Both the position numbers and the translations under genes were made by a program. 64,000 bases of DNA from contig NZ_JASHKQ010000012.1 of NCBI RefSeq assembly GCF_030056795.1, forward strand, positions 62,001 to 126,000, read 5' to 3'. Positions 1 through 64,000 of this stretch are shown here, piece by piece. Each line of letters starts with the position of its first letter. The stretch's first letter is position 1. The DNA comes from Rhodococcus sp. IEGM 1381 (lineage in GTDB: Bacteria > Actinomycetota > Actinomycetes > Mycobacteriales > Mycobacteriaceae). The notes below the pieces were generated by a model, which worked only from the letters and a program-made list of their open reading frames with translations, ran no database searches and was not told the origin of the DNA.

Positions 1-3000
1 GCACCGGATTGAGCACCTCGACGAGTCGCTCGAACGGCACGTCCGCATGGGCGAAAGCGGACAGGTCGGTGTCGCGGACTCGTTCGAGGAGTTCTTCGAA
101 CGTCAACGCGGGATCGACGTCGGTGCGCAACACCAGAGTGTTGACGAACATGCCGACCAGGTCGTCGAGTGCGGGCTCGCCGCGGCCCGCCACCGGTGCT
201 CCGATGGCGATATCGGTGGTGCCGCTCAGTCGGGCGAGCAGCAGCGCGTACGCCGCCTGCATCACCATGAACAGCGAAGCGTTGTTCGCACGCGCCAGCT
301 GTGCCAGCGAGGCATGCAGTTCCGCCGGAACGTCGACGCGCAGCTTGCTACCCGAATTCGAGGACACCGCGGGACGCGGCCTGCTCGACGGCAGGGCCAG
401 CTGATCCGGCAGATCCTCGAGAGTCGCGTTCCAGTAAGCGATTTCGCGGGATGCCATCGACAGCGGGTCGGTCTCGGGACCGAGTACAGCCCGCTGCCAC
501 AACGCATAGTCCGCGTACTGGACCTCGAGGGGTGTCCATTCCGGTGCGCGCCCGTTGATCCGGCTCGCGTAGGCCACGAGCACGTCCCGGGCAAGCGGAC
601 CGAACGACGCCCCGTCGGCGGCGATGTGGTGCAGCACCATGGCGAGTTCGTGCTCGGTCGGTGAGATCTCGAAGAGTGCGATTCGGAAGGGTGTGTCGAC
701 CGTGACGTCGAATCCCTTCCCGACCAATTCGTGCAGGCGGCCGCCCAGGTCGCGGCGTTCGATGCGCACCGGCTGAATGGTCGCCGGGGTTCGTGCCGCC
801 TCGAGCACGACCTGCTCGGGTGAGCCGTCCACCTCGGGGTACACGGTCCGCAACGTCTCGTGTCGATCGACGACGTCGGCGAATGCAGCCGACAGGGCGA
901 CCACGTCGAGGGGACCGGTGAGATGGACGGAGAAGGGCAGGTTGTACACCGCGGTGGTGGGATCGAATCGGTTGAGGAACCACATACGCTGCTGCGCAGG
1001 CGAGAGCGGGATGCGCTCGGGCCGTTCTTTGGCCTCCAACACCGGGACGTCCGCGCCGAGACGGGCCGCCGATTCTGCCCTGGCCGCGAGCGCACCGACG
1101 GTGGGTGCCTCGAACAGCTCCCGAACGCCGAGCCGCACTCCCAGTGCACTGCCCACTCGGGTCACCAACTGAGTAGCGATCAGCGAGTTGCCACCGAGCT
1201 CGAAGAAGTCCTCGTCCAGACCGACCTTGGAGGCCCCGAGCAGATCCTCGTAGATGCCCGCCACCACGTAGTCCGCACGGCTCTTCGGTGCCCGATACTT
1301 CTTCGCGCTGCTGAACACGGGTTCCGGCAACGCTTTTCGATCCAGCTTTCCGCTGGTGTTCAGCGGCAGAGAGTCGAGGACGACCACCGCCGCCGGCACC
1401 ATGTACGACGGCAATGCGTGTCCTGCGAATTCGATTGCCGCCGCGGATTCGATGGATCGTCCCGGAGCCGCGACGACGTACGCCACCAACTGGTCACCGG
1501 TGACCGTCTGTGCCACCAGGGTCACTGCCTGCGAGATGGACTCGTGAGAGAGCAGAACCGTCTCGATCTCGCCGAGCTCGATGCGCTGGCCGCGGAACTT
1601 GACCTGGAAATCGGTCCGTCCTATGTAATCCAGCACTCCGTCGCTGCGCCAGCGCACGAGGTCGCCGGTGCGGTACATCCGGTCGCCGCCGATGCCGAAC
1701 GGGTTGGCCACGAAGCGATCCGAGCTCAGATCCGGCCGGCCCACGTACCCGCGCGCGAGCTGCACTCCGGCGAGGTAGAGCTCACCCGACTCGCCGATCG
1801 GGGTTGGGCGCAAGCGACTGTCGAGTACGAACGCCTTCGTGTTCCATTCGGGCACACCGATCGGAACTGTACGACTGTCCTGCGGGCCGCTGGGGTAGTA
1901 CGTCACCGAGACAGCAGCCTCGGTGGGGCCGTAGAGATTGTGCAGTCCCGCCCGGCACATGGCACGGAACGACGCAGCGGTCTCGACCGGCAGCGCCTCA
2001 CCGATCACGAACACGTGTCGCAACGAACTGCACGTGTTCACCGGCGCATTGGCGACGAACACCGTCAACATGGACGGCACGAAGTCGGTGACGGTGACCC
2101 GGTGTTCGGCAATCTTGTTGGCCACGTACACCGAATCGCGATGCCCGTCGGGCGTCGCGAGCACCATCGTCGCGCCGACCCGCAGCGGAAGGAAGAACCC
2201 CCAGAGCGAGACGTCGAAAGTGGTGGCCGTCTTCTGCAGATAGACGTCGGAGGCGTCCATCGGGTACTCCGCGAGCATCCACTCCATCTGGTTGTGGATG
2301 GCCCGATGCTCGACCGCGACGCCCTTCGGCCTTCCGGTCGATCCGGACGTGTAGATCACGTAGGCGGTGTTCGAAAGTCGCAGTGGCGCAGTGCGTTCGG
2401 TGTCGCGGATCGGCGCGGCGGACCGCGAGGTGTAGTCGAGGAGATCGACCGCCACCGTCTCGGTTCCCTCGGGCAGGGCAACGTCGTCGGACGAGGAGAT
2501 CAGCACGCAGCGCGGCTGCGCGGAGTCCAGGATGTAGGCAGTGCGCTCGGCGGGGTGGTCGGGATCGATCGGCACCCAGGCACCCCCGGCCGCCACGACG
2601 GCGTACATGCCGACGACGAGGTCGAACGAACGACGGATCGAGAGTCCCACGAGCGTCTCGGGGCCCACTCCCATGTCGATCAGGTGTCGAGCGAGCACAT
2701 TCACCCGGGCCGAGAGATCGCCGTAGGTCAGCGCCTCGCCCTCGTACACCAGGGCTGTCGCATCCGGGTTCGCGGCCGAGGCGGCCTCGAAAGCGGACAG
2801 CAGCGTCCGCGGTTCGGTCTCGTGCTCGGTGGCGTTCCACTCGGCCACGACCTGTTCGAGTTCGACACCGTCGGTCAGCGCCAGATCCCACACCGCATCC
2901 TTGGGTCCCGACGCCACGAAGCGGGCGAAGAACTCGACGAATCGTTCGTGGTTCCGCCCGGCCTGGTCCGGTCCGTACAGATTGGGGTTGGACTCGAAGT

Positions 3001-4222
3001 CGATGTGGGTGGTGGACCCGACGACGCTGGTGTAGAGGTTGAGCCCGAAATCCTCGATGAGGCCGGTCGAGAGGATGTTGATGCCGCCGACCATCGAGCC
3101 GAGGCGCACCTCGCCGAAGAACAGCATGATGTTGACCCACGGGCCGAAGAACGACGCCTGACCGCTGGCCGCTCCGGCATCGCGCCGAATGTCCTCGTGC
3201 CGGTATCGCTGATGACGCAGGGCCCCGGAGACCTCGGCGTTGACGCGCGCGAGCAGCGTCTCGACGGTGGTGTCACCCGACACGTCGAGCCGTAGGGGAA
3301 CGACGTTGGAGACCATGCCGCCGGAGCGGCGCAACACTGCGGTGGTGCGCGCGGTGACGGGGAGCGAGAGCACGACGTCCTCGCGGCCGGTCATCTGCGC
3401 GAGGTAGGCGGCGAAGCCTGCGATGACGATGGTTGCCATCGTCGTGTCGGTCTCGCTTCGCAGGGCCTCGAGCCGTTCCATTGTCTCGGGCGACAGAGCT
3501 GTGCTGTCGATCTGACTTTTCGCCGCGGGTGCAGCGGTGTGACCGGCGAGCGTGGTGACTCCGTCGATACCGTCGATTCGCGACGCCCAGTACTCGCGGT
3601 CAGCCTCGAAACGGGTCGAGTCGCGGTAGGCCACGTCGATGTCGTAGACCTTGGTCAGGTCCGATGCCAGGTTCTTACTCGGTTCGGTGCCATCCACCGT
3701 CGCGGTGTACAGCTCCGCCGCGCGGTTCATGAACGTGACGGCACCGAAACCGTCGAGCACCACGTGATGCACGCGCTCGTACCAGAACCAGACGTCGTCC
3801 TCGAGGCGCAAGACGGTCGCGGCGATCAGTCGGTCGCGGAGAACGTCGATCGGCGCGCTGTAGTCGCCGTGCATCCACGCCAGCGCCGCTGCCCGCGGAT
3901 CGGCCTCGCCGCGTAGGTCCAGGTAGTTCAGAGAGTCGTCGAGGGTGGGATCGACGATCTGCCGGGGTTCGGCGTCGATCTCGACGATGCGCACGAATCC
4001 GGACTGCAGCTCCAAAGCCGCCTGTGAGGATGCTCGGCGGAGCAGCTCCACATCGAGATCACCGTGCAGTTCGATGTACTGGGCGATATTCGCAGGTACC
4101 GCCGGGTCCACGTGCTGCGCGAACCACATTCCCAATTGGGCCGGCGACAGGGGGAACGACGAATGCTCAGGACTGCCGACTCCGTCGTCGTGTCCAGCAC
4201 CTTCCACACCTAGCGGGTCCAA
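1..4222 (-). CDS. Non-ribosomal peptide synthetase, 5' part (C-A-PCP-C...)
   Basis: Modular peptide synthetase reading off the left edge, so the C-terminus is missing. Translation gives a first condensation domain (opening SPAQLGMWFAQ; active-site HHVVLDG near 3755-3775), an adenylation domain (A3 YTSGSTGRPKG near 2330; FDVSLWGFF near 2200; A10 LPLNTSGKLDRKALP near 1345), a carrier domain (FFELGGNSL near 1190) and a second condensation domain (LSPAQQRMWF near 1000; HHIAADG near 615). The A-domain pocket residues read by alignment are D-V-W-D-F-I-L-V-S plus the A10 lysine; I do not recognise the substrate. It begins with a condensation domain, so it either receives an acyl starter or follows another synthetase. 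Start chosen as TTG at 4222 with GAGAGG six bases upstream; GTG at 4207 is the alternative. Product unknown. Confidence 0.9.
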   Translation of the reverse strand, partial: MDPLGVEGAGHDDGVGSPEHSSFPLSPAQLGMWFAQHVDPAVPANIAQYIELHGDLDVELLRRASSQAALELQSGFVRIVEIDAEPRQIVDPTLDDSLNYLDLRGEADPRAAALAWMHGDYSAPIDVLRDRLIAATVLRLEDDVWFWYERVHHVVLDGFGAVTFMNRAAELYTATVDGTEPSKNLASDLTKVYDIDVAYRDSTRFEADREYWASRIDGIDGVTTLAGHTAAPAAKSQIDSTALSPETMERLEALRSETDTTMATIVIAGFAAYLAQMTGREDVVLSLPVTARTTAVLRRSGGMVSNVVPLRLDVSGDTTVETLLARVNAEVSGALRHQRYRHEDIRRDAGAASGQASFFGPWVNIMLFFGEVRLGSMVGGINILSTGLIEDFGLNLYTSVVGSTTHIDFESNPNLYGPDQAGRNHERFVEFFARFVASGPKDAVWDLALTDGVELEQVVAEWNATEHETEPRTLLSAFEAASAANPDATALVYEGEALTYGDLSARVNVLARHLIDMGVGPETLVGLSIRRSFDLVVGMYAVVAAGGAWVPIDPDHPAERTAYILDSAQPRCVLISSSDDVALPEGTETVAVDLLDYTSRSAAPIRDTERTAPLRLSNTAYVIYTSGSTGRPKGVAVEHRAIHNQMEWMLAEYPMDASDVYLQKTATTFDVSLWGFFLPLRVGATMVLATPDGHRDSVYVANKIAEHRVTVTDFVPSMLTVFVANAPVNTCSSLRHVFVIGEALPVETAASFRAMCRAGLHNLYGPTEAAVSVTYYPSGPQDSRTVPIGVPEWNTKAFVLDSRLRPTPIGESGELYLAGVQLARGYVGRPDLSSDRFVANPFGIGGDRMYRTGDLVRWRSDGVLDYIGRTDFQVKFRGQRIELGEIETVLLSHESISQAVTLVAQTVTGDQLVAYVVAAPGRSIESAAAIEFAGHALPSYMVPAAVVVLDSLPLNTSGKLDRKALPEPVFSSAKKYRAPKSRADYVVAGIYEDLLGASKVGLDEDFFELGGNSLIATQLVTRVGSALGVRLGVRELFEAPTVGALAARAESAARLGADVPVLEAKERPERIPLSPAQQRMWFLNRFDPTTAVYNLPFSVHLTGPLDVVALSAAFADVVDRHETLRTVYPEVDGSPEQVVLEAARTPATIQPVRIERRDLGGRLHELVGKGFDVTVDTPFRIALFEISPTEHELAMVLHHIAADGASFGPLARDVLVAYASRINGRAPEWTPLEVQYADYALWQRAVLGPETDPLSMASREIAYWNATLEDLPDQLALPSSRPRPAVSSNSGSKLRVDVPAELHASLAQLARANNASLFMVMQAAYALLLARLSGTTDIAIGAPVAGRGEPALDDLVGMFVNTLVLRTDVDPALTFEELLERVRDTDLSAFAHADVPFERLVEVLNPV

Positions 4223-4491
4223 TCGAAGCCTCTCTTTCCCACAATCACACGCGCCCCCACCGGCTGCTGAACCAGCAGCGATCGGTGGGCACCGAACACG
4301 TCGAGCAAGTTGCTTACTTCGTTCTCTATTTTCTCACCGGCGACAACTCGAAGTTACCTTTCAGTACATATCCGTACGCACGTAACGAACCGTTACAAGT
4401 AGGTGCCCAATTCGGGTTCACCCGGCACACTCCCGACTCGATTCGGCACCCGGTCAATCTACAGTGCCGACCGCGGAGAGATCGTCGGTCG

Positions 4492-4917
4492 TCATGCGGT
4501 CATGTCGAAAGCGGCGATCACCTTGTTCGGCGTCACCCGAACGATCAATTCGCCCGGAACACCGTTCCTGGTGCCGAACTCCTCGGCGCGCTCGCGGCCC
4601 ATGTAGCGGGCCCCGATCTCGGTTGCGGTGCGAACCAGTTCCGCCGGGTCCTCGTCGACCGACGCGATGCCCTGCACCTGGACGAAACCGTACGGTGCCT
4701 GCTCGAGATCGACGGTCAGGACCACGCGGGGGTCGCGGCGGATCGACTTGCCCTTGGCCGTGCCTGCTCCCGTGTTGAACACGATCTCGTCGCCCTCGAC
4801 GAGGAACCAGATGGGTGCCACCAGGGGCCTACCGTCGGAGGCGAGGTACCCGAGCTTGCCGGTGCGGGTTCCCGCAGACAGAAACTCGCGTACGCGCGGA
4901 TCGGTGATCGACGTCAT
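4492..4917 (-). CDS. PPOX-class flavin/F420-dependent oxidoreductase
   Basis: Small split-barrel protein of 141 residues of the pyridoxamine 5'-phosphate oxidase-like superfamily, the group TIGR calls PPOX class F420-dependent. Visible features are LGYLASDGRPLVAPIWFLV near the N-terminus and the conserved strand VVLTVDLEQAPYGFVQVQG in the middle, typical of cofactor-binding dimers. Such proteins reduce small substrates with F420H2 or flavin; the substrate is unknown. Start taken at the ATG giving MTSITDPRVREF; an upstream in-frame ATG at 4950 would add 11 residues unlike the family. It is transcribed in the same direction as the NRPS, about 270 bp upstream; a functional link is not evident. 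Confidence 0.8.
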   Translation of the reverse strand: MTSITDPRVREFLSAGTRTGKLGYLASDGRPLVAPIWFLVEGDEIVFNTGAGTAKGKSIRRDPRVVLTVDLEQAPYGFVQVQGIASVDEDPAELVRTATEIGARYMGRERAEEFGTRNGVPGELIVRVTPNKVIAAFDMTA

Positions 4918-5003
4918 CGCAGTTACGCTACGCGGCCACTCCGACAACATCGATCACCTCGTGCGCGTTTTGCGTCCCTCTGGGTGAGCACGACCGGATG
5001 CGT

Positions 5004-6461
5004 CTACCCCACCGCTGCGTGGGTGAGCGCGCCTGCACAGATCGTGGCCCTGATCTCTGTTTCTGCGAGATCGTGCACCGTGCGGTGCTCTGGATGCTCG
5101 ACCAGCACGACGATGTCCGCCGCGTCCCCGACTCGGAGAGCCCGGCGACCGCCACACGCGGCGTGCAGTGCGGCGTCGAGGGGCATTGCTTCCTCGATGT
5201 GCCACGGCGGTCGGTCGTCGTCGGTTCGGAACACCGCAGCGGCGACTCCGGCCAGCGGTTCGGGTGGACTGACCGGGGCATCGGAGCCGAAGAGCAGTCT
5301 CGCCCCGCTGCGATGGAGCGTTCCGTAGCCGTAAGCCACCGAGCGCCGCCCGGACCACAGATTCTCGGCTATGTCGCGATCGGACATGGCGTGCTGCGGC
5401 TGCACCGATGCCGCGACACCCAGTGCGGCGAAACGTTCGATGTCCTCCGGCAGGATCTGCTGCGCATGTTCGATTCGACCCCCGCAGCCGGCCCGCTCGA
5501 AGGTATCGAGTGCGATGCTGTTGGCGCGGTCGCCGATCGCATGGATCGCCGGCACGATGCCAGTGCGCGACGCCCGCGAGACGAGCCCGAACAGACTCTC
5601 CTGGGTCTCGAGCAACAGACCGAACGCGTCGTCGCCGTCGATTCCCGGGTACCTGTCGTGGCAGCACGCCGTTCTGGTGTTGAGCGAACCGTCGAGCATC
5701 ACCTTGAGCGGTCCGCGCCTGATCAGTTCCGAGAGCGCCGAGACGTCGCCGGTGCGCTCGCCGCGCTCGATTGCTTCGTCGAGCCACTGTGGCCATACCG
5801 TCGTGTCGACGCGTACCGCAGGAGAACCGGCCGACAGGCGTCGATCCCAGACCGTCCTGTTGTCCGCGAACTCGAAATCGACGACGCCGGTGACTCCGCG
5901 GACCGCCAGCGCTGCGGTGGCGTCGAGTACGGCCCGATCGAGTTCCGCCGGGTCCTCCTGTTCTTCGAGTGCCATGACCGCCTCGAGGCCGTCGACATCG
6001 CGCAGCACCCCGGTGGGGTGATCGATTCCCAGATCTGCGAGTAACGCCGGGCTCAGCCACAGCGTGTGCAGGTCCATGCTCGTCATCGCCACGCGGGCAC
6101 CGGGCAGTGCACTCTCGAGCAGATCCTTGTGCGGTTCCTCCGGCCATTGCGCGTCGCGGAACCCGTTGGCGCGCACCACGGAATCGCCTGCTGTTCGCGC
6201 ATAGGGGTAAACCAACGCGACGGCATCGGCCGCCGACGTGGCGGGCCCGACATCGATACGCCGACGCGCCGCTGCCCATTGAGTCAGATGTACGTGAGAG
6301 TCCACGAACCCGGGCAGGGCAACTCCACCTCCCCCGTCGATCACCTCGACGCCGGTACCTCGTGGACTACCGGCGGGCACGATCGACGAGATGACCGAGC
6401 CGACGAGTTCGATGTCGGAGAGTACGCCGGAACCATCCAGTGCGACGTTGGCGATAATCAC
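5004..6461 (-). CDS. Amidohydrolase family protein (YtcJ-like)
   Basis: A 485-residue metal-dependent hydrolase of the amidohydrolase-3 (YtcJ/exoenzyme-regulatory AepA) type. The N-terminus starts with the small beta domain (MIIANVALDGSGVLSDIEL), followed by the metal-binding HxH motif in LPGFVDSHVHL near residue 55. Later metal ligands sit in AIHAIGDRANSIALD and the C-terminal LLFGSDAPVSPPEPL. Members hydrolyse amides or formamide-like bonds; the natural substrate is usually unknown. The gene is divergent from the thioesterase, with 52 bp between starts. Full length for the family. Confidence 0.8.
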   Translation of the reverse strand: MIIANVALDGSGVLSDIELVGSVISSIVPAGSPRGTGVEVIDGGGGVALPGFVDSHVHLTQWAAARRRIDVGPATSAADAVALVYPYARTAGDSVVRANGFRDAQWPEEPHKDLLESALPGARVAMTSMDLHTLWLSPALLADLGIDHPTGVLRDVDGLEAVMALEEQEDPAELDRAVLDATAALAVRGVTGVVDFEFADNRTVWDRRLSAGSPAVRVDTTVWPQWLDEAIERGERTGDVSALSELIRRGPLKVMLDGSLNTRTACCHDRYPGIDGDDAFGLLLETQESLFGLVSRASRTGIVPAIHAIGDRANSIALDTFERAGCGGRIEHAQQILPEDIERFAALGVAASVQPQHAMSDRDIAENLWSGRRSVAYGYGTLHRSGARLLFGSDAPVSPPEPLAGVAAAVFRTDDDRPPWHIEEAMPLDAALHAACGGRRALRVGDAADIVVLVEHPEHRTVHDLAETEIRATICAGALTHAAVG

Positions 6462-6513
6462 CCCTGGGACTCTAGAGCGTCGCCCTTGCAGGCGCGCATG
6501 ACATCCTCTAGCA

Positions 6514-6969
6514 ATGCAGACAGAGCCTGGTGCGATGCAGACAGAGCCGACCGGACCCGTCGGGTATCACGCGACCGTCACAGTGCGCTGGTCGGACATG
6601 GACGCATTTGCGCACATCAATCACGCCCGGATGGTCACCTTGCTCGAAGAGGCGCGGATCGAATGGCTGCTCAGTGAGGGCGAGGCGAACGAGAGCTTGA
6701 TCAAGAGTGCGTTGATCGCCAATGTGGCCATCGCATACAAGAAACCGCTCCGGCACTCGGACGGTCCGCTCGACGTCACACTCTGGTTCGAGAAGGTGCG
6801 AGCCGTCGACTTCACGATCGGGTACGAGGTGCGGGCAGCAGGCGCGGCACCGGATTCGCCGCCGGCGGTAGTGGCGACCACGCGGATGGCGATGGTCGAC
6901 GTCGGTGCCGAGACCTTGCGCCGCATCGCGCCGGAGGAGAAGGCCTACCTCGCCCGCTGGACTCGCTGA
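6514..6969 (+). CDS. Acyl-CoA thioesterase, 4HBT/YbgC hotdog family
   Basis: Hotdog-fold thioesterase of up to 151 residues. The catalytic region VRWSDMDAFAHINHARM near residues 25-40 has the family Asp (DMDAFxH) expected of 4-hydroxybenzoyl-CoA/YbgC-type enzymes, which hydrolyse acyl-CoA to free acid and CoA. The first 13 bases of the gene (ATGCAGACAGAGC) are repeated 21 bp downstream, so two in-frame ATG starts (6514 and 6535) exist; no strong ribosome binding site decides between them. The 3' end overlaps the convergent acetoacetyl-CoA ligase gene by 25 bp. Confidence 0.8.
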   Translation: MQTEPGAMQTEPTGPVGYHATVTVRWSDMDAFAHINHARMVTLLEEARIEWLLSEGEANESLIKSALIANVAIAYKKPLRHSDGPLDVTLWFEKVRAVDFTIGYEVRAAGAAPDSPPAVVATTRMAMVDVGAETLRRIAPEEKAYLARWTR

Positions 6970-8891
6970 TACTCGGCCGCCCGGTCGACGAACCACGCCA
7001 ATGCAGCCGGATCGTCGACGGCGCTGGATTCGAGAGTGCTTGTCGCCGCGGCACCTTGGAAGAGTCGCTTGAGTGGCACCTCGAGCTTCTTCCCGGTTCG
7101 CGTGTGCGGGATTGCCGGCACCGCGATGACGTCGTCGGGAACGTGTCGCGGCGACGCCTGCGTTCTGATGGCCGATTCGATGCGTGCGCGCAGTTCGTCG
7201 GTGAGACCATCCGGAGCCACCACGAACAACGGCATCCAGTAACCACCTTCCGCCAGTTCGATGCCCAGAACGAGCGCCTCGGTGACCTGGTCCAGTGACT
7301 CCACGGCCTGGTAGATATCGGCGCTCCCCATTCGAATACCGTTGCGGTTCAGCGTCGAATCGGATCGACCGTGCACGAATACGCTCCCGCGATCGGTGAT
7401 GGTGATCCAGTCGCCGTGACGCCAGATTCCCGGGTATGTGTCGAAATAGGCGTCGCGGTAGCGAGTACCGTCGGCGTCGTTCCAGAAGTACAGCGGCATC
7501 GACGGCATGGGCTCGGTGACGACCAGTTCGCCTACCGTTCCCCGCACCGAGTTGCCGGCTTCGTCGAAGGCGTCGAGCGCAACGCCGAGAATCGGCACCG
7601 ACAGCTCTCCGGCCCATACCGGGGCGGTTCGCACTCCCCCGGCGAAGGCAGACACGACGTCGGTACCGCCCGAGATGGAGAACACCGGTGTCTGCGCACC
7701 GATGTTCTCCGACAACCAGATCGACGAGGATGCGGGCATCGCGGACCCGGTGATCCCGACAGCTCGCAGGGCCGCCAGGTCGTGATCGGTACCGGGATGC
7801 GTGTCGGCCTTGATGCACGAGAGCACGTAGCCGGGGCTGGTACCGAGGTAGGTCACACCAAGCCTCGCTGCGATGTCCCACAGCGCATCCGGCGTCGGGA
7901 ACGACGGATTCCCGTCGGCACACACGATGGTGGCACCGGTCAACAGGCCGGATATTTGGAAGTTCCACATCATCCAACTCGGGCTGGTGTACCAGAAGAA
8001 GACATCATCGGGTCCCAGATCGGAGTGCAGGGCAACAGATTTGAGGTGCTCGAGCACCACACCACCGTGACCGTGCACGATTCCCTTGGGTAGACCTGTG
8101 GTGCCCGACGAGAACACGACCCACAGTGGATGATCGAACGCGACGGCCACCGGTTCCAGTTGCCGGCTCTCGGCGGTGGCGTCGGACCAACTCTGCGCCG
8201 TTCCCGACGGTTCGCCGATCATCACCACGGCCCGCAGTGTCGGAAGGCCTTCGACGAGAGCATCGACGTCGGCAGCCTTGTCTCGGAACTTCCCTCCGTA
8301 GGCGTACCCGTCGGCAGTGATCAGTGCCGTGGGTTCGAGCTGGCCCAGACGGTCGAGTGCTGCCGAGGCCGAGTAGTCCTGCCCGCACGCGGACCACACC
8401 GCACCCAGACTCGCGGTCGCCAGGAATGCGATCACCGCCTCGGGAACGTTCGGCAGATAGCCGACGACGCGATCGCCGCGCCGAACTCCCTTGTCTGCGA
8501 GCGTCCCCGCGAGCGCGCCCGCCTGCTCGATCATCCTCGCCCATGTCACTGTCTGCGCCGAACCGTCCTCGCGGGCATGGACGATCGCGGCGCGACCGGG
8601 TCGAGCGTGCCTGATCACCTGGTCCACGTAGTTCAGCTCGGTTCCCGGAAACCACTGCGCGCCCGGCATTCCGCGTTCACTCAGTACGACGGTCGGCTCG
8701 TCGGCCGAGCGGATCTCGAAGAAATCCCACACTGCTCGCCAGAACAGTTCCAGCTCGTTCGTCGACCATCGCCACAGCGCCGGGTAGTCCGGTAGAAGCA
8801 CATCGTGGCGTTGCTCGACGAATCGAGCGAACTCGGTCACCCGAGCCTCGGCGAAATCGGAATCCGTCGGCGTCCACAGCGCACTGTCCAT
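6945..8891 (-). CDS. Acetoacetate-CoA ligase
   Basis: A 648-residue ANL-superfamily ligase that activates acetoacetate (or a related beta-keto acid) to acetoacetyl-CoA with ATP. The N-terminal W-T-P segment, the AMP-binding motif VVFSSGTTGLPKGIVHGHGG (near residue 265) and the C-terminal HTRTGKKLEVPLKRL (catalytic Lys region) match acetoacetyl-CoA synthetases in order and length. It lies 31 bp downstream of another acyl-CoA ligase on the same strand, so the pair is probably one operon for short or medium acid activation. Convergent with the thioesterase. Confidence 0.9.
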   Translation of the reverse strand: MDSALWTPTDSDFAEARVTEFARFVEQRHDVLLPDYPALWRWSTNELELFWRAVWDFFEIRSADEPTVVLSERGMPGAQWFPGTELNYVDQVIRHARPGRAAIVHAREDGSAQTVTWARMIEQAGALAGTLADKGVRRGDRVVGYLPNVPEAVIAFLATASLGAVWSACGQDYSASAALDRLGQLEPTALITADGYAYGGKFRDKAADVDALVEGLPTLRAVVMIGEPSGTAQSWSDATAESRQLEPVAVAFDHPLWVVFSSGTTGLPKGIVHGHGGVVLEHLKSVALHSDLGPDDVFFWYTSPSWMMWNFQISGLLTGATIVCADGNPSFPTPDALWDIAARLGVTYLGTSPGYVLSCIKADTHPGTDHDLAALRAVGITGSAMPASSSIWLSENIGAQTPVFSISGGTDVVSAFAGGVRTAPVWAGELSVPILGVALDAFDEAGNSVRGTVGELVVTEPMPSMPLYFWNDADGTRYRDAYFDTYPGIWRHGDWITITDRGSVFVHGRSDSTLNRNGIRMGSADIYQAVESLDQVTEALVLGIELAEGGYWMPLFVVAPDGLTDELRARIESAIRTQASPRHVPDDVIAVPAIPHTRTGKKLEVPLKRLFQGAAATSTLESSAVDDPAALAWFVDRAAEYQRVQRAR

Positions 8892-8922
8892 GCATGCGAG
8901 TATGTCAGCCGAGCGATCGCCG

Positions 8923-10539
8923 TCAGATCAATCCTAGCGACCGTTCGCGCATTTCCACCTTTCGTACCTTGCCGGTGACCGTCATCGGAAACTCGTCGAC
9001 GACATGCACGTACCGCGGAATCTTGTAGTGCGCGAGCCGGCCATCACAGAACGCGCGCACCGTATCCGAATCGAGCGGCGCGGCATCGTCTCTCATCCTG
9101 ATCCACACCATGAGCTCCTCGCCGTACTTCTGATCGGGAACACCGATCACTTGAGCGTCGAGGATGTCGGGATGGGTGTAGAGAAACTCCTCGACTTCGC
9201 GGGGATAGATGTTCTCACCGCCGCGAATCACCATGTCCTTGATCCGTCCGGTGATGGCCACGTAGCCGCCGGAGTCCATCACCCCGATGTCGCCGGTGTG
9301 CATCCATCCCTCGGCGTCGACGGCCTCGGCAGTCTTCTCCGGCTGCTCCCAGTAGCCCAACATCACCGAATAGCCGCGCGTGCACAGTTCGCCCGCCTCG
9401 CCTCGGGGCAGCATTTCACCGAGGACGGGGTCGACGATCTTCACTTCGAGATGCGGACCCACACGACCGACGGTGGACACTCGCTGTTCGATGGAGTCGT
9501 CGCTTCGAGTCTGCAGCGACACCGGGGACGTTTCGGTCATGCCGTAGCAAATCGACACCTCCGTCATCCCCATGCGCTCGATCACCTGCTTCATCACCTC
9601 GGTGGGGCACGGTGATCCGGCCATGATTCCGGTACGCAGACTGCTCAGATCGAAGTCGTCGAAGTTCTCGAGAGCGAGTTCGGCGATGAACATCGTCGGC
9701 ACGCCGTAGAGCGACGTGCATTTCTCCGATTCCACGGCGGTGAGTGTCGTGACCGGATCGAAGGAGGGTCCGGGAATCACCATCGCCGAGCCGTGCGAGG
9801 TACACGCCAGATTGCCCATCACCATGCCGAAACAGTGATAGAACGGCACCGGAATACACACCCGGTCCTCGGCGGTGTAGTGGCAGAGCTCGCCGACGAA
9901 GAAACCGTTGTTGAGGATGTTCCGGTGACTGAGCGTCGCACCCTTCGGGAAACCCGTAGTCCCCGAGGTGTATTGGATATTGATCGCGTCATCGGCACGG
10001 AGCTGTTCGGACACGTCGGTGATCATCTGCGGAGTCTTCGCCAATGCTCGATGCCCACGATCGGTCATCGCTTCCCACGCGATGCTGCCGATGAACAGAA
10101 CCTCACGCAGCGACGGCACCTCGGGTCGCGCGTTCTCGATCATCGCTGCATAGTCAGAGCCCTTGAACTCCTTGGCCGACAACAACACCGAGACCCCGGC
10201 CTGCTTCAGGACGAATTGCAGCTCGTGTGACCGATACGCCGGGTTGATGTTGACCAGCACCGCCCCGATCTTCGCTGTCGCATACTGCGCCAGAACCCAT
10301 TCGGGACAGTTGGGTGCCCACATCCCCACTCGGTCACCCACCGCGACACCGGCCACCAGTAGTCCGGCCGCCAACAGATCGACGTCCGCGACGAACTCCG
10401 AATAGGTCCACCGTCGCCCGGTGGGCACGTCGATCAACGCGTCACGCTCGGAGAACTCCGCCGCGGTTCGATCCAGATTCGCGCCGATGGTCTCGCTGCG
10501 AACCGCGGTGTCCGACGAACCGGAAGAATAACTGTCCAT
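8923..10539 (-). CDS. Fatty-acid/acyl-CoA synthetase (AMP-binding)
   Basis: A 538-residue FadD-like ligase. It activates a carboxylic acid to the acyl-adenylate and then the CoA thioester. The P-loop [20 protein letters not shown] lies near residue 190, the adenylate motif [12 protein letters not shown] near 320, the hinge [20 protein letters not shown] near 430, and the C-terminal catalytic Lys in [14 protein letters not shown]. The length fits medium-chain acyl-CoA synthetases. Start taken at the ATG giving [10 protein letters not shown]; a longer frame upstream has no family similarity. Followed at 31 bp by the acetoacetyl-CoA ligase. Chain-length specificity cannot be read. Confidence 0.85.
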
Positions 10540-10592
10540 GCATCCACGGTAGTGACCGCCGTCACGCGCAGCCACCCCCGAATAGGGGGATG

Positions 10593-11369
10593 TCACTCCA
10601 GCGTGAGGACCTCGGTCGCCTCGAGCACATCGGCCCGTGAGGTGTCCTTGAGCGCCACTCCGGACCGCCCGAGCTTTCTTGCCCCGGCCAGGAGGCCCGC
10701 TACTATTCGCGCCGACTGGGCATACCCCTGCCCCTCGGGCGGGTGGATGTTCGAGATGCAATTGCGATCGGCATCGGTGCAGCCGGGCTTCGGTAGATGC
10801 GTCAGGTAGATGCCGAGACTGTCCGCGACCGACAAGCCCGGGCGCTCCCCGATCAGCACCAGTACCGTCCGAACACCCATCGCCGCGGCGATGTGATCAC
10901 CCAGCGCCACCCGCGCCTCGGTCGCGATCACCGGAGCCGCAATCGAATACCGATCGGACAGCTCGGCTTTCAATGCCTCCAACATCGGCACACCGTGATC
11001 GGCGAGTGCGCGGGGGGACAACCCGTCGCCCAACACGATTCCGATCTCGTCCTCGGAATTCACCACCGCCGACAGATCCTTCGGTTGCCGACCGAGATCG
11101 GGCCGTCGTAGATACTCCGCACGACTGGTCGCCAACGACGTCACCACGGCCGGCGCACCGAGCCCCACCTGCTCCACCCGGCTCACGAACTCGTCGACAT
11201 CGAGCGGCATGTGCACCGCATCCCTCGCGGCAGCGTGCGCCGAGCGAAACTCCAGCACCCGGGTGGTCGGCAACGAATCACCGATACGTCCTAGCCCGAT
11301 TCGGGCCTGAGTCATCGCCCGCAGCTCGCCCCAGAACTCTGTGTCTGCTCGCTGCGCAGGCGTGCTCAT
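10593..11369 (-). CDS. eutC: Ethanolamine ammonia-lyase small subunit
   Basis: Light chain of the adenosylcobalamin-dependent ethanolamine ammonia-lyase (ethanolamine to acetaldehyde plus ammonia). The 258 residues contain the conserved [27 protein letters not shown] start, the cobalamin-contact stretch [18 protein letters not shown] and the C-terminal [14 protein letters not shown] with the family cysteine. The ATG overlaps the eutB stop by 4 nt (ATGA), so the subunits are translationally coupled. Last gene of the permease-eutB-eutC operon; a 53-bp gap separates it from the acyl-CoA ligase gene on the same strand. Confidence 0.93.
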
Positions 11370-12778
11370 CGCGCACTCATCAAGGCCCGCAACGGTGATC
11401 CCGCAGCATCGACGTCCAGGACTCGACCGTCGGCGTCCACCATGCCCAGACGCGAGAGCCACGACTCGAACTCCGGTGCAGGCCGCAGGCCGAGGACCTG
11501 TCGGACATAGAGCACATCGTGAAAGCTCAGAGACTGATATCCGAGCATGACGTCGTCGGCTCCCGGCACTGCGATGACGAAGGCAACTCCGGCCGCACCC
11601 AGCAGTGTCAGCAACGTGTCCATGTCGTCCTGGTCGGCCTCGGCATGGTTGGTATAGCAGACGTCCACTCCCATCGGCAGTCCCAGCAGCTTGCCGCAGA
11701 AGTGATCCTCCAGGCCGGCCCTGATGATCTGCTTGCCGTCGTACAGATACTCGGGTCCGATGAATCCGACGACCGTGTTGATCAGCAGCGGCTCCAGATC
11801 GCGGGCCACTGCGTACGCCCTCGTTTCCAAGGTCTGTTGATCGACCGGTCGGTCACCGGTGCCGATGTGTGCGCCCGCCGACAACGCCGAGCCCTGACCC
11901 GTTTCGAGATACATGACGTTGTTCCCGACGGTTCCGCGGTGCAGCGATCGGCCGGCCTCGTTGGCCTGCCGAAGCAGCGGAATATTCACGCCGAAGCTCG
12001 AATTGGCTCCTTCGGTGCCAGCGATGGACTGGAACACCAGATCGACGGGAACTCCCTTGTCGATCAGTTCCATCGTCGTCGTCACGTGCGAGAGCACGCA
12101 CGATTGCGTGGGAATCTCGAAGCGCTGCCGAATTTCGTCGAGCAGATGCAGCAGGTCGGCTGTGGCCTGAGGTGAGTCGGTCGCGGGATTGATCCCGATG
12201 ACCGCATCGCCCGATCCGAGCAGCAATCCGTCGAGCGTGGCCGCCGCGATTCCACGCGGATCGTCCGTCGGGTGATTGGGTTGCAAACGCGTGGTGAGGG
12301 TTCCTGGTAGACCTATCGTCGTACGGAACGCCGACGTCACCTGTACCGCCCGAGATACTGCGATCAGATCCTGATTTCGCATGATCTTGCTGACGGCAGC
12401 AACCATCTCGGGTGTCAGTCCGGCCGCGACCGAACGCAGTGTCGCTGCCGAGTCGGGCCCTGCGGTCACCTGCAGCAGCCAATCCCGTAGACCTCCTACG
12501 GTCAGATGCGAGACGGCACCGAACGCGATGCGATCGTGAGAATCGATGATGAGCCGGGTGACCTCGTCGCTCTCGTACGGAACAAGTAGGTCATGCAGGA
12601 ACACATCGAGTGAAACCTCCGACAGTGCCCACTGCGCAGCGGCGCGCTCGGCATCCGATTCGGCTGCGCAACCGGCCAGTTCGTCGCCCGATCGCAGCGG
12701 GGTCGCCTTGGCCATCAGATCCACCAGACCGTCGAACGTGTAGGTGGTGCCCGAGACTTGCTGCGTGTAGATCGTCAT
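11366..12778 (-). CDS. eutB: Ethanolamine ammonia-lyase large subunit
   Basis: Catalytic TIM-barrel subunit, 470 residues. It converts ethanolamine to acetaldehyde and ammonia by a cobalamin radical mechanism with EutC. Diagnostic stretches include the substrate-binding region LGSGDAVIGINPATDS, the segment TQSCVLSHVTT, FQSIAGTEGANSSFGVN, MYLETGQGSALSAGAH and the C-terminal SLSFHDVLYVRQVLGLRPAPEFE. The start gives MTIYTQQVSG and overlaps the permease stop by 4 nt. No eutA reactivase or microcompartment shell genes occur nearby, as in other non-compartment actinobacterial systems. The acetaldehyde could feed the ALDH encoded at 17.3-18.8 kb. Confidence 0.93.
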   Translation of the reverse strand: MTIYTQQVSGTTYTFDGLVDLMAKATPLRSGDELAGCAAESDAERAAAQWALSEVSLDVFLHDLLVPYESDEVTRLIIDSHDRIAFGAVSHLTVGGLRDWLLQVTAGPDSAATLRSVAAGLTPEMVAAVSKIMRNQDLIAVSRAVQVTSAFRTTIGLPGTLTTRLQPNHPTDDPRGIAAATLDGLLLGSGDAVIGINPATDSPQATADLLHLLDEIRQRFEIPTQSCVLSHVTTTMELIDKGVPVDLVFQSIAGTEGANSSFGVNIPLLRQANEAGRSLHRGTVGNNVMYLETGQGSALSAGAHIGTGDRPVDQQTLETRAYAVARDLEPLLINTVVGFIGPEYLYDGKQIIRAGLEDHFCGKLLGLPMGVDVCYTNHAEADQDDMDTLLTLLGAAGVAFVIAVPGADDVMLGYQSLSFHDVLYVRQVLGLRPAPEFESWLSRLGMVDADGRVLDVDAAGSPLRALMSAR

Positions 12779-14229
12779 TCCAGTTCGGCCTCGGCCTGGG
12801 CCAGTGCGGCGAACTCCTCGTCCGGCGAATTCGCGACGAGGTGATGTCTGCTGTAGATGCCGAAGTAGGCCATGAACGCCACGAACACGGCCAGGCACCA
12901 CAGTGCCGCAGTGGAATCGACGACGAACGTGGCGACGACGGCGAGTGCCGCGATGATCAACGCGAATCCGGTGGTCACGACGCCCCCGGGGGTTCGGTAC
13001 GGGCGGTCCATGTTCGGCTCGTTGCGACGGAGCACGATGTGGCTGACCATCATCAGAACGTAGCTCAGTGCCGCACCGAACACGGCCATGTTGAGCAACA
13101 TTCCGCCCTGACCGGTCAGTGAGAGCAGGAAGCCGATGACGCCGGGCACGATCAGTGCAAGCGTCGGCGCCTTGCGAGAATTGGTGATGGACAATGTCTT
13201 CGGCAGGTACCCCGCGCGAGAGAGCGCAAAGAGCTGGCGCGAGTACGCGTACATGATGGAGAAGAAGGACGCGACCAATCCGGCCAGGCCGATGTAGTTG
13301 ACGATCTTGCTCGCCGTGCCGTCACCGAGCGCTTCCACCAACGGGTTTCCCGATTCCTTGACGGCGTCGGCCCCGCCTGCTCCGGTCACCAGGAACAGGA
13401 CGACGGCACCGGTGACGAGCAGAACACCCATGGCCGCGATGATGCCGCGCGGGACGTTCTTGGTCGGATCCTTGGCCTCCTCCGCGGCCAGCGGCACACC
13501 CTCGATGGCGAGGAAGAACCAGATGGCGAACGGCACGGCCGCCCAGATGCCGAGGTAGCCGAACGGGAGGAATCCCGAGGCCCCCGCGGCGTCGGTGGGT
13601 GCGATGTCGGTCAGGTTGCTTGCGTCGAACTGACCGATGGCGGCGATGGCGAACACGACGAGTCCGACCAAGGCGATGCCGGTGATGACGAACATGATCT
13701 TGAGTGCTTCGCCCGCGCCGGAGAGGTGTATTCCGATGAACACCGCATAGACCACCAGGTAGACCCACCACCCATCGGTGATCCCGAACAGGCCGAGCGA
13801 TTCGACGTAGGCACCGATGAACGTCGCGATCGCGGCCGGAGCGATGGCGTACTCGATGAGAATCGCTGTGCCGGTGGCGAATCCGCCCCACGGTCCCATG
13901 GCGCGACGGGCGAAGGTGTAGCCGCCGCCTGCCGCGGGAAGCGCAGAAGACATCTCCGCCATGCCGAGGACCATGGCGAGGTACATACCCGCGATGATGA
14001 TTGCCGCGATCAGAAGGCCACCGAAGCCGCCCTCGGCGAGACCGAGGTTCCACCCCGAGTAGTCGCCGGAGATGACGTAGCTGACTCCGAGGCCGGCCAG
14101 CAGTACCCAGCCCGCAGTCCCCTTCTTCAGGGTGCGTTTGGCCAGGTAGTCACCGCCCTCGACGTGCGATTGCGTGCTCTCGTGCGAGCCCGATTTCGGA
14201 GGAGACGACTGGGGATCTACTACGGACAT
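12775..14229 (-). CDS. Ethanolamine permease (APC family)
   Basis: A 484-residue amino acid/polyamine/organocation transporter with about 12 hydrophobic helices, closely matching the ethanolamine permease family (TIGR00908): GTAGWVLLAGLGVSYVISGD, GMAEMSSALPAAGGGYTFARR and the central EGVPLAAEEAKDPTKNVPRG. It imports ethanolamine across the cytoplasmic membrane. First gene of the operon, with GAGAGG six bases before the ATG; it overlaps eutB by 4 nt. The 135-bp upstream region holds no cobalamin riboswitch that I can recognise. Confidence 0.9.
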   Translation of the reverse strand: MSVVDPQSSPPKSGSHESTQSHVEGGDYLAKRTLKKGTAGWVLLAGLGVSYVISGDYSGWNLGLAEGGFGGLLIAAIIIAGMYLAMVLGMAEMSSALPAAGGGYTFARRAMGPWGGFATGTAILIEYAIAPAAIATFIGAYVESLGLFGITDGWWVYLVVYAVFIGIHLSGAGEALKIMFVITGIALVGLVVFAIAAIGQFDASNLTDIAPTDAAGASGFLPFGYLGIWAAVPFAIWFFLAIEGVPLAAEEAKDPTKNVPRGIIAAMGVLLVTGAVVLFLVTGAGGADAVKESGNPLVEALGDGTASKIVNYIGLAGLVASFFSIMYAYSRQLFALSRAGYLPKTLSITNSRKAPTLALIVPGVIGFLLSLTGQGGMLLNMAVFGAALSYVLMMVSHIVLRRNEPNMDRPYRTPGGVVTTGFALIIAALAVVATFVVDSTAALWCLAVFVAFMAYFGIYSRHHLVANSPDEEFAALAQAEAELE

Positions 14230-14340
14230 TGCAGGCCTCTCGTAGCCGTTGCGCTCGGAGCGGGTTCACGCCCGAGGGGACGATTCACAACACGTGTGGC
14301 GCGCGAATCGGTTCACGATAGGCCCGTGATGTAAGCGCCG

Positions 14341-14358
14341 CGTCATCGATGAATGACG
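14341..14358 (-). terminator. Hairpin downstream of the cation transporter gene
   Basis: CGTCAT and ATGACG form a 6-bp stem around a 6-nt loop, starting seven bases past the stop of the cation diffusion facilitator. There is no T-run, as is common in actinobacteria. Weak terminator candidate only. Confidence 0.35.
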
Positions 14359-14364
14359 GGCGAA

Positions 14365-15348
14365 TTACGACTGGTGCCCCACGGCGTTGATGTCACCGAT
14401 ATCGCCCTCGTCCGGTTCTGCGACTGTCAGTACCGCGTCCACCACAGCTCTGTTGGTTTCCAACTCACGCTCCAGCCGCCGGAGCGTGTGTGCGATGCGT
14501 GATTCTGCGAAATCACCGACGAGATCGACACTCGCCACCACATAGATCTGTTTGGGACCGACGAACTCGATGCGAACGAACAGGACCGACGCCACCTCGG
14601 GGAGTTGCTCGATTCGCTGCACTACCGCGTTCCATAATGCTCTCGATCCCGGTTCACCGGTGAGGAATCGGCGGTTTCGATCGATCAGTACGAACGCGAC
14701 GATTCCGAGCAGAACTCCCACCAGAATGGACCCGATGGCATCGAATGCGGCGTTACCGGTCAGTTGGTGCAATCCGATACCGGCACCGGCGATCACGATG
14801 CCGATCAACGCGGCACTGTCCTCTGCGAACACTGCGCGGAGCGTCGGGTCAGAGGTCTCGAGTGCGTAATCGAGAAAGTCCTTGTCGTATTCGGCCGCTT
14901 CACCGCGAATCTGCCGAACCGATTGCAGGAACGAGACTCCCTCGAGCAGAAATGCGATGGCGAGCACCACGTACGCGACGAGGTAGTTCTCACTGCTCGA
15001 TTCGCCGGCGAGCAACGAGGTGATGCCGTGCCACACCGACACTGCCGCACCGGCGACGAAGAGTCCGACCGCTGCGAGGGTCGACCAGAAATAGGTCTCC
15101 CGCCCGTACCCGAGAGGCCGTCGATCATCGGGCCCGCGCGATCCCCGGCGATTGGCGACGAGCAGGAAGATCTCGTTTCCGGTATCCGCCCACGAGTGCG
15201 CAGCTTCGGCGACCATGGACGCCGATCCGGTGAATACGGCCGCGAACGTCTTCGCTATCGCGACGCCGAGATTGGCAACGAAAGCGATGATCACGGTGCG
15301 AAGGCTCTCGCCGCCCTCGACGTCGTCGGACTTCGGTGCGCTCTTCAT
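14365..15348 (-). CDS. Cation diffusion facilitator transporter
   Basis: A 327-residue CDF family efflux protein (CzcD/FieF-like superfamily). Predicted membrane segments include VIIAFVANLGVAIAKTFAAVFTGSASM, with the metal-site HSWADTGNE in helix II (the usual HxxxD) near residue 50, and SAALIGIVIAGAGIGLHQLTG in helix V. The C-terminal cytoplasmic domain (SVLFVRIEFVGPKQIYVVASVDL) is the usual CTD. It exports a divalent metal by proton antiport; the metal is not predictable. Start taken at MKSAPKSDD; upstream in-frame sequence overlaps the neighbouring region without similarity. No functional link to the eut operon is visible. Confidence 0.85.
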   Translation of the reverse strand: MKSAPKSDDVEGGESLRTVIIAFVANLGVAIAKTFAAVFTGSASMVAEAAHSWADTGNEIFLLVANRRGSRGPDDRRPLGYGRETYFWSTLAAVGLFVAGAAVSVWHGITSLLAGESSSENYLVAYVVLAIAFLLEGVSFLQSVRQIRGEAAEYDKDFLDYALETSDPTLRAVFAEDSAALIGIVIAGAGIGLHQLTGNAAFDAIGSILVGVLLGIVAFVLIDRNRRFLTGEPGSRALWNAVVQRIEQLPEVASVLFVRIEFVGPKQIYVVASVDLVGDFAESRIAHTLRRLERELETNRAVVDAVLTVAEPDEGDIGDINAVGHQS

Positions 15349-15382
15349 CTTTCGCACTGTAAGCGCTACCCGCGGCCCCACT

Positions 15383-16623
15383 TCACCGTCCCGCGGAAAT
15401 GATCTCCTCGATGTTCCGTTCCGCAAGAGCGGCGATGGTCAGTGAAGGATTGACGGCACCGGTGCTTCCGGGGATCAGCGCGCCGTCGACGACGTAGAGG
15501 CCGTCGTATCCGGCCACTCGCCCATACCCGTCCGTTGCCTTGCCCAGGACCGCGCCACCGAGCGGGTGTGCAGTGAACGATGCGTTGACGTCGGGGACTC
15601 GTAGGAGCGGGAAGCCGGTTCCGATGCCGGAGGTGTGAGCGATGCGATCGTGCACGGCGCGCAGCGCCTCTTCGACGTACGTGTTGCCCTGCTCGGGCCA
15701 GCGCAGCTGGGTCTTTCCTGCCGCGCGATCGTAGACGAACTCACCGCGGTGACCTCGTGCCGCGCATGGATTTTCGCGCGAGTGGTGCGCTGCGCGTCGG
15801 CGAGGTAGTTCTGGGTCAGGTCGAACTTGGCACCGTTGGAGTTTCCGAGATTCGATTCGCCGATGGTCGCCGACGGCCGTGCCGCGCCGGACAATTCCGC
15901 GCGCACCACATCCCAGTTCCAGATGCCGTCGATGCGCTTCGGCAAATATCCGGCTCGGCGCGCCTGCGCATCCCAGATTCGCGAATGTGTGAAGGGGACG
16001 TAGGCATAGACGTCGTCGGGCATGGGCGAAAGCCGCAATGCCGAACGCACTCGCGGGTAATAGACCGAATCCATCTCGTCGTACGAGACCGTGGAGCCGA
16101 AGAGCAAGTCGAAGAATCGACGTTCGGGGGCGATCATGACGCCGGTGAACACCAGCGAGCCACCGCCGACGGCCGCGGCACGCCAGACGTCGATCGAGCC
16201 GTGCTCGGTCACGTCGAAAATCCCACCGAACCGATCGGTCGGCACCATCGGCAGACCGGTCAACGGGGCCAGGCCACCGCGCCGCCAGAAGGCACGGCCG
16301 TCCGGCGCGACATCGTTGGCGAATATCTGCCGTCGCGCGTCGAGCGGCCACTGCGATCCGCGTTCGAGGATGGTGACCGAGGACCCGGATTCGGTCAGTC
16401 GACGCGCGGCGACTGCAGCACCGAACCCCGAGCCGATGATGATCGACTCGGAGTGCTCGGGCGCGCGCAGAGGCTCGTTCCACAGTTCGGGCACGAAGGC
16501 TCGGTAGGCGGATTCGAGAATCGGCGCTGCGCTGGCGGGGCGTGCCCCGGAGAGAAACGCCGATGCACCGCTTACGCCCAGTAGTGCTGCGGCTTGCAGC
16601 GCGCGTCTGCGGGTTGTATCCAT
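15383..16623 (-). pseudogene. Broken GMC oxidoreductase (cholesterol-oxidase-like), internal deletion
   Basis: Remnant of a secreted FAD-dependent GMC oxidase of the cholesterol oxidase type. The 5' part starts at MDTTRRRALQ (Tat-like RRRALQ plus hydrophobic stretch), has the FAD motif IIIGSGFGAAVAARR, and reads in frame to KIHARHEVTAV at about residue 292 (near 15745). The 3' part, in another frame, resumes at RGEFVYDRAAGKTQLRWP and continues through the conserved C-terminus (HPLGGAVLGKATDGYGRVAGYDGLYV in segments; STGAVNPSLTIAALAERN) to 15383. The middle of the family, including the segment before the substrate-domain RGxFxYD motif, is absent, and the total is roughly 100-150 residues short. 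The junction lies in CACCGCGGTGA (15742-15752), where both halves share sequence. Not expected to give active enzyme. Confidence 0.85.
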
Positions 16624-16645
16624 GGTGGCCCTCTCGCTGATCGCC

Positions 16646-16660
16646 TGTACAGGCGGTACA
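16646..16660. promoter_or_regulatory. Operator-like inverted repeat TGTAC-N5-GTACA
   Basis: A perfect TGTAC-N5-GTACA inverted repeat 23-37 bp upstream of the broken GMC oxidase start, overlapping a 12-bp palindrome (GCCTGTACAGGC, 16643-16654). It is flanked by a longer inverted repeat GGCCCTCTCG (16627-16636) / CGAGAGGGCC (16669-16678). The spacing and shape resemble TetR/AcrR-family operators. The cognate regulator is not identifiable in the window. Confidence 0.5.
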
Positions 16661-16749
16661 AGAATCAACGAGAGGGCCCTTACTGTCTACGTGGAGTCAC
16701 AGTAAGAAGGACTTGTCACACCGACTGCATCATGTGGCGTGTGCCGCAC

Positions 16750-17288
16750 TCAGCCCTGGAGTATCCCCGGGACGGGACATGCGTCGACAGCCTCGGCGAC
16801 CACCAGAGGATCGTCGGAAACCTCGGGCCGTCGACCTTCTTCCCAGTCGACGCCGACGAGCGGCGGGTGCTCGGCCAGGATGTCGTTCTCCTCGGCGGTG
16901 TACGCGCGACCTCGGCTCAGGAAGCGAACCCCTTCCGGTGATTCGAGCGAGAACCCACCACCGCGGCCGGGCACCACGTCGAGCACAAGCTGGGTGTGTT
17001 TCCATGCTTGGAATTGCGACCCCGATATCCAGACCGCAACCCCGTCGGGACCCTCGGGCAGGGTCTTCGCAACCTCACCCACGCCGAGCCTGAGGTCGAT
17101 GTACCCGAGCAGGACGTCGCGATCGCCGACGATGAATTCGCCTGCGGGATAACACATCGGCGACGAGCCGTCGCAACATCCACCGGACTGATGCATCATC
17201 AGTTCCCCGTGGATACCGCCGAGGCGACGGAGCAAGTCCATCGCCTCGACGGTTGTCTTCAGCCGCGCAGGCGGCCGAGCGTCCAGCA

Positions 17289-17289
<1 letters not shown>
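16750..17289 (-). CDS. DUF779 protein, partner of aldehyde dehydrogenase
   Basis: A 179-residue protein of the DUF779 family. The Cys-rich motif HQSGGCCDGSSPMC (C38, C39, C46) is conserved in the family. Its gene starts within the ALDH stop (TGATG, 1-nt overlap), so the two are translationally coupled. DUF779 genes are known almost exclusively next to acetaldehyde-type dehydrogenase genes; a role in ALDH maturation or thiol/metal handling is often guessed but not established. Start chosen at MLDARPPARLKTTVEAM because of the coupling and family length. It ends 126 bp before the broken GMC oxidase. Confidence 0.85.
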
Positions 17290-18812
<1,523 letters not shown>

Positions 18813-18878
18813 TGAAAATCCTCCTGATCGACACGTGCTTCACAGTTGATGCGGTGTGTGATTCAGGACACTAGGCCG

Positions 18879-18890
18879 TGCAACGTTGCA
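18879..18890. promoter_or_regulatory. Palindrome TGCAACGTTGCA upstream of aldehyde dehydrogenase
   Basis: A perfect 12-bp palindrome, with a further GCAA-N5-TTGC inverted repeat overlapping it (18888-18900), located 67-78 bp upstream of the ALDH start in the only gap between the GAF regulator gene and ALDH. Candidate binding site for the upstream regulator; inference from position and symmetry. Confidence 0.5.
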
Positions 18891-18934
18891 AGTAGGTTGC
18901 CGATAATCCGAACAGGCTGGAGGCGACCGATGCG

Positions 18935-20230
18935 TCAGATTCCGAGTTCGCGATCGAGCAGATCGATGCGCGCACTGACCTGGCCGTAGAGCGCGGAATC
19001 CCTGCTCAGAGTGGCCCGGTAGGCCTCCCACGCGATGACGTCCGTGCGCCCATGGATGGACGAAGTCCACTGGGCGAGCAGCACCGGATCTCCGAGCCGC
19101 AGCAGCGCGGCCTGCATACGAGACCGAAGTTCCTCACGGATGCTCTCGATGCCGGGCGCGGAGGACCCCGGGAGCACTGGGCCGGAGTAGATCCGTAGAG
19201 CGGCATCGACGTCGCCGCGGTCCAAGGCTCGCCTGATGTCGCCGACATCGGAGGTCAGTTCGCCGACCAAACGGTAGGGCCGCGATGCCAGGCCTGCGGT
19301 ACCGAAGGTCTTGCGCAGTCTCGACATCTCGGCGCGGATGGTGACGGAGTCGAGTTCCTGCTCGTCGAGGAGCACCGCGAGGTGGTCCGAGCTCAGCCCT
19401 TCCGGATGCTCACCCAACAGCAGCAAGATCTCGGCATGTCGCTGGGAGAGCGGTACCCGGCCGGATCCGCGAACCACTCCCGGCCGGCCGGATCCGAGAA
19501 CTTCGAGACGAGGAGCTGTGTCGCCCAACGACTTCGGCGAATTCATCAGGTGCAGACGCAACTCGGATTCGGCCGCGGCGACGGTGGCACGCACCAGCGA
19601 GAGCACCTCGGGCACCGCCACCCGCGGCCCACCGGTGATGTCGATGGCTCCCAGAATGTGACCGCTGGTGGGGTGGTGCACCGGTGCCGCCGAGCAGCTC
19701 CACTCGTGCACCGACCGAGAGAAGTGCTCGGACGCGAAGATCTGCACACTGTGGTCGACCGCGAGCGCGGTACCGGGAGCATTGGTGCCCTTGCTCTCCT
19801 CGCTCCAGTCGACGCCTTCGGCGAAGTCCATCGTGAGCGCCCGATCCTTCGCCGCGGAATCACCCTCGACCCACAGCAGGCGTCCCTCCGCATCCGAGAT
19901 AGCGACGAGCAATCCCGTATCGGATGCGTCCTCGACCAACAGTTTGCGAATGACGGGGCGGATGATGGCCATCGGATGACCGTTGCGGTAGCGCTCGAGA
20001 TCCTGCCCGGTCAGAATCGGAGTTTCGTTTCCACCGTCGGGATCGACACCCTTGGTGCGACTGCGCATCCACGAATCGAGTACGACGGACCGAACCGTCG
20101 AACCGTGGGTACGGATGTCGTCGACGAAAGACTGATGGGCACTGGACATTTGGCGCGCCAGAACAGCGACGTCCTCACCCGGGCGCACTGCGACCCAGGG
20201 GTTGCCACCACTGTCCGATCGGCTTGCCAT
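18935..20230 (-). CDS. GAF-domain transcriptional regulator (AcoR-like)
   Basis: A 431-residue regulator with the N-terminal organisation of AcoR-family activators (SSAHQSFVDDIRTHGSTVRSVVLDSW, then a GAF domain about residues 80-220 containing SEESKGTNAPGTALA and SCSAAPVHHPTSGHILGAIDITG). There is no sigma-54 AAA+ domain. Instead the C-terminal half has a winged-helix-like segment (QRHAEILLLLGEHPEGLSSDHLAVLL, residues about 275-345) and a short tail. This truncated AcoR-like type is common beside actinobacterial acetaldehyde dehydrogenase genes. Start at MASRSDSGG with GGAGGAAG upstream. It probably activates the ALDH-DUF779 pair in response to a small metabolite. Confidence 0.82.
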   Translation of the reverse strand: MASRSDSGGNPWVAVRPGEDVAVLARQMSSAHQSFVDDIRTHGSTVRSVVLDSWMRSRTKGVDPDGGNETPILTGQDLERYRNGHPMAIIRPVIRKLLVEDASDTGLLVAISDAEGRLLWVEGDSAAKDRALTMDFAEGVDWSEESKGTNAPGTALAVDHSVQIFASEHFSRSVHEWSCSAAPVHHPTSGHILGAIDITGGPRVAVPEVLSLVRATVAAAESELRLHLMNSPKSLGDTAPRLEVLGSGRPGVVRGSGRVPLSQRHAEILLLLGEHPEGLSSDHLAVLLDEQELDSVTIRAEMSRLRKTFGTAGLASRPYRLVGELTSDVGDIRRALDRGDVDAALRIYSGPVLPGSSAPGIESIREELRSRMQAALLRLGDPVLLAQWTSSIHGRTDVIAWEAYRATLSRDSALYGQVSARIDLLDRELGI

Positions 20231-20338
20231 TCGACGCTTCCTCCGTGACCTGTCCACATTGCTGTAACCCAGCTCACAAGCAAGGATACAGCCGTGGCCG
20301 ACGCGAGCGGTGGTCCCGGTCACGTCGACCGCGAGTGC

Positions 20339-20476
20339 CTACTTCTTCTTGACGGCCGAGGTGATGATGTCGTTGCTGGTGTCACCACTGGACTTCGCCC
20401 GCTTGTCTGCGCGCTTGTCCTTGAGAGATTTGCCGGTTTTTTTGGTCATCGTGTTGCGGGGCGATTTGTCCGACAT
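20339..20476 (-). CDS. Small basic conserved hypothetical protein (45 aa)
   Basis: Very short, lysine-rich reading frame (MSDKSPRNTMTKKTGKSLKD..., ending in AVKKK). Similar short basic proteins of the MSDKSPR...KKSGKSLKEKRADKRAK type occur in mycobacteria and rhodococci as I recall, so I regard it as a real gene. It is on the same strand as mftG, 80 bp downstream. No known function; the charge suggests nucleic-acid or ribosome contact, but this is speculation. Confidence 0.6.
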   Translation of the reverse strand: MSDKSPRNTMTKKTGKSLKDKRADKRAKSSGDTSNDIITSAVKKK

Positions 20477-20556
20477 GGCAGTAACCCATCTATTGGGGAA
20501 CCTGAACGGTCCCCAGACCACGAACGCTACGCCCCCGCAGTCCGGGAGGGTTCCAT

Positions 20557-22026
20557 TCAGAAGAGGAGCGCTGCGGCACGTTCGGCGAACATGATGGCCG
20601 TCGCGTGTGGCCCACGGCTGGGCACTACCGGGAATGCCGAGGTATCGACGACGAAGAGTCCGTCGACGCCGCGCACCCGGCAGTGATCGTCGAGTACCGA
20701 ACTCGGATCCGACTCGGGCCCCATCCTGGCACTACCGGACAGGTGCAGTGATGTGCCGAGCGCTGCGAGAGGATTCTCGATCGTGGGCACGGTCACGGTC
20801 TCCGACATGATCGGCGACGCCAGCAGATCGCGCGCGAGTTCGACGCCCTCGTGCATCGCGCGCCGGTCGACCTCCGATTCGAGATAGTGGTATCGCACGT
20901 CCGGAGCCTCGAACGGGTCCGTACTGCGCAGCGCAATGCTCCCGCGACTCGTCGATCGCATGAGGCCGACGCCCACTACCTGCGGCCCGGGCTCGAGACC
21001 GGAGATCAGCCGGTCGAACCTTCTGGTGTACGGCCTTATCTCCACCGCGTCGGCATGCAGAACTGCCTCCAGCGCAGGCGATTTCGTTGGAACTTCGTTC
21101 TTCGCGACGACGGGAACGGCCACCTCGGGATGGTCACTGAAACCTCGACCCACACCCGGACTGTCGACCTCGACCGAAATTCCCAGCGCGACAAGATCAT
21201 CGGCGGGTCCGATGCCTGATCGAAGCAACAGTGCCGGGGTGTGCACAGCACCGGCCGACAGAATCACGGTGTCGGACCTCACGATACTGTGAACACCGTC
21301 GACGAGCATTTCGACGCCGATCACCTTGCTACCGTCGAAGATCAACGACGTCACCGTCGCATGTCCTTGCACGCGTATGTTCTGCCGCTCCAGGATCGGC
21401 AAAAGGTATGCGAGAGCTGCACTTACGCGGGTGCCGTTGCGGATGTTCAACGGCACGGCACCGACTCCCCCGGCGGACGCCCCGGGAGCGTTCAGGTCCT
21501 GGTGCATCGAAAATCCTGCATTCACTGCAGAATCGACGAATGCCGTCGTGATCGGATGTCGAGCGCGTACCGGGGTGCGCGCGACCGGCATGGGTCCGCG
21601 AGATCCGTGCCACTGCCTCTGCGTCCCGGCATCGAGATCTGTTTCGGAGCCGAGGTAGAACGGCAGCACCTGCTCGAAAGACCACAGCGACTGCGGCCAG
21701 GCGTCGAAGTCCGTGGGCGTGGCACGAACGAAGTAGCCACCGTTCACTGCGCCCGAGCCGCCCAGAACCCGGCCTCGAGCAATCGTTCGGCCGACGCCGG
21801 AGGTGAGTTCGGCCGAATACGTTCCCACCCATTCGCTGCCGGGTCCGATGGGAAGCATCGATGCGTCGGTCAGGTCGGCCGGGACTTCGGCGATGGCAGA
21901 GAACGTGGGTCCGGCTTCGAGCAACAGCACCGATCGATCGGGATTCTCGCTCAGCCGGGAGGCGACGACACAGCCACAGGAGCCACCGCCGACGACGATG
22001 ACGTCTGCGTACTCGATCCGGTTCAC
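20557..22026 (-). CDS. mftG: Mycofactocin-associated GMC oxidoreductase MftG
   Basis: A 489-residue FAD-dependent glucose-methanol-choline oxidoreductase. N-terminal FAD motif IVVGGGSCGCVVASRL (residues 10-25), GMC signature GRVLGGSGAVNGGYFVR near 85-100 and the C-terminal active-site region PSRGPHATAIMFAERAA. It lies 27 bp downstream of mftF on the same strand, the classical position of MftG. In mycobacteria MftG re-oxidises reduced mycofactocin (mycofactocinol) and passes electrons toward the respiratory chain, allowing multiple turnover during alcohol growth. Full length. Confidence 0.92.
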   Translation of the reverse strand: MNRIEYADVIVVGGGSCGCVVASRLSENPDRSVLLLEAGPTFSAIAEVPADLTDASMLPIGPGSEWVGTYSAELTSGVGRTIARGRVLGGSGAVNGGYFVRATPTDFDAWPQSLWSFEQVLPFYLGSETDLDAGTQRQWHGSRGPMPVARTPVRARHPITTAFVDSAVNAGFSMHQDLNAPGASAGGVGAVPLNIRNGTRVSAALAYLLPILERQNIRVQGHATVTSLIFDGSKVIGVEMLVDGVHSIVRSDTVILSAGAVHTPALLLRSGIGPADDLVALGISVEVDSPGVGRGFSDHPEVAVPVVAKNEVPTKSPALEAVLHADAVEIRPYTRRFDRLISGLEPGPQVVGVGLMRSTSRGSIALRSTDPFEAPDVRYHYLESEVDRRAMHEGVELARDLLASPIMSETVTVPTIENPLAALGTSLHLSGSARMGPESDPSSVLDDHCRVRGVDGLFVVDTSAFPVVPSRGPHATAIMFAERAAALLF

Positions 22027-22053
22027 ACCATCTCGGGCCGGCCTCGCACCGCG

Positions 22054-23580
22054 TCAGCCGTCCAAGCGTGGCTTGAGTGCGTCGATACTTCGTGCGGCCA
22101 GAGCGCCTTTCCACAACCCCGCACCGTAGGCAATATCGTCGGCTCGTTTGAAGAAGGCATAGCGCACCGGATCGAGACCGCCGAGTTCGCGGTGCTTACT
22201 CCAATCCGAGAATGCCTCTGCCACAGCTAATCCGAGTGCAATCTTTCGAATTCGACTGGACAGCAATACAGCGAGGAGAGTGATCGGCCAATAATGTCGG
22301 CACAAGGCCGACGCCAGTTGCCACAGCCCCGCCACGAAACCTTCCGCGGCAAGAATCGCCGCGATGCGAGTGGGCTGATCCAAGCCGACGAACATCTTGC
22401 GAAGTCGAACAACCGTCACGCCGAGTGTCGCCGCTGCGCCGACGAGTCCGATCCGCGTCAGACTCGCAGCGAGCAGGCACGCGATGAGCGTCCACGGAGA
22501 CATCGCAATCGGCGGCACCATTCCCGGGTGACGAGCGGACAACGGTGTGGCACCGGTTCCGTAGAACAACTTGCGAGCAAACCATTCGACGAAGGTGACG
22601 CGGTGCTCGTGTGCAACATGGGCGACGGGCTCGTAGCGCAACCGCCACCCTGCCTCCTGCAACCGCCAGCACAGGTCCACGTCCTCGGCCACGTGCATCG
22701 ACTCGTCGAATCCCTCGCAGTCCATCGCCACGGACCGGCGCAGCAACATCGCGGCGCTGGGCACGTAGGACACCGAACTCCCGGCCCGCACTGCAGCTTC
22801 TCTGCGACCGAGATCGAGCGACGAGCGTGCGTGCTCGTATCGGGCCAGCGCACTACCTTCGGGCTCGAGCGCGACGATGCGGGGTGCCACCAATGCCACA
22901 GCCGGATCCGAGAAATGACCGAGCATCACCTCGAGCCAACCCTTGCGCGGCACGACGTCGGAATCCAAAAATGCAACAAAATCGGTTGTAGCGCAGCGCA
23001 TTCCAGTGTTTCGCGCGGCAGCCGGTCCGCGTGAGCGCTCGTGCCGGAGCACCGTCACACTGCCCACGCTGCACGCCATCCGCGGCACCGCGACCGGGGT
23101 GTCGGACCCGTCGTCGACGATGATGACATGCAGCCCGTGCAAGGCCGTGATCAGACGCTCGAGCCCGGCCTCGTTGTTCTTGAGCGGCACGACGACGGTG
23201 ACATCGGACGGCGACGGGATCGACATCGGACGCGGGTTGCCGACTCCCGAGTCGAGAAGTTTGCGTGCGACGAGCGCGGACTGCGAGTCGGTCACTTCGA
23301 TGAAACCGTCGCCGATCATCGCGGCCGCCGTCGGTGCGAGTGTGAGCATCCGTGTCGGCGAACCACCGATCAGGACGCGTCCTTCGGAGAATGTGCGTAC
23401 GCGTGGATCGACTCTCACCCCGAAGCCGTCAGGCAACCGACCTTCACCCATCAGGAGATCGTAAGCGGACAAGCCTCCGGTGTGTCGGCCACCCGCAAAA
23501 TCGGACGGAACATACCTGCTGCCCGTTTCTCCGGAATCGATCGGGGGACGCTGAACAGGCGATTCACCAAGGTCGGTCAC
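22054..23580 (-). CDS. mftF: Mycofactocin glycosyltransferase MftF
   Basis: A 508-residue family-2 glycosyltransferase that decorates (pre)mycofactocin with a beta-1,4-linked glucose chain. An N-terminal RRE/PqqD-like segment (residues about 50-110) precedes the GT2 domain: [14 protein letters not shown] near 130, VDDGSD 155-160, the metal-binding DSD at 206-208, and [14 protein letters not shown] further on. The C-terminal third has several hydrophobic helices, suggesting membrane association. Start taken as GTG 23580 because it overlaps the mftE stop by 4 nt (GTGA); ATG 23610 would add ten residues. Operon mftE-mftF-mftG. Confidence 0.92.
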
Positions 23581-24263
23581 GCGATCACCCCGTGCTCGGA
23601 GGGACTCCATCTCCGCACCGCACCGCCGGCGCGAGCACAAAGTAGCTCGAACAACCGACGCCCCTCTTCCGGATCCGCTCCGGAGGGATCGCCGAGCACA
23701 CCGTTTGCAGCGATCGATGCGACGCCATCGGCGCGCAGCGCAGGAAGTAGGGCAGCAATGTCGGTCACATTGCCCACCTCCGCTTTGCTCATGTCGACTA
23801 CCTCGGGCGAAAGGTGCAGCAGCATCGACGTTTCGGTGCGCCCAGCGTGAGCATCTGCTCCGGGCACCGCGCACGGGAACCAGACGACATCACGCCCCTC
23901 GTAGCGCAGCAAGAGCACGGCAGATCGCAAGGTGGGCCCGTTGCCGCCGTGCCCGTTGACGAACACCACCCGCTCGGCCCAGCGGCACGCGGAGCGCCCG
24001 TATTCCACCAGCAGCGTCTCGAGTGCTGCAGCGCCGATCGACACGGTGCCGGGAAATCCCTCGTGCTCGCCGCTGGACCCGTACGCGATCGCGGGAGCCA
24101 CGATTGCGTTGTCGATGGTGTGTGCAACGGCGGTGGCGATACGGGTGTCGGTATCGAGCGGCAGGTGCGGTCCGTGCTGTTCGATCGAGCCGACCGGCAC
24201 CACGAGGGTCCTGGACCCATCGACGTCCGGCCAGTACTGCGTACCGAGGGGGTCCGTGGCCAT
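23577..24263 (-). CDS. mftE: Mycofactocin peptidase MftE (creatininase family)
   Basis: A 228-residue creatininase-fold metallopeptidase. Metal-binding motif [16 protein letters not shown] (E28, H30, D37) and the glycine-rich [16 protein letters not shown]. MftE cuts the MftC-modified MftA precursor and releases the Val-Tyr-derived core (AHDP). It is normally directly downstream of mftD; here it sits about 8 kb away from mftD and heads its own operon mftE-mftF-mftG, so it needs a separate promoter, which must lie in the 71 bp shared with the divergent GntR gene. Confidence 0.93.
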
Positions 24264-24294
24264 AGGTGCCGATGCTATCGGTACGGAACGAGAA

Positions 24295-24328
24295 CGTCAC
24301 GCCGTCGAAACACTGCGCCGCTAACGTT
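24295..24328 (+). promoter_or_regulatory. Shared promoter/operator element, copy 1 (upstream of GntR gene)
   Basis: A 34-bp element beginning CGTCACG and containing AACACTGCGCCGCTAACGTT that recurs at 25087-25120 in front of the NCS1 transporter gene (27 of 34 positions identical by eye). TAACGT fits the actinobacterial -10 consensus TANNNT and would start transcription at about 24333-24335, exactly at the chosen GTG. It may combine promoter and GntR operator. The same gap must also contain the mftE promoter on the other strand. Confidence 0.55.
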
Positions 24329-24334
24329 CGGTTC

Positions 24335-25060
24335 GTGCCACCCCGTCGCCGGTCGATATTTCTCTCGCAATTGTCGATAACGACACCGGGTGGTCCACAG
24401 CCGACAATTCTTCGCGAGTTACGCCGAGTAATTCTCGCCGGTGATGCGCCACCGAATACGCCGATTCCACTCAACGAGGTAGCGGAACTTTTCGGGGTGA
24501 GCAGAATCCCGGTGCGCGAATCCCTCAAGACCCTCATCGGTGAGGGATTGGTCGATCATCGACCGAACCTCGGTTACACGGTCGCTCAGTTGACCGCGGC
24601 CGAGCTTCGCGAAATGTACATCGTACGAGAGGTTCTGGAGACCGCCGCCCTTCCGGTGGCGGTGGATCTCGCCACCGAGGACGACCGCGCCCATCTCATC
24701 GAGGTCAATCGCCTGCTCGAGGCCTCGCTCACGCAGGACGACTCGCGTGAATACCACCGGCTCTCACGTGAATTCCACCTGTCCCTGACCCGTCCGTGCC
24801 GCATGCATCGGTTGCTTCACATGCTCGAATCTGCCTGGAACATAACCGAACCCATTCAGCCGATGGTTCATGTTGCCGGATCGGACAGGGCATCACTGCA
24901 CAGCGATCACGCAGATATGCTCACGGCCTTTCTCGCCGGCGATTCCGCGGGTCTGCTGCGCGCCGCGCAGCATCATCACACGCGTCTCAATTCGGTCATT
25001 TCGACATTGTCGAACGACCACGGATTGTTCGCCGATCCGTCGCCCGACCAGACGCGATAA
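24335..25060 (+). CDS. GntR-family transcriptional regulator (FCD type)
   Basis: About 241 residues. N-terminal winged helix (RELRRVILAGDAPPNTPIPLNEVAELFGVSRIPVRESLKTL, residues about 28-68, in pieces) followed by a helical FCD ligand-binding domain (LREMYIVREVLETAALP; EFHLSLTR; HADMLTAFLAGD with the metal-ligand-like histidines). Start is uncertain: GTG 24335 is chosen because an upstream -10-like TAACGT suggests a leaderless transcript, and the ATG at 24266 would leave only two bases before the divergent mftE start. It probably controls itself and the downstream NCS1-racemase pair through the repeated 34-bp element. Confidence 0.82.
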   Translation: MPPRRRSIFLSQLSITTPGGPQPTILRELRRVILAGDAPPNTPIPLNEVAELFGVSRIPVRESLKTLIGEGLVDHRPNLGYTVAQLTAAELREMYIVREVLETAALPVAVDLATEDDRAHLIEVNRLLEASLTQDDSREYHRLSREFHLSLTRPCRMHRLLHMLESAWNITEPIQPMVHVAGSDRASLHSDHADMLTAFLAGDSAGLLRAAQHHHTRLNSVISTLSNDHGLFADPSPDQTR

Positions 25061-25086
25061 AAATTCCGCCAAAGATATATCGCTTT

Positions 25087-25120
25087 CGTCACGAGCGCGC
25101 AACACTTCGCCGCTAACTTT
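25087..25120 (+). promoter_or_regulatory. Shared promoter/operator element, copy 2 (upstream of NCS1 gene)
   Basis: Second copy of the element at 24295-24328: CGTCACG at the left, AACACTTCGCCGCTAACTTT at the right, same internal spacing. TAACTT is a plausible -10. Transcription would begin near 25126 and give a leader of about 47 nt before the transporter start, which has its own AGGAG. Confidence 0.55.
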
Positions 25121-25172
25121 TCATCGTTCACCTCCTTCGTTCACCTCATACGCCATGCCGTCAGGAGCATCG

Positions 25173-26726
25173 ATGACAGATACAGCGCACGGTCCCGCCC
25201 AAACGGGAGATCTTGTGGAAGCCGCGGGCCACCCCGTCGGTGGTGGACTGATCAAGGACAGCTACGACCCGCGGCTGACCAACGAGGATCTGGCTCCGCT
25301 GAAGAAGCAGACCTGGACCTCGTACAACCTGTTCGCCTTCTGGATGTCGGATGTGCACTCGGTCGGGGGCTACGTGACCGCGGGCAGCCTGTTCGCACTC
25401 GGGTTGGCCAGCTGGCAGGTACTGATCGCACTTCTCGTCGGCATCACGATCGTCTACTTCTTCTGCAACCTCGTCGCCAAGCCCAGCCAGGTGTCGGGGG
25501 TTCCGTATCCGGTCATCTGCCGCAGCGTCTTCGGCGTCCTCGGTGCCAATATTCCGGCCATCATCCGCGGTCTGATCGCGGTGGCCTGGTACGGCATCCA
25601 AACGTTCCTGGCTTCGGCCGCACTCGATATCGTGCTGATCAAGTTGTTCCCGTCGCTGGCTCCGTACGCTGTGACCGCGGATTACGGTTTCGTCGGACTC
25701 TCCCTGCTCGGCTGGGCGAGCTTCTTGTTCCTCTGGGTCGTCCAGGCGGCGGTGTTCTGGCGCGGTATGGAGTCCATTCGTAAGTTCATCGACTTCTGCG
25801 GCCCTGCGGTGTACGTCGTGATGTTCATGCTGTGCGGCTACCTGATCTGGAAAGCCGGCTGGGGCGCGATCGATCTCAACCTCGGCGAGGTCGAGCACAC
25901 GGGTCTGAGCTCGATCCCGGTGATGCTCGGTGCCATCGCGCTGGTGGTCTCGTACTTCTCCGGTCCGATGCTCAACTTCGGCGACTTCTCGCGCTACGGC
26001 AAATCCTATGCCGCAGTGAAGAAGGGCAACTTCCTCGGCCTGCCGGTGAACTTCCTGGTGTTCTCGATTCTCGTCGTCGTCACCGCCTCTTTGACGCTGC
26101 CGGTGTTCGGTGAGCTGATCACCGACCCGGTCGCGACCGTTGCCCGGATCGACAGCACATTCGCGATCGTCCTCGGTGCCCTGACTTTCACGATCGCCAC
26201 CATCGGCATCAACATCGTCGCCAACTTCATCTCGCCGGCATTCGACTTCTCCAACGTCAGCCCCCAGAAGATCAGCTGGCGTGCCGGCGGCATGATCGCC
26301 GCCATCGGCTCGGTGCTCATCACCCCGTGGAATCTGTACAACAATCCCGAGGTCATTCACCTGACGCTGGAAACTCTCGGCGCATTCATCGGACCGTTGT
26401 TCGGCATCCTGATCGCCGACTACTACCTGGTCCGCAAGCAGAAAGTCGTTGTCGACGAGCTGTTCTCGATGTCGCCGACCGGATTATACTGGTACGCAAA
26501 GGGATACAACCCGGCAGCGGTGTACTCCACCGTCGTCGGCGCGCTCGTGGCCATGTTCACCGTGCTCTTCAACGGAGCAATCGACGGCATGGAGATCGCC
26601 GGTATGTCGACGGCCTCGAAGTACAGTTGGTTCATCGGCTGCGGCATCGGCTTCGTGATGTACTTCTATCTGGCGACGAAGACCAAGCTCGCTGTCACCA
26701 ACTTCGACGTTCCAGCCAAGGCATAG
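25173..26726 (+). CDS. NCS1 nucleobase/hydantoin:cation symporter
   Basis: A 517-residue Nucleobase:Cation Symporter-1 protein with about 12 membrane segments. Family marks: TWTSYNLFAFWMSDVHSVGGY in helix 1, CRSVFGVLGANIPAIIRGLIAVAWYGIQT in helix 3 and SGPMLNFGDFSRY in helix 8, close to hydantoin (Mhp1) and allantoin transporters. Start chosen at MTDTAHGPA, six bases after AGGAG; an ATG 18 bp upstream is in frame but lacks a binding site. Followed at 10 bp by a hydantoin/allantoin racemase gene, which supports import of a hydantoin-like ring compound. Confidence 0.88.
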   Translation: MTDTAHGPAQTGDLVEAAGHPVGGGLIKDSYDPRLTNEDLAPLKKQTWTSYNLFAFWMSDVHSVGGYVTAGSLFALGLASWQVLIALLVGITIVYFFCNLVAKPSQVSGVPYPVICRSVFGVLGANIPAIIRGLIAVAWYGIQTFLASAALDIVLIKLFPSLAPYAVTADYGFVGLSLLGWASFLFLWVVQAAVFWRGMESIRKFIDFCGPAVYVVMFMLCGYLIWKAGWGAIDLNLGEVEHTGLSSIPVMLGAIALVVSYFSGPMLNFGDFSRYGKSYAAVKKGNFLGLPVNFLVFSILVVVTASLTLPVFGELITDPVATVARIDSTFAIVLGALTFTIATIGINIVANFISPAFDFSNVSPQKISWRAGGMIAAIGSVLITPWNLYNNPEVIHLTLETLGAFIGPLFGILIADYYLVRKQKVVVDELFSMSPTGLYWYAKGYNPAAVYSTVVGALVAMFTVLFNGAIDGMEIAGMSTASKYSWFIGCGIGFVMYFYLATKTKLAVTNFDVPAKA

Positions 26727-26736
26727 GATTTCGTAC

Positions 26737-27468
26737 GTGCTCATCAAGGTCATCAATCCGAACACCACCGGTTCGATGACCGCAACGATCGGTGATTGTG
26801 CCCGGGCCGTAGCAGGCCCGGGCACGGTCGTCGACGCGGTCAGTCCCTCGATGGGGCCGGTATCCATCGAAAGTCACGTCGACGAAGCTCTTAGTGTCCC
26901 CGGTATTCTCGCCGAAATCGCCAGTGGCGAAGCCGCGGGGGTCGACGGCTACGTCATTGCCTGCTTCGGCGATCCCGGCATCGACGCGGCCCGCGAAGCT
27001 GCGTCCGGACCGGTCATCGGTATCGCGGAAGCGGCAATGCACGCCGCAAGTTTCCTGGGCCGCGGATTCAGTGTCGTCACCACCCTCGGCCGCACCGTCG
27101 GCCGGGCACAGGATCTGGCGCATCACTACGGCTTCGGCCGCCACTGCCTCGGTATCCATGCGTGCGACATGCCGGTCCTCGATCTCGAGACCGACCCCGA
27201 CGCCCGCAAGATCGTGACCGAGGCGTGTCGCGTCGCCGTCGAGATGGACGGCAGCGATGCCGTGGTACTCGGTTGCGCAGGTATGGCCGATCTCTGCCAA
27301 CACATTTCGGCCGAGATCGGTGTACCCGTCGTCGACGGTGTGGCCGCGGGAACACTGTTCGTGCAGTCCCTGGTGACCCTCGGACTGCGCACCGGAAAGC
27401 GCGGCGAATTCGCCGCCCCACCGCCCAAGCTCTACACGGGGATGCTCGCAGGATTCAGCAGGCCCTGA
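26737..27468 (+). CDS. Hydantoin/allantoin racemase-type Asp/Glu racemase family protein
   Basis: A 243-residue member of the aspartate/glutamate/hydantoin racemase superfamily. Opening VIKVINPNTTGSMT is typical of hydantoin racemases. The two catalytic cysteines lie in VIACFGDPGIDAA and VVLGCAGMADLC. It interconverts enantiomers of a 5-substituted hydantoin or of allantoin. GTG start 8 nt after AGGA; probable operon with the NCS1 symporter. No hydantoinase, allantoinase or carbamoylase gene accompanies it, so the downstream steps must be encoded elsewhere. Confidence 0.85.
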   Translation: MLIKVINPNTTGSMTATIGDCARAVAGPGTVVDAVSPSMGPVSIESHVDEALSVPGILAEIASGEAAGVDGYVIACFGDPGIDAAREAASGPVIGIAEAAMHAASFLGRGFSVVTTLGRTVGRAQDLAHHYGFGRHCLGIHACDMPVLDLETDPDARKIVTEACRVAVEMDGSDAVVLGCAGMADLCQHISAEIGVPVVDGVAAGTLFVQSLVTLGLRTGKRGEFAAPPPKLYTGMLAGFSRP

Positions 27469-27471
27469 GCA

Positions 27472-27666
27472 TTACCTGGACCGACCGAGCTTGGCTACGG
27501 TGTAACCGATTGCTGCGCCGGCAACCAGTACGCCGACGAGCAGCAGCACAACCTGCAGGGTCGTGGACATCGAGTCGTCGAACAACCCGACGTAGATCAC
27601 GACGCAGGACGCCACGAGCGCGACGAGAGCAGACGTCATAATGGTCCTCGGAAACTTGTCGGTCAT
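27472..27666 (-). CDS. Small membrane protein, hypothetical (64 aa)
   Basis: Short protein with two predicted transmembrane helices (SALVALVASCVVIYVGLF and LQVVLLLVGVLVAGAAIGYTVA) separated by a short DDSMST loop. Start taken at MTDKFPRTIM; the longer upstream frame runs into the preceding gap and looks non-coding. It is convergent with the racemase gene (3 bp between stops) and lies 26 bp downstream of the STAND/WD40 gene on the same strand, possibly co-transcribed with it. Function unknown. Confidence 0.6.
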   Translation of the reverse strand: MTDKFPRTIMTSALVALVASCVVIYVGLFDDSMSTTLQVVLLLVGVLVAGAAIGYTVAKLGRSR

Positions 27667-27692
27667 TGCGCAAGTACACCATCCCCACTCTG

Positions 27693-30600
27693 TCAGCTGC
27701 CACACAACTCTCGGTAAGGAACGCCAGGGAGGTACTGGGCCCATTCGGCCTCTGTGACCACCGATCCTCCGGATCCGCACAGGCGACTGCGCACCTCCTC
27801 CGGCTCGGTGCGCCAGATGCGAACATCACGGGCCGTACCACCGCCGAACACCACCCGGCCGTCTGCGGCGAAAACCGCATCGTTGACGCGCTGACCGTAC
27901 GCGGACAGGGCGGCGTAATGCTCGGGTGCGGTGCGGTCCGCCACGTTCCACAGCCACAGCGTCGAGCCCCCGTCGCCGGCGGCCAACCGCATGCCGGACC
28001 GATCGAATGCCAGCGACGAGATCGGGCTGGACGGCCCGACGATACGAGACAAGTGGTGTGGCGCGAAGGGAGTGCTCATGTCCCACAGTCGAACCGAACG
28101 ATCTGTGCTTCCGGCGGCGAGAGTTCTCCCGTCCGGTGAGATGGCTACGGCCTGCACGCTACTTTCGAAACCGTCGAGCGTCGCCGTTCGGCGTGGCTCG
28201 GTGGGGTCGTCGATATCCCACAGCTCGACCACACCACCGACACTGGCAACGGCAAGCACGGACGCTTCGGGCGACAACGCCATTCCTGCGGGATAGTTTC
28301 CCGCAATCACAGTCGACAACAGACGCGGGGTGGAGGGGTCGGCCAACGACCACAACGACACGTCGTTCGAGCTCTGACCGGACACGACGAGCACAGTCCC
28401 CGTGCGATCGAAGGCCAGCACTCCAGTCAGGCTCGAGGTTGCCTTCCGGATGACCCCCAGGGCCACCGGATCATCGAGATCGGTTGTGTCCCAAACCTGA
28501 AATCCCCCGGTTGTCGTGCCGACAGCGGCCCGGTTGCCGTCGGCCGTGAGCGCCACCGCACCTGTCTGGTCCATATCGTCACCGATGACCAACGGCTTGG
28601 ACGCCACCGGATGGTCCAGATCCGAGACGTCCCAGACAATCGTGGCGGAGGCTCGGGTGCCCGCACCGACGAGCAGGCGCGTGCCCGACGCACCGATGGG
28701 GTTCTGATAGATGGTGTCGCCGGCATCGGCGAGGGCCGGCCCGGGAAGCGGCCAGATCCGGGTGATGCCATCGCCACTGGCGGTCACGATCGACGACCGA
28801 TTCGGGGCGAACACGAGTGAACTCACCACGGAAGGACCCGGCAGCGTCAGCAGCGCAGTGCCCGAGGCCGCATCCCACACCTTCGAGAAATTGTCCGAAC
28901 TCGCCGCAGCGATCAGAGTCCCGTCCCCGTTGAACGCCACATCGTTGACATAGCTGGTGAATCCCGTCAATGCAGGTAGAGGAGACAACCGGCCGGCGTC
29001 GAGCGCCCACCGCAGAACCTCGCGACCGGTAGTACCCGCGATCAGCGTGGTGCCGTCGGGAGAGAAGGCCAGCTGTTGCGCAGTGTAGGTCGATCCGTCC
29101 GAGGGGACGTCGATCAGCGGAACGGTGGGGGCCTCGGGAGATGCGGTCAGTCTGCTCGCGTCCCACAACCGCATCGCGCGCCCAGGGCCGACCGTCACCA
29201 GGTACCGACCATCGGGACTGAATTCGGTCGCTGTCGGCGAACCGGGTTGAGTCACTTCGGCCGCCGCGGTCGGCCGGGCGGGATCGGCGACGTCGAGGAG
29301 CGGCAACGACTCGGACCCGGTACCGACGAGAAGCAAGCGACCATCAGGAGAGTAGGACAGGCTCCGCACCTCGTTGATGTCGTTGTGCGACAACATTATC
29401 GGCGCTGCGGAGTCCGACACATCCCAGAGTTCGACTCCATAGAACCCTCCGACGGCGAGGACGCCACCCCTCGGATCGAACGACAGCGCCGATGCGTCAC
29501 GGGAGACGATTTCGCCGAGCTGCGCGTGCCCGTCCGTGAGTGACCACATTCGCACGTGTCCATCGGAACCGGCTGTTGCCACGATGCTTCCGCGCGAATC
29601 GACCGCGGTGACGGCCTCGCCCTCCACTCCGAGCAACCGCACAGGGGTGTGAATCGCGGACGAGTCGAGCAACGCTGATTGCGCCTCCGTCGTTCGGTCC
29701 ACCTCGTACGACGCCAACGCGAAGTATGCGGCCAGACCGGGATCTCGGTCTCTCAATTGCACTGCGACACCGGCAATCTGACGAGACACTGCCTCTGCCT
29801 CCGCATTCTCGGCATCGACCCGACGGCTGGTCGCCTCCGATCGGGCCACGAACGCAGTCACCGCCAGTGTCACGGCCAGCACGGTCAGAAGCGCAAGGGC
29901 CGCGACGAGCGTTTCGAGGATGCGTCGTCGACGGCGATCGTTTCGGGTCTGTTGTTCGACCCGGTCGGTACTCGCTTCGAGGTAGAGCCTCTCGATGGAA
30001 TTGAGATCTCGCCGGCGTACCGGTCCGATGGATTCCTGCACCAGTAGCAGCCTCGACGCAGACAGCAGCGAACCGTCGTCTCGGTCGTTGTTCTTCCACA
30101 GTTCAGCCGCCTGGGTGAGTCGACGGTGTTCGACGAGCCACTGGCGATCGTCGTCGAGCCACTCACCGAGCCGCGGCCACGCCGTGAGCAACGCCTCGTG
30201 GGTCACCTGGACCGTCTCTTCTTCGACGGTCAGCAGTCTGCGCGCGGCAAACCGCTCGACCACGACATCGACGTCGGTGACGGCGTCTGGGTTCTCGTTT
30301 CCGTAGAACAGCCCGACACGATCGACGCGACGACGAGTCACCACATCGTCGTCGAGGTTGACCAGACGCATGAAGATGCGTCGTGCTTCGCGTTGCTGTT
30401 CGGCGGTCAGAGCCAAGAACACTTCCTCCGCGCTCTGCCCCACCGCACCTCCGATCCCGCCGGTCGCGAGATAGTCCGCGACTGTCAGCGTCCTGCCTCT
30501 CGACACCTGCCACGTCGTCAGCAGCGCATGCGAGAGCAACGGCAGGGCACCCGAGTCGTGGGCGAATTGTGATCCACGCGGACCCAATTCGCCGACCAAC

Positions 30601-31466
30601 ACCTGCACGAGGGCCTCGTCGACGGTGACGCCGGCCTTCGCGGCAGGCGAGACGATGACTTCACGCAGTTGCGTTTCGGTGAGACGTCCGACGACGACCG
30701 GGTTGCCCGAAAGTCCGGCAAGCAGCGCATCCTCCGACACTGCGTTCTGATAGAAGTCGGCCCGCAGGCCGACCACGAGGACCGACTCGGAGTTCGGCAG
30801 CGCCGATGCCGCTCGGAGAAAGCTCTCGCGCTCACCCGCTGAGGCCAGCGTCCACAACTCCTCGGCTTGATCCAGAACGAGAACAGAACCCGGCGCGAAC
30901 AGTCCCATTCGCTCGGGGAATGCCCGAATAGCACCGATGCCGGAATGGACTTCCGTGCCAGGGAACCTCGATGCCAGTCCAGCGCGCAGGAGCGAGGACT
31001 TACCCGAGCCCGAAGCACCGACGACGAAGACGATGCCTCCGCCGGAGTCGAGAGCGTCACGGACGCGCACGCCGAGTCGCTCGATCACATCGTCTCGTCC
31101 GAAAAACCACTCTGCGTCGGCGGACTCGAACGCTTCCAGGCCCTTGTAGGGAGGGTCGCCCTTCACTGGATCGACAGTCCGCCTGCCCGGGATGGACCGC
31201 ACCCTCGACACCGCGTCCCACCACGATGCGCGCTCGTCCTCTTCGTCGACGCCGCACGCGGCGAGGACAGCCGAGAACATCTCGGCGCTGGCTTTGGTCG
31301 GAACATGGTGACCGGAGAACCAGCCGCTGATGGTGCCGTGCAGGCCACCGGAACGCTCGACGATTTCACGGACTGTTGCACCCGCCTCGGTCCTGATCGC
31401 ACGCAGTGCCGCCGCGAATTCGGTGCGGTCCGAGATCGACGAGGGATCCGGGCGATCAGTGGTCAT
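27693..31466 (-). CDS. HTH-STAND NTPase-transmembrane-WD40 repeat protein
   Basis: A 1257-residue multidomain signalling protein. Order: helix-turn-helix of the XRE/HTH_31 type (residues about 15-75, AAALRAIRTEAGATVREIVERSG), an nSTAND1-type NTPase (PYKGLEAFESADAEWFFGRDD at 105-125; Walker A GASGSGKSS near 150-158; Walker B VLVLDQAEE near 195-203), a single hydrophobic segment (about 516-542), then WD40-type propeller repeats from about residue 600 to the end (repeated S-P-D-G-x-x-L / V-x-L-W-D motifs). Such proteins are common in actinobacteria and resemble STAND sensors of signalling and conflict systems; the ligand is unknown. It lies between the two halves of the mycofactocin locus without obvious link. 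Confidence 0.88.
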   Translation of the reverse strand: MTTDRPDPSSISDRTEFAAALRAIRTEAGATVREIVERSGGLHGTISGWFSGHHVPTKASAEMFSAVLAACGVDEEDERASWWDAVSRVRSIPGRRTVDPVKGDPPYKGLEAFESADAEWFFGRDDVIERLGVRVRDALDSGGGIVFVVGASGSGKSSLLRAGLASRFPGTEVHSGIGAIRAFPERMGLFAPGSVLVLDQAEELWTLASAGERESFLRAASALPNSESVLVVGLRADFYQNAVSEDALLAGLSGNPVVVGRLTETQLREVIVSPAAKAGVTVDEALVQVLVGELGPRGSQFAHDSGALPLLSHALLTTWQVSRGRTLTVADYLATGGIGGAVGQSAEEVFLALTAEQQREARRIFMRLVNLDDDVVTRRRVDRVGLFYGNENPDAVTDVDVVVERFAARRLLTVEEETVQVTHEALLTAWPRLGEWLDDDRQWLVEHRRLTQAAELWKNNDRDDGSLLSASRLLLVQESIGPVRRRDLNSIERLYLEASTDRVEQQTRNDRRRRRILETLVAALALLTVLAVTLAVTAFVARSEATSRRVDAENAEAEAVSRQIAGVAVQLRDRDPGLAAYFALASYEVDRTTEAQSALLDSSAIHTPVRLLGVEGEAVTAVDSRGSIVATAGSDGHVRMWSLTDGHAQLGEIVSRDASALSFDPRGGVLAVGGFYGVELWDVSDSAAPIMLSHNDINEVRSLSYSPDGRLLLVGTGSESLPLLDVADPARPTAAAEVTQPGSPTATEFSPDGRYLVTVGPGRAMRLWDASRLTASPEAPTVPLIDVPSDGSTYTAQQLAFSPDGTTLIAGTTGREVLRWALDAGRLSPLPALTGFTSYVNDVAFNGDGTLIAAASSDNFSKVWDAASGTALLTLPGPSVVSSLVFAPNRSSIVTASGDGITRIWPLPGPALADAGDTIYQNPIGASGTRLLVGAGTRASATIVWDVSDLDHPVASKPLVIGDDMDQTGAVALTADGNRAAVGTTTGGFQVWDTTDLDDPVALGVIRKATSSLTGVLAFDRTGTVLVVSGQSSNDVSLWSLADPSTPRLLSTVIAGNYPAGMALSPEASVLAVASVGGVVELWDIDDPTEPRRTATLDGFESSVQAVAISPDGRTLAAGSTDRSVRLWDMSTPFAPHHLSRIVGPSSPISSLAFDRSGMRLAAGDGGSTLWLWNVADRTAPEHYAALSAYGQRVNDAVFAADGRVVFGGGTARDVRIWRTEPEEVRSRLCGSGGSVVTEAEWAQYLPGVPYRELCGS

Positions 31467-31688
31467 GAGCGCACTATAGAGCCGGTCAATCGCGTACAGA
31501 CGCGTGCGAACGCTTCGCTGACCAGCAGAAACAGCAGATTACTGCGTTTGAATGACGATCTCACCGAATACGAAGTCGTTCGTATTGACCCTGTATGGAC
31601 TTTCTTGCTCCGCTGGATCCGTGGCGAATCTTCTTCCACGATGGACGCTGCTGTACAAGAGATCAGTAGATAGTCGAGGGGGACATTC

Positions 31689-32015
31689 ATGCTCGAACAG
31701 GTGCTGACGTCGGCGGCGCATCACTCGTTCCGGACGGCAGTACAGCCGACACTCGTTACGCGCCCGACGCGGCTCGACCTTCGTCACCGCAAGCCTGCGC
31801 TGAGTGCACGCGAGATCGAGGTCATGCTCGCCTGGTTCGCCTCGGACTCGAAGACGGTTGCAGCTCGATCCGTCTATATCTCGGTCGGCACGATCAACAC
31901 GCACATCACCCGTATCCGGCAGAAATACGCGGCGGTCGGGCGCAACGCCCCGACGAAGGCCGCTCTGTTCGCACGTGCGCTCCAGGACGGTCACACTCAC
32001 CTGTCCGAATGGTGA
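31689..32015 (+). CDS. LuxR-type HTH protein (stand-alone)
   Basis: A 108-residue protein with a single C-terminal LuxR/GerE helix-turn-helix (residues about 37-95: LSAREIEVMLAWFASDSKTVAARS and VGTINTHITRIRQKYAAVGR in segments) and no receiver domain. Strong ribosome binding site (GAGGGGG). It is convergent with the second mftD, 13 bp between stops, and divergent from the STAND gene. It could act as a local transcription factor; target unknown. Similar receiver-less LuxR proteins are frequent in Rhodococcus. Confidence 0.75.
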   Translation: MLEQVLTSAAHHSFRTAVQPTLVTRPTRLDLRHRKPALSAREIEVMLAWFASDSKTVAARSVYISVGTINTHITRIRQKYAAVGRNAPTKAALFARALQDGHTHLSEW

Positions 32016-32028
32016 CTGTCGGTTCGTA

Positions 32029-33210
32029 TCAAGTGCGCCGGGCGGGCTGAGTCGAGCGAGCGAAGCCTGGCGGTAGGACGACGTCGGTGGGTCCGAGGGT
32101 GTGCACCGATGCATGCCCGAGGCCGAGCACCGCGGAGTCCAAGCCGCCGCGCAGAATGTCGAGGACGTTCTCCACCCCGGCTTGACCGTTCGCCGCCAAA
32201 CCCCACAGATACGCCCGCCCGATCAACACCGCCCGCGCACCCAGAGCAAGCGCCTTCGCCACGTCGCTTCCCCGCCTGATGCCACCATCGAGGGTGATCT
32301 CCACCTGATCCCCCACCGCCTCGACAATCGCCGGCAACACCCGAATCGACGCCGGGGAACCGTCGAGATTGTTCCCACCGTGATTGGACACCGAGATCGC
32401 CGTGACGCCGGCATCCACGGCCCGCAACGCGTCGTCGACCCGCGAGATTCCCTTGAGCATGAACGGCCCGCCCCATTGCTCACGTAGCCAGGCGATGTCC
32501 TCCCACGTCGGTAGCGGGGTGGACTTCCATTCCCGGTACGCCGCGAAGAACGTCGGCGCAGGCCCATCGGGCGGAGCGAGATTCGGTGCCGTCAGGTCGG
32601 GGAACGTGCCCGAGCGAGCCCACCGGGCGAGCCACCGCGGCCGCGCCAGCACTTCCGGCGCCAACCGCACCATCGCCCTGGCATCGAGGCGTTCGGGAAT
32701 CACCGGACTCCCCCAGTCGCGGCCCTCCGAGAACGACCAATCCATCGTGAGAATCAACCCGACTGCGCCCGCGGCACGTGCACGATGAAGCATGTGCAGC
32801 AACAACTCCCGCGAACCCAGCCAATGGAGCTGAAAGAATGTCTCCGGGTTCGCCGCGACGACCTCTTCGATGGGTTTGCTCGCGAACAGCGACAATCCCA
32901 TCGAAATCCCCCGCGCCGCAGCAGCCCTCGCCACCGCGACCTCACCGCCGGGGTGCACCGCCTGCACACCCGTCGGGGAAATCATGACCGGGAACGCCAG
33001 CGGTTGCCCCATCAGTGTCGTCGACAACTCACGCTCGTTCGACAGCCCCGCCGCGTGCGGAGCGAATCCGAGTTCAGCGAACGCAGCCGTGTTGTCCGAA
33101 GCGGTGATTCCCCGTTCCGAGCCGGCCACCAGAGCCGAATACACCGACCTGGGAAGCCGCTTGCTCGCGCGCCGCTCCGCCTCAGCAACAGTCTCGAACC
33201 AGTCGGTCAC
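32029..33210 (-). CDS. Second MftD-like FMN-dependent oxidoreductase
   Basis: A 393-residue paralog of MftD, directly after it (4-nt ATGA overlap). It has the alpha-hydroxyacid oxidase fold of the family: VMISPTGVQAVHPGGEVAVARAAAARG in segments, the active-site His in SVSNHGGNNLDG, and the FMN phosphate/Arg loop DGGIRRGSDVAKAL. From WFETVAEA on, 47 of the first 60 positions match the upstream copy. The middle (ARPRWLARWARSGTFPDLTAPN) is more diverged and the C-terminus ends in a different tail. It may be a redundant or specialised premycofactocin synthase. Catalytic residues look intact, so it is not an obvious pseudogene. Confidence 0.88.
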   Translation of the reverse strand: MTDWFETVAEAERRASKRLPRSVYSALVAGSERGITASDNTAAFAELGFAPHAAGLSNERELSTTLMGQPLAFPVMISPTGVQAVHPGGEVAVARAAAARGISMGLSLFASKPIEEVVAANPETFFQLHWLGSRELLLHMLHRARAAGAVGLILTMDWSFSEGRDWGSPVIPERLDARAMVRLAPEVLARPRWLARWARSGTFPDLTAPNLAPPDGPAPTFFAAYREWKSTPLPTWEDIAWLREQWGGPFMLKGISRVDDALRAVDAGVTAISVSNHGGNNLDGSPASIRVLPAIVEAVGDQVEITLDGGIRRGSDVAKALALGARAVLIGRAYLWGLAANGQAGVENVLDILRGGLDSAVLGLGHASVHTLGPTDVVLPPGFARSTQPARRT

Positions 33211-34385
33211 ACACCCAGCCTGCGGTCGAACCCGGCCGGCATCACCACATCCGAAGGTGACAGATCATGCACCGAGGTGTGCCCGAGACCGAGGACAGCG
33301 GAATCGACTCCGCCGCGCAGAATGTCGAGCACGTTCTCCACACCCGCCTGACCACCGGCAGACAGACCCCACAGGTACGCCCGCCCGATCAACACCGCCC
33401 GCGCACCGAGCGCGAGGGCCTTCACCACGTCGCTGCCGCGTCGGATACCACCGTCGAGGGTGATCTCGACCTGATCGCCCACGGCCTCGGCGATCGCAGG
33501 CAGAGCCCGGATCGGTGCCGGGGTGCCATCGAGATTGTTACCACCATGATTGGACACCGAAATAGCGGTGCACCCGGCATCGACAGCACGTTTCGCATCA
33601 TCGACCCGCATCACACCCTTGAGCATGAACGGCCCACCCCACTGCTCCCGCAGCCACGCCACGTCCTCCCACGTCGGCAACGGAGTACCCATCCATTCTC
33701 CGTACGCACCGAAGAACGTCGGCGCAGGACCGCCGGTCGGTGGCGTCAGGTTCGGAGTCGTCAAATCCGGGATCTTGCCGGTCTTCGCGAACTCCCACAA
33801 CCACTTCGGACGCATGATGCCCTCCGGAGCAAACTGCACCATCGCCTTGAGGTCCATCTTCTCCGGAATCGACGGGCTGCCCCAATCGCGGCCGTTGGAG
33901 AACGACCAATCCAACGTCATGATCAACCCGACCGCCCCCGCCGCGCGGGCCCGCTCCATCCGCTGCAGCAAGATCTCACGCGAGCCCACCCAATACATCT
34001 GGAAGAACGTCTGCGGGTTGGCCGCCGCGACCTCTTCGACGGACTTGCTCGCGAACGAGGACAAGCCGATCGGAATCCCCCGCGCCGCAGCAGCTCTCGC
34101 CACCGCGACCTCACCGTCCGGGTGAACGGCCTGGACACCCGTCGGAGAAATCATCACCGGGAACGACAACGACTGCCCCATCACCGTCGTCGACAGATCA
34201 CGCTTGTCCGACAATCCCGCCACATGCGGTGCGAAGCCGAGCTCGCCGAACGCCGCCATGTTGTCGTCGATCGTCAACCCGCGCTCGGAGCCGGCCACCA
34301 GCGCGGCGTACACCGACTTCGGTAGACGTTTCTTCGCACGCCGCTGCGCTTCGGCAACGGTCTCGAACCACTCACTCTTCGCCAT
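33207..34385 (-). CDS. mftD: Premycofactocin synthase MftD
   Basis: A 392-residue FMN-dependent alpha-hydroxyacid dehydrogenase homolog. MftD oxidatively deaminates AHDP, the MftE product, to the alpha-keto amide premycofactocin, the redox-active core. Signature parts: WFETVAEAQRRAKKRLPKSVY, RGIPIGLSSFASKSVEEV, LIMTLDWSFSNGRDWGSP, catalytic SVSNHGGNN and DGGIRRGSDVVKALALGARA. This copy is closer to the MftD consensus I know than the downstream paralog. It lies 16 bp downstream of mftC and overlaps the paralog by 4 nt. Confidence 0.93.
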   Translation of the reverse strand: MAKSEWFETVAEAQRRAKKRLPKSVYAALVAGSERGLTIDDNMAAFGELGFAPHVAGLSDKRDLSTTVMGQSLSFPVMISPTGVQAVHPDGEVAVARAAAARGIPIGLSSFASKSVEEVAAANPQTFFQMYWVGSREILLQRMERARAAGAVGLIMTLDWSFSNGRDWGSPSIPEKMDLKAMVQFAPEGIMRPKWLWEFAKTGKIPDLTTPNLTPPTGGPAPTFFGAYGEWMGTPLPTWEDVAWLREQWGGPFMLKGVMRVDDAKRAVDAGCTAISVSNHGGNNLDGTPAPIRALPAIAEAVGDQVEITLDGGIRRGSDVVKALALGARAVLIGRAYLWGLSAGGQAGVENVLDILRGGVDSAVLGLGHTSVHDLSPSDVVMPAGFDRRLGV

Positions 34386-34401
34386 TACTGTGCCTTCTGT
34401 T

Positions 34402-35637
34402 TCATGACTGTTCCTGTTCCATTCCTGCGAGCGGGTTCTCGTCGCAGATCTTCGCCGGCGGACGCATCATCAACGTGAGCGGCACCGACTTACGAGGTGT
34501 CTTGCGCTGCCCGGTCCGCGAATGATCGACACTGGACTTCGGGATCTCCCCCGCCGATGCCAACGCCATTTCGCCGTTACCGATGACGCATTCGGGATCC
34601 GGGCCATCCATGGGCAGGCCGGTGAAGAATTTCGCCGCCATGCACCCACCGCGGCACGAATCGAAATGGGCACACTTGGTGCAGGCACCCGAGGTCTGCG
34701 GAGAACGCAACTCCTGGAACAACTCCGATGTCTGCCACACCGATTGAAACCCGCCCATACCGTCTTTCGCGTCTCGCACGATGTTGCCGGCGAGGAAGTT
34801 CTCGTGAATCGCGAACGGGCACGCATACACATCACCGATCGGATCGATCAAGCACACCACCCGCCCCGCACCGCACAGGTTAAGCCCCGGCAGAGCATCA
34901 CCGAAAGCCGACAGGTGGAAGAACGAATCCCCCGTCAACACACCCTCACCGTTCGCGACGAGCCAGTTGTACAGCTCGCGCTGCTGCCCCGCCGTCGGAT
35001 GCAGATCGTCCCACACATCCGCACCACGTCCCGACGGCCGCAACCGGGTGATCCGCAGTGTCGCAGCGTATTTGTCGGCCAACGCCTTGAAGTCGTCGAG
35101 CTGGCTCACGTTGTGTCGGGTGACGACGACCGAGATCTTCGCGTCCCGGAAACCGGCCTCTTTCAAGTTCTCCAGAGCCCGGCAGGCCATGTCGAACGAA
35201 CCCGGACCGCGGACCGCATCGTTGACCTCCGCAGTCGCGCCATCGATGGAAATCTGCACGTCGACGTAATCCGACGCCGCCAACCGCGCGGCGACCTTCT
35301 TGTCGATCTTGACCCCGTTGGTGGAGAACTTCACCCCCACCTGGTGCGCAGTCGCGTAATCGACGAGCTCCCAGAAGTCCGACCGCACCGTCGGCTCACC
35401 GCCGCCGATGTTGACGTAGAACACCTGCATCTTCTGCAACTCGTCGATGATCGACTTGCACTGCTCGGTACTGAGCTCACGTGGATCACGGCGACCCGAC
35501 GAGGACAGGCAATGCACACACGACAGATTGCACGCGTAGGTCAGCTCCCACGTCAAACAGATCGGTGCGTCGAGCCCGAGCTCGAATTGGTCGACGAGTT
35601 TTCCTACCGGAGCGGGTCTTTCGAGGGTGGAGGTCAT
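34402..35637 (-). CDS. mftC: Mycofactocin radical SAM maturase MftC
   Basis: A 411-residue radical SAM/SPASM enzyme. The AdoMet [4Fe-4S] motif is C36-x3-C40-x2-C43 (TYACNLSCVHC). Auxiliary cluster cysteines are visible in NLCGAGRVVCLIDPIGDVYACPF and CTKCAHFDSCRGGC in the C-terminal half. MftC decarboxylates the C-terminal Tyr of MftA and then forms the Val-Tyr carbon-carbon bond. It is encoded between mftB and mftD, 43 bp after mftB. Full length. Confidence 0.95.
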   Translation of the reverse strand: MTSTLERPAPVGKLVDQFELGLDAPICLTWELTYACNLSCVHCLSSSGRRDPRELSTEQCKSIIDELQKMQVFYVNIGGGEPTVRSDFWELVDYATAHQVGVKFSTNGVKIDKKVAARLAASDYVDVQISIDGATAEVNDAVRGPGSFDMACRALENLKEAGFRDAKISVVVTRHNVSQLDDFKALADKYAATLRITRLRPSGRGADVWDDLHPTAGQQRELYNWLVANGEGVLTGDSFFHLSAFGDALPGLNLCGAGRVVCLIDPIGDVYACPFAIHENFLAGNIVRDAKDGMGGFQSVWQTSELFQELRSPQTSGACTKCAHFDSCRGGCMAAKFFTGLPMDGPDPECVIGNGEMALASAGEIPKSSVDHSRTGQRKTPRKSVPLTLMMRPPAKICDENPLAGMEQEQS

Positions 35638-35680
35638 GTGGGGCGGTCCTGTCCAGAAAGGTGTCGAGGGTCAATGGTCC

Positions 35681-35965
35681 TTAGCGGGGCGTGATCATCT
35701 TCGAGTCGGCCAACGTCGCGAGTGCCTTCACATACGGAGCCGATCCGGACTCGGTGATCCCCGCGGCCGCGATCGCGGCGCGCATATCAGGATGATCGGG
35801 GAACGACTCGATGATCGCTACGATCGTGCGGTTCTTCAGAAAGGAGAGCTTGCGAGTTCCGAAGTGGTAGAGCAGCGCCCCGAACGACTCGGGACGCAGC
35901 GCCACCTGCGGATGCAATGCCCACGGCACATCCACATCGAGTGCGCCCTGCACTGCAGCAGTCAT
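35681..35965 (-). CDS. mftB: Mycofactocin RiPP recognition chaperone MftB
   Basis: A 94-residue PqqD-like RiPP recognition element that binds the MftA leader and presents it to MftC. The conserved block ALHPQVALRPESFGALLYHF is followed by GTRKLSFLKNRTIVAI. Start set at the ATG two bases after the mftA stop (TGA-TC-ATG); longer upstream frames overlap mftA and are not coding. Confidence 0.93.
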   Translation of the reverse strand: MTAAVQGALDVDVPWALHPQVALRPESFGALLYHFGTRKLSFLKNRTIVAIIESFPDHPDMRAAIAAAGITESGSAPYVKALATLADSKMITPR

Positions 35966-35967
35966 GA

Positions 35968-36081
35968 TCAGTACACGCCGCACATGCCGTCGATGGATAC
36001 TTCCTCTACCAGCGACTCTTCGACCAGATCGGATTCGACGACGGCGGTGCCGACCACAGGGTTCTCGTTGTTCTTCGACAT
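35968..36081 (-). CDS. mftA: Mycofactocin precursor peptide MftA
   Basis: A 37-residue ribosomal precursor with an acidic middle (ESDLVEESLVEE) and the invariant C-terminus VSIDGMCGVY; the last Val-Tyr pair becomes the cofactor core. Ribosome binding site GGAGG six bases before the ATG (36088-36092). Followed by mftB after two bases. Divergent from mftR, with 106 bp between starts. Confidence 0.96.
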   Translation of the reverse strand: MSKNNENPVVGTAVVESDLVEESLVEEVSIDGMCGVY

Positions 36082-36187
36082 CTGAAACCTCCGAAAGATG
36101 TTGGGGACCACAATCGCGATCGACAGTGGCTTGGATCACCACCATAATGGCACTGGGTGCAGAAAAACCAGTAGATCGAAGGGAAAT
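36082..36187. promoter_or_regulatory. Divergent mftA/mftR promoter region
   Basis: The 106-bp gap between mftA and mftR must carry both promoters and probably the MftR operator. Symmetrical pieces seen: ATCGCGAT (36113-36120), CCATAATGG (36142-36150), and the spaced pair CAGTG (36124-36128) / CACTG (36151-36155). None is long enough to name as the operator with confidence. Confidence 0.5.
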
Positions 36188-36793
36188 ATGGCCAGGAGTG
36201 CGAAACCGTCCAGTCGGGTAGGTCGGCGCCCGTCCACGACACGGGGCGAACTGAGCGATCTCGGGATCGAACTGTTCGCCTCCCGAGGTTTCGAGGAGAC
36301 CAGCGTCGACGACATAGCCGACGCGGCAGGCATCGCTCGACGCACGTTCTTCCGTTACTTCCCGTCCAAGAATGCGGTTCCCTGGGGTGACTTCGACACT
36401 CAACTCGCAGCGCTGAGGGCACATCTGAACGGCCTACCCGCGGACATCGAGCTCGCCGACGGATTACACTCCGCGTTGTTGCAGTTCAACACTTTTCCAG
36501 AGGAAGAAGCCGCGGTTCACCGGCAACGGATGTCGTTGATACTGAGCAATCCTGCACTGCAGAGCTATTCGATGGTCATGTACGAGGGCTGGCGAGCCGT
36601 CATCGCCGAATACGTTGCCGCACGAACCGCTTCCGATCCGACAGACCACTTTCCGCGAACTGTTGGCTGGATGGTCCTCGGTGTGGCAATCTCGGCATAC
36701 GAGCAGTGGCTGACCGATGACCGATCGAATCTGGTCGAGCTACTCACTGCCGGAATCGCACCGCTGCAGTCCGGCTTGACCCCACCGCCTTAG
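36188..36793 (+). CDS. mftR: Mycofactocin system TetR-family regulator MftR
   Basis: A 201-residue TetR repressor. N-terminal HTH about residues 20-65 (LGIELFASRGFEETSVDDIADAAGIARRTFFRYFPSK in pieces), with the FRYFPSKNAVPWGDFD continuation typical of MftR. In mycobacteria MftR represses the mft genes and is relieved by long-chain acyl-CoA, as I recall. Divergent from mftA; the C-terminal part is a normal ligand-binding domain. Start at MARSAKPSS; the longer upstream frame crosses the promoter region. Confidence 0.92.
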   Translation: MARSAKPSSRVGRRPSTTRGELSDLGIELFASRGFEETSVDDIADAAGIARRTFFRYFPSKNAVPWGDFDTQLAALRAHLNGLPADIELADGLHSALLQFNTFPEEEAAVHRQRMSLILSNPALQSYSMVMYEGWRAVIAEYVAARTASDPTDHFPRTVGWMVLGVAISAYEQWLTDDRSNLVELLTAGIAPLQSGLTPPP

Positions 36794-36820
36794 TGCACAC
36801 GAACACAGAAGGCTTTCGAG

Positions 36821-37648
36821 ATGACCGAACTGGATGCACTCGCACCGAGTCCCGACGACGTGTGGGCTCACGAGAACGTCGTGGTCCGTCGTATCCCCGG
36901 ACTCGAGTTGGACGCAGCCCGAACAGGATCCACCGTGCAGGTCGGCCATGGACTCACCTCGGCCGACATAGGTGAGCGCCTCGTTCCGATAGTCACCGCC
37001 CAGGCCCGCCATGTCGGCCTTTCTCAGCGTGAATTCGAGCTGGTCATGGTCGGAATCGTCCGCACCACCGTCTCGAATCCGATCGACGCCTGGGCCACCT
37101 ACTACCGGAATTCCCTGGACGAACTGCTCTCCGGCGCTGCCGAATTCGCTCCCATCCATGCGCGCGCCGAGGCTTTGGTCGTCGGATCAGTGCTCGACAT
37201 GGGATCGTGCTTCGGCTTCTTTCCGCTACGACTGGCGATGAAGGGTCACTCGGTGACTGCGACCGACCTCTCCGCCGGCACCATGCGTCTGCTCGCCACC
37301 GTTGCCCCGCATCTCGGGATCACGCTCGACACCGTGGTGTGTGATGCTGCAGATGTTCCGGTCGCAGACAACAGTGTCGACACCGTGACCGCACTGCATC
37401 TCCTCGAGCACGTCGACGCTGCGACAGGCGCTCGCATCGTGGCCGAGGCGCTCCGCATCGCGCGCAGGCGTGTCGTCGTTGCCGTGCCCTTCGAGGACGA
37501 GACCACTGCCTGCCACGGGCATGTCCGCACATTCGACGACGCTGCGTTGATCGAGCTCGGCCGATCGTCCGGTGGGCAGTTCGAGACATCGGAGCACCAC
37601 GGCGGATGGCTCGTGATCGACAAGGCCTCGACACCCCAGTTCGCCTGA
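36821..37648 (+). CDS. mftM: Mycofactocin oligosaccharide methyltransferase MftM
   Basis: A 275-residue SAM-dependent class I methyltransferase. SAM motif I VLDMGSCFGFFPLRLA near residue 125, motif II TATDLSAGTM, and a motif IV-like DNSVDTVTALHLLEHV. Genes of this type beside mft clusters encode MftM, which O-methylates the glucose chain attached by MftF. It lies 27 bp after mftR on the same strand and is probably co-transcribed with it. Convergent with the HNH gene. Confidence 0.85.
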   Translation: MTELDALAPSPDDVWAHENVVVRRIPGLELDAARTGSTVQVGHGLTSADIGERLVPIVTAQARHVGLSQREFELVMVGIVRTTVSNPIDAWATYYRNSLDELLSGAAEFAPIHARAEALVVGSVLDMGSCFGFFPLRLAMKGHSVTATDLSAGTMRLLATVAPHLGITLDTVVCDAADVPVADNSVDTVTALHLLEHVDAATGARIVAEALRIARRRVVVAVPFEDETTACHGHVRTFDDAALIELGRSSGGQFETSEHHGGWLVIDKASTPQFA

Positions 37649-37684
37649 ACAGGTTTCGCGCCCGAGGGTCGCTCCCCAGCGCAC

Positions 37685-39889
37685 CTAGAACGGCGGTGCT
37701 GCCGTTTCGTCCGTCTTGGGTTGTTCGTTGTCGGGTGGGTCGGGGTAGGCGATGATGCCGGATCGTCTGGGTTTGGTGGGGATGTGCGGCCGGAGGTCGT
37801 TGCCGAGGATGGGTACGGATGTGCCGTTGGCGGGCATGGTGATTCGGGTGGTCTTCGAGATGGAGGTCCACAGGATCGCGCCGCCGGGGAGCATGACTGC
37901 TGTCCAGTAGCCCGACGTTTTGACGGTGTGGTGGAACTCGCACAGGCATTGCAGGTTGTTGACGGTGGTCCAGCCGCCGCCGAGGGGGTTGGTGTGGTCG
38001 AAGGGGATCACGTGGTCGAGTTGGCAGCGGTCGGCGGGGCGGTGGCAGCCGGGGAATCGGCAGTGCCGGTCCCGGAGGCGGACTGCGGCGGTGGTCAGGG
38101 CGTCGGGCCGGTAGATCAGGGCCCGGTCGGTGAGCGGGTCGCGTGCGACGGACTTTCCGAGGGTCGGGACGGCGGCGATGGCCGCTTCGAGTGCCGCGGC
38201 GAGGGATGCATTACCGAGGTAGATGCCTGAGTGTGTGCGGCCGGAGGGTGTGTGAGCTGAGGGTGTGTGGGCTGCTGTGGGGATCGTCCGGTTGGTGCGC
38301 CGGATTGCGGAGGGCAGGTCGAGGGCAGAGCTGTGCCGTGGGCCCCTGCCTACGGGTGTGTGGGTGCAGAACAGGGCTGCAGCGCAGGTCAGTGATCCCA
38401 GGCGACGCTGACGTTGGTCGTTGCCGGCAGCAGCGGCAGCGGGGCCTGTTCCTGGCGCTGGGCCTTCGACTGACGTCGGGCCGGATGCTGCAGAGCCGGA
38501 TGCTGTGGAGCCGGATGGTGTTGCGGACGAGCGTGATTCCGAACAGCTCGGTGCGATATCAGGTGCCGGCGATGCCTGCTCCGCAGGAAATGGTGAAGCT
38601 GACGCGGGTTCAGGCGATGCAGCTGCCTCAGGGTCGGTGTGAGACGTTGTCTCCGCTAGCGGGTCGGTTACCGGTGTCCCTGCGCGTGTTGCTGCGTACT
38701 TGTGTACAGGATCGGCGGCACCTGGGTCAGGAGTTGACGACGGGTCGGCTGCAGGTATGGATGCGGACTCGTCGGCATCGCCTGTCTCGTCGACCTCGTC
38801 CGCCGGTGAACTGGCCGACCCCATTCCCTCATCAGCAGCAGCAGCAGCAGCAGCCGAGTCCGCGTCTTCGTTTGTGTCTGCGTCCGCATCTGTGTCCGTC
38901 ACTGTTCCCGTCTCGGGTCCGGTTGTAGCCCCGGCTTTCTCGCCGTCCGAGCGTCGTTCCCATTCCCCCGTCTCCGGGTTCTGCACAGCCAGTCCGAGTT
39001 TCTCCGCCAGTGTCACCGCCTCGGTGAGCAGGATCTGCCACTGACTGTTGCGCGCCAACTCCCGCGCGAGATCGGGGTCGATGGAACCGTGCCCGGCCAG
39101 GTACGCCGGGTTCGCGATTAGTGCGATGAGGGTGGCGATGTCGACGGTGATCATCGTCAACGGCACCCGGCGATCCGGCAGCTTTGCATCTGTTTTAGGG
39201 CAGTTCTCTCGTTGGCACAGGCATGTCAGGCGGGGTTCTCCGTGCATGCGGGCCATGAATGCATCGCACAGGCGTTCTTTCTTACCGCGGGGGTCTTTCG
39301 GGCAGAGCGTGTCGGCCATCTCTTCGAGGAGCTGCCATGCGGCGGCGGCTTCGGGTGCTGTCAGCTCTGCTCGGATGCGGGCCAGTTCCCCGGCGGGGCT
39401 GTAGGTGACGGTGCGGAATCTCTTCGCGAATTCCCGAAGTGCTGCTGCTTCTTCCGGGGCGACCCGCAGCAGGATGTCCCAGATCTCCTTCTCCAGCGGA
39501 CCCGGTGACGACCGGCGGGCAGCCTCGACGATCTCATCCTCGACCAATGTGACGATCTCGTCGGAGAGGTTGTCGAGGATCCGGCACACCGTCCGTACGC
39601 GAGGGAGGTCGAGCTCCCCGGCCTCGAACGCGGTCTTCACCAACGGAAGCCGGGTATGCAAAGCAACGCCGACGGACACATACGATTCAGCGACGGTGGC
39701 AGAACAACCCAACGCGACTGCCATTTCGGTGCGTCCGTATCGGCTGTAGTGCTTGTGCTTGACATCGCTTTCGATCCAGTCGCAGTGCACGCGGTAGCAG
39801 GCGGAAATCTTGCGAGACGCGAGACGATTTTCTGCCTGTGCGGCAGCGGTCAACGCCTCCAACGACACGATCGGTACTGCCATCCCCAT
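37685..39889 (-). CDS. HNH endonuclease-domain protein, DUF222/13E12 family
   Basis: A 734-residue protein: N-terminal DUF222 helical region (YGRTEMAVALGCSATVAESYVSVG), a long acidic low-complexity middle rich in Ala, Asp, Glu, Ser and Pro (roughly residues 310-500), and a C-terminal HNH nuclease domain (CRFPGCHRPADRCQLDHVIPF, then NLQCLCEFHHTVK). This family is abundant in actinobacterial genomes and was first named after 13E12 repeats. Function unclear, possibly mobile or self-propagating. Larger than most family members because of the acidic insertion. Confidence 0.88.
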   Translation of the reverse strand: MGMAVPIVSLEALTAAAQAENRLASRKISACYRVHCDWIESDVKHKHYSRYGRTEMAVALGCSATVAESYVSVGVALHTRLPLVKTAFEAGELDLPRVRTVCRILDNLSDEIVTLVEDEIVEAARRSSPGPLEKEIWDILLRVAPEEAAALREFAKRFRTVTYSPAGELARIRAELTAPEAAAAWQLLEEMADTLCPKDPRGKKERLCDAFMARMHGEPRLTCLCQRENCPKTDAKLPDRRVPLTMITVDIATLIALIANPAYLAGHGSIDPDLARELARNSQWQILLTEAVTLAEKLGLAVQNPETGEWERRSDGEKAGATTGPETGTVTDTDADADTNEDADSAAAAAAADEGMGSASSPADEVDETGDADESASIPAADPSSTPDPGAADPVHKYAATRAGTPVTDPLAETTSHTDPEAAASPEPASASPFPAEQASPAPDIAPSCSESRSSATPSGSTASGSAASGPTSVEGPAPGTGPAAAAAGNDQRQRRLGSLTCAAALFCTHTPVGRGPRHSSALDLPSAIRRTNRTIPTAAHTPSAHTPSGRTHSGIYLGNASLAAALEAAIAAVPTLGKSVARDPLTDRALIYRPDALTTAAVRLRDRHCRFPGCHRPADRCQLDHVIPFDHTNPLGGGWTTVNNLQCLCEFHHTVKTSGYWTAVMLPGGAILWTSISKTTRITMPANGTSVPILGNDLRPHIPTKPRRSGIIAYPDPPDNEQPKTDETAAPPF
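38833..38853. repeat. Trinucleotide repeat (CAG)7 inside the HNH gene
   Basis: Seven CAG units, read on the coding strand as an alanine run in the acidic linker. Such tracts are prone to length variation by slippage; the frame is kept because the unit is 3 bp. Confidence 0.9.
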
Positions 39890-40077
39890 TCACCCCCCGG
39901 TGACCCGAAACTAGAACGCATGTTCGAACAAGAAGAACAGTAACCCGAGCCACCGACAGAAACGGAGGCGCAGGCTCCGCAGTTCGTGTTCACCTCTCCG
40001 AGCAGGACGAATTGGCCTCCGGACGTCGTGACCTGAACCTCTATCGATCGCATCGACGACCGCTCGAGCAGGCGGGC

Positions 40078-41118
40078 CTAATACGCGGTACCCATCGCCG
40101 CGCGCACCTCGCTCAACGTCTGCTCAGCGATCTCGTTGGCCCGCTCGTTTCCACGACGCACCACCGACCGCACGTAGTCGGGGTCGGTAGCCACGTCGGC
40201 ACGCCGACGACGATGTTCTGCGAGCAACGAGTTGACCGACTCGGCCACACAGTCTTTCAATGATCCTGCTCCCCCACCACCTATGTCGGCGGCGATCGCC
40301 CCGGGGTCCCGCCCCGTACACAAGCCGGCGATGGTGAGCAGTGCCGATACTCCCGGCCTTGCAGCTGGGTCGTAGGAAATGTACCGATCCGAATCGGTAG
40401 GAGCTCGTCGCACCACTGCTACTGCCTCGTCCGGTGTCATGGACAGCGAGATCGCATTGCCGAAACTCTTGGACATCTTGCGGCCGTCGAGTCCCGGCAC
40501 TGCAGGGCTCGATGTCAGCAGCGCCTGCGGTTCCTCGAATACGGCACCGTAACGGTCACGGAATCGCCGCGCAATCACCCTCGATAATTCGATGTGTGGC
40601 AGTTGGTCCTTACCGACAGGCACCACAGTGGCCTTGCAGAACAAGATGTCGGCCACTTGGTGCACCGGATACGTCAGCAAGAGTCCGCTCAGAGCGCGGC
40701 CACTGGCGGCCAGTTCTGCTTTGACAGTGGGGTTTCGGTGAAGTTCCGCCTCGGTCACCAGGCTCAAAAACGGTAGCATCAGCTGGTTGAGGGCGGGTAC
40801 TGCAGAGTGGGTGAAGATCATTGACTTCTCGGGGTCGATACCCGCGGCCACATTGTCCAACGCCGCGTCGTACACGTGTTGTCGTACGTGCCCGATTGCG
40901 TCACGATCGGTGATCACCTGATAGTCGGCCAAGACGACCATTGTCCGGACCCCTAGGTCCTGTAGCCGAACTCGCTCTCGAATCGTTCCGAAGAGATGAC
41001 CGAGATGCAGTGGACCTGTTGGTCGTTCACCGGTCAAAGTTGTGTAGCTACCTGGATCGGCAGCGATCTCGGAGGCGAGCGCCTCGCTGCGGCCGATGCT
41101 GGACAAGTAGGTGTCCAT
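40078..41118 (-). CDS. trpS: Tryptophanyl-tRNA synthetase, probably auxiliary type
   Basis: A 346-residue class I aminoacyl-tRNA synthetase charging tRNA-Trp. HIGH-like PTGPLHLGHLFGT near residue 33 and KMSKS loop GRKMSKSFGNAI near 215. The sequence resembles the second, antibiotic-resistant type of bacterial TrpRS (the kind that protects against indolmycin-like inhibitors) more than a housekeeping one, but that judgement is from memory. AGGAGG lies seven bases before the ATG. The 160-nt leader holds a WWW leader peptide and competing hairpins, so expression likely rises on Trp starvation or TrpRS inhibition. It follows the response regulator gene on the same strand. Confidence 0.9.
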   Translation of the reverse strand: MDTYLSSIGRSEALASEIAADPGSYTTLTGERPTGPLHLGHLFGTIRERVRLQDLGVRTMVVLADYQVITDRDAIGHVRQHVYDAALDNVAAGIDPEKSMIFTHSAVPALNQLMLPFLSLVTEAELHRNPTVKAELAASGRALSGLLLTYPVHQVADILFCKATVVPVGKDQLPHIELSRVIARRFRDRYGAVFEEPQALLTSSPAVPGLDGRKMSKSFGNAISLSMTPDEAVAVVRRAPTDSDRYISYDPAARPGVSALLTIAGLCTGRDPGAIAADIGGGGAGSLKDCVAESVNSLLAEHRRRRADVATDPDYVRSVVRRGNERANEIAEQTLSEVRAAMGTAY

Positions 41119-41141
41119 CGAATTCCTCCTGAAAGAACGAA

Positions 41142-41234
41142 GGGCTGTACCGACCGCGCTTCGATCCGAATTCAGGACATAGGCGGGCTGAGTACAGCCC
41201 GCGGGACATGATCGACCGGGCTGCTAGTGCAGCC
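41142..41234 (-). promoter_or_regulatory. Transcription attenuator of trpS
   Basis: Mutually exclusive RNA stems follow the leader peptide. A 6-bp hairpin GGCTGC-ACTA-GCAGCC (41219-41234) covers its last codons. CAGCCCG (41217-41223) can pair with CGGGCTG (41195-41201) as antiterminator. The latter is also part of a perfect 8-bp hairpin GCGGGCTG-TACT-CAGCCCGC (41183-41202). GGGCTGTAC (41192-41200) can alternatively pair with GTACAGCCC (41142-41150), which is followed by a pyrimidine-rich stretch and the ribosome binding site. Ribosome stalling at the Trp codons would free or block these pairings. Confidence 0.75.
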
Positions 41235-41262
41235 ACCACCAAGCCTGTCGAGTGTCGATCAC
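41224..41262 (-). CDS. Leader peptide with three Trp codons upstream of trpS
   Basis: GTG-initiated 12-codon frame reading MIDTRQAWWWLH and ending in TAG. Three consecutive TGG codons are a hallmark of ribosome-mediated tryptophan attenuation. A TAA lies four codons upstream in frame, so the GTG is the only usable start; no strong ribosome binding site precedes it. Leader peptides of this kind are known for auxiliary TrpRS genes in Streptomyces. Confidence 0.8.
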   Translation of the reverse strand: MIDTRQAWWWLH

Positions 41263-41271
41263 TTCGACAGG
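41244..41271 (-). terminator. Hairpin between response regulator and trpS
   Basis: CCTGTCG-A-AGTG pairs with CACT-CGACAGG (11 bp, one bulged base, 5-nt loop), beginning about 11 bp beyond the response regulator stop. It could terminate the alcohol dehydrogenase-kinase-regulator operon, or be the first stem of the trpS attenuator, since it overlaps the leader peptide start. The sequence does not decide. Confidence 0.45.
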
Positions 41272-41281
41272 TTAGCAAACG

Positions 41282-41962
41282 TCAAATCAGCCCCTGCTTA
41301 CTTGCCGCGTACACGGCCTCGGCTCGTCTGGAGACCGACAGTTTGCGCATGATGTTGCTGACGTGGAACTTCACCGTCGTGGCCGAGATGAACAGTCGAG
41401 TTCCGATCATGTTGTTGGACAGACCCGTTGCCAGTAGACGGAGCACTTCGAGCTCACGCTCGGTGAGGCGCTCGATGCTGCTCGGCGTGCCGTTCAGTGA
41501 TCGAACGACAGCCGAGGCGCTGCGCGAATCGAAGGCGCTCTCCCCGCGCGAGACGGCACGGATGGCACGAACCAACTCTGTGGTGTCGACATCCTTGACC
41601 ACGTATCCCCGAGCTCCCGCGTGCACGGCCTCCACCACGAGTCGGTCGTCGAGGAACGTCGTCAACACCAGCAGACCGATTCCGTGGTGCGCCTTGGCCA
41701 GCTGTGCACACAGAGCAAGCCCCTCGTAGTCCGAGCTGGCCGAAAGCTTGAGATCCATCAATACGATGTCTGGCTCGACCCGCGCGACGACGGCCAAACC
41801 CTCCTCCCGGGTGGAGGCCTCCCCCACGATCGTCAGATCCGACTCGCGTTCGAGCACCGAACGCAACCCGTCCCTGAGAATTGCGTGATCGTCGACCAGC
41901 ACGATGCGGACCGTCGGTGCCGCCACCTGCCCTGTGTCCGTGCGAACCGTCGGAACGCTCAC
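41282..41962 (-). CDS. LuxR/NarL-family response regulator (MnoR-like)
   Basis: A 226-residue response regulator: receiver domain residues 18-140 with phosphoacceptor D70 (DIVLMDLKL) and acidic pair in VLVDDHAIL; LuxR HTH residues about 160-220 (LTERELEVLRLLATGLSNNMIG and FHVSNIMRKL). It overlaps the kinase gene by 4 nt (ATGA), and the kinase overlaps the Fe-alcohol dehydrogenase, giving one operon. The same three functions lie together near mycofactocin genes in Mycobacterium smegmatis (MnoSR-type system for diol/alcohol use, from memory). Likely activates this operon and the methanol dehydrogenase gene. Confidence 0.85.
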   Translation of the reverse strand: MSVPTVRTDTGQVAAPTVRIVLVDDHAILRDGLRSVLERESDLTIVGEASTREEGLAVVARVEPDIVLMDLKLSASSDYEGLALCAQLAKAHHGIGLLVLTTFLDDRLVVEAVHAGARGYVVKDVDTTELVRAIRAVSRGESAFDSRSASAVVRSLNGTPSSIERLTERELEVLRLLATGLSNNMIGTRLFISATTVKFHVSNIMRKLSVSRRAEAVYAASKQGLI

Positions 41963-43332
41963 TGTGTTTCGCCCTTCTCGGATTGTTCCTGAAATGGAAT
42001 GCGCACCGCTACACGCACTCCCCCGGTTCGGGCTCGGCGGATCTCGAACACTCCGCCGTGTTCGCGAGTGCGGGCCGCCATGTTCGCCAATCCGCGGTGC
42101 CGTCCGTCGACGTCGGTGGATTCGGCCATGTGCAGCATCATGCGCAAGTGGGCCGGGTCGCCGTCACCGTCGTCCGCAATCGACAACTGCACCTGATCGG
42201 AAGAATAGGTCAATCGCAGAATTGCCCGCGACGCGTGTGCGTGGACCGCGGTGTTGAACAGTGCTTCTCCGGCGATGCGAAGCAGTGCGTGCTCACGCTC
42301 GCTGCTCAACTCGACAGGAGTTCCCTCGACCCGCAACGAGACCTGCAGCTCGTCGGGCATATGGACCACGGAAAGCTGTTCGAGCATTTCGGGAAGCGAC
42401 GTGCGATCGGCATCCTGCGGGTGATTGAGTGCGTAGATCGCCGACCGCAGTTGTTCCACCGCCCGACGCGTCAGGTCCTTGGCCAAATCCAGCCTGTCGC
42501 TACGTTCTTCGGCCGAGATCTCGCTCCGACACACTTCGATCTGCATACCCGCGGACAACACGGCTTGGGTCACGCTGTCGTGCAGTTCACGAGCGATGCG
42601 ATGACGTTCGTCGTCGAGCACCTGATGTCGATGCGCGGCGCCCAGTTGCCGCTGCGTCAGCAACAGTTCGGCATTGCGGGCTGCGAGATCAGCCGCAGTT
42701 CGGTTCGCCTGATCATAGGCACTCTCGGTCCGTTCGAGCAATTGTCGTCGACTCTGAAAGAGGGCCGAATTCTGCAGTGCCACAGCAGTTTGGCTGGCGA
42801 GAATACTCAGCACAGCAGCGTCTGTGGCGTCGAGCACTCGTTGTTCGCCGGTCCACGCCGCGAACGCACCGACAACACCACCGTCGAACGCGATCGGTAC
42901 GAATGCATGGTGAGCGGAGATGACCGGGGTCAGCCCTTCGCCGCAGGTGGACGTCCGGATCGACTCGAGGCAGTCGATGACGTCGTCGGGCAACGGGGGC
43001 CCTTCGACGTTGTCCACCAGAAACGGTGTGGCGTCGGGACCCAGTACCAGCCGACGAGGTCCTGCGTCCGGCAAGGCACCGTCGGCGAGAGCGAAGACGA
43101 CCCAGCGTGCACTCAGATGGGCGCGTGCGGCCTCGGCCACAGCGCACACCAGTGTTTCCGGACCGTCGACCGTGCGCACCAGCGCCCGTGAGATGAGTTC
43201 CAGCGCATAGACAACCCGTTCCAAACGTTCTGCCGCGCCGCGATACTGGGGATAGAACGTGTTCTTTCCCGAGCGCAGCCCGGTCAACAGTGACAGATCC
43301 GGTCCGGAGGTCACGTCGGGTCCGGTTGTCAC
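41959..43332 (-). CDS. Soluble sensor histidine kinase with GAF domain (MnoS-like)
   Basis: A 457-residue cytosolic kinase with no membrane helix. GAF domain about residues 45-190, coiled segment 195-240 (LLERTESAYDQANRTAADLAARN), HisKA_3 dimerisation with phosphoacceptor H251 (ERHRIARELHDSVTQ), and a HATPase domain ending in GGVFEIRRARTGGVRVAVRIPF. Partner of the overlapping NarL-type regulator. Because it is cytosolic and GAF-based, it probably senses an internal metabolite or redox state linked to alcohol oxidation rather than an external signal. Confidence 0.87.
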   Translation of the reverse strand: MTTGPDVTSGPDLSLLTGLRSGKNTFYPQYRGAAERLERVVYALELISRALVRTVDGPETLVCAVAEAARAHLSARWVVFALADGALPDAGPRRLVLGPDATPFLVDNVEGPPLPDDVIDCLESIRTSTCGEGLTPVISAHHAFVPIAFDGGVVGAFAAWTGEQRVLDATDAAVLSILASQTAVALQNSALFQSRRQLLERTESAYDQANRTAADLAARNAELLLTQRQLGAAHRHQVLDDERHRIARELHDSVTQAVLSAGMQIEVCRSEISAEERSDRLDLAKDLTRRAVEQLRSAIYALNHPQDADRTSLPEMLEQLSVVHMPDELQVSLRVEGTPVELSSEREHALLRIAGEALFNTAVHAHASRAILRLTYSSDQVQLSIADDGDGDPAHLRMMLHMAESTDVDGRHRGLANMAARTREHGGVFEIRRARTGGVRVAVRIPFQEQSEKGETQ

Positions 43333-44552
43333 AGTGCCGTCCTGAACAGGTCGACCATCTCGCGGTGCGTGGCCGAGCGTGGATTGGTGGACATGCAGGC
43401 ATCACGTAAAGCATTGGTGGCCAGCACATCCAGGTCCGATTCGCTCACACCTATCTGCGCGAGACCGGTAGGAACACCGACTTGACGCGCGAGGCGGTCG
43501 ACGCGGTCTGCCACGGCCATGGCGGCCTCCTCCGGCCTTGCCCTGCCCTCGGGTAGTCCGAGGCTCGTGGCGATGGCCACGTACGGCAACGGATCCTCTG
43601 CAGCGTTGAAGCGAATGACGTGCGGCAGTAGTACGCCGTTGATGACCCCGTGTGGGAGGTCGAGCAGCCCTCCCACCTGATGGCTCATGGCATGCGTAGC
43701 ACCGAGTATCGCGTTCGTGAATGCCAGGCCGGCCTCCAGGCTTGCCTGCGCCATCGACACGCGCGCCGCCATGTCGGTGGGCTCGTCGATGGTGCGAGCC
43801 AACTGCGACATCACCATGGTGATCGCTCGGAGGGCATGGTGGTCGGTGAGCTGGTTGTGACCCAGCGAGACGAATGCCTCGATTCCGTGCGTCAGAGCAT
43901 CCAAACCGGTTGCAGCATTCAGCCATTCGGGCATCGTGGTCAGCAACATCGGATCGATCACGGTGATGTCCGGAACGAGGGCCCGACCGAGGATGGTGAT
44001 CTTGGTCGAGCGTGCGGTATCGGTGACGATGCAGAACTGCGAGACGTCGGCTCCGGTACCGGATGTCGTCGGCACCATCACCAGCGGCGGGATCGGCCGA
44101 GTGGCCTGATCGACGCCCTCGTAGTCCAGGATTCTGCCGCCGTTGCCCGCAAGGATGGCAATCCCCTTGGCCGCATCCATGACCGACCCTCCGCCGATCG
44201 CTACCAACACGTCGCAGCCGAAGTCCGCGTAGTAGCCGTGTCCGGCCTCGATCTCGACATCTTTGGGATTAGGTGTCAACGCACTCCAGATCTGGGGCTG
44301 GAGTCCCTGCGCAACCAGTAAGTCGACCAGCTGCCCGGCCCAGCCACTGTCGATCAACCCCGAGTCCGTGACGAGCATCGGCCGTACCCCACCGAGGCGG
44401 CGCGTCGCATGCGCGACCTCGCCCAGCGAATCCGGACCGAACACGATCTCGGGCGCATGGAATTTGACGACTCGCGGTGTCTCGGCTCTGCTGCGCTGCG
44501 CATCGAGGTCATGCAGCGCCTTGCCGACGTTCGCCGTAGCTGCCTGGTCCAC
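43329..44552 (-). CDS. Iron-containing alcohol dehydrogenase
   Basis: A 407-residue group III metal-dependent alcohol dehydrogenase. NAD-binding motif AIGGGSVMDAAKGIAI near residue 115, PTTSGTGADVSQFCI near 155, and metal-ligand segments GLDALTHGIEAFVS and THAMSHQVGGLLDLPHGV. Oxidises alcohols or diols to aldehydes; similar enzymes next to two-component genes act on 1,3-propanediol in mycobacteria or have a sensing role (ErcA) in pseudomonads. GTG start with GAGGG upstream. First gene of the operon with kinase and regulator; a 26-bp palindrome lies 105-130 bp upstream. Confidence 0.88.
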   Translation of the reverse strand: MDQAATANVGKALHDLDAQRSRAETPRVVKFHAPEIVFGPDSLGEVAHATRRLGGVRPMLVTDSGLIDSGWAGQLVDLLVAQGLQPQIWSALTPNPKDVEIEAGHGYYADFGCDVLVAIGGGSVMDAAKGIAILAGNGGRILDYEGVDQATRPIPPLVMVPTTSGTGADVSQFCIVTDTARSTKITILGRALVPDITVIDPMLLTTMPEWLNAATGLDALTHGIEAFVSLGHNQLTDHHALRAITMVMSQLARTIDEPTDMAARVSMAQASLEAGLAFTNAILGATHAMSHQVGGLLDLPHGVINGVLLPHVIRFNAAEDPLPYVAIATSLGLPEGRARPEEAAMAVADRVDRLARQVGVPTGLAQIGVSESDLDVLATNALRDACMSTNPRSATHREMVDLFRTAL

Positions 44553-44865
44553 CGTTCACACCCTCGCCGCTCTGCGGTCCGAAAAGCCGGACCTGTGATT
44601 CAGGTTACAACCTTACGAGCGCAGCAGGTCCGATCCCACCAGCGCCGGACCAGGTTCCTACCTACCCGATCGGGTAGGTAGGTGCGCGGCGAAGCACGGG
44701 CCGTATGGCGTCACAAGAAATAGGTATAACGAAGGTCATTGCCAATCAGGTGGGCTCTGTGGAGGATTCGAGATACCCATCTCACCGACGTGGCCGCGGA
44801 GACACCCCCGACGTCCTCATCCAGCAAGTCCCACCCGGGCTCCCACGACCACGAAAGGTGCCGAT
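44553..44865. other. Intergenic region between Fe-ADH operon and SDR gene
   Basis: A 313-bp non-coding gap between divergent operons. It contains the 26-bp palindrome described separately and presumably promoters for both sides. No convincing short gene was seen. Confidence 0.6.
44657..44682. promoter_or_regulatory. Perfect 26-bp palindrome upstream of Fe-alcohol dehydrogenase operon
   Basis: Two 13-nt arms, CCTACCTACCCGA and TCGGGTAGGTAGG, meet without a spacer. The core CTACCCGATCGGGTAGG recurs with one change (CTACCCGATCGGGCAGG) upstream of the NDMA-dependent methanol dehydrogenase at 59392-59408. Position and symmetry suggest an activator or repressor site; the response regulator of this operon is the natural candidate. 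Confidence 0.75.
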
Positions 44866-45639
44866 GTGACCGGCCACCCCATTTTCGACATCGACGGCAA
44901 GATCGCAGTGGTCACCGGTTCGAGCCGCGGAATCGGCCTCGCTCTGGCCACTGGCCTGGCCGAGGCGGGCGCTGTCGTCGTCCTGAACGGTCGAGACGGC
45001 GATGCCCTCGAGCGCAGTCGTACTCGGATTGCCGAACAAACGGGCGCGAGAGTGCACGCCTACGCCTTCGATGTCACCGATTCAGCGGCTGTGGCTGACG
45101 CGGCACGCTCCATCGAAGCCGAGGTGGGTCCTATCGACATCGTCGTCAACAACACAGGAGTGCAGCATCGCGCACCATTGCTCGAGTTCGCCGACGACGA
45201 CTTTCGGCGAGTCATCGACACAAACCTGACCAGCGCTTTCTATGTCGGACGTGAGTTCGCCCGCGCCATGGTGGTTCGCGGGCGCGGCAAGATCGTCAAC
45301 ATCTGCTCCGTACAGAGCGAACTCGGCCGAGCCGGCATCGCGCCCTACGCTGCCAGCAAGGGCGGTTTGAAGATGTTGACCCGAGGGATGTGCGCCGACC
45401 TCGGCCCACACGGTCTGCAGATCAACGCGCTCGCACCCGGCTACTTCGACACCGAACTCACCAGCGCCCTCGTGGACGACGTCGAGTTCACGGCCTGGCT
45501 GGCGGCCCGCACCCCTGCGGGACGGTGGGGGCGTACGGAGGAGTTGGTCGGTGCCCTGCTGTTCCTTGTCTCGCCAGGATCCGACTTCGTGAACGGCCAG
45601 ATTCTGTATGTCGACGGCGGCATGACGGCCGTCGTCTAG
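44866..45639 (+). CDS. SDR-family oxidoreductase (gluconate 5-dehydrogenase-like)
   Basis: A 257-residue short-chain dehydrogenase. Cofactor motif TGSSRGIG near residue 19, NNTG near 94, catalytic Ser in NICSVQSELG, YAASK catalytic Tyr/Lys near 160. Similar to gluconate 5-dehydrogenase and other polyol/hydroxyacid SDRs. GTG start after AAAGG. Followed at 17 bp by a 2-hydroxyacid dehydrogenase; the pair points toward the LysR gene and likely belongs to the pxp-type catabolic cluster. Confidence 0.85.
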   Translation: MTGHPIFDIDGKIAVVTGSSRGIGLALATGLAEAGAVVVLNGRDGDALERSRTRIAEQTGARVHAYAFDVTDSAAVADAARSIEAEVGPIDIVVNNTGVQHRAPLLEFADDDFRRVIDTNLTSAFYVGREFARAMVVRGRGKIVNICSVQSELGRAGIAPYAASKGGLKMLTRGMCADLGPHGLQINALAPGYFDTELTSALVDDVEFTAWLAARTPAGRWGRTEELVGALLFLVSPGSDFVNGQILYVDGGMTAVV

Positions 45640-45656
45640 CAACGAAACGAGAACTG

Positions 45657-46568
45657 ATGACACGTATCCACCTCGGTCCCGACGATAACACCGACCTCGC
45701 GAGTGCGATCGCCGCAGCAGGTGGTGTCCTCGGACCACTCGACGACGCCGAGGCCCTCGTGTGGTCGGCCGGTCCTGACTCCTTCCCGACCCATCTCCCC
45801 GATTCTGTCCGATGGGTTCAGCTTCCCTCCGCCGGTGTCGAATCGTGGATCGAGCGTGGAATGATCGACGAGCGACGCCAATGGACCTCGGCCGCAGGCG
45901 CTTACGCCAGAACTGTCGCATCGCACACCATCATGCTGTTATTGGCCGGCGTTCGACACCTCCCCGAGCACCTCGACGCCACCTCGTGGCGTAAGGACGA
46001 GTTCGATCCTCGCGTCGGGACACTCCAAGGCTCCACTGTCGCAATCGTCGGTTGCGGCGGCATCGGACGCTCCTTGATCCCCTTCCTACACGCAGCGGGC
46101 GCGGACGTTCTGGCAGTCACCCGCTCCGGTATTCCTGTGGACGGTGCCATCGACACCCTGCCTGCGGACCGCACCGGAGAGGCGTGGGCGCGGGCCGACC
46201 ACGTCGTCATCGCAGCCCCAGCCACGAGTGCCACCAGTCACCTGGTCGACGCCGCCGCACTGGCCCAGTTGGGACCTCAATCGTGGGTGATCAACGTCGC
46301 GCGCGGTTCGTTGATCGACACGAACGCACTCGTCGAAGCGTTGCGAGACAACGCTATCGGCGGAGCTGCCCTCGATGTCACCGATCCGGAGCCGCTGCCC
46401 GACGGGCATCCGCTGTGGACACTGCCCAATGCCATCATCACCCCGCACATCGCCAACCCGGCCTCCGGCATGTCGACGGCGCTGGCCGCACACGTCGGTG
46501 CCAACGTCCGCAGGTTCGTGGACGGAGAGGCACTGAAGGCCACCATCGACGTCACCCGCGGGTACTGA
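45657..46568 (+). CDS. D-isomer-specific 2-hydroxyacid dehydrogenase family protein
   Basis: A 303-residue NAD(P)-dependent 2-hydroxyacid dehydrogenase. Rossmann motif VAIVGCGGIGRSLI near residue 125, catalytic Arg in VINVARGSLIDTNAL, Glu in DVTDPEPLPDGHPLW and His in ITPHIANPASGM. Such enzymes reduce 2-oxoacids (glyoxylate, hydroxypyruvate, phenylpyruvate) to D-2-hydroxyacids or the reverse. Start at ATG 45657; the reading frame continues upstream through the SDR gene but only as overlap. Convergent with the LysR gene, 8 bp apart. Confidence 0.85.
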   Translation: MTRIHLGPDDNTDLASAIAAAGGVLGPLDDAEALVWSAGPDSFPTHLPDSVRWVQLPSAGVESWIERGMIDERRQWTSAAGAYARTVASHTIMLLLAGVRHLPEHLDATSWRKDEFDPRVGTLQGSTVAIVGCGGIGRSLIPFLHAAGADVLAVTRSGIPVDGAIDTLPADRTGEAWARADHVVIAAPATSATSHLVDAAALAQLGPQSWVINVARGSLIDTNALVEALRDNAIGGAALDVTDPEPLPDGHPLWTLPNAIITPHIANPASGMSTALAAHVGANVRRFVDGEALKATIDVTRGY

Positions 46569-46576
46569 AGAATCGA

Positions 46577-47500
46577 TCAGACAGCAGGCTTCGAGTTCGC
46601 GGAGACGTAGTCGGCGAGAACCGTGCGCAGCACCTCGCGTACGGCCTCGGCCGGCTTCGACAGCGGCTGATTCGCCGGCGTTCCCAAGGACACCTGAACT
46701 TCGATCGACGGTTCGATTCGTCGTAGCTCGAGCCCTTGTACGTTCATCATGCGCCGCGCCACCGACAACGGCAGAATCGTTGCACCCAAACCACTTCGAA
46801 CGGCTTGCGCCATCAGAGTCACGGATTCGACTTCCCCGACGATCTTGGGCTGAGCCAAGACACTCTCGAACGCAATTTCCACCACCTTACGAATGGTGTG
46901 CATGCGGCCGGGCAACAGTAGCGGCACCTCGGCCAGGTCCAGAAGCGACACCACACTTCCTGTCCGACCCGGTAATCCGGTACCCGAGGGGGCGACCACC
47001 ATCAGCTCCTCGGTCAGCAACCTCTCGAACGTCACACCCTTGATCGGCCCGGCGTCGTACAGCAGAGCCATGTCCATCCGGCCGGTCATCATGGCTTCAC
47101 TGAGCACCCCTCCGAAGTTCTCGTTGATGTGCAGAAGAATGCTCGGATACCGCTCGCGCACGGCCGTCAACAACGGCAGCGCAATTGCTGTCACCGTGCT
47201 GTACGGAGCAAGCCCCACCGAGACTCCACCAGCCAATTCTCTTCCCACGACGCTGACTTCGGCCTGAGCGCTCTCCACCTGACGCAGAATCACCTGAGCG
47301 TGGCGATAGAGCGCCCGGCCGGCGGCCGTCGGTTCGACGCCCTGCTTGCTACGGATGAGCAATTGCTGCCCGAAATGCGATTCCAGTGCCGTCATCTGCT
47401 GACTCAGAGCCGGCTGAGCTGTGTGCAGAATGTCGGCAGCGCGGGTGATGCTGCCGGCATCGACAATTCGGACGAACGAAAACAATCGACGAGTGTCCAT
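46577..47500 (-). CDS. LysR-family transcriptional regulator
   Basis: A 307-residue LysR regulator. N-terminal winged HTH (residues 2-60: LFSFVRIVDAGSITRAADIL, AQPALSQQMTALE), linker helix, then a periplasmic-binding-like effector domain beginning about residue 90 (GGVSVGLAPYSTV). It is divergent from pxpA with 265 bp between, and most likely controls the oxoprolinase-transporter operon and perhaps the SDR-hydroxyacid dehydrogenase pair on its other side. The effector is unknown. Confidence 0.87.
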   Translation of the reverse strand: MDTRRLFSFVRIVDAGSITRAADILHTAQPALSQQMTALESHFGQQLLIRSKQGVEPTAAGRALYRHAQVILRQVESAQAEVSVVGRELAGGVSVGLAPYSTVTAIALPLLTAVRERYPSILLHINENFGGVLSEAMMTGRMDMALLYDAGPIKGVTFERLLTEELMVVAPSGTGLPGRTGSVVSLLDLAEVPLLLPGRMHTIRKVVEIAFESVLAQPKIVGEVESVTLMAQAVRSGLGATILPLSVARRMMNVQGLELRRIEPSIEVQVSLGTPANQPLSKPAEAVREVLRTVLADYVSANSKPAV

Positions 47501-47765
47501 TTATGCACGGCATCCTTTCAGGTCTCACGACCATGTTTCCTCACCGTTTCGCAAAGGCAACGGCGATGTACCGAATTGGCCGACGCCGGTCGCGCCTCGA
47601 CGGAAAAGGCCAGGTGAACGAGCATATGCCTTTCCTATTACATCACTGCGAACGGGTATTAACGCTGCTTCGACGATCCTGCGTAGCGTCCACGACACGA
47701 ACACGACAGCCGATGTTCGGCAGCACGCCGCCTCTGGTTCACGATTTCCGAAAGGCACCGCAGAC
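47501..47765. promoter_or_regulatory. Divergent lysR/pxpA intergenic region
   Basis: This 265-bp gap should hold the promoters and LysR binding sites. I see no unmistakable T-N11-A palindrome. An in-frame upward extension of pxpA exists but shows no family similarity. Confidence 0.4.
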
Positions 47766-48551
47766 ATGGCAATCACGATCGATCTCGTCGCAGATCTGGG
47801 CGAAAGCTTCGGCGCGTGGACGATGGGTGACGACGAGGCCTTACTCGATCTGCTCACCTCGGCCAACGTCGCCTGCGGTTTCCACGCCGGCGACCCACGC
47901 ACGATGGACGCCACCGTTCGCCGCTGCGTCGAGCGCGGCATAGGTATCGGCGCACATCCATCCTTTCCCGATCTCGTCGGCTTCGGCCGTCGGACAATGG
48001 ATTTGACAGCCCACGAGGTCCGTACCGATGTGCTCTATCAAATCGGTGCACTACAGGCGTTCGCGACTGCGCACGGCACCACCGTCTCGCACGTTGCCCC
48101 GCACGGACGTCTCGGCAATCTCGTCGCCACACGCCACGACTACGCAGAGGCCGTCATCGATGCCGTCGAATCCGTGGATCCGGCCATCGTCGTGCTGGCC
48201 CAGGACGGCCTGCTCGCCGACGAGGCTCGGGGTAGGAACATCGCCGTCGGGATCGTCGGTATCGCGGACCGCGCGTACCGACCGGACGGAACCCTGGTTC
48301 CGCGCAGCGAACCAGGGGCGATCATCGCCGACGTCGACGAACTCGTCGCACGTACCGTACGTATGGTCACCGAAGGCGTACTCGACGCCGTCGACGGCAC
48401 CGAAATTCCGATCTCGGCCGATACCGTCCTACTGCACGGCGACAACCCCGGGGCCGTCGATACGGCTCGGGCCGTCCGAGCGGCGCTACACGACGCCGGT
48501 GTCCTGTTCGCCCCGCTGCGGTCCATCGTCGATGCGAGGTGTTCGAGGTGA
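47766..48551 (+). CDS. pxpA: 5-oxoprolinase subunit A (LamB/YcsF family)
   Basis: A 261-residue LamB/YcsF TIM-barrel-like subunit. Markers: DLVADLGESFGAWTMGDDEALL at the N-terminus, ANVACGFHAGDPRTM, IGAHPSFPDLVGFGRR and the late VLLHGDNPGAV. With PxpB and PxpC it forms the ATP-dependent 5-oxoprolinase that opens pyroglutamate to glutamate. AAAGG precedes the ATG. First gene of a long operon; overlaps pxpB by 4 nt if GTG 48548 is used. Confidence 0.88.
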   Translation: MAITIDLVADLGESFGAWTMGDDEALLDLLTSANVACGFHAGDPRTMDATVRRCVERGIGIGAHPSFPDLVGFGRRTMDLTAHEVRTDVLYQIGALQAFATAHGTTVSHVAPHGRLGNLVATRHDYAEAVIDAVESVDPAIVVLAQDGLLADEARGRNIAVGIVGIADRAYRPDGTLVPRSEPGAIIADVDELVARTVRMVTEGVLDAVDGTEIPISADTVLLHGDNPGAVDTARAVRAALHDAGVLFAPLRSIVDARCSR

Positions 48552-49225
48552 CCGCTCCGACCGTCACCGACTGCGGCGACTCCTCGATCCGCATCACCTC
48601 CGGTGCAGACACCGCCGAGGCCCGCTGGGTCGAGGTCCACCGCATCGCCGCCGCCCTCGACGGCATCGACTGCGCAGGAATTTACGGTGCGATCGCCACC
48701 TACGATGCCGTTCTGGTCGAATTCGACTGTGCCGTAATAGATCATGACCAGGTGCGATCGGTCCTCGACGGTCTCGACACGAGACGACCGGTTCTCGCGC
48801 GTGCACCCCGGGAGTTCGAGATCCCTGTGGTCTACGGCGGCGAATACGGACCCGATCTCGGTATCGTCGCCGATACGCTCGGGCTCACCGAAACCGAGGT
48901 CGTTGCGCTCCACTGCGCGGTCCCACTGACTATGCGCTGCTACGGATCTCCAGGGGGTGCCCCCATGCTCGACGGCCCGGCGTTCGGCATGTCGATTCCT
49001 CGCCGCAGCAGCCCGCGGCCCAGCGTGCCCTCAGGCGCCGTCGCGGTGGCCGGCCACCAGGCAGTCATCTCCGCCCGACCTGCGCCCGGCGGATGGCAAG
49101 TCCTCGGCCGCACTCCGATCACGTTGGTGGACATCGCATCCGATCCGATTTCCCCATACGCCCCCGGCGATTCCTTTCGCTTCCACCCCATTATCGCCTC
49201 CGAATGGGACGACCATCGTGGCTGA
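48548..49225 (+). CDS. pxpB: 5-oxoprolinase subunit B (KipI family)
   Basis: A 225-residue carboxyltransferase-domain subunit of the KipI/YbgJ type. TDCGDSSIRI near the start, then IPVVYGGEYGPDLGIVADTLGL and the substrate-side stretch FGMSIPRRSSPRPSVPSGAVAVAG with GWQVLGRTP. Partner of PxpC. Start chosen as GTG 48548 (GTGA overlap with pxpA stop); GTG 48539 adds three residues. It overlaps pxpC by 8 nt. Confidence 0.87.
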   Translation: MTAPTVTDCGDSSIRITSGADTAEARWVEVHRIAAALDGIDCAGIYGAIATYDAVLVEFDCAVIDHDQVRSVLDGLDTRRPVLARAPREFEIPVVYGGEYGPDLGIVADTLGLTETEVVALHCAVPLTMRCYGSPGGAPMLDGPAFGMSIPRRSSPRPSVPSGAVAVAGHQAVISARPAPGGWQVLGRTPITLVDIASDPISPYAPGDSFRFHPIIASEWDDHRG

Positions 49226-50285
49226 GACCATCACCGTCCTCACCCCCGGTCTGTCCGCGATTCAGGACCTGGGGCGACGCCGAGGCAGTCGTGTCGGACA
49301 GATGACGGGCGGCGCGCTCGATCAATACAGCGCCCGCGCCGCGAACATTCTCGTGGCCGCCGACACCGATTCGCCGCTGATCGAGCTGACTGCGCTCGAT
49401 TTCGCAGCGGTCGCCGGCACGGACATGCTCGTCGCCGTCACCGGAGCACCTGCGCAGGTCCGCATCGACGGAGCCGTGGCCTGTCAATGGGACCCGCTCG
49501 TGTGGCCGGCGGGTAGCACCCTGACGGTGACGAACATCCGCGACGGTCTGCGCGTCTACCTGGCCGTACACGGAACCGTCCACACCAACCGTCTGGAGCA
49601 GAGTTGCGCACCCGACACCGTCCTCGGTTTCGGACGCACCCTCGCTCGTGGTGATCGGATCCAGGTCGATGTCGATTGCCCCCCGATACGGCACCCGCAC
49701 TTCGATATTCCTGTCTTTCGCCTCGGAGTCAAGCGTCCGGATCGTGGTGATCGACGGTCGATACCGGTCACCGACGGGCCCGATGTTGCAGACTTCGGCG
49801 ATTCCGCCGGTCGGCTGCTCGACACCGAGTTCACGGTGGGCAACGCTAGCAACCACATCGGGCTACGGCTCGCACCGACCGACGATGCACCGCTGCCTCA
49901 CCGCGTCATCGCGTCGGAAATGCTCTCGCGCGGCGTGCCCATCGGAGCCGTCGAGGTTCCTGCCGGCAAGGAGCTCCTCGTCCTTCACCGGGGACGTGGG
50001 GTCACCGCCGGCTATCCGGTCCTGGCCGTCGTCACCACGATCGGACTCGATCGGCTCGGTCAGGCTCGTCCTGGCGACAGAATCCGATTCACTCGAGTGA
50101 GCGTCGCCGGTGCCGTCGACGCCCACCGAGCCCGGCAACGCAGTCTCGACCGATTACGCACCCGAGTCCGCACGGTCTTCGCCGAACTCGGCATCCCGAA
50201 CCACACGCGCCCGGATCCCCCCACCCGGACGGACACCCGCCCTTTCCCAGCCCCCAGCTCTGCCCTCACACTGGAGTCAGCATGA
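49218..50285 (+). CDS. pxpC: 5-oxoprolinase subunit C (KipA/urea amidolyase-like)
   Basis: A 355-residue biotin-dependent carboxyltransferase-like protein of the KipA/YbgK family. Opening LTPGLSAIQDLGRRRGSRVG is the family hallmark; further on, TEFTVGNASNHIGLRL and the region VEVPAGKELLVLHRGRGVTAGYPVLAVV. Completes the PxpABC 5-oxoprolinase. GTG start inside the pxpB end; the stop overlaps the transporter start by 4 nt. A proline- and threonine-rich tail (about the last 30 residues) is longer than usual. Confidence 0.87.
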   Translation: MAETITVLTPGLSAIQDLGRRRGSRVGQMTGGALDQYSARAANILVAADTDSPLIELTALDFAAVAGTDMLVAVTGAPAQVRIDGAVACQWDPLVWPAGSTLTVTNIRDGLRVYLAVHGTVHTNRLEQSCAPDTVLGFGRTLARGDRIQVDVDCPPIRHPHFDIPVFRLGVKRPDRGDRRSIPVTDGPDVADFGDSAGRLLDTEFTVGNASNHIGLRLAPTDDAPLPHRVIASEMLSRGVPIGAVEVPAGKELLVLHRGRGVTAGYPVLAVVTTIGLDRLGQARPGDRIRFTRVSVAGAVDAHRARQRSLDRLRTRVRTVFAELGIPNHTRPDPPTRTDTRPFPAPSSALTLESA

Positions 50286-51628
50286 CCAATGCACTCACGC
50301 CGGACACGGCCGGATCTGCAGCTGCACCGCCCGAGACGACCAAGATCCGCAAGGTCGTCGCGGCCGGTTGCGTCGGGATCTTCGTCGAGCTCTACGACAA
50401 CGGAATCTTCGCGTTCATGGCGACCGCGCTGGCCATCGTCTTCTTCGACGTCTCGAAGTCGTCGGATGCCTTGATGCTCGTGTTCGCCGGCTACGCCATT
50501 TCGTTCTTCATCAGGCCGCTCGGCGCTGTCGTCTGCGGCATCCTCGGTGACCGCATCGGCAGACAGAAGATGTTGGTCTTCGTGGTCATGCTGATCTCGG
50601 TGGCGACCGCAGGAATCGGCATGCTGCCGACCTATGCAGCCATCGGAGTCGCGGCACCTGCGCTCTTGATCTTCCTGCGCATGCTGCAGGGGTTCTCGGT
50701 CGGTGGCGAAGCCGCAGGCGCGATGACATTCCTGGCCGAACACGCCCCCGCTCACAAACGGGGCCTCATCACGAGCTACGCCCAAATCGCGTCGTTCCTG
50801 GCCTTGCTGACCGGCACCATGGTCGCTTTCGCCATGTCGCCGTGGTTGAACGAGGAAGCCATCAACGGTGGTGGACTCGCCAGCTGGGCCTGGCGCGTCC
50901 CGTTCCTCGTCGCCATCCCGATGGGCCTGATCGGTTGGTACATCCGACGGGCGATCAGCGACACCCCCAACTTCGAGAAGCTAAAAGCCGAGGGTGGACT
51001 CTCCCGGAACCCGCTGAAAGAAGCATTCTCGACGCCCGAGCACCGGCGAGCGATGATTCTGGCCCTGTTCATTCCCCTCATGAACGGCTCCGGCTATTAC
51101 GTTCTGTTCTCCTACATGCCGACGTTCCTCAAGGGCGAGCGTCTCGGATTCTCAACCGGCACAGCCTTGCTCGTCACCGCCACATCGCTGGCCGCCATCT
51201 GTGTAGCCATCCCCTTCATGGGCGCATTATCCGATCGCATCGGGCGCAAGAGGGTCATCGCCGGTGCCGCCGCAGCCATGGCCGTGGCCGGGATCCCTTG
51301 CTACGCACTCATCGCGACGGGGAGTCTGCCGCTCGCCATCCTCGGTGCCTGCATCATGGCTGTCATCTTCGCCGGCCACACCGCGGTGATTCACATCCTC
51401 ATCGTCGAACTCTTTCCCACCCGAGTTCGCTACTCGGCCTACGGACTCGGCTACAACATCTCCTCTGCACTGTTCGGTGGCACCGCTCCCCTGCTGATGA
51501 CGTGGCTCATCCCTCAGTACGGCATCTACGTGCCCGCCTTCTACGCGGTCATCACCGCGCTCGGCACGCTCATCGCCGTCAGCACCATCACCGACCGTGC
51601 GCACGAACCCCTGCGCGACACTCTGTAA
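50282..51628 (+). CDS. MFS transporter, metabolite:H+ symporter (MHS) type
   Basis: A 448-residue, 12-helix transporter. MHS signatures: GCVGIFVELYDNGIFAFMA in helix 1, GDRIGRQKMLVFVVML in the loop 2-3 motif, RMLQGFSVGGEAAGAMTFL in helix 4. MHS proteins import organic acids such as citrate, 2-oxoglutarate, shikimate or proline/betaine. Translationally coupled to pxpC (ATGA), so it very probably imports the substrate of this pathway: an acidic, perhaps pyroglutamate-like compound. Confidence 0.87.
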   Translation: MTNALTPDTAGSAAAPPETTKIRKVVAAGCVGIFVELYDNGIFAFMATALAIVFFDVSKSSDALMLVFAGYAISFFIRPLGAVVCGILGDRIGRQKMLVFVVMLISVATAGIGMLPTYAAIGVAAPALLIFLRMLQGFSVGGEAAGAMTFLAEHAPAHKRGLITSYAQIASFLALLTGTMVAFAMSPWLNEEAINGGGLASWAWRVPFLVAIPMGLIGWYIRRAISDTPNFEKLKAEGGLSRNPLKEAFSTPEHRRAMILALFIPLMNGSGYYVLFSYMPTFLKGERLGFSTGTALLVTATSLAAICVAIPFMGALSDRIGRKRVIAGAAAAMAVAGIPCYALIATGSLPLAILGACIMAVIFAGHTAVIHILIVELFPTRVRYSAYGLGYNISSALFGGTAPLLMTWLIPQYGIYVPAFYAVITALGTLIAVSTITDRAHEPLRDTL

Positions 51629-51637
51629 GGATCTCTC

Positions 51638-52393
51638 ATGCCATTCAGCGACTACCGCACGGCACTCGTCACCGGCGCAAACACCGGAATGGGTGCAAGC
51701 GCAACCGAACTACTCACCAAACGCGGGCTCACCGTGTACGGGCTGGCACGGAACAAGGACAAGCTCGACGACGTCGCGAGCCGCACCGGAATGATTCCGT
51801 TGGCGGTCGACATCACGGACACAGGTGCACTCGCCGACGCCGTAGCCGGACTGGAGATCGACATTCTGATCAACAATGCGGGCGTTTCGGCAACGGGAAA
51901 CATTCTCGACGCCTCCGAGGAATCGGTCGATGCGATGGTCGACGTCAACCTGCGGGCCGTCCTGCACCTGTGTCGACTTCTGCTCCCCGGCATGGTCGAT
52001 CGCGACCTCGGACACGTCGTCAACATCAGTTCCATCGCTGGTCTCTACAACTTCTACGGTCACACCGCCTATCACGCGACCAAAGCTGCGGTGCACCAGA
52101 TCTCACGCCAGTTGCGCAACGACACCAAGGGCAAGCGCATCCGCGTGACCGAGATCTGCCCGGGACGTGTCGAGACCGAGATATTCGGACGCAACCTCGG
52201 AGGCACGCCCGAGGCGATGCAGGAAGCCTGGGACACTTTCTACGAGGGTTTCGAGTCCATCACCACCAAGGACATCGCCGATGCCATCGAGTTCGCCATC
52301 GACGCTCCACGCCACGTCAACATGGGCATGATGGAGATCATGCCGACGTTCCAGGTCCCCGGGGGCCTCGACTTCGTACGTCGTAATGACTGA
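51638..52393 (+). CDS. SDR-family oxidoreductase (serine dehydrogenase-like)
   Basis: A 251-residue short-chain dehydrogenase. TGANTGMGAS cofactor loop near residue 14, NNAGVSATG near 84, catalytic NISSIAGLYNF and YHATKAAVHQ near 147, and the CPGRVETE stretch. This group resembles YdfG-type dehydrogenases acting on 3-hydroxy acids such as serine or 3-hydroxypropionate. It follows the transporter by 9 bp and overlaps the next gene by 8 nt. It probably oxidises a hydroxyl group of the imported substrate. Confidence 0.85.
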   Translation: MPFSDYRTALVTGANTGMGASATELLTKRGLTVYGLARNKDKLDDVASRTGMIPLAVDITDTGALADAVAGLEIDILINNAGVSATGNILDASEESVDAMVDVNLRAVLHLCRLLLPGMVDRDLGHVVNISSIAGLYNFYGHTAYHATKAAVHQISRQLRNDTKGKRIRVTEICPGRVETEIFGRNLGGTPEAMQEAWDTFYEGFESITTKDIADAIEFAIDAPRHVNMGMMEIMPTFQVPGGLDFVRRND

Positions 52394-53423
52394 TGTGACG
52401 ATGACCTTGGGAGTGGTCGCCCACGCCGCCGGGGATCTGCGTGTCGAACAGGTGCCGGTTCGGGATCCGCGCGCCGACGAAGCAGTGGTGGAGGTCGCCT
52501 TCGGCGGGGTGTGCGGTTCGGACTTGCACTACTGGACACACGGTGCGGCCGGCGAGTCCATTCTGAAGGCCCCGATGTTGCTCGGACACGAGGTCGTCGG
52601 AACAGTACTGAACGCGGCCTCGGACGGGTCAGGACCGTTTGCCGGAACGCGCGTTGCGGTCCATCCCGCAACGCCTCGGGCCGGCGAGGTACGGTATCCG
52701 CTGGATCGGCCCAACCTGTCCCCCGGCTGCACGTATCTCGGTAGTGCAGCTCGGTTTCCACATACCGAGGGTGCATTCGCCAAGTACGCGGTACTGCCGT
52801 CGCGCATGCTCAGACCGCTCCCCGCAGGTCTGGACTTTCGCACGGCAGCGGTTGCCGAGCCCGCCGCGGTGGCCTGGCATGCGGTGTCTCGAGCGGGGGA
52901 CGTCGCGAACAAGCGTGCATTGGTCATCGGGTGCGGCCCGATCGGCGCACTGGTGGTCGCAGTGCTCGAACGTGCGGGTGCGGCAAACATCACCGCCGTC
53001 GACGTTCACGAGTTCCCCCGAGCGATAGCGTCAGAACTAGGTGCGACAACAGTTCTCGACGCCGTCGATTCCGATGCGATCGCCGCGGCCGACGCCGACG
53101 TCGTGATCGAATGCTCGGGTAACCGGTTCGGTCTCGAATCCGCAATCCGCGGTGCCACCCGCGGCGGACGAATCGTCATGCTCGGCCTGTTGCCCACCGG
53201 AATGCAGCCGGCTCCGTTGTCGTTGGTCATCACCCGCGAGCTCGAGCTGGTCGGGTCCTTCCGATTCAACGACGAGATCGACGAGGTTCTCGAGGCTCTG
53301 ACCGACGGTTCGCTCGACGCATCGGCCGTCGTCACCCACACCTATCCAGTCGACGACGCACTGGAAGCCTTTGCAGTGGCACAGGACTCGTCGGTCTCCG
53401 GCAAGGTCCTGCTCGAATTCTGA
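52386..53423 (+). CDS. Medium-chain dehydrogenase (L-idonate 5-dehydrogenase-like)
   Basis: A 345-residue zinc-type alcohol dehydrogenase superfamily member closest by eye to L-idonate 5-dehydrogenase. Catalytic-zinc side: GVCGSDLHYWTHG and LLGHEVVG. Rossmann motif VIGCGPIGALVVAVLE near residue 180. The usual four structural-zinc cysteines are missing: the expected PC-x2-C-x2-C region reads PATPRAGEVRYPLDRPN, with a single Cys in SPGCTYLGSAA. So the structural zinc is probably absent. Likely oxidises a secondary hydroxyl in the same pathway as the adjoining SDR. Confidence 0.83.
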   Translation: MTDVTMTLGVVAHAAGDLRVEQVPVRDPRADEAVVEVAFGGVCGSDLHYWTHGAAGESILKAPMLLGHEVVGTVLNAASDGSGPFAGTRVAVHPATPRAGEVRYPLDRPNLSPGCTYLGSAARFPHTEGAFAKYAVLPSRMLRPLPAGLDFRTAAVAEPAAVAWHAVSRAGDVANKRALVIGCGPIGALVVAVLERAGAANITAVDVHEFPRAIASELGATTVLDAVDSDAIAAADADVVIECSGNRFGLESAIRGATRGGRIVMLGLLPTGMQPAPLSLVITRELELVGSFRFNDEIDEVLEALTDGSLDASAVVTHTYPVDDALEAFAVAQDSSVSGKVLLEF

Positions 53424-53455
53424 CCGTTCGCAACGCCCATCCACAGGAGAAATCC

Positions 53456-54667
53456 ATGACCTCCATCACTCTCGCGTCCCGGGTCACCCGCATGCGCGAG
53501 TCACCCAGTGTTGCTGCAGCTCAACGTGTTCGCGAGCTGAAGTCACAGGGTCGCGAAATCCTCGACTTGACCGTCGGTGAGCCGGATTTCGACACCCCCG
53601 CGCACATCAAGGCCGCTGCGGTCACCGCAATGGATGCAGGCCTGACCAAGTACACACCGGTCAACGGCATCCCCGTACTGCGTGAGGCGATCGGTAAGCG
53701 GATACGCGAGAAGACCGGCCTCGACTACGATTCGGGTCGGATCACCATCGGCGGTGGAGCCAAACAAGTCATCTTCCTGGCGTTGATGGCGACCGTCGAA
53801 GCGGACGTCGAGGTCATCGTCCCGTCGCCGTACTGGGTCTCGTATCCGGACATGGTCTCGGCGCACGATGGCACCCCGGTGGTGGTCGATTGCCCGGAAT
53901 CCGAGCATTTTCTGCTCACCCCGGCACGACTGGAAGCAGCGATCACCCCGGCGACCCGCTGGGTCATTCTCAACACCCCGTCGAATCCGACCGGGGCGAT
54001 CTACACGGCCGAGCAACTCGATGGACTGGCCGACGTTCTGGACCGTCACCCCCACGTCCATGTGCTCTCGGACGAGATCTACGACGAGATAACCTATCTC
54101 GACGGTCCGGTGCCGAATCTTCTCGCTGTGGCACCGCGGCTGCAGGATCGTGTGTTCCTCACCAACGGGGTGTCGAAGTCCTATGCCATGACGGGATGGC
54201 GGCTCGGTTACGGTGTCGGCAGCCCCGAGTTGGTGGGCGCGATCAACAAGTTGCAGTCACAGTCGTCGTCCTGCCCGTCTTCGATCAGTCAGGCCGCCGC
54301 CGCCGAGGCCCTGACCGGTGACCAGAGCTTCGTCACCGAATCCGTTGCCAGCTATCGCCGTCGACGTGACATCACGTTCGAGCTACTGGATGCCATCGAG
54401 GGGCTCGAGCCGGTCCTGCCGCAGGGCGCGTTCTACCTCTTCGTCGGGTGCTCGGCATTGATCGGTGCGCGAACACCGGACGGTGACGTACTGGGCACCG
54501 ATCAGGCCGTCGTGTTGTACCTACTCGATCACGCGTCGGTCGCGACGATCCAAGGGTCGGCGTACGGAGCCGACGGATACTTCCGAGTCTCGTTCGCCAC
54601 GTCCGAGCACGTCCTGCGCTCTGCCGCTGCCGCCATCTCGACTGCCGTTTCTGATCTCACCCGATAA
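53456..54667 (+). CDS. PLP-dependent aminotransferase (aspartate aminotransferase-like, class I)
   Basis: A 403-residue fold-type I aminotransferase. N-terminal ILDLTVGEPDFDTPAHI, GGGAKQVIFLALMA near residue 100, NTPSNPTGAIYTAEQL near 175, PLP-Lys in TNGVSKSYAMTGWRLGYG near 240, and the Arg-binding GYFRVSFATS. It transfers the amino group of glutamate/aspartate-like amino acids to 2-oxoglutarate or pyruvate. Position after the dehydrogenases and before the RraA gene suggests it deaminates the glutamate derivative produced by PxpABC. Confidence 0.88.
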   Translation: MTSITLASRVTRMRESPSVAAAQRVRELKSQGREILDLTVGEPDFDTPAHIKAAAVTAMDAGLTKYTPVNGIPVLREAIGKRIREKTGLDYDSGRITIGGGAKQVIFLALMATVEADVEVIVPSPYWVSYPDMVSAHDGTPVVVDCPESEHFLLTPARLEAAITPATRWVILNTPSNPTGAIYTAEQLDGLADVLDRHPHVHVLSDEIYDEITYLDGPVPNLLAVAPRLQDRVFLTNGVSKSYAMTGWRLGYGVGSPELVGAINKLQSQSSSCPSSISQAAAAEALTGDQSFVTESVASYRRRRDITFELLDAIEGLEPVLPQGAFYLFVGCSALIGARTPDGDVLGTDQAVVLYLLDHASVATIQGSAYGADGYFRVSFATSEHVLRSAAAAISTAVSDLTR

Positions 54668-54679
54668 GGAAGTCTTCTC

Positions 54680-55351
54680 ATGGTTCACGTCACCACCAAG
54701 ATCGACCGCGCCGACCGAGCCCTCATCGAGGAGCTCGGCACGTTCTCGGCGGCCACCATTCACGAGGCGCAGGGCCGCTCCGGTGCCCTCGACGACGGCA
54801 TCAAGCCACTCGATCGAGACATGTCGTTCTGTGGATCGGCCTTCACCGTCGTCTGTCATCCCCGAGACAACATCATGTTGCAGGTCGCAATCAGCTACGC
54901 GCAGCCGGGCGACGTGCTCATCGTCTCCTCGGGAGATCAGCCCGCCGGCCAGTTCGGCGATGTACTGGCCAATGCCTGTGTCGCTCGGGGCATCTCCGCC
55001 CTCGTCACCGACGGGGGTGTACGCGATTCGCGTGAGATTCGCGATCTCGGGTTCCCGGTGTTCAGCAAGTATCTTTGCATCCAGGGGACCGTGAAGGAAT
55101 CGCTGGGACCCATCAACCAGCCGCTGGTGTTCGGCGGTCAACTGATCTACCCGGGGGACGTCATCAAGGGCGATTGCGATGGTGTGGTGCTCACGCGCCG
55201 CGAGAAAGTCCGCTCGGCCATCGACGCGTGCCGCGAACGCGACGCCGCCGAAGCCGAGTTCATCGAGCGGTACAAGCGCGGCGAAACACCGATCCAGGTA
55301 AGCAACCTGGCCGGTGTACTCGAGAGCAAAGGTCTGACCGTCGACGCGTAG
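54680..55351 (+). CDS. RraA-family protein (4-hydroxy-4-methyl-2-oxoglutarate aldolase-like)
   Basis: A 223-residue RraA-fold protein. ATIHEAQGRSGALDDGIKPL near residue 20, VCHPRDNIMLQVAISYAQPGDVLIV near 60-85, GQFGDVLANACVARG, and the active-site loop DGGVRDSREIRDLGFPVFSK near 115-130 with the Arg-Asp pair. Members of this fold are class II HMG/CHA aldolases, oxaloacetate decarboxylases or RNase E inhibitors; the operon strongly favours an aldolase or decarboxylase of a 2-oxo diacid. Last gene of the operon; convergent with the VWA gene, one base between stops. Confidence 0.85.
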   Translation: MVHVTTKIDRADRALIEELGTFSAATIHEAQGRSGALDDGIKPLDRDMSFCGSAFTVVCHPRDNIMLQVAISYAQPGDVLIVSSGDQPAGQFGDVLANACVARGISALVTDGGVRDSREIRDLGFPVFSKYLCIQGTVKESLGPINQPLVFGGQLIYPGDVIKGDCDGVVLTRREKVRSAIDACRERDAAEAEFIERYKRGETPIQVSNLAGVLESKGLTVDA

Positions 55352-55352
55352 G

Positions 55353-56870
55353 TCAGGACAGCGCGTGCCCCAGTTCGGCGGCCTGCGCCGTCAACTGCTC
55401 CCCGTCCCGCGCGACCACCACCCGGTCGCAGATCTGCTCGTAGTCCTCCATCGAGCACGCTGCCTGCGCCCAGTAACGGCGGGCTTCGGGGGTGATCCAT
55501 GCGAGGCGGTGCACCTTGGACCGAATTTTCTCCAACGCGTCGAGTCCGGACGGCCGTCCGTTGCACCGACCGTCCCCGACGATGATCACGGCAGTGCGCT
55601 TGTTCAGCACATCCCCGTGCGAGTCCAGGAGATCGGTGAAGGTCTTGCCGTAATCGCTGCTGGCTTCGAGGTCCAATCGAGCGTCCGCAAGTACCGCGGC
55701 CAGTGCGCCGTCGCCCGTACTACCGAGCAAGGTGGTCGTCACGTCCACCGGTGCGTCCACGAAGCCCATCACCGTGCACCGGTGCGCGCGCGAATGCATG
55801 GCCTGCGCGAGTCGGAGCGCAAATGCGGTGATCGGCCGAACCGAGAGCGAAACATCAGCCAGAACGAGCAGTCGGACCTTGTCGGGTACAGGCGTTTTCG
55901 TCACCAGTCGGAAAGGGACACCGTCGGTACGCAGACTCGACCGGACGGTGCGTCGCATGTCGAGCGGGCCACGTGAATGTTCGCGTGGCCGCGGGCGCGG
56001 AGTACCCCGCATATGCCGCAACACTTCGTGGCTCGCGCGCTCGATCTCGGCATGCCGGCCAATGGCCTGCACCGCGCCGTCTGCCGGCACCGGCGACGAC
56101 ATCGTCCCGGTCACATCCCCCAGCGCCGCGACGAATGCCTCGACGGCATCGGTGATCCGATCCAGCATTGCGGCACTCAGCTCACCGGAATCACCTCCGT
56201 CACCGTAGACGCTGCTCGGATCGTAGGCGTCGAACCACGCCAGGATTCCGGCCGGATCTTGCCAGTTCAGCTGTCCTGCAACCGCTCCACTGGTACTCGA
56301 CGCCAACTCCCCGGCCGCCGTCGACCCGGAACGCTCGAGGTCCACTGTGTAGGTGACGCCCCGTCTGCCCATGTCGCCGTCGGTATCGATGGACAGATCG
56401 TGATCCTCGGACGACAGACTGATGTCGTCGTCGTCCTTGTGCGGGTTGAAGCCCTTGTCGCCCTCGGGAGTATCGAGCAGATCTCCGATCTCGACGGCAC
56501 GCTCGTTGTACTCGGCGTATTTCGCCGCCTCCTGGTCAGCTCCGACGTCCAGGTCGGTGGGGAGTCCGCCGGCCACCTGCGCGCCGACCGACGAACGATG
56601 CTCGTCCACAACGCTTTCTGCCGCGTCCTGGAACATCGACTCGAACGCGAGATCGAAGCCATGCTGTTCATGGTCGTACTTCGCACACGTCGCGCGCAGC
56701 GCGGCGCGCAGCACAGTCAGGTCACGTGCCCCGAGAAAACCGAGGACACGTCGTACCTCGATGACCTCGGCCGGCGACGCGGCAACGCCGCAGCGCCGCA
56801 GAATTCGCCCGAATACCGCCGCCAACACATCGAGCAGTACCGACGGCGTGAACGGCGCGACAGCAGTCAT
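55353..56870 (-). CDS. VWA-domain CoxE-like protein
   Basis: A 505-residue protein: helical N-terminal region, acidic middle (HKDDDDISLSSEDHDLSIDTDGD, roughly residues 165-190), and a C-terminal von Willebrand factor A domain with the MIDAS motif DVSLSVRP and later TAVIIVGDGRCNG. CoxE/VWA proteins work with MoxR ATPases as chaperones that insert metals or activate enzymes. The gene starts by 4-nt overlap with moxR, 84 bp beyond the methanol dehydrogenase gene, suggesting a maturation role for that enzyme. Confidence 0.85.
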   Translation of the reverse strand: MTAVAPFTPSVLLDVLAAVFGRILRRCGVAASPAEVIEVRRVLGFLGARDLTVLRAALRATCAKYDHEQHGFDLAFESMFQDAAESVVDEHRSSVGAQVAGGLPTDLDVGADQEAAKYAEYNERAVEIGDLLDTPEGDKGFNPHKDDDDISLSSEDHDLSIDTDGDMGRRGVTYTVDLERSGSTAAGELASSTSGAVAGQLNWQDPAGILAWFDAYDPSSVYGDGGDSGELSAAMLDRITDAVEAFVAALGDVTGTMSSPVPADGAVQAIGRHAEIERASHEVLRHMRGTPRPRPREHSRGPLDMRRTVRSSLRTDGVPFRLVTKTPVPDKVRLLVLADVSLSVRPITAFALRLAQAMHSRAHRCTVMGFVDAPVDVTTTLLGSTGDGALAAVLADARLDLEASSDYGKTFTDLLDSHGDVLNKRTAVIIVGDGRCNGRPSGLDALEKIRSKVHRLAWITPEARRYWAQAACSMEDYEQICDRVVVARDGEQLTAQAAELGHALS

Positions 56871-57904
56871 CGCCGAATCCCGATGCCGCCCTTGTCGCGT
56901 CCGCCGTGGCCACGGAACGCGGTCGCCGTCGTGTTCGCGACGACTCCCAGCGACGTTGCCGCAGGCGATGACTCCACGGCCGGCCCAGCCATCGCGATCT
57001 TCATGTCCGACGAGTATTTGACAAGCGCGGCGAGCAGGTACTTGCGCGTCTCGTCGGTGTGGCCGAGGACCGACGCGATACGAGCCGCGTCGATCACTTC
57101 CGAGATCGACGGGCTCTTGCGTAGCGGTAGCTCACGCAATTCCGTTGCCAGTGCGACGATCTCGGACACGATGTGGGCGGGCACCTCGGGAGCGCGAGCG
57201 GTGACGATCTCTCGTTCGCGCGCCGCGGTCGGGTAGTCGAGGTGGAAGTGCAGGCAGCGCCGCTTGAGCGCGGAGGACAGCTCACGAGTGTCGTTGGAGG
57301 TCAATATCACCCACGGATCGCTGCGTGCGGTGAACGTACCGACCTCGGGAATGGTCACCTGTTTCTCGGCGAGCACCTCGAGCAGCAGTGCCTCCATGGA
57401 CTCCTCGGTGCGATCGACCTCGTCGACGAGCAGAACCACCGGCTCCTCGGACAGAACCGATTCCAGTAGGGGACGCACCGACAGGAACGGTTCGGAATAC
57501 AAACCGAAGTCTTTGGCCGCAAGCATCTTCGAGGCGTCGTCGATGTCGGTGACGTGCTGGGTGAGCGCACCGATGTGTTCGCGCAGCATCTGCACGTGCA
57601 GGAGCTGCTTGGCGTAATCCCACTCGTACAGCGCCCGGTTGTCGTCGAGACCCTCGTAGCACTGCAACCTCACGAGCTTCCGACCGCTCGCCGCAGCAAG
57701 GGATTTCGCCAGCTCCGTCTTGCCTACGCCCGCAGGCCCTTCGAGCAGAAGCGGGCGATCGAGCGCTGTCGCCAGATGCACCACCGTGGCGAGGTCGTCG
57801 TCGGCGATGTAGTCCTGCTCCCCGAGCGCGCGCTGCAGATCGGCCGCGTCGGTGAATCGAACGGTGCCGGTGTCGTCGCTACGCACTGTCGACAGCGAGG
57901 TCAT
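56867..57904 (-). CDS. MoxR-family AAA+ ATPase
   Basis: A 345-residue MoxR ATPase. Walker A LLEGPAGVGKTELAKSLA near residue 58, Walker B VVLLVDEVDRTEESMEAL near 155, sensor-1 region VILTSNDTRELSSALKRRC and lid domain after 220. MoxR ATPases with VWA partners remodel client enzymes; the name comes from methanol oxidation. Location directly downstream of the NDMA-dependent methanol dehydrogenase and coupling to the VWA gene fit a dedicated activator of that dehydrogenase. Confidence 0.88.
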   Translation of the reverse strand: MTSLSTVRSDDTGTVRFTDAADLQRALGEQDYIADDDLATVVHLATALDRPLLLEGPAGVGKTELAKSLAAASGRKLVRLQCYEGLDDNRALYEWDYAKQLLHVQMLREHIGALTQHVTDIDDASKMLAAKDFGLYSEPFLSVRPLLESVLSEEPVVLLVDEVDRTEESMEALLLEVLAEKQVTIPEVGTFTARSDPWVILTSNDTRELSSALKRRCLHFHLDYPTAAREREIVTARAPEVPAHIVSEIVALATELRELPLRKSPSISEVIDAARIASVLGHTDETRKYLLAALVKYSSDMKIAMAGPAVESSPAATSLGVVANTTATAFRGHGGRDKGGIGIRR

Positions 57905-57936
57905 GTGTTTCCCTTCGGACGGCGGCTGCGCCGCAC

Positions 57937-57976
57937 GTGAACGGAACTTCGTACCCTGCTACGAAGTTCCGTTCAC
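57937..57976 (-). terminator. Perfect 17-bp hairpin after the methanol dehydrogenase gene
   Basis: Arms GTGAACGGAACTTCGTA and its exact complement flank a 6-nt loop (CCCTGC), beginning 12 bp past the dehydrogenase stop. Strong structural terminator candidate without T-run. With the adjacent GCGGCTGCGCCGC mini-hairpin (57922-57934) it forms a repeat that reappears at the right edge of the window. Confidence 0.7.
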
Positions 57977-57987
57977 ATGGGTGGCGG

Positions 57988-59259
57988 TTAGTACGACTCG
58001 TTGATCGCGTGCGAGACGACGGGGATCATCGACTCGACGGTGACCTCACGGGGGTTGCCCGGGGTGCACCAGTCTTCCTGGATATGCTCGGAGATCTTCA
58101 GAACCGACTTCTCGTCGCCCTTGATCACGTCACCCTTGCCGGCGTACTTGCCAGTGTTCATCCGGTTCTTGTCGTACGTCGCGGAACGGATCGATCCGAA
58201 GTTGTCGGGAATGCCGACGTCCTTGGCGAGCCGGATGGCGGCTTCGACGGCAGCGTCGGCGGCCTGAACGGTGGTCATGTTCTTGGTGTCGACGCCCATG
58301 GCCACGGCGATCTCCGCATAGCGCTCGTAGCGTGAGGGCAGGTTGTACTCCCACACGCGCGGCAGAGCGATGGCGTTGTTCAGGCCGTGAGCGCTGTCGT
58401 AGAACGCGCTGATCGCATGCGAGATCGAGTGAATGACACCGAGTCCGCCGGAGTTGAATGCTTGCGTGGCGATGTACTGGGCGTTCATCATGCCCTCACG
58501 AGCCTTCAGATTGCCCGGGTCGTACACGGCCTCGCGAAGATGCTTGGACACCAGGCCGATCGAGTAGATCGCGTTACCCAGCGACGGCGCGAAGTCGAGA
58601 CGCGAGACGTACGGCTCGGCACCGTGCGCAAGAACGTCGAATCCACAGAACGCTGTCCACTGCTGGGGGCAGGTGTAGTACAGCAGCGGATCGTCCAGTG
58701 CCAGAGTCGGTGTGGACGCCTCGTCGAAGGCGAGCCACTTGTGCGGCTTCTCCATGTCCGAGGTGTCGGTGATGACGTACGCCCAGGAGGTCTCCGAACC
58801 TGTACCGGCGGTGGTCGATACGGCGATGTGCGGCGGGTTCTGCTTGTTCGTGGACTTGGAGAATCCCTCGAACTCGTTGATGTTGCGGCCGTCGTGGGCG
58901 ACGACGACGCGAATGCCCTTGGCTGCGTCGTGGCTCGAGCCACCACCGACGGAGATGACGCTGTCGCACTTCTCCTTCTGGTAGAGCGCGGCACCGTCCA
59001 TGACGTTGTAGTCCTTGGGGTTGGACTCGATCTTGTCGTAGAGGACCACCTCGACGCCCTGGTACTCGATCTTGCCGATCAGTTCCTCGATGATGCCCGA
59101 CCCGCGTAGACCGGTCGTGACGAGCAGCGAGCGCTTGAACCCGAGTTCCTTGGCCTCGACGCCGATCATGTCGTGGGCACCGACTCCCAGCTTGGCGCGC
59201 GGCAGCGGGTGAAACTCCTTGATGGGAAATTCCCAGATCTGATTGAGCTCGATAACCAT
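57988..59259 (-). CDS. mno: NDMA-dependent methanol/alcohol dehydrogenase (mycofactocin-associated)
   Basis: A 423-residue group III (iron/zinc) alcohol dehydrogenase of the Mno/Mdo type, N-terminus MVIELNQIWEFPIKEFHPL. Cofactor motif SVGGGSSHDAAKGIRV near residue 105, TTAGTGSETSWAYVIT near 150, metal-ligand segments GFDVLAHGAEPYVS and HSISHAISAFYDSAHGLNN. These enzymes hold NAD(H) tightly and need an external acceptor, NDMA in vitro and mycofactocin in vivo. Oxidises methanol, ethanol or other small alcohols. Followed by moxR and the VWA gene. The upstream gap carries a CCCGATCGGG-centred motif shared with the Fe-ADH operon. Confidence 0.92.
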   Translation of the reverse strand: MVIELNQIWEFPIKEFHPLPRAKLGVGAHDMIGVEAKELGFKRSLLVTTGLRGSGIIEELIGKIEYQGVEVVLYDKIESNPKDYNVMDGAALYQKEKCDSVISVGGGSSHDAAKGIRVVVAHDGRNINEFEGFSKSTNKQNPPHIAVSTTAGTGSETSWAYVITDTSDMEKPHKWLAFDEASTPTLALDDPLLYYTCPQQWTAFCGFDVLAHGAEPYVSRLDFAPSLGNAIYSIGLVSKHLREAVYDPGNLKAREGMMNAQYIATQAFNSGGLGVIHSISHAISAFYDSAHGLNNAIALPRVWEYNLPSRYERYAEIAVAMGVDTKNMTTVQAADAAVEAAIRLAKDVGIPDNFGSIRSATYDKNRMNTGKYAGKGDVIKGDEKSVLKISEHIQEDWCTPGNPREVTVESMIPVVSHAINESY

Positions 59260-59391
59260 CGGTGTCTCCTCGGTGAGTGTGAGTCGAAGACGCCTTCCTC
59301 TGTGATCGGCGTCTCACTGATGACCACACTGTCTGCCCGGCCCCGCGATGGGAACACCCAGCCGGGCGAACTCTGCCAACGACGCACCGAA

Positions 59392-59408
59392 CTACCCGAT
59401 CGGGCAGG
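59392..59408. promoter_or_regulatory. Palindromic motif upstream of mno shared with Fe-ADH operon
   Basis: CTACCCGATCGGGCAGG, 133-149 bp upstream of the mno start, differs at one position from the core of the 26-bp palindrome at 44657-44682. Its arms match 7 of 8. Candidate binding site for a common regulator of both alcohol dehydrogenase operons. Confidence 0.65.
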
Positions 59409-59455
59409 GCTCCTCGCTCATCCTCGGCAGGGGTCACTCGACCGAGATTGCTGCA

Positions 59456-60688
59456 CTATCGATTACGACGCCGAGCCACCGAGAACCCGAGAACCGAGAT
59501 CAGCGCGAGCGCGATGACGAACGCCCCGTACACCTCCACCGTCGTGCTGAGCCCCAATCGGTGGACGGCCAGTCCGGCGACCACCGCCGGCACGCTGAAC
59601 GCGAGATAGCTGATGACGAACGTCGTGGCGAACACTCCACCGCGCTCTGCTGCGGGAACCAGAGTGCCGAGTGTGCGCATCGCACCGAGAAAAGTTGCTC
59701 CCCAGCCTGATCCGGCGATCACAGCCCCGACGAAGTACAACACGATCGAGCCGATCTGCACCGACACCAGAGTGAGTGCGACGCCGGCCGCCAGCACCGT
59801 GGCCCCGATCATCATCACCGCGCGGGGAAACCCGTTGCGCACCACAGCAGCTGCCACTGCTCCCGAGGCGAACAGCGCGAAAATCTCGAGTCCACCGACG
59901 ATGTGGTTGTCGATGCCGAAAACGGTGCCGACGATCGACGGACCGAGCGACAGGTGAAACCCGCCCAATGACCAGGTCGCGAACACAGCAGGAGCGATGA
60001 GGAAGAACGGTGCCCGCACGGACTTCGGAATCGACGCTCGCGGCAGCAGCGTCGACGCGAGGTGGCGTCGGGAATCGAAGCCGCGCATCGCCGACGTCTC
60101 CGGCACGAACAGCAGCGCCACCGCGAGGACGAGCGCCGCGGCGATCAGCAGCGCGAACACGAGAATCTGGGGCGCAGGTGCCAGTTGCACGAGCAACCCG
60201 GCACCGAGCGCCCCGCCCGCCAACCCCAGGGAGGGCGCGATGCTGTTGAGCAACGGCCCGGTGGAGACGTTCGGCTGCAGATCGATGACCGCTGCACTCA
60301 TCGCACCCGTGGCCGCGCCTGCTGCTATTCCCTGCACGACGCGTGCCGCGATGAGGAGCGGCACGCTGTCGGCGACGATGAACAGCACCAGGCTGACAAC
60401 CAACAACAGCAGCGACGCGATCAGGATCGGCTTGCGTCCGATGTGGTCCGACAGGCTGCCGACGGTGAGCAACGTCGACAGCAATGCGACCGCGTAGACG
60501 GCAAAGATGACCGTGAGCGTGATCGCGCTGAATCCCCAGGACTGCTGGTAGACCGGATACAACGGTGACGGTGCTGCCGAGGACGCCATCAGCACGATGA
60601 AGGCGACACCGACCACCCAGAAGGCGTACCGGTGCGGCATCCTCACCGCAGTCCTTCCGGTACTACCCCGCGTTTCCACGTCGACCAT
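59456..60688 (-). CDS. MFS transporter
   Basis: A 410-residue, 12-helix major facilitator of the drug:H+ antiporter-like type. Early PSPLYPVYQQSWGFS, loop motif GSLSDHIGRKPILIASLL, and RVVQGIAAGAATGAMSAAVIDL in helix 4-5. Substrate unknown; efflux is typical for the group. Start at MVDVETRG with GGAGGGA eight bases upstream; ATG 60733 would add 15 residues. It ends about 200 bp from the mno start. Confidence 0.82.
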   Translation of the reverse strand: MVDVETRGSTGRTAVRMPHRYAFWVVGVAFIVLMASSAAPSPLYPVYQQSWGFSAITLTVIFAVYAVALLSTLLTVGSLSDHIGRKPILIASLLLLVVSLVLFIVADSVPLLIAARVVQGIAAGAATGAMSAAVIDLQPNVSTGPLLNSIAPSLGLAGGALGAGLLVQLAPAPQILVFALLIAAALVLAVALLFVPETSAMRGFDSRRHLASTLLPRASIPKSVRAPFFLIAPAVFATWSLGGFHLSLGPSIVGTVFGIDNHIVGGLEIFALFASGAVAAAVVRNGFPRAVMMIGATVLAAGVALTLVSVQIGSIVLYFVGAVIAGSGWGATFLGAMRTLGTLVPAAERGGVFATTFVISYLAFSVPAVVAGLAVHRLGLSTTVEVYGAFVIALALISVLGFSVARRRNR

Positions 60689-60763
60689 GTGTTGTCCCTC
60701 CACCGCAGCGACCGTTACCTCAGTGAAGGACAACGCGTAGGACGGTCTCGCATTCCCGGCGAC

Positions 60764-61540
60764 TCAGAATCGGTGTGCTCCTGCGCCGTCGAGCAGCAGC
60801 TGTCCTTCGCGATAACGCTGCGCGCTCGCAGGCAATTCGCCCTCGACCCCACTGAGCCACACCGATACGCGCCCGGTTCCGGAAGTGGCCGAACCGACCT
60901 CGTCGACGCGTCGGATCGTCTGGTTGGCCACGGCCTCCGCGCTGTCGAACATCGTCACCACGGTGGGCAGCTGCGCCACGATCTCGTCGAGCACCAGCGG
61001 GTAGTGCGTGCACCCCATCACGATGGACTCGACGTCGTCCGGAGTGGACGCCACTGCAGCGGCGATCGCTGCGCTGATACCAGGAGCGTCACCGCGGTCG
61101 ATCGCATCGGCAAGACCATGGCAGGCCACACTCGTCACCGTCCGATGCGACGCGAACTCCTCGATCAAGCGCGCTTGATACGCACTTGCCGTCGTTGCCG
61201 CCGTCGCCCAGATCGCGATCCGATCACTCACCGCCGCAGCGGGTTTGATCGCCGGTACGGTCCCCACCACCGGCACGGAATCGCCGAGCGCGGCCCGCAC
61301 GTGGCTCAGCGCCGTCACACTGGCGGTATTGCACGGGAGCACGACCACCTCGGCACCGAGGTCGACGGCATGCTGCGCGGTACCGACCACCCGGTCGATG
61401 ACCCACCGGTCCGGCTTGGGGCCCCATGGAGCGTTGTCGGGGTCCATCATCAGCACCAGATCGAGCTCGGGACGCAGGCTGCGCAGCCGTGCAGCCGTCG
61501 GGACCATTCCCAGGCCCGAGTCGATCAGTGCGACGATCAT
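60764..61540 (-). CDS. Glutamate racemase-like Asp/Glu racemase family protein
   Basis: A 258-residue MurI-like protein. DSGLGMVPTAARL at the N-terminus corresponds to the family DSGxGG motif with the second Gly changed; catalytic Cys positions VVLPCNTAS and VMGCTHYPLV are both intact. It interconverts L- and D-glutamate or a similar amino acid. The deviating DSGLGM motif and the setting beside metB suggest a secondary, perhaps catabolic, racemase rather than the cell-wall enzyme. Coupled to the upstream cystathionine gamma-synthase gene by a 4-nt overlap. Confidence 0.8.
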   Translation of the reverse strand: MIVALIDSGLGMVPTAARLRSLRPELDLVLMMDPDNAPWGPKPDRWVIDRVVGTAQHAVDLGAEVVVLPCNTASVTALSHVRAALGDSVPVVGTVPAIKPAAAVSDRIAIWATAATTASAYQARLIEEFASHRTVTSVACHGLADAIDRGDAPGISAAIAAAVASTPDDVESIVMGCTHYPLVLDEIVAQLPTVVTMFDSAEAVANQTIRRVDEVGSATSGTGRVSVWLSGVEGELPASAQRYREGQLLLDGAGAHRF

Positions 61541-62709
61541 GCCAGCGCTTGCTCGACGTCACCGACCAGATCGGCACCGTCCTCGATACCGACCGACAGC
61601 CGCACCAGGTCGTCGGGAACTTCGAGCAACGAACCGGCCGTCGACGCGTGGGTCATTGCACCGGGGTGTTCGATCAACGATTCAACGCCACCCAGGGACT
61701 CTGCGAGAGTGAAGATTTCGGTCTTCGCGCAGAAGTCCAGTGCTGCCTGCTTGCCGCCGGCCAGGCGCACCGAGACCATGCCACCGAAGCGTCGCATCTG
61801 CTTCGCGGCGACCGCGTGAGACGGGTGCGATTCGAGTCCGGGGTAGATGACCTGCGAGATGGCCGGGTGCCCGTCGAGGAATTCGACGATCTTTTCGGCG
61901 TTGTCGCTGTGCCGTTCCATCCGCAGCGCGAGGGTCTTGATGCCGCGCAAGGTCAGGAACGCGTCGAACGGCCCCGGAACTCCGCCCGCTCCGTTCTGCA
62001 AGAACGCGAACGCCGTATCGAGTTCTTCGCTGTCGGTCACCAACGCGCCGCCGACGACATCGGAATGTCCGCCGATGTACTTGGTGGTCGAATGCAGCAC
62101 CACGTCGGCACCGAGGCTCAGGGGCTGCTGCAGGTACGGCGACGCGAACGTGTTGTCGACGACGAGCTTGGCCCCACCCTCGTGCGCGACGCCCGACAGC
62201 GCCTCGATGTCGCCGACGTTGAGCAACGGGTTGGTGGGCGTCTCGACCCAGACGAGCTTGGTGTTCGGGCGCATCGCTGCGCGCACCTCGTCGACATCCG
62301 ACACCGCGGCCACCGAGTACTCGATGCCCCACTGGGTGAAGACTTTGTCGATCAATCGGTACGTGCCGCCGTAGGCGTCGTTGGGGATGACGAGATGGTC
62401 GCCGGGACGCAGCGCCGAACGCAGCAAGCAGTCGGTCGCCGCCATGCCCGAGGAGAACGCCCGACCGTAGGTGCCCGACTCGATGGCCGCGAGATTCGCT
62501 TCGAGCGGCCGACGCGTCGGGTTGCCGGTACGCGCGTACTCGAATCCGTTGCGCATACCGCCGACGCCGTCCTGGGCGAAGGTGGAGCTGGCATAGATCG
62601 GCACGTTCACTGCGCCGGTCAGCGGATCCGGCTCGTAGCCGGCGTGAACCGCCTTGGTGGAAAAGCCCTGCCAGGACGTGTTGTCTGCCTTGCTGCGCTG
62701 CTCACTCAT
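61537..62709 (-). CDS. metB: Cystathionine gamma-synthase
   Basis: A 390-residue Cys/Met-metabolism PLP enzyme. STKAVHAGYEPDPLTGAVNVP opens the fold, then YARTGNPTRRPLEANLAA, PLP-Lys in VVLHSTTKYIGGHSD near residue 200, and SLGGVESLIEHPGAMTHAS near 330. It makes cystathionine from cysteine and an O-acylhomoserine in methionine synthesis; a gamma-lyase activity is also possible. Start at MSEQRSKADN; an upstream ATG adds 20 unlike residues. Overlaps the racemase gene by 4 nt. Confidence 0.88.
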   Translation of the reverse strand: MSEQRSKADNTSWQGFSTKAVHAGYEPDPLTGAVNVPIYASSTFAQDGVGGMRNGFEYARTGNPTRRPLEANLAAIESGTYGRAFSSGMAATDCLLRSALRPGDHLVIPNDAYGGTYRLIDKVFTQWGIEYSVAAVSDVDEVRAAMRPNTKLVWVETPTNPLLNVGDIEALSGVAHEGGAKLVVDNTFASPYLQQPLSLGADVVLHSTTKYIGGHSDVVGGALVTDSEELDTAFAFLQNGAGGVPGPFDAFLTLRGIKTLALRMERHSDNAEKIVEFLDGHPAISQVIYPGLESHPSHAVAAKQMRRFGGMVSVRLAGGKQAALDFCAKTEIFTLAESLGGVESLIEHPGAMTHASTAGSLLEVPDDLVRLSVGIEDGADLVGDVEQALA

Positions 62710-62790
62710 GGCCTCCACACTAATCGGCCTGCTGCGCCCGGCGGGGGCGTGGGTAACCTGCGAAGACAACCCCCAGCGGAAAGAGGCACC

Positions 62791-63963
62791 GTGGCCAACT
62801 CCCAGAGCGTCGACGAACTGTTCGCGATCGATTCACTCCTCGACGACGAGGAACGCCAGATCCGGGACACCGTGCGCAAGTTCGGCAACGAGCGCATCCG
62901 CCCGCACATCGCCGACTGGTTCGACGAGGGCACGGTACCGGCGCGAGAGCTCGCCAAGGAACTCGGCTCGCTCGGCCTGCTCGGCATGCACCTCGAGGGC
63001 TACGGCTGCGCCGGAACGTCCGCGACGGCATACGGCCTGGCCTGCCTCGAACTCGAGGCCATCGACTCCGGCATCCGCTCACTGGTCTCGGTGCAGGGCT
63101 CGCTGGCGATGTTCGCAATCTGGAAGTACGGGTCCGAGGAACAGAAGCAGCAGTGGTTACCGGGAATGGCGGAGGGATCGCTGATCGGCTGCTTCGGACT
63201 CACCGAGGCCGACTACGGGTCGAACCCCGGCGGCATGCTCACCCGCGCCAAGCGCGACGGTGACGACTGGATCCTCAACGGCAGCAAGATGTGGATCACC
63301 AACGGACCGGTCGCCGACGTCGCCGTCGTCTGGGCGCAGACCGACGACAAGATCCGTGGTTTCGTCGTACCGACCGACACACCGGGATTCACCGCGAACA
63401 CGGTCAAGAAGAAGCTCTCGCTGCGTGCCTCGATCACGGGTGAGCTGGTTTTCGACGACGTACGGCTCCCTGCCGATGCGGTGCTGCCCGAGGCCCGCGG
63501 CCTGAGCGGACCGTTGAGCTGCCTCAACGAGGCCCGCTTCGGCATCGTCTTCGGCGCGATGGGCGCAGCTCGGGACTGCATCGAGTCGGCCATCGAGTAC
63601 TCGAAGACCCGCGCGGTGTTCGACAAGCCCCTCGCCGGATACCAGATCACTCAGGCCAAGCTCGCGAACATGGCCCTCGAACTCGGCAAAGGGCAGCTAC
63701 TCGCCCTGCACCTGGGCCGGCTCAAGGACAAGGGCGAGCTGCCGGGTGAGCGGGTGTCGCTCGGCAAGCTCAACAACGTGCGTGAGGCCATCAAAATCGC
63801 GCGAGAATGCCGAACGATCTTGGGGGCCAACGGGATCACGCTGGAGTACCCGGTGCTCCGACATGCCAACAACCTCGAATCCGTGCTCACGTACGAGGGC
63901 ACATCCGAGGTCCATCAACTGGTGATCGGGCAGGCACTGACCGGCTCGAGCGCGGTGCGATAG
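62791..63963 (+). CDS. Acyl-CoA dehydrogenase (glutaryl-CoA dehydrogenase-like)
   Basis: A 390-residue FAD-dependent acyl-CoA dehydrogenase. FGLTEADYGSNPGGM (FAD/substrate loop) near residue 135, WITNGPVADVAVVWA near 170, and the catalytic Glu in SVLTYEGTSEVHQL near 370, the position used by glutaryl- and short-chain dehydrogenases. It introduces an alpha-beta double bond, with decarboxylation if glutaryl-CoA is the substrate. GTG start after AAAGAGG. Divergent from metB with 81 bp between. Confidence 0.87.
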   Translation: MANSQSVDELFAIDSLLDDEERQIRDTVRKFGNERIRPHIADWFDEGTVPARELAKELGSLGLLGMHLEGYGCAGTSATAYGLACLELEAIDSGIRSLVSVQGSLAMFAIWKYGSEEQKQQWLPGMAEGSLIGCFGLTEADYGSNPGGMLTRAKRDGDDWILNGSKMWITNGPVADVAVVWAQTDDKIRGFVVPTDTPGFTANTVKKKLSLRASITGELVFDDVRLPADAVLPEARGLSGPLSCLNEARFGIVFGAMGAARDCIESAIEYSKTRAVFDKPLAGYQITQAKLANMALELGKGQLLALHLGRLKDKGELPGERVSLGKLNNVREAIKIARECRTILGANGITLEYPVLRHANNLESVLTYEGTSEVHQLVIGQALTGSSAVR

Positions 63964-63967
63964 AGAG

Positions 63968-64000
63968 CGGCTGCGCCGCAGGTGAGTGGAACTTCGTGAC
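63968..64000. repeat. Partial copy of the GGAACTTCGT repeat at the window edge
   Basis: CGGCTGCGCCGCAGGTGAG followed by TGGAACTTCGT matches the element at 57923-57952 closely (CGGCTGCGCCGCACGTGAA, then CGGAACTTCGT). The second arm, if present, lies beyond the window. Both copies sit just after a gene's stop codon. Confidence 0.7.

Follow-up and report, generated by a model that had tools for sequence, protein, structure and literature searches.

A probable tryptophan attenuator in front of the auxiliary trpS gene of Rhodococcus sp. IEGM 1381

The auxiliary trpS gene and its leader reading frame

We analysed a stretch of 64,000 nucleotides (the window) from the genome of Rhodococcus sp. IEGM 1381, which comprises 5.5 Mb in 43 contigs. 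All features described here lie on the minus strand. They include a gene for a 346 aa tryptophanyl-tRNA synthetase (TrpRS; 40078..41118) that matches TIGR00233 with 225.4 bits (cut-off 176.75), starts with an ATG at 41118-41116 and is preceded, as the sequence reads, by the Shine-Dalgarno (SD) motif AGGAGG at 41125..41130. The Tryptophanyl-tRNA synthetase II 2a4m is among its best sequence matches of solved structure (231.5 bits) and belongs by sequence to the same auxiliary TrpRS branch; to our knowledge, no leader is known for this TrpRS II. A family search of the genome recovered three synthetases of the class I W/Y family, two of which are TrpRS. The initial annotation had regarded the window gene as auxiliary and had looked to a second, housekeeping trpS, and this copy is indeed present, its product being 34% identical to the window enzyme.

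Directly upstream of the trpS leader, family matches identify a two-component system of the MadS and MadR families (43332-41959 and 41962-41282). MadR/MadS-type genes are kept upstream of the leader in locus L006 and replaced in L005 and L007, so that a functional tie is unlikely.

The leader open reading frame, recognised from its reading and from the leaders of relatives, spans 12 codons from a GTG start to a TAG stop (41224..41262) and encodes MIDTRQAWWWLH, with its Trp codons at 41241-41233. The range given in the initial annotation, 41142-41262, extends from the leader start through the end of the arm of the leader RNA that we call arm 4, and the 12-codon Trp-rich reading frame and mutually exclusive arms claimed there were all located in place. 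Conservation of the Trp codons had been named beforehand as a point on which the proposal could fail; WWW is kept in all five loci of the genus, in two of which the leader starts with ATG instead of the GTG of the window. Leaders of more distant relatives contain WWW, WWR, WW, W.W or a single W.

A TANNNT box lies 6 nt upstream of the window leader start, where no SD motif is found. This box, TAACCT at 41269..41274 with a TG one base before it, is the predicted -10 element of the leader promoter and would place the transcription start at or next to 41262. Since the earlier scoring of leaders (85 loci with leader) had used the promoter, the promoter test was redone blind to it, with leaders picked by a TGGTGG reading frame alone (75 loci) and only those kept that have a single possible ATG or GTG start (38 of 75). 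The TANNNT box was found 6 nt before the start in 31 of these 38 leaders and 7 nt before it in four, the remaining 29 spacings between 0 and 30 nt yielding three matches altogether; as in every leader test reported here, related genomes are not independent. An SD-like motif upstream of the leader start was absent from 36 of the 38 leaders and present in two. As 35 of the 38 leaders have a -10 box at a distance of 6-7 nt, translation of the leader probably takes place on a leaderless transcript that, judged by this promoter spacing, would begin with the first base of the start codon or immediately beside it. The box is also kept in L005 and L007, from two genomes of the genus, despite different upstream sequence, and is therefore part of the leader unit.

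Alternative pairings and the fourth arm of the leader RNA

The leader RNA can be described in terms of an outer stem and five arms. The 5' strand of the outer, protector stem, GTGATCGAC (41254..41262), is the 5' end of the predicted transcript and pairs with the 3' strand GTCGATCAT (41208..41216), as counted for covariation in ten relatives; in 12 relatives outside the window genus the predicted protector stem begins at codon 5. Arm 0, GGCTGC (41229..41234), overlaps the third Trp codon and is a partner of arm 1, GCAGCCCG (41217..41224), which is in turn complementary to arm 2, GCGGGCTG (41195..41202). Arm 2 may pair with arm 1, with arm 3, CAGCCCGC (41183..41190), from which it is separated by the loop TACT (41194-41191), or with arm 4. 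The 2:3 hairpin has a predicted energy of -17.1 kcal/mol and no T-run after it. By eye, a CATG(T) motif was seen just before arm 2 (about 41205-41210 in the window) and also in many leaders of distant relatives. A search with Rfam gave no match at gathering score in the window and, for 41050-41400, only a chance-level match below that score.

The window leader folds better than shuffled versions of itself (z = -2.90; one of 200 shuffles equally good). For fold and arm statistics, 80 leaders were left from the 85 loci scored with a leader, after L003 and L034 (repeats of L004 and L007) and L181, L184 and L134 (without SD) had been dropped. The mutually exclusive stems of the initial annotation are borne out in these leaders, in which complementarity exceeded that of shuffles at p<=0.05 in 54 of 80 cases for 1:2 and in 42 of 80 for 2:4. 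Covariation in relatives, which the annotation had put forward as a check, was also detected. In ten relatives, the outer stem, 0:1 and 2:3 were jointly paired in 89.1% of cells, compared with 26-43% when the stems were slid, and 7 of their 22 pairs showed two-sided changes, a number reached by 4 of 500 shuffles. Five of the eight pairs of the outer stem have two-sided changes, yet only 76.3% of its cells are paired, and the 2:3 hairpin contributes two such pairs. The 0:1 stem is paired in 100% of cells and invariant, so that covariation yields no evidence for it; 1:2 is paired in 97.1% of cells, with no covariation among these ten close relatives.

On a short RNA, the predicted fold depends on the position of the ribosome. 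With the RNA ending just past arm 2 and a ribosome on the first Trp codon, the best fold contains 1:2 (-16.5 kcal/mol), and with the ribosome at the stop codon 1:2 is absent and the best fold has -3.1 kcal/mol; in the model, this dependence is the logic of attenuation. Once arm 3 is present, 2:3 prevails in the equilibrium fold in every ribosome state (P 0.937 to 0.998).

What follows the 2:3 hairpin was studied in 18 leaders of the Rhodococcus family group, 17 from genomes of the family and one from a plasmid (L172); genome G928 (L247), whose leader has a different shape, was excluded from the counts of T-runs, arm 4 and barriers. None of the 18 has a run of four T after 2:3, the longest run being three (L008 and L237) and the tail in the window being CTATGTCCTGAA, and for this reason the element is not classed as an intrinsic-terminator subtype. 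In the wider set, 15 of 80 leaders carry at least four T after the hairpin, as expected of an intrinsic terminator with a U-run. Unlike the two Streptomyces copies that were read, and contrary to what the initial annotation implied, the family group thus lacks this T-run and has a fourth arm at the ribosome-binding site (RBS).

This arm, GTACAGCCC (41142..41150), lies within the RBS hairpin, and its complementarity to arm 2 extends into the arm 2 loop. Some 40 nt beyond 2:3, it matches arm 2 plus loop in every one of the 18 leaders, over a length of 8-12 bp. For the window leader, a search without a pattern gave p 0.003 against shuffles; in the 18-leader test arm 4 was found by a CAG-like pattern, and partly by hand in L243 and L246, so that its p values lean towards pairing. 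The 2:4 helix is paired in 92.5% of cells in ten relatives that include the window genus, with one two-sided pair, and in 99.1% of cells in 12 relatives outside the genus, with no two-sided change; the shuffle control for 2:4 in these 12, using 3-way alignment counts, was uninformative (500/500).

Given no structure, RNAalifold predicted three elements for the 12 relatives: a protector, the 2:3 hairpin and a hairpin that joins arm 4 to the RBS. The last is paired in 95.7% of cells, with two-sided changes in three of eight pairs (19 of 500 shuffles as high) and a covariation score of 0.326 (3 of 500 shuffles as high). Arm 4 therefore has two exclusive uses, either with arm 2 or in the RBS hairpin. 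Concealment of the RBS in one exclusive fold is seen in these 12 relatives, and the hairpin of the window genus is built differently: the anti-SD element TCCTGAA (41171..41177) pairs with TTCAGGA (41133-41127) and arm 4 lies inside, so the anti-SD strand is not arm 4 itself. In the fold without ribosome, TCCTGAA has a pairing probability of 0.93; in the local segment of the window alone, SD accessibility is 0.69 versus 0.35 when shuffled, hence not low.

Across the wider set, full folding gave a mean SD exposure of about 0.2, versus 0.36 for shuffles, with p<=0.1 in 29 of 65 distinct leaders. Pairing of the SD in a single stem exceeded chance (p<=0.05) in only 9 of 80 leaders, and sequestration by a single stem was dropped as a description of the wide set. 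A clean split between a T-run class and an arm-4 class was likewise rejected (Fisher 0.044 with all 80 leaders and 0.42 with the 65 distinct peptides); the two features are weakly exclusive in nominal terms. One genome, G804 (L232/L246), has a short leader with a TTG or further-upstream start, in which an RBS hairpin CCCTTC/GAAGGG replaces the usual one.

Distribution of the leader and features of the enzyme

The auxiliary trpS occurs in 5 of 37 genomes of the genus, and a housekeeping TrpRS in all 37 (as a frame with a stop in G035). At E<=1e-70, the auxiliary TrpRS was found in 47 of 397 sampled genomes of the order, 46 of 394 of the class and 18 of 401 of the family. A covariance model built from ten leaders, covering the promoter, the reading frame and arms 1-3, matched 20 of the 401 family genomes, and 17 of the matches lie directly before an auxiliary trpS. 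The 18th family trpS (G928, L247) has the leader MSSPTVRCCWRWPLLLRPR with a TATCCT box 7 nt upstream, as read by eye. Use of the leader before other genes was considered and discarded, the matches away from trpS (L233-L235) amounting to one decayed copy and two weak ones of 34 bits. The decayed copy, in genome G016 of the window genus (L233, minus strand, about 1500-1650), lies beside madR, without an auxiliary trpS, and its second Trp codon reads TAG by eye, which places a stop inside the Trp run. Two further leaders appear damaged by eye: L138 (G136) is broken, with a TAG before the Trp codons, and L160 (G511) has lost the leader reading frame and retains the arms. A TGGTGG leader reading frame was found before none of 26 housekeeping trpS loci.

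To relate the leader to the number of TrpRS per genome, 101 genomes with an auxiliary trpS were counted and G069, for which there was no locus, was left out; L136, unscored earlier, G574, whose leader is cut by the contig end, and G668, whose leader is doubtful, were taken as having a leader, and L138 as lacking one. With relatives counted as independent, 81 of 90 genomes with at least two TrpRS carry the leader, the other nine having the auxiliary trpS without a sound leader, as against 2 of 11 genomes with one TrpRS; this suggests that the attenuator belongs to the auxiliary role of trpS. In Bifidobacterium, Collinsella and an Atopobiaceae genome, the sole TrpRS is a relative with 60-63% identity and has no leader. 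Loci of this kind, with one TIGR00233 match and without a Trp leader, are L035 and L036 (Bifidobacterium), L037 (Atopobiaceae), L038 and L039 (Collinsella) and L047, where the auxiliary-branch enzyme seems to have taken over as the only TrpRS.

Copies were also encountered on plasmids, namely L172 and L209 on Rhodococcus plasmids and L173, flanked by an IS21-type pair, on plasmid B of Microbacterium sp. No. 7; a leader was read in L172 and L173. As leader and gene travel together, plasmids included, the unit looks like a portable, self-regulated spare TrpRS. With regard to a phage origin, matches were obtained to 29 phage records, all of them below 60% identity.

Features of the enzyme were examined in the columns that we take, from their motifs, to be H43, D132 and Q147 in B. 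stearothermophilus numbering. Gln occupies the H43 column in 116 of 117 auxiliary-branch loci (one unread; gene repeats included), and His does so in 26 of 26 housekeeping TrpRS loci of the genus; D132 is kept in the 117 auxiliary-branch loci, and the Q147 column holds Gln in 105 and Asn in 12. H43, D132 and Q147 are given as binding determinants of indolmycin, and H43N as a change that confers resistance, in the available text of PMC4899734; the substitution seen here, to Gln, differs from that change. The sole TrpRS of Bifidobacterium and Collinsella also has Gln, so the residue is no marker of the auxiliary role. An auxiliary TrpRS of S. griseus is resistant to indolmycin, according to the relevant part of a review (PMC6804068). 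Judged by one residue and homology, resistance to a TrpRS inhibitor is a plausible function of the gene, and relief of Trp starvation is equally plausible.

Probable mode of regulation and relation to known attenuators

The leader RNA very probably switches trpS on when charged tryptophan-tRNA runs short. The anatomy of the leader, its conservation, its covariation and its company with the auxiliary trpS lead us to favour, as the probable arrangement, a ribosome-mediated Trp-codon attenuator whose output is most likely translation initiation, perhaps followed by Rho-dependent termination. From these features we infer the course of transcription start, stalling, switching and output as follows. 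Transcription would begin with, or immediately beside, the first base of the leader GTG, and a ribosome would consequently load at the 5' end and trail the RNA polymerase. With enough Trp-tRNA, it would reach the stop codon, arm 1 would be covered or paired with arm 0, arm 2 would close with arm 3, and the trpS RBS would stay in its own hairpin, leaving the gene off. When Trp-tRNA is short, the ribosome would stall on the Trp codons and block both the arm 0 pairing and the outer stem; arm 1 could then capture arm 2, 2:3 would be prevented and trpS would be on. Translation initiation is a likelier output than intrinsic termination because there is no T-run and the RBS hairpin with arm 4 is conserved.

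Two other outputs were considered. A transcriptional output only, in the style of Streptomyces, would assign termination to 2:3 and antitermination to 1:2, and the RBS hairpin would be incidental. The leader, arms 1-3 and the enzyme are of the Streptomyces kind, the 2:3 hairpin is strong (-17.1 kcal/mol), at least four T do follow the hairpin in 15 of 80 leaders, and TrpL2 of S. lividans is called an attenuator in the available text of PMC8079986 despite two hairpins and no U-rich stretch. We nevertheless regard this output as unlikely, because a run of four T is missing from all 18 family-group leaders and because a pure terminator would have no need of a covarying, conserved RBS hairpin. A Rho-dependent output, in which the hidden RBS and unread leader RNA would let Rho stop transcription and stalling would only delay it, agrees with the lack of a T-run after 2:3, and Rho has been proposed, in the portion of Seliverstov et al. 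2005 available, for Cys leaders of Mycobacterium that lack a terminator. It would offer no explanation for the conservation of arm 4 as a partner of arm 2 and the arm 2 loop, and we assign it a low probability.

That the leader is a nonfunctional, decaying remnant, kept by descent along with trpS, is very improbable. Decay does occur, as in L233, with a leader without trpS and, by eye, a stop in the Trp run, and in the broken leaders L138 and L160; within the genus, however, the promoter, the reading frame and arms 1-3 are almost unchanged although trpS has drifted to 81% identity, and the stems carry two-sided changes.

For the favoured attenuator acting on translation initiation, opening of the RBS by stalling at equilibrium was found to be unsupported by folding with a ribosome mask, both in the window and in 80 leaders. 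Equilibrium SD exposure of the window leader was 0.22 without ribosome, 0.03 with a stalled ribosome and 0.17 with the ribosome at the stop codon, and across the 80 leaders stalling raised exposure by >0.1 in seven and lowered it in eight. As equilibrium folding shows no stall-dependent opening of the RBS, the switch, if real, would be kinetic. Moreover, arms 3 and 4 have the same sense and both match arm 2, so that a plain register shift would leave the RBS closed.

How a stalled ribosome would free the RBS we infer only tentatively; a bold and less than probable reading is a Trp attenuator that acts on translation and combines a placeholder step with kinetic memory. Stalling would let arm 1 hold arm 2 and keep arm 3 off, the loop bases of arm 2 being left open as a toehold. 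The 5' bases of the newly made arm 4 could bind this toehold and displace arm 1, and the resulting 2:4 helix would draw arm 4 out of the RBS hairpin, turning the gene on. In the absence of a stall, arm 2 and arm 3 would close at once, with the toehold in a tight loop, and the RBS would stay hidden and the gene off. The calculated direct-path barrier from 1:2 to 2:4 is below that from 1:2 to 2:3 in 17 of 18 leaders (4.4-6.1 versus 7.6-9.8 kcal/mol), the exception being L005 (9.7 versus 9.2 kcal/mol). Barriers from 2:3 to 2:4, at 13.8-22.6 kcal/mol in the 18 leaders, would make interchange of the two slow. The loop bases that extend the 2:4 helix number 1.9 on average in 37 leaders, versus 0.7 by chance, with at least three in 16 leaders. 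The share of the window leader estimated to reach 2:4 after 1:2 was 0.51-0.76 at a rate constant of 1e6 per s and 0.00-0.07 at 1e7 per s; these are rough figures that depend on the rate constant and the speed of transcription assumed, ranging overall from 0.00 to 0.76. The calculation includes neither the RBS hairpin nor the ribosome and uses one spacing, the 41 nt of the window, for all three leaders calculated.

Several known systems resemble this leader. The auxiliary, indolmycin-resistant trpRS1 of Streptomyces coelicolor is reportedly attenuated, in work attributed to Kitabatake in 2002 and to Vecchione and Sello in 2010. Like the Rhodococcus locus, it combines a second TrpRS gene, a leader peptide with Trp codons, exclusive stems and a predicted induction by shortage of Trp-tRNA; its output is said to be transcriptional, whereas here there is no T-run and a fourth arm is tied to the RBS. 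The initial annotation had proposed Trp attenuation of this Streptomyces architecture, and the leader, the Trp codons, the exclusive stems and the second trpS stand, while the step that carries the output probably differs. Leader peptides also mediate translational attenuation, for example of erm genes, in which stalling decides whether a downstream RBS is hidden. Stalling would likewise govern concealment of the RBS here; unlike in the erm type, the signal would be amino-acid starvation, and arm 4 has the same sense as arm 3.

Closer in several respects is trpL2-trpS of S. lividans TK24, where RNA-seq placed trpL2 before trpS as leaderless (PMC8079986, available text). This leader shares with ours two hairpins and the absence of a uridine-rich stretch, and its leaderless start agrees with the one predicted here; it differs from the Rhodococcus leader in that its peptide has one Trp and in that no RBS arm is described in that text. 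Candidate attenuators have been predicted for trpS2 of S. avermitilis and for trp operons of Actinobacteria, according to the part of PMC1262725 available to us, and these resemble the present leader in their repeats of the Trp codon and in an antiterminator and terminator that share an arm triple. Two plasmid copies from Streptomyces, BHT-5-2 and Mut1, have the leaders MQLSSCLSWWRSS and MHLSSCLSWWRSS, and by eye four T end the 2:3 hairpin in both. Among the papers accessible to us, none was found that brings together TrpRS, a leader peptide and Rhodococcus. The accessible text of PMC4833913 cites Korolev et al. 2015, a conference-type paper that deals with Trp attenuators of Actinobacteria, and the RBS-linked form may have been noted elsewhere in the literature.

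An attenuated second trpS is already known from Streptomyces and hence expected; the fourth arm tied to the RBS is the difference. If the RBS reading is true, one Trp sensor would be wired to two outputs within the Actinomycetes: some lineages would use a U-tract terminator, the Rhodococcus family the RBS. The leader would then be a compact case for attenuation by leader peptides in high-GC bacteria with few U-tract terminators, and for the view that ribosomes ordinarily enter leaders of this kind by leaderless translation.
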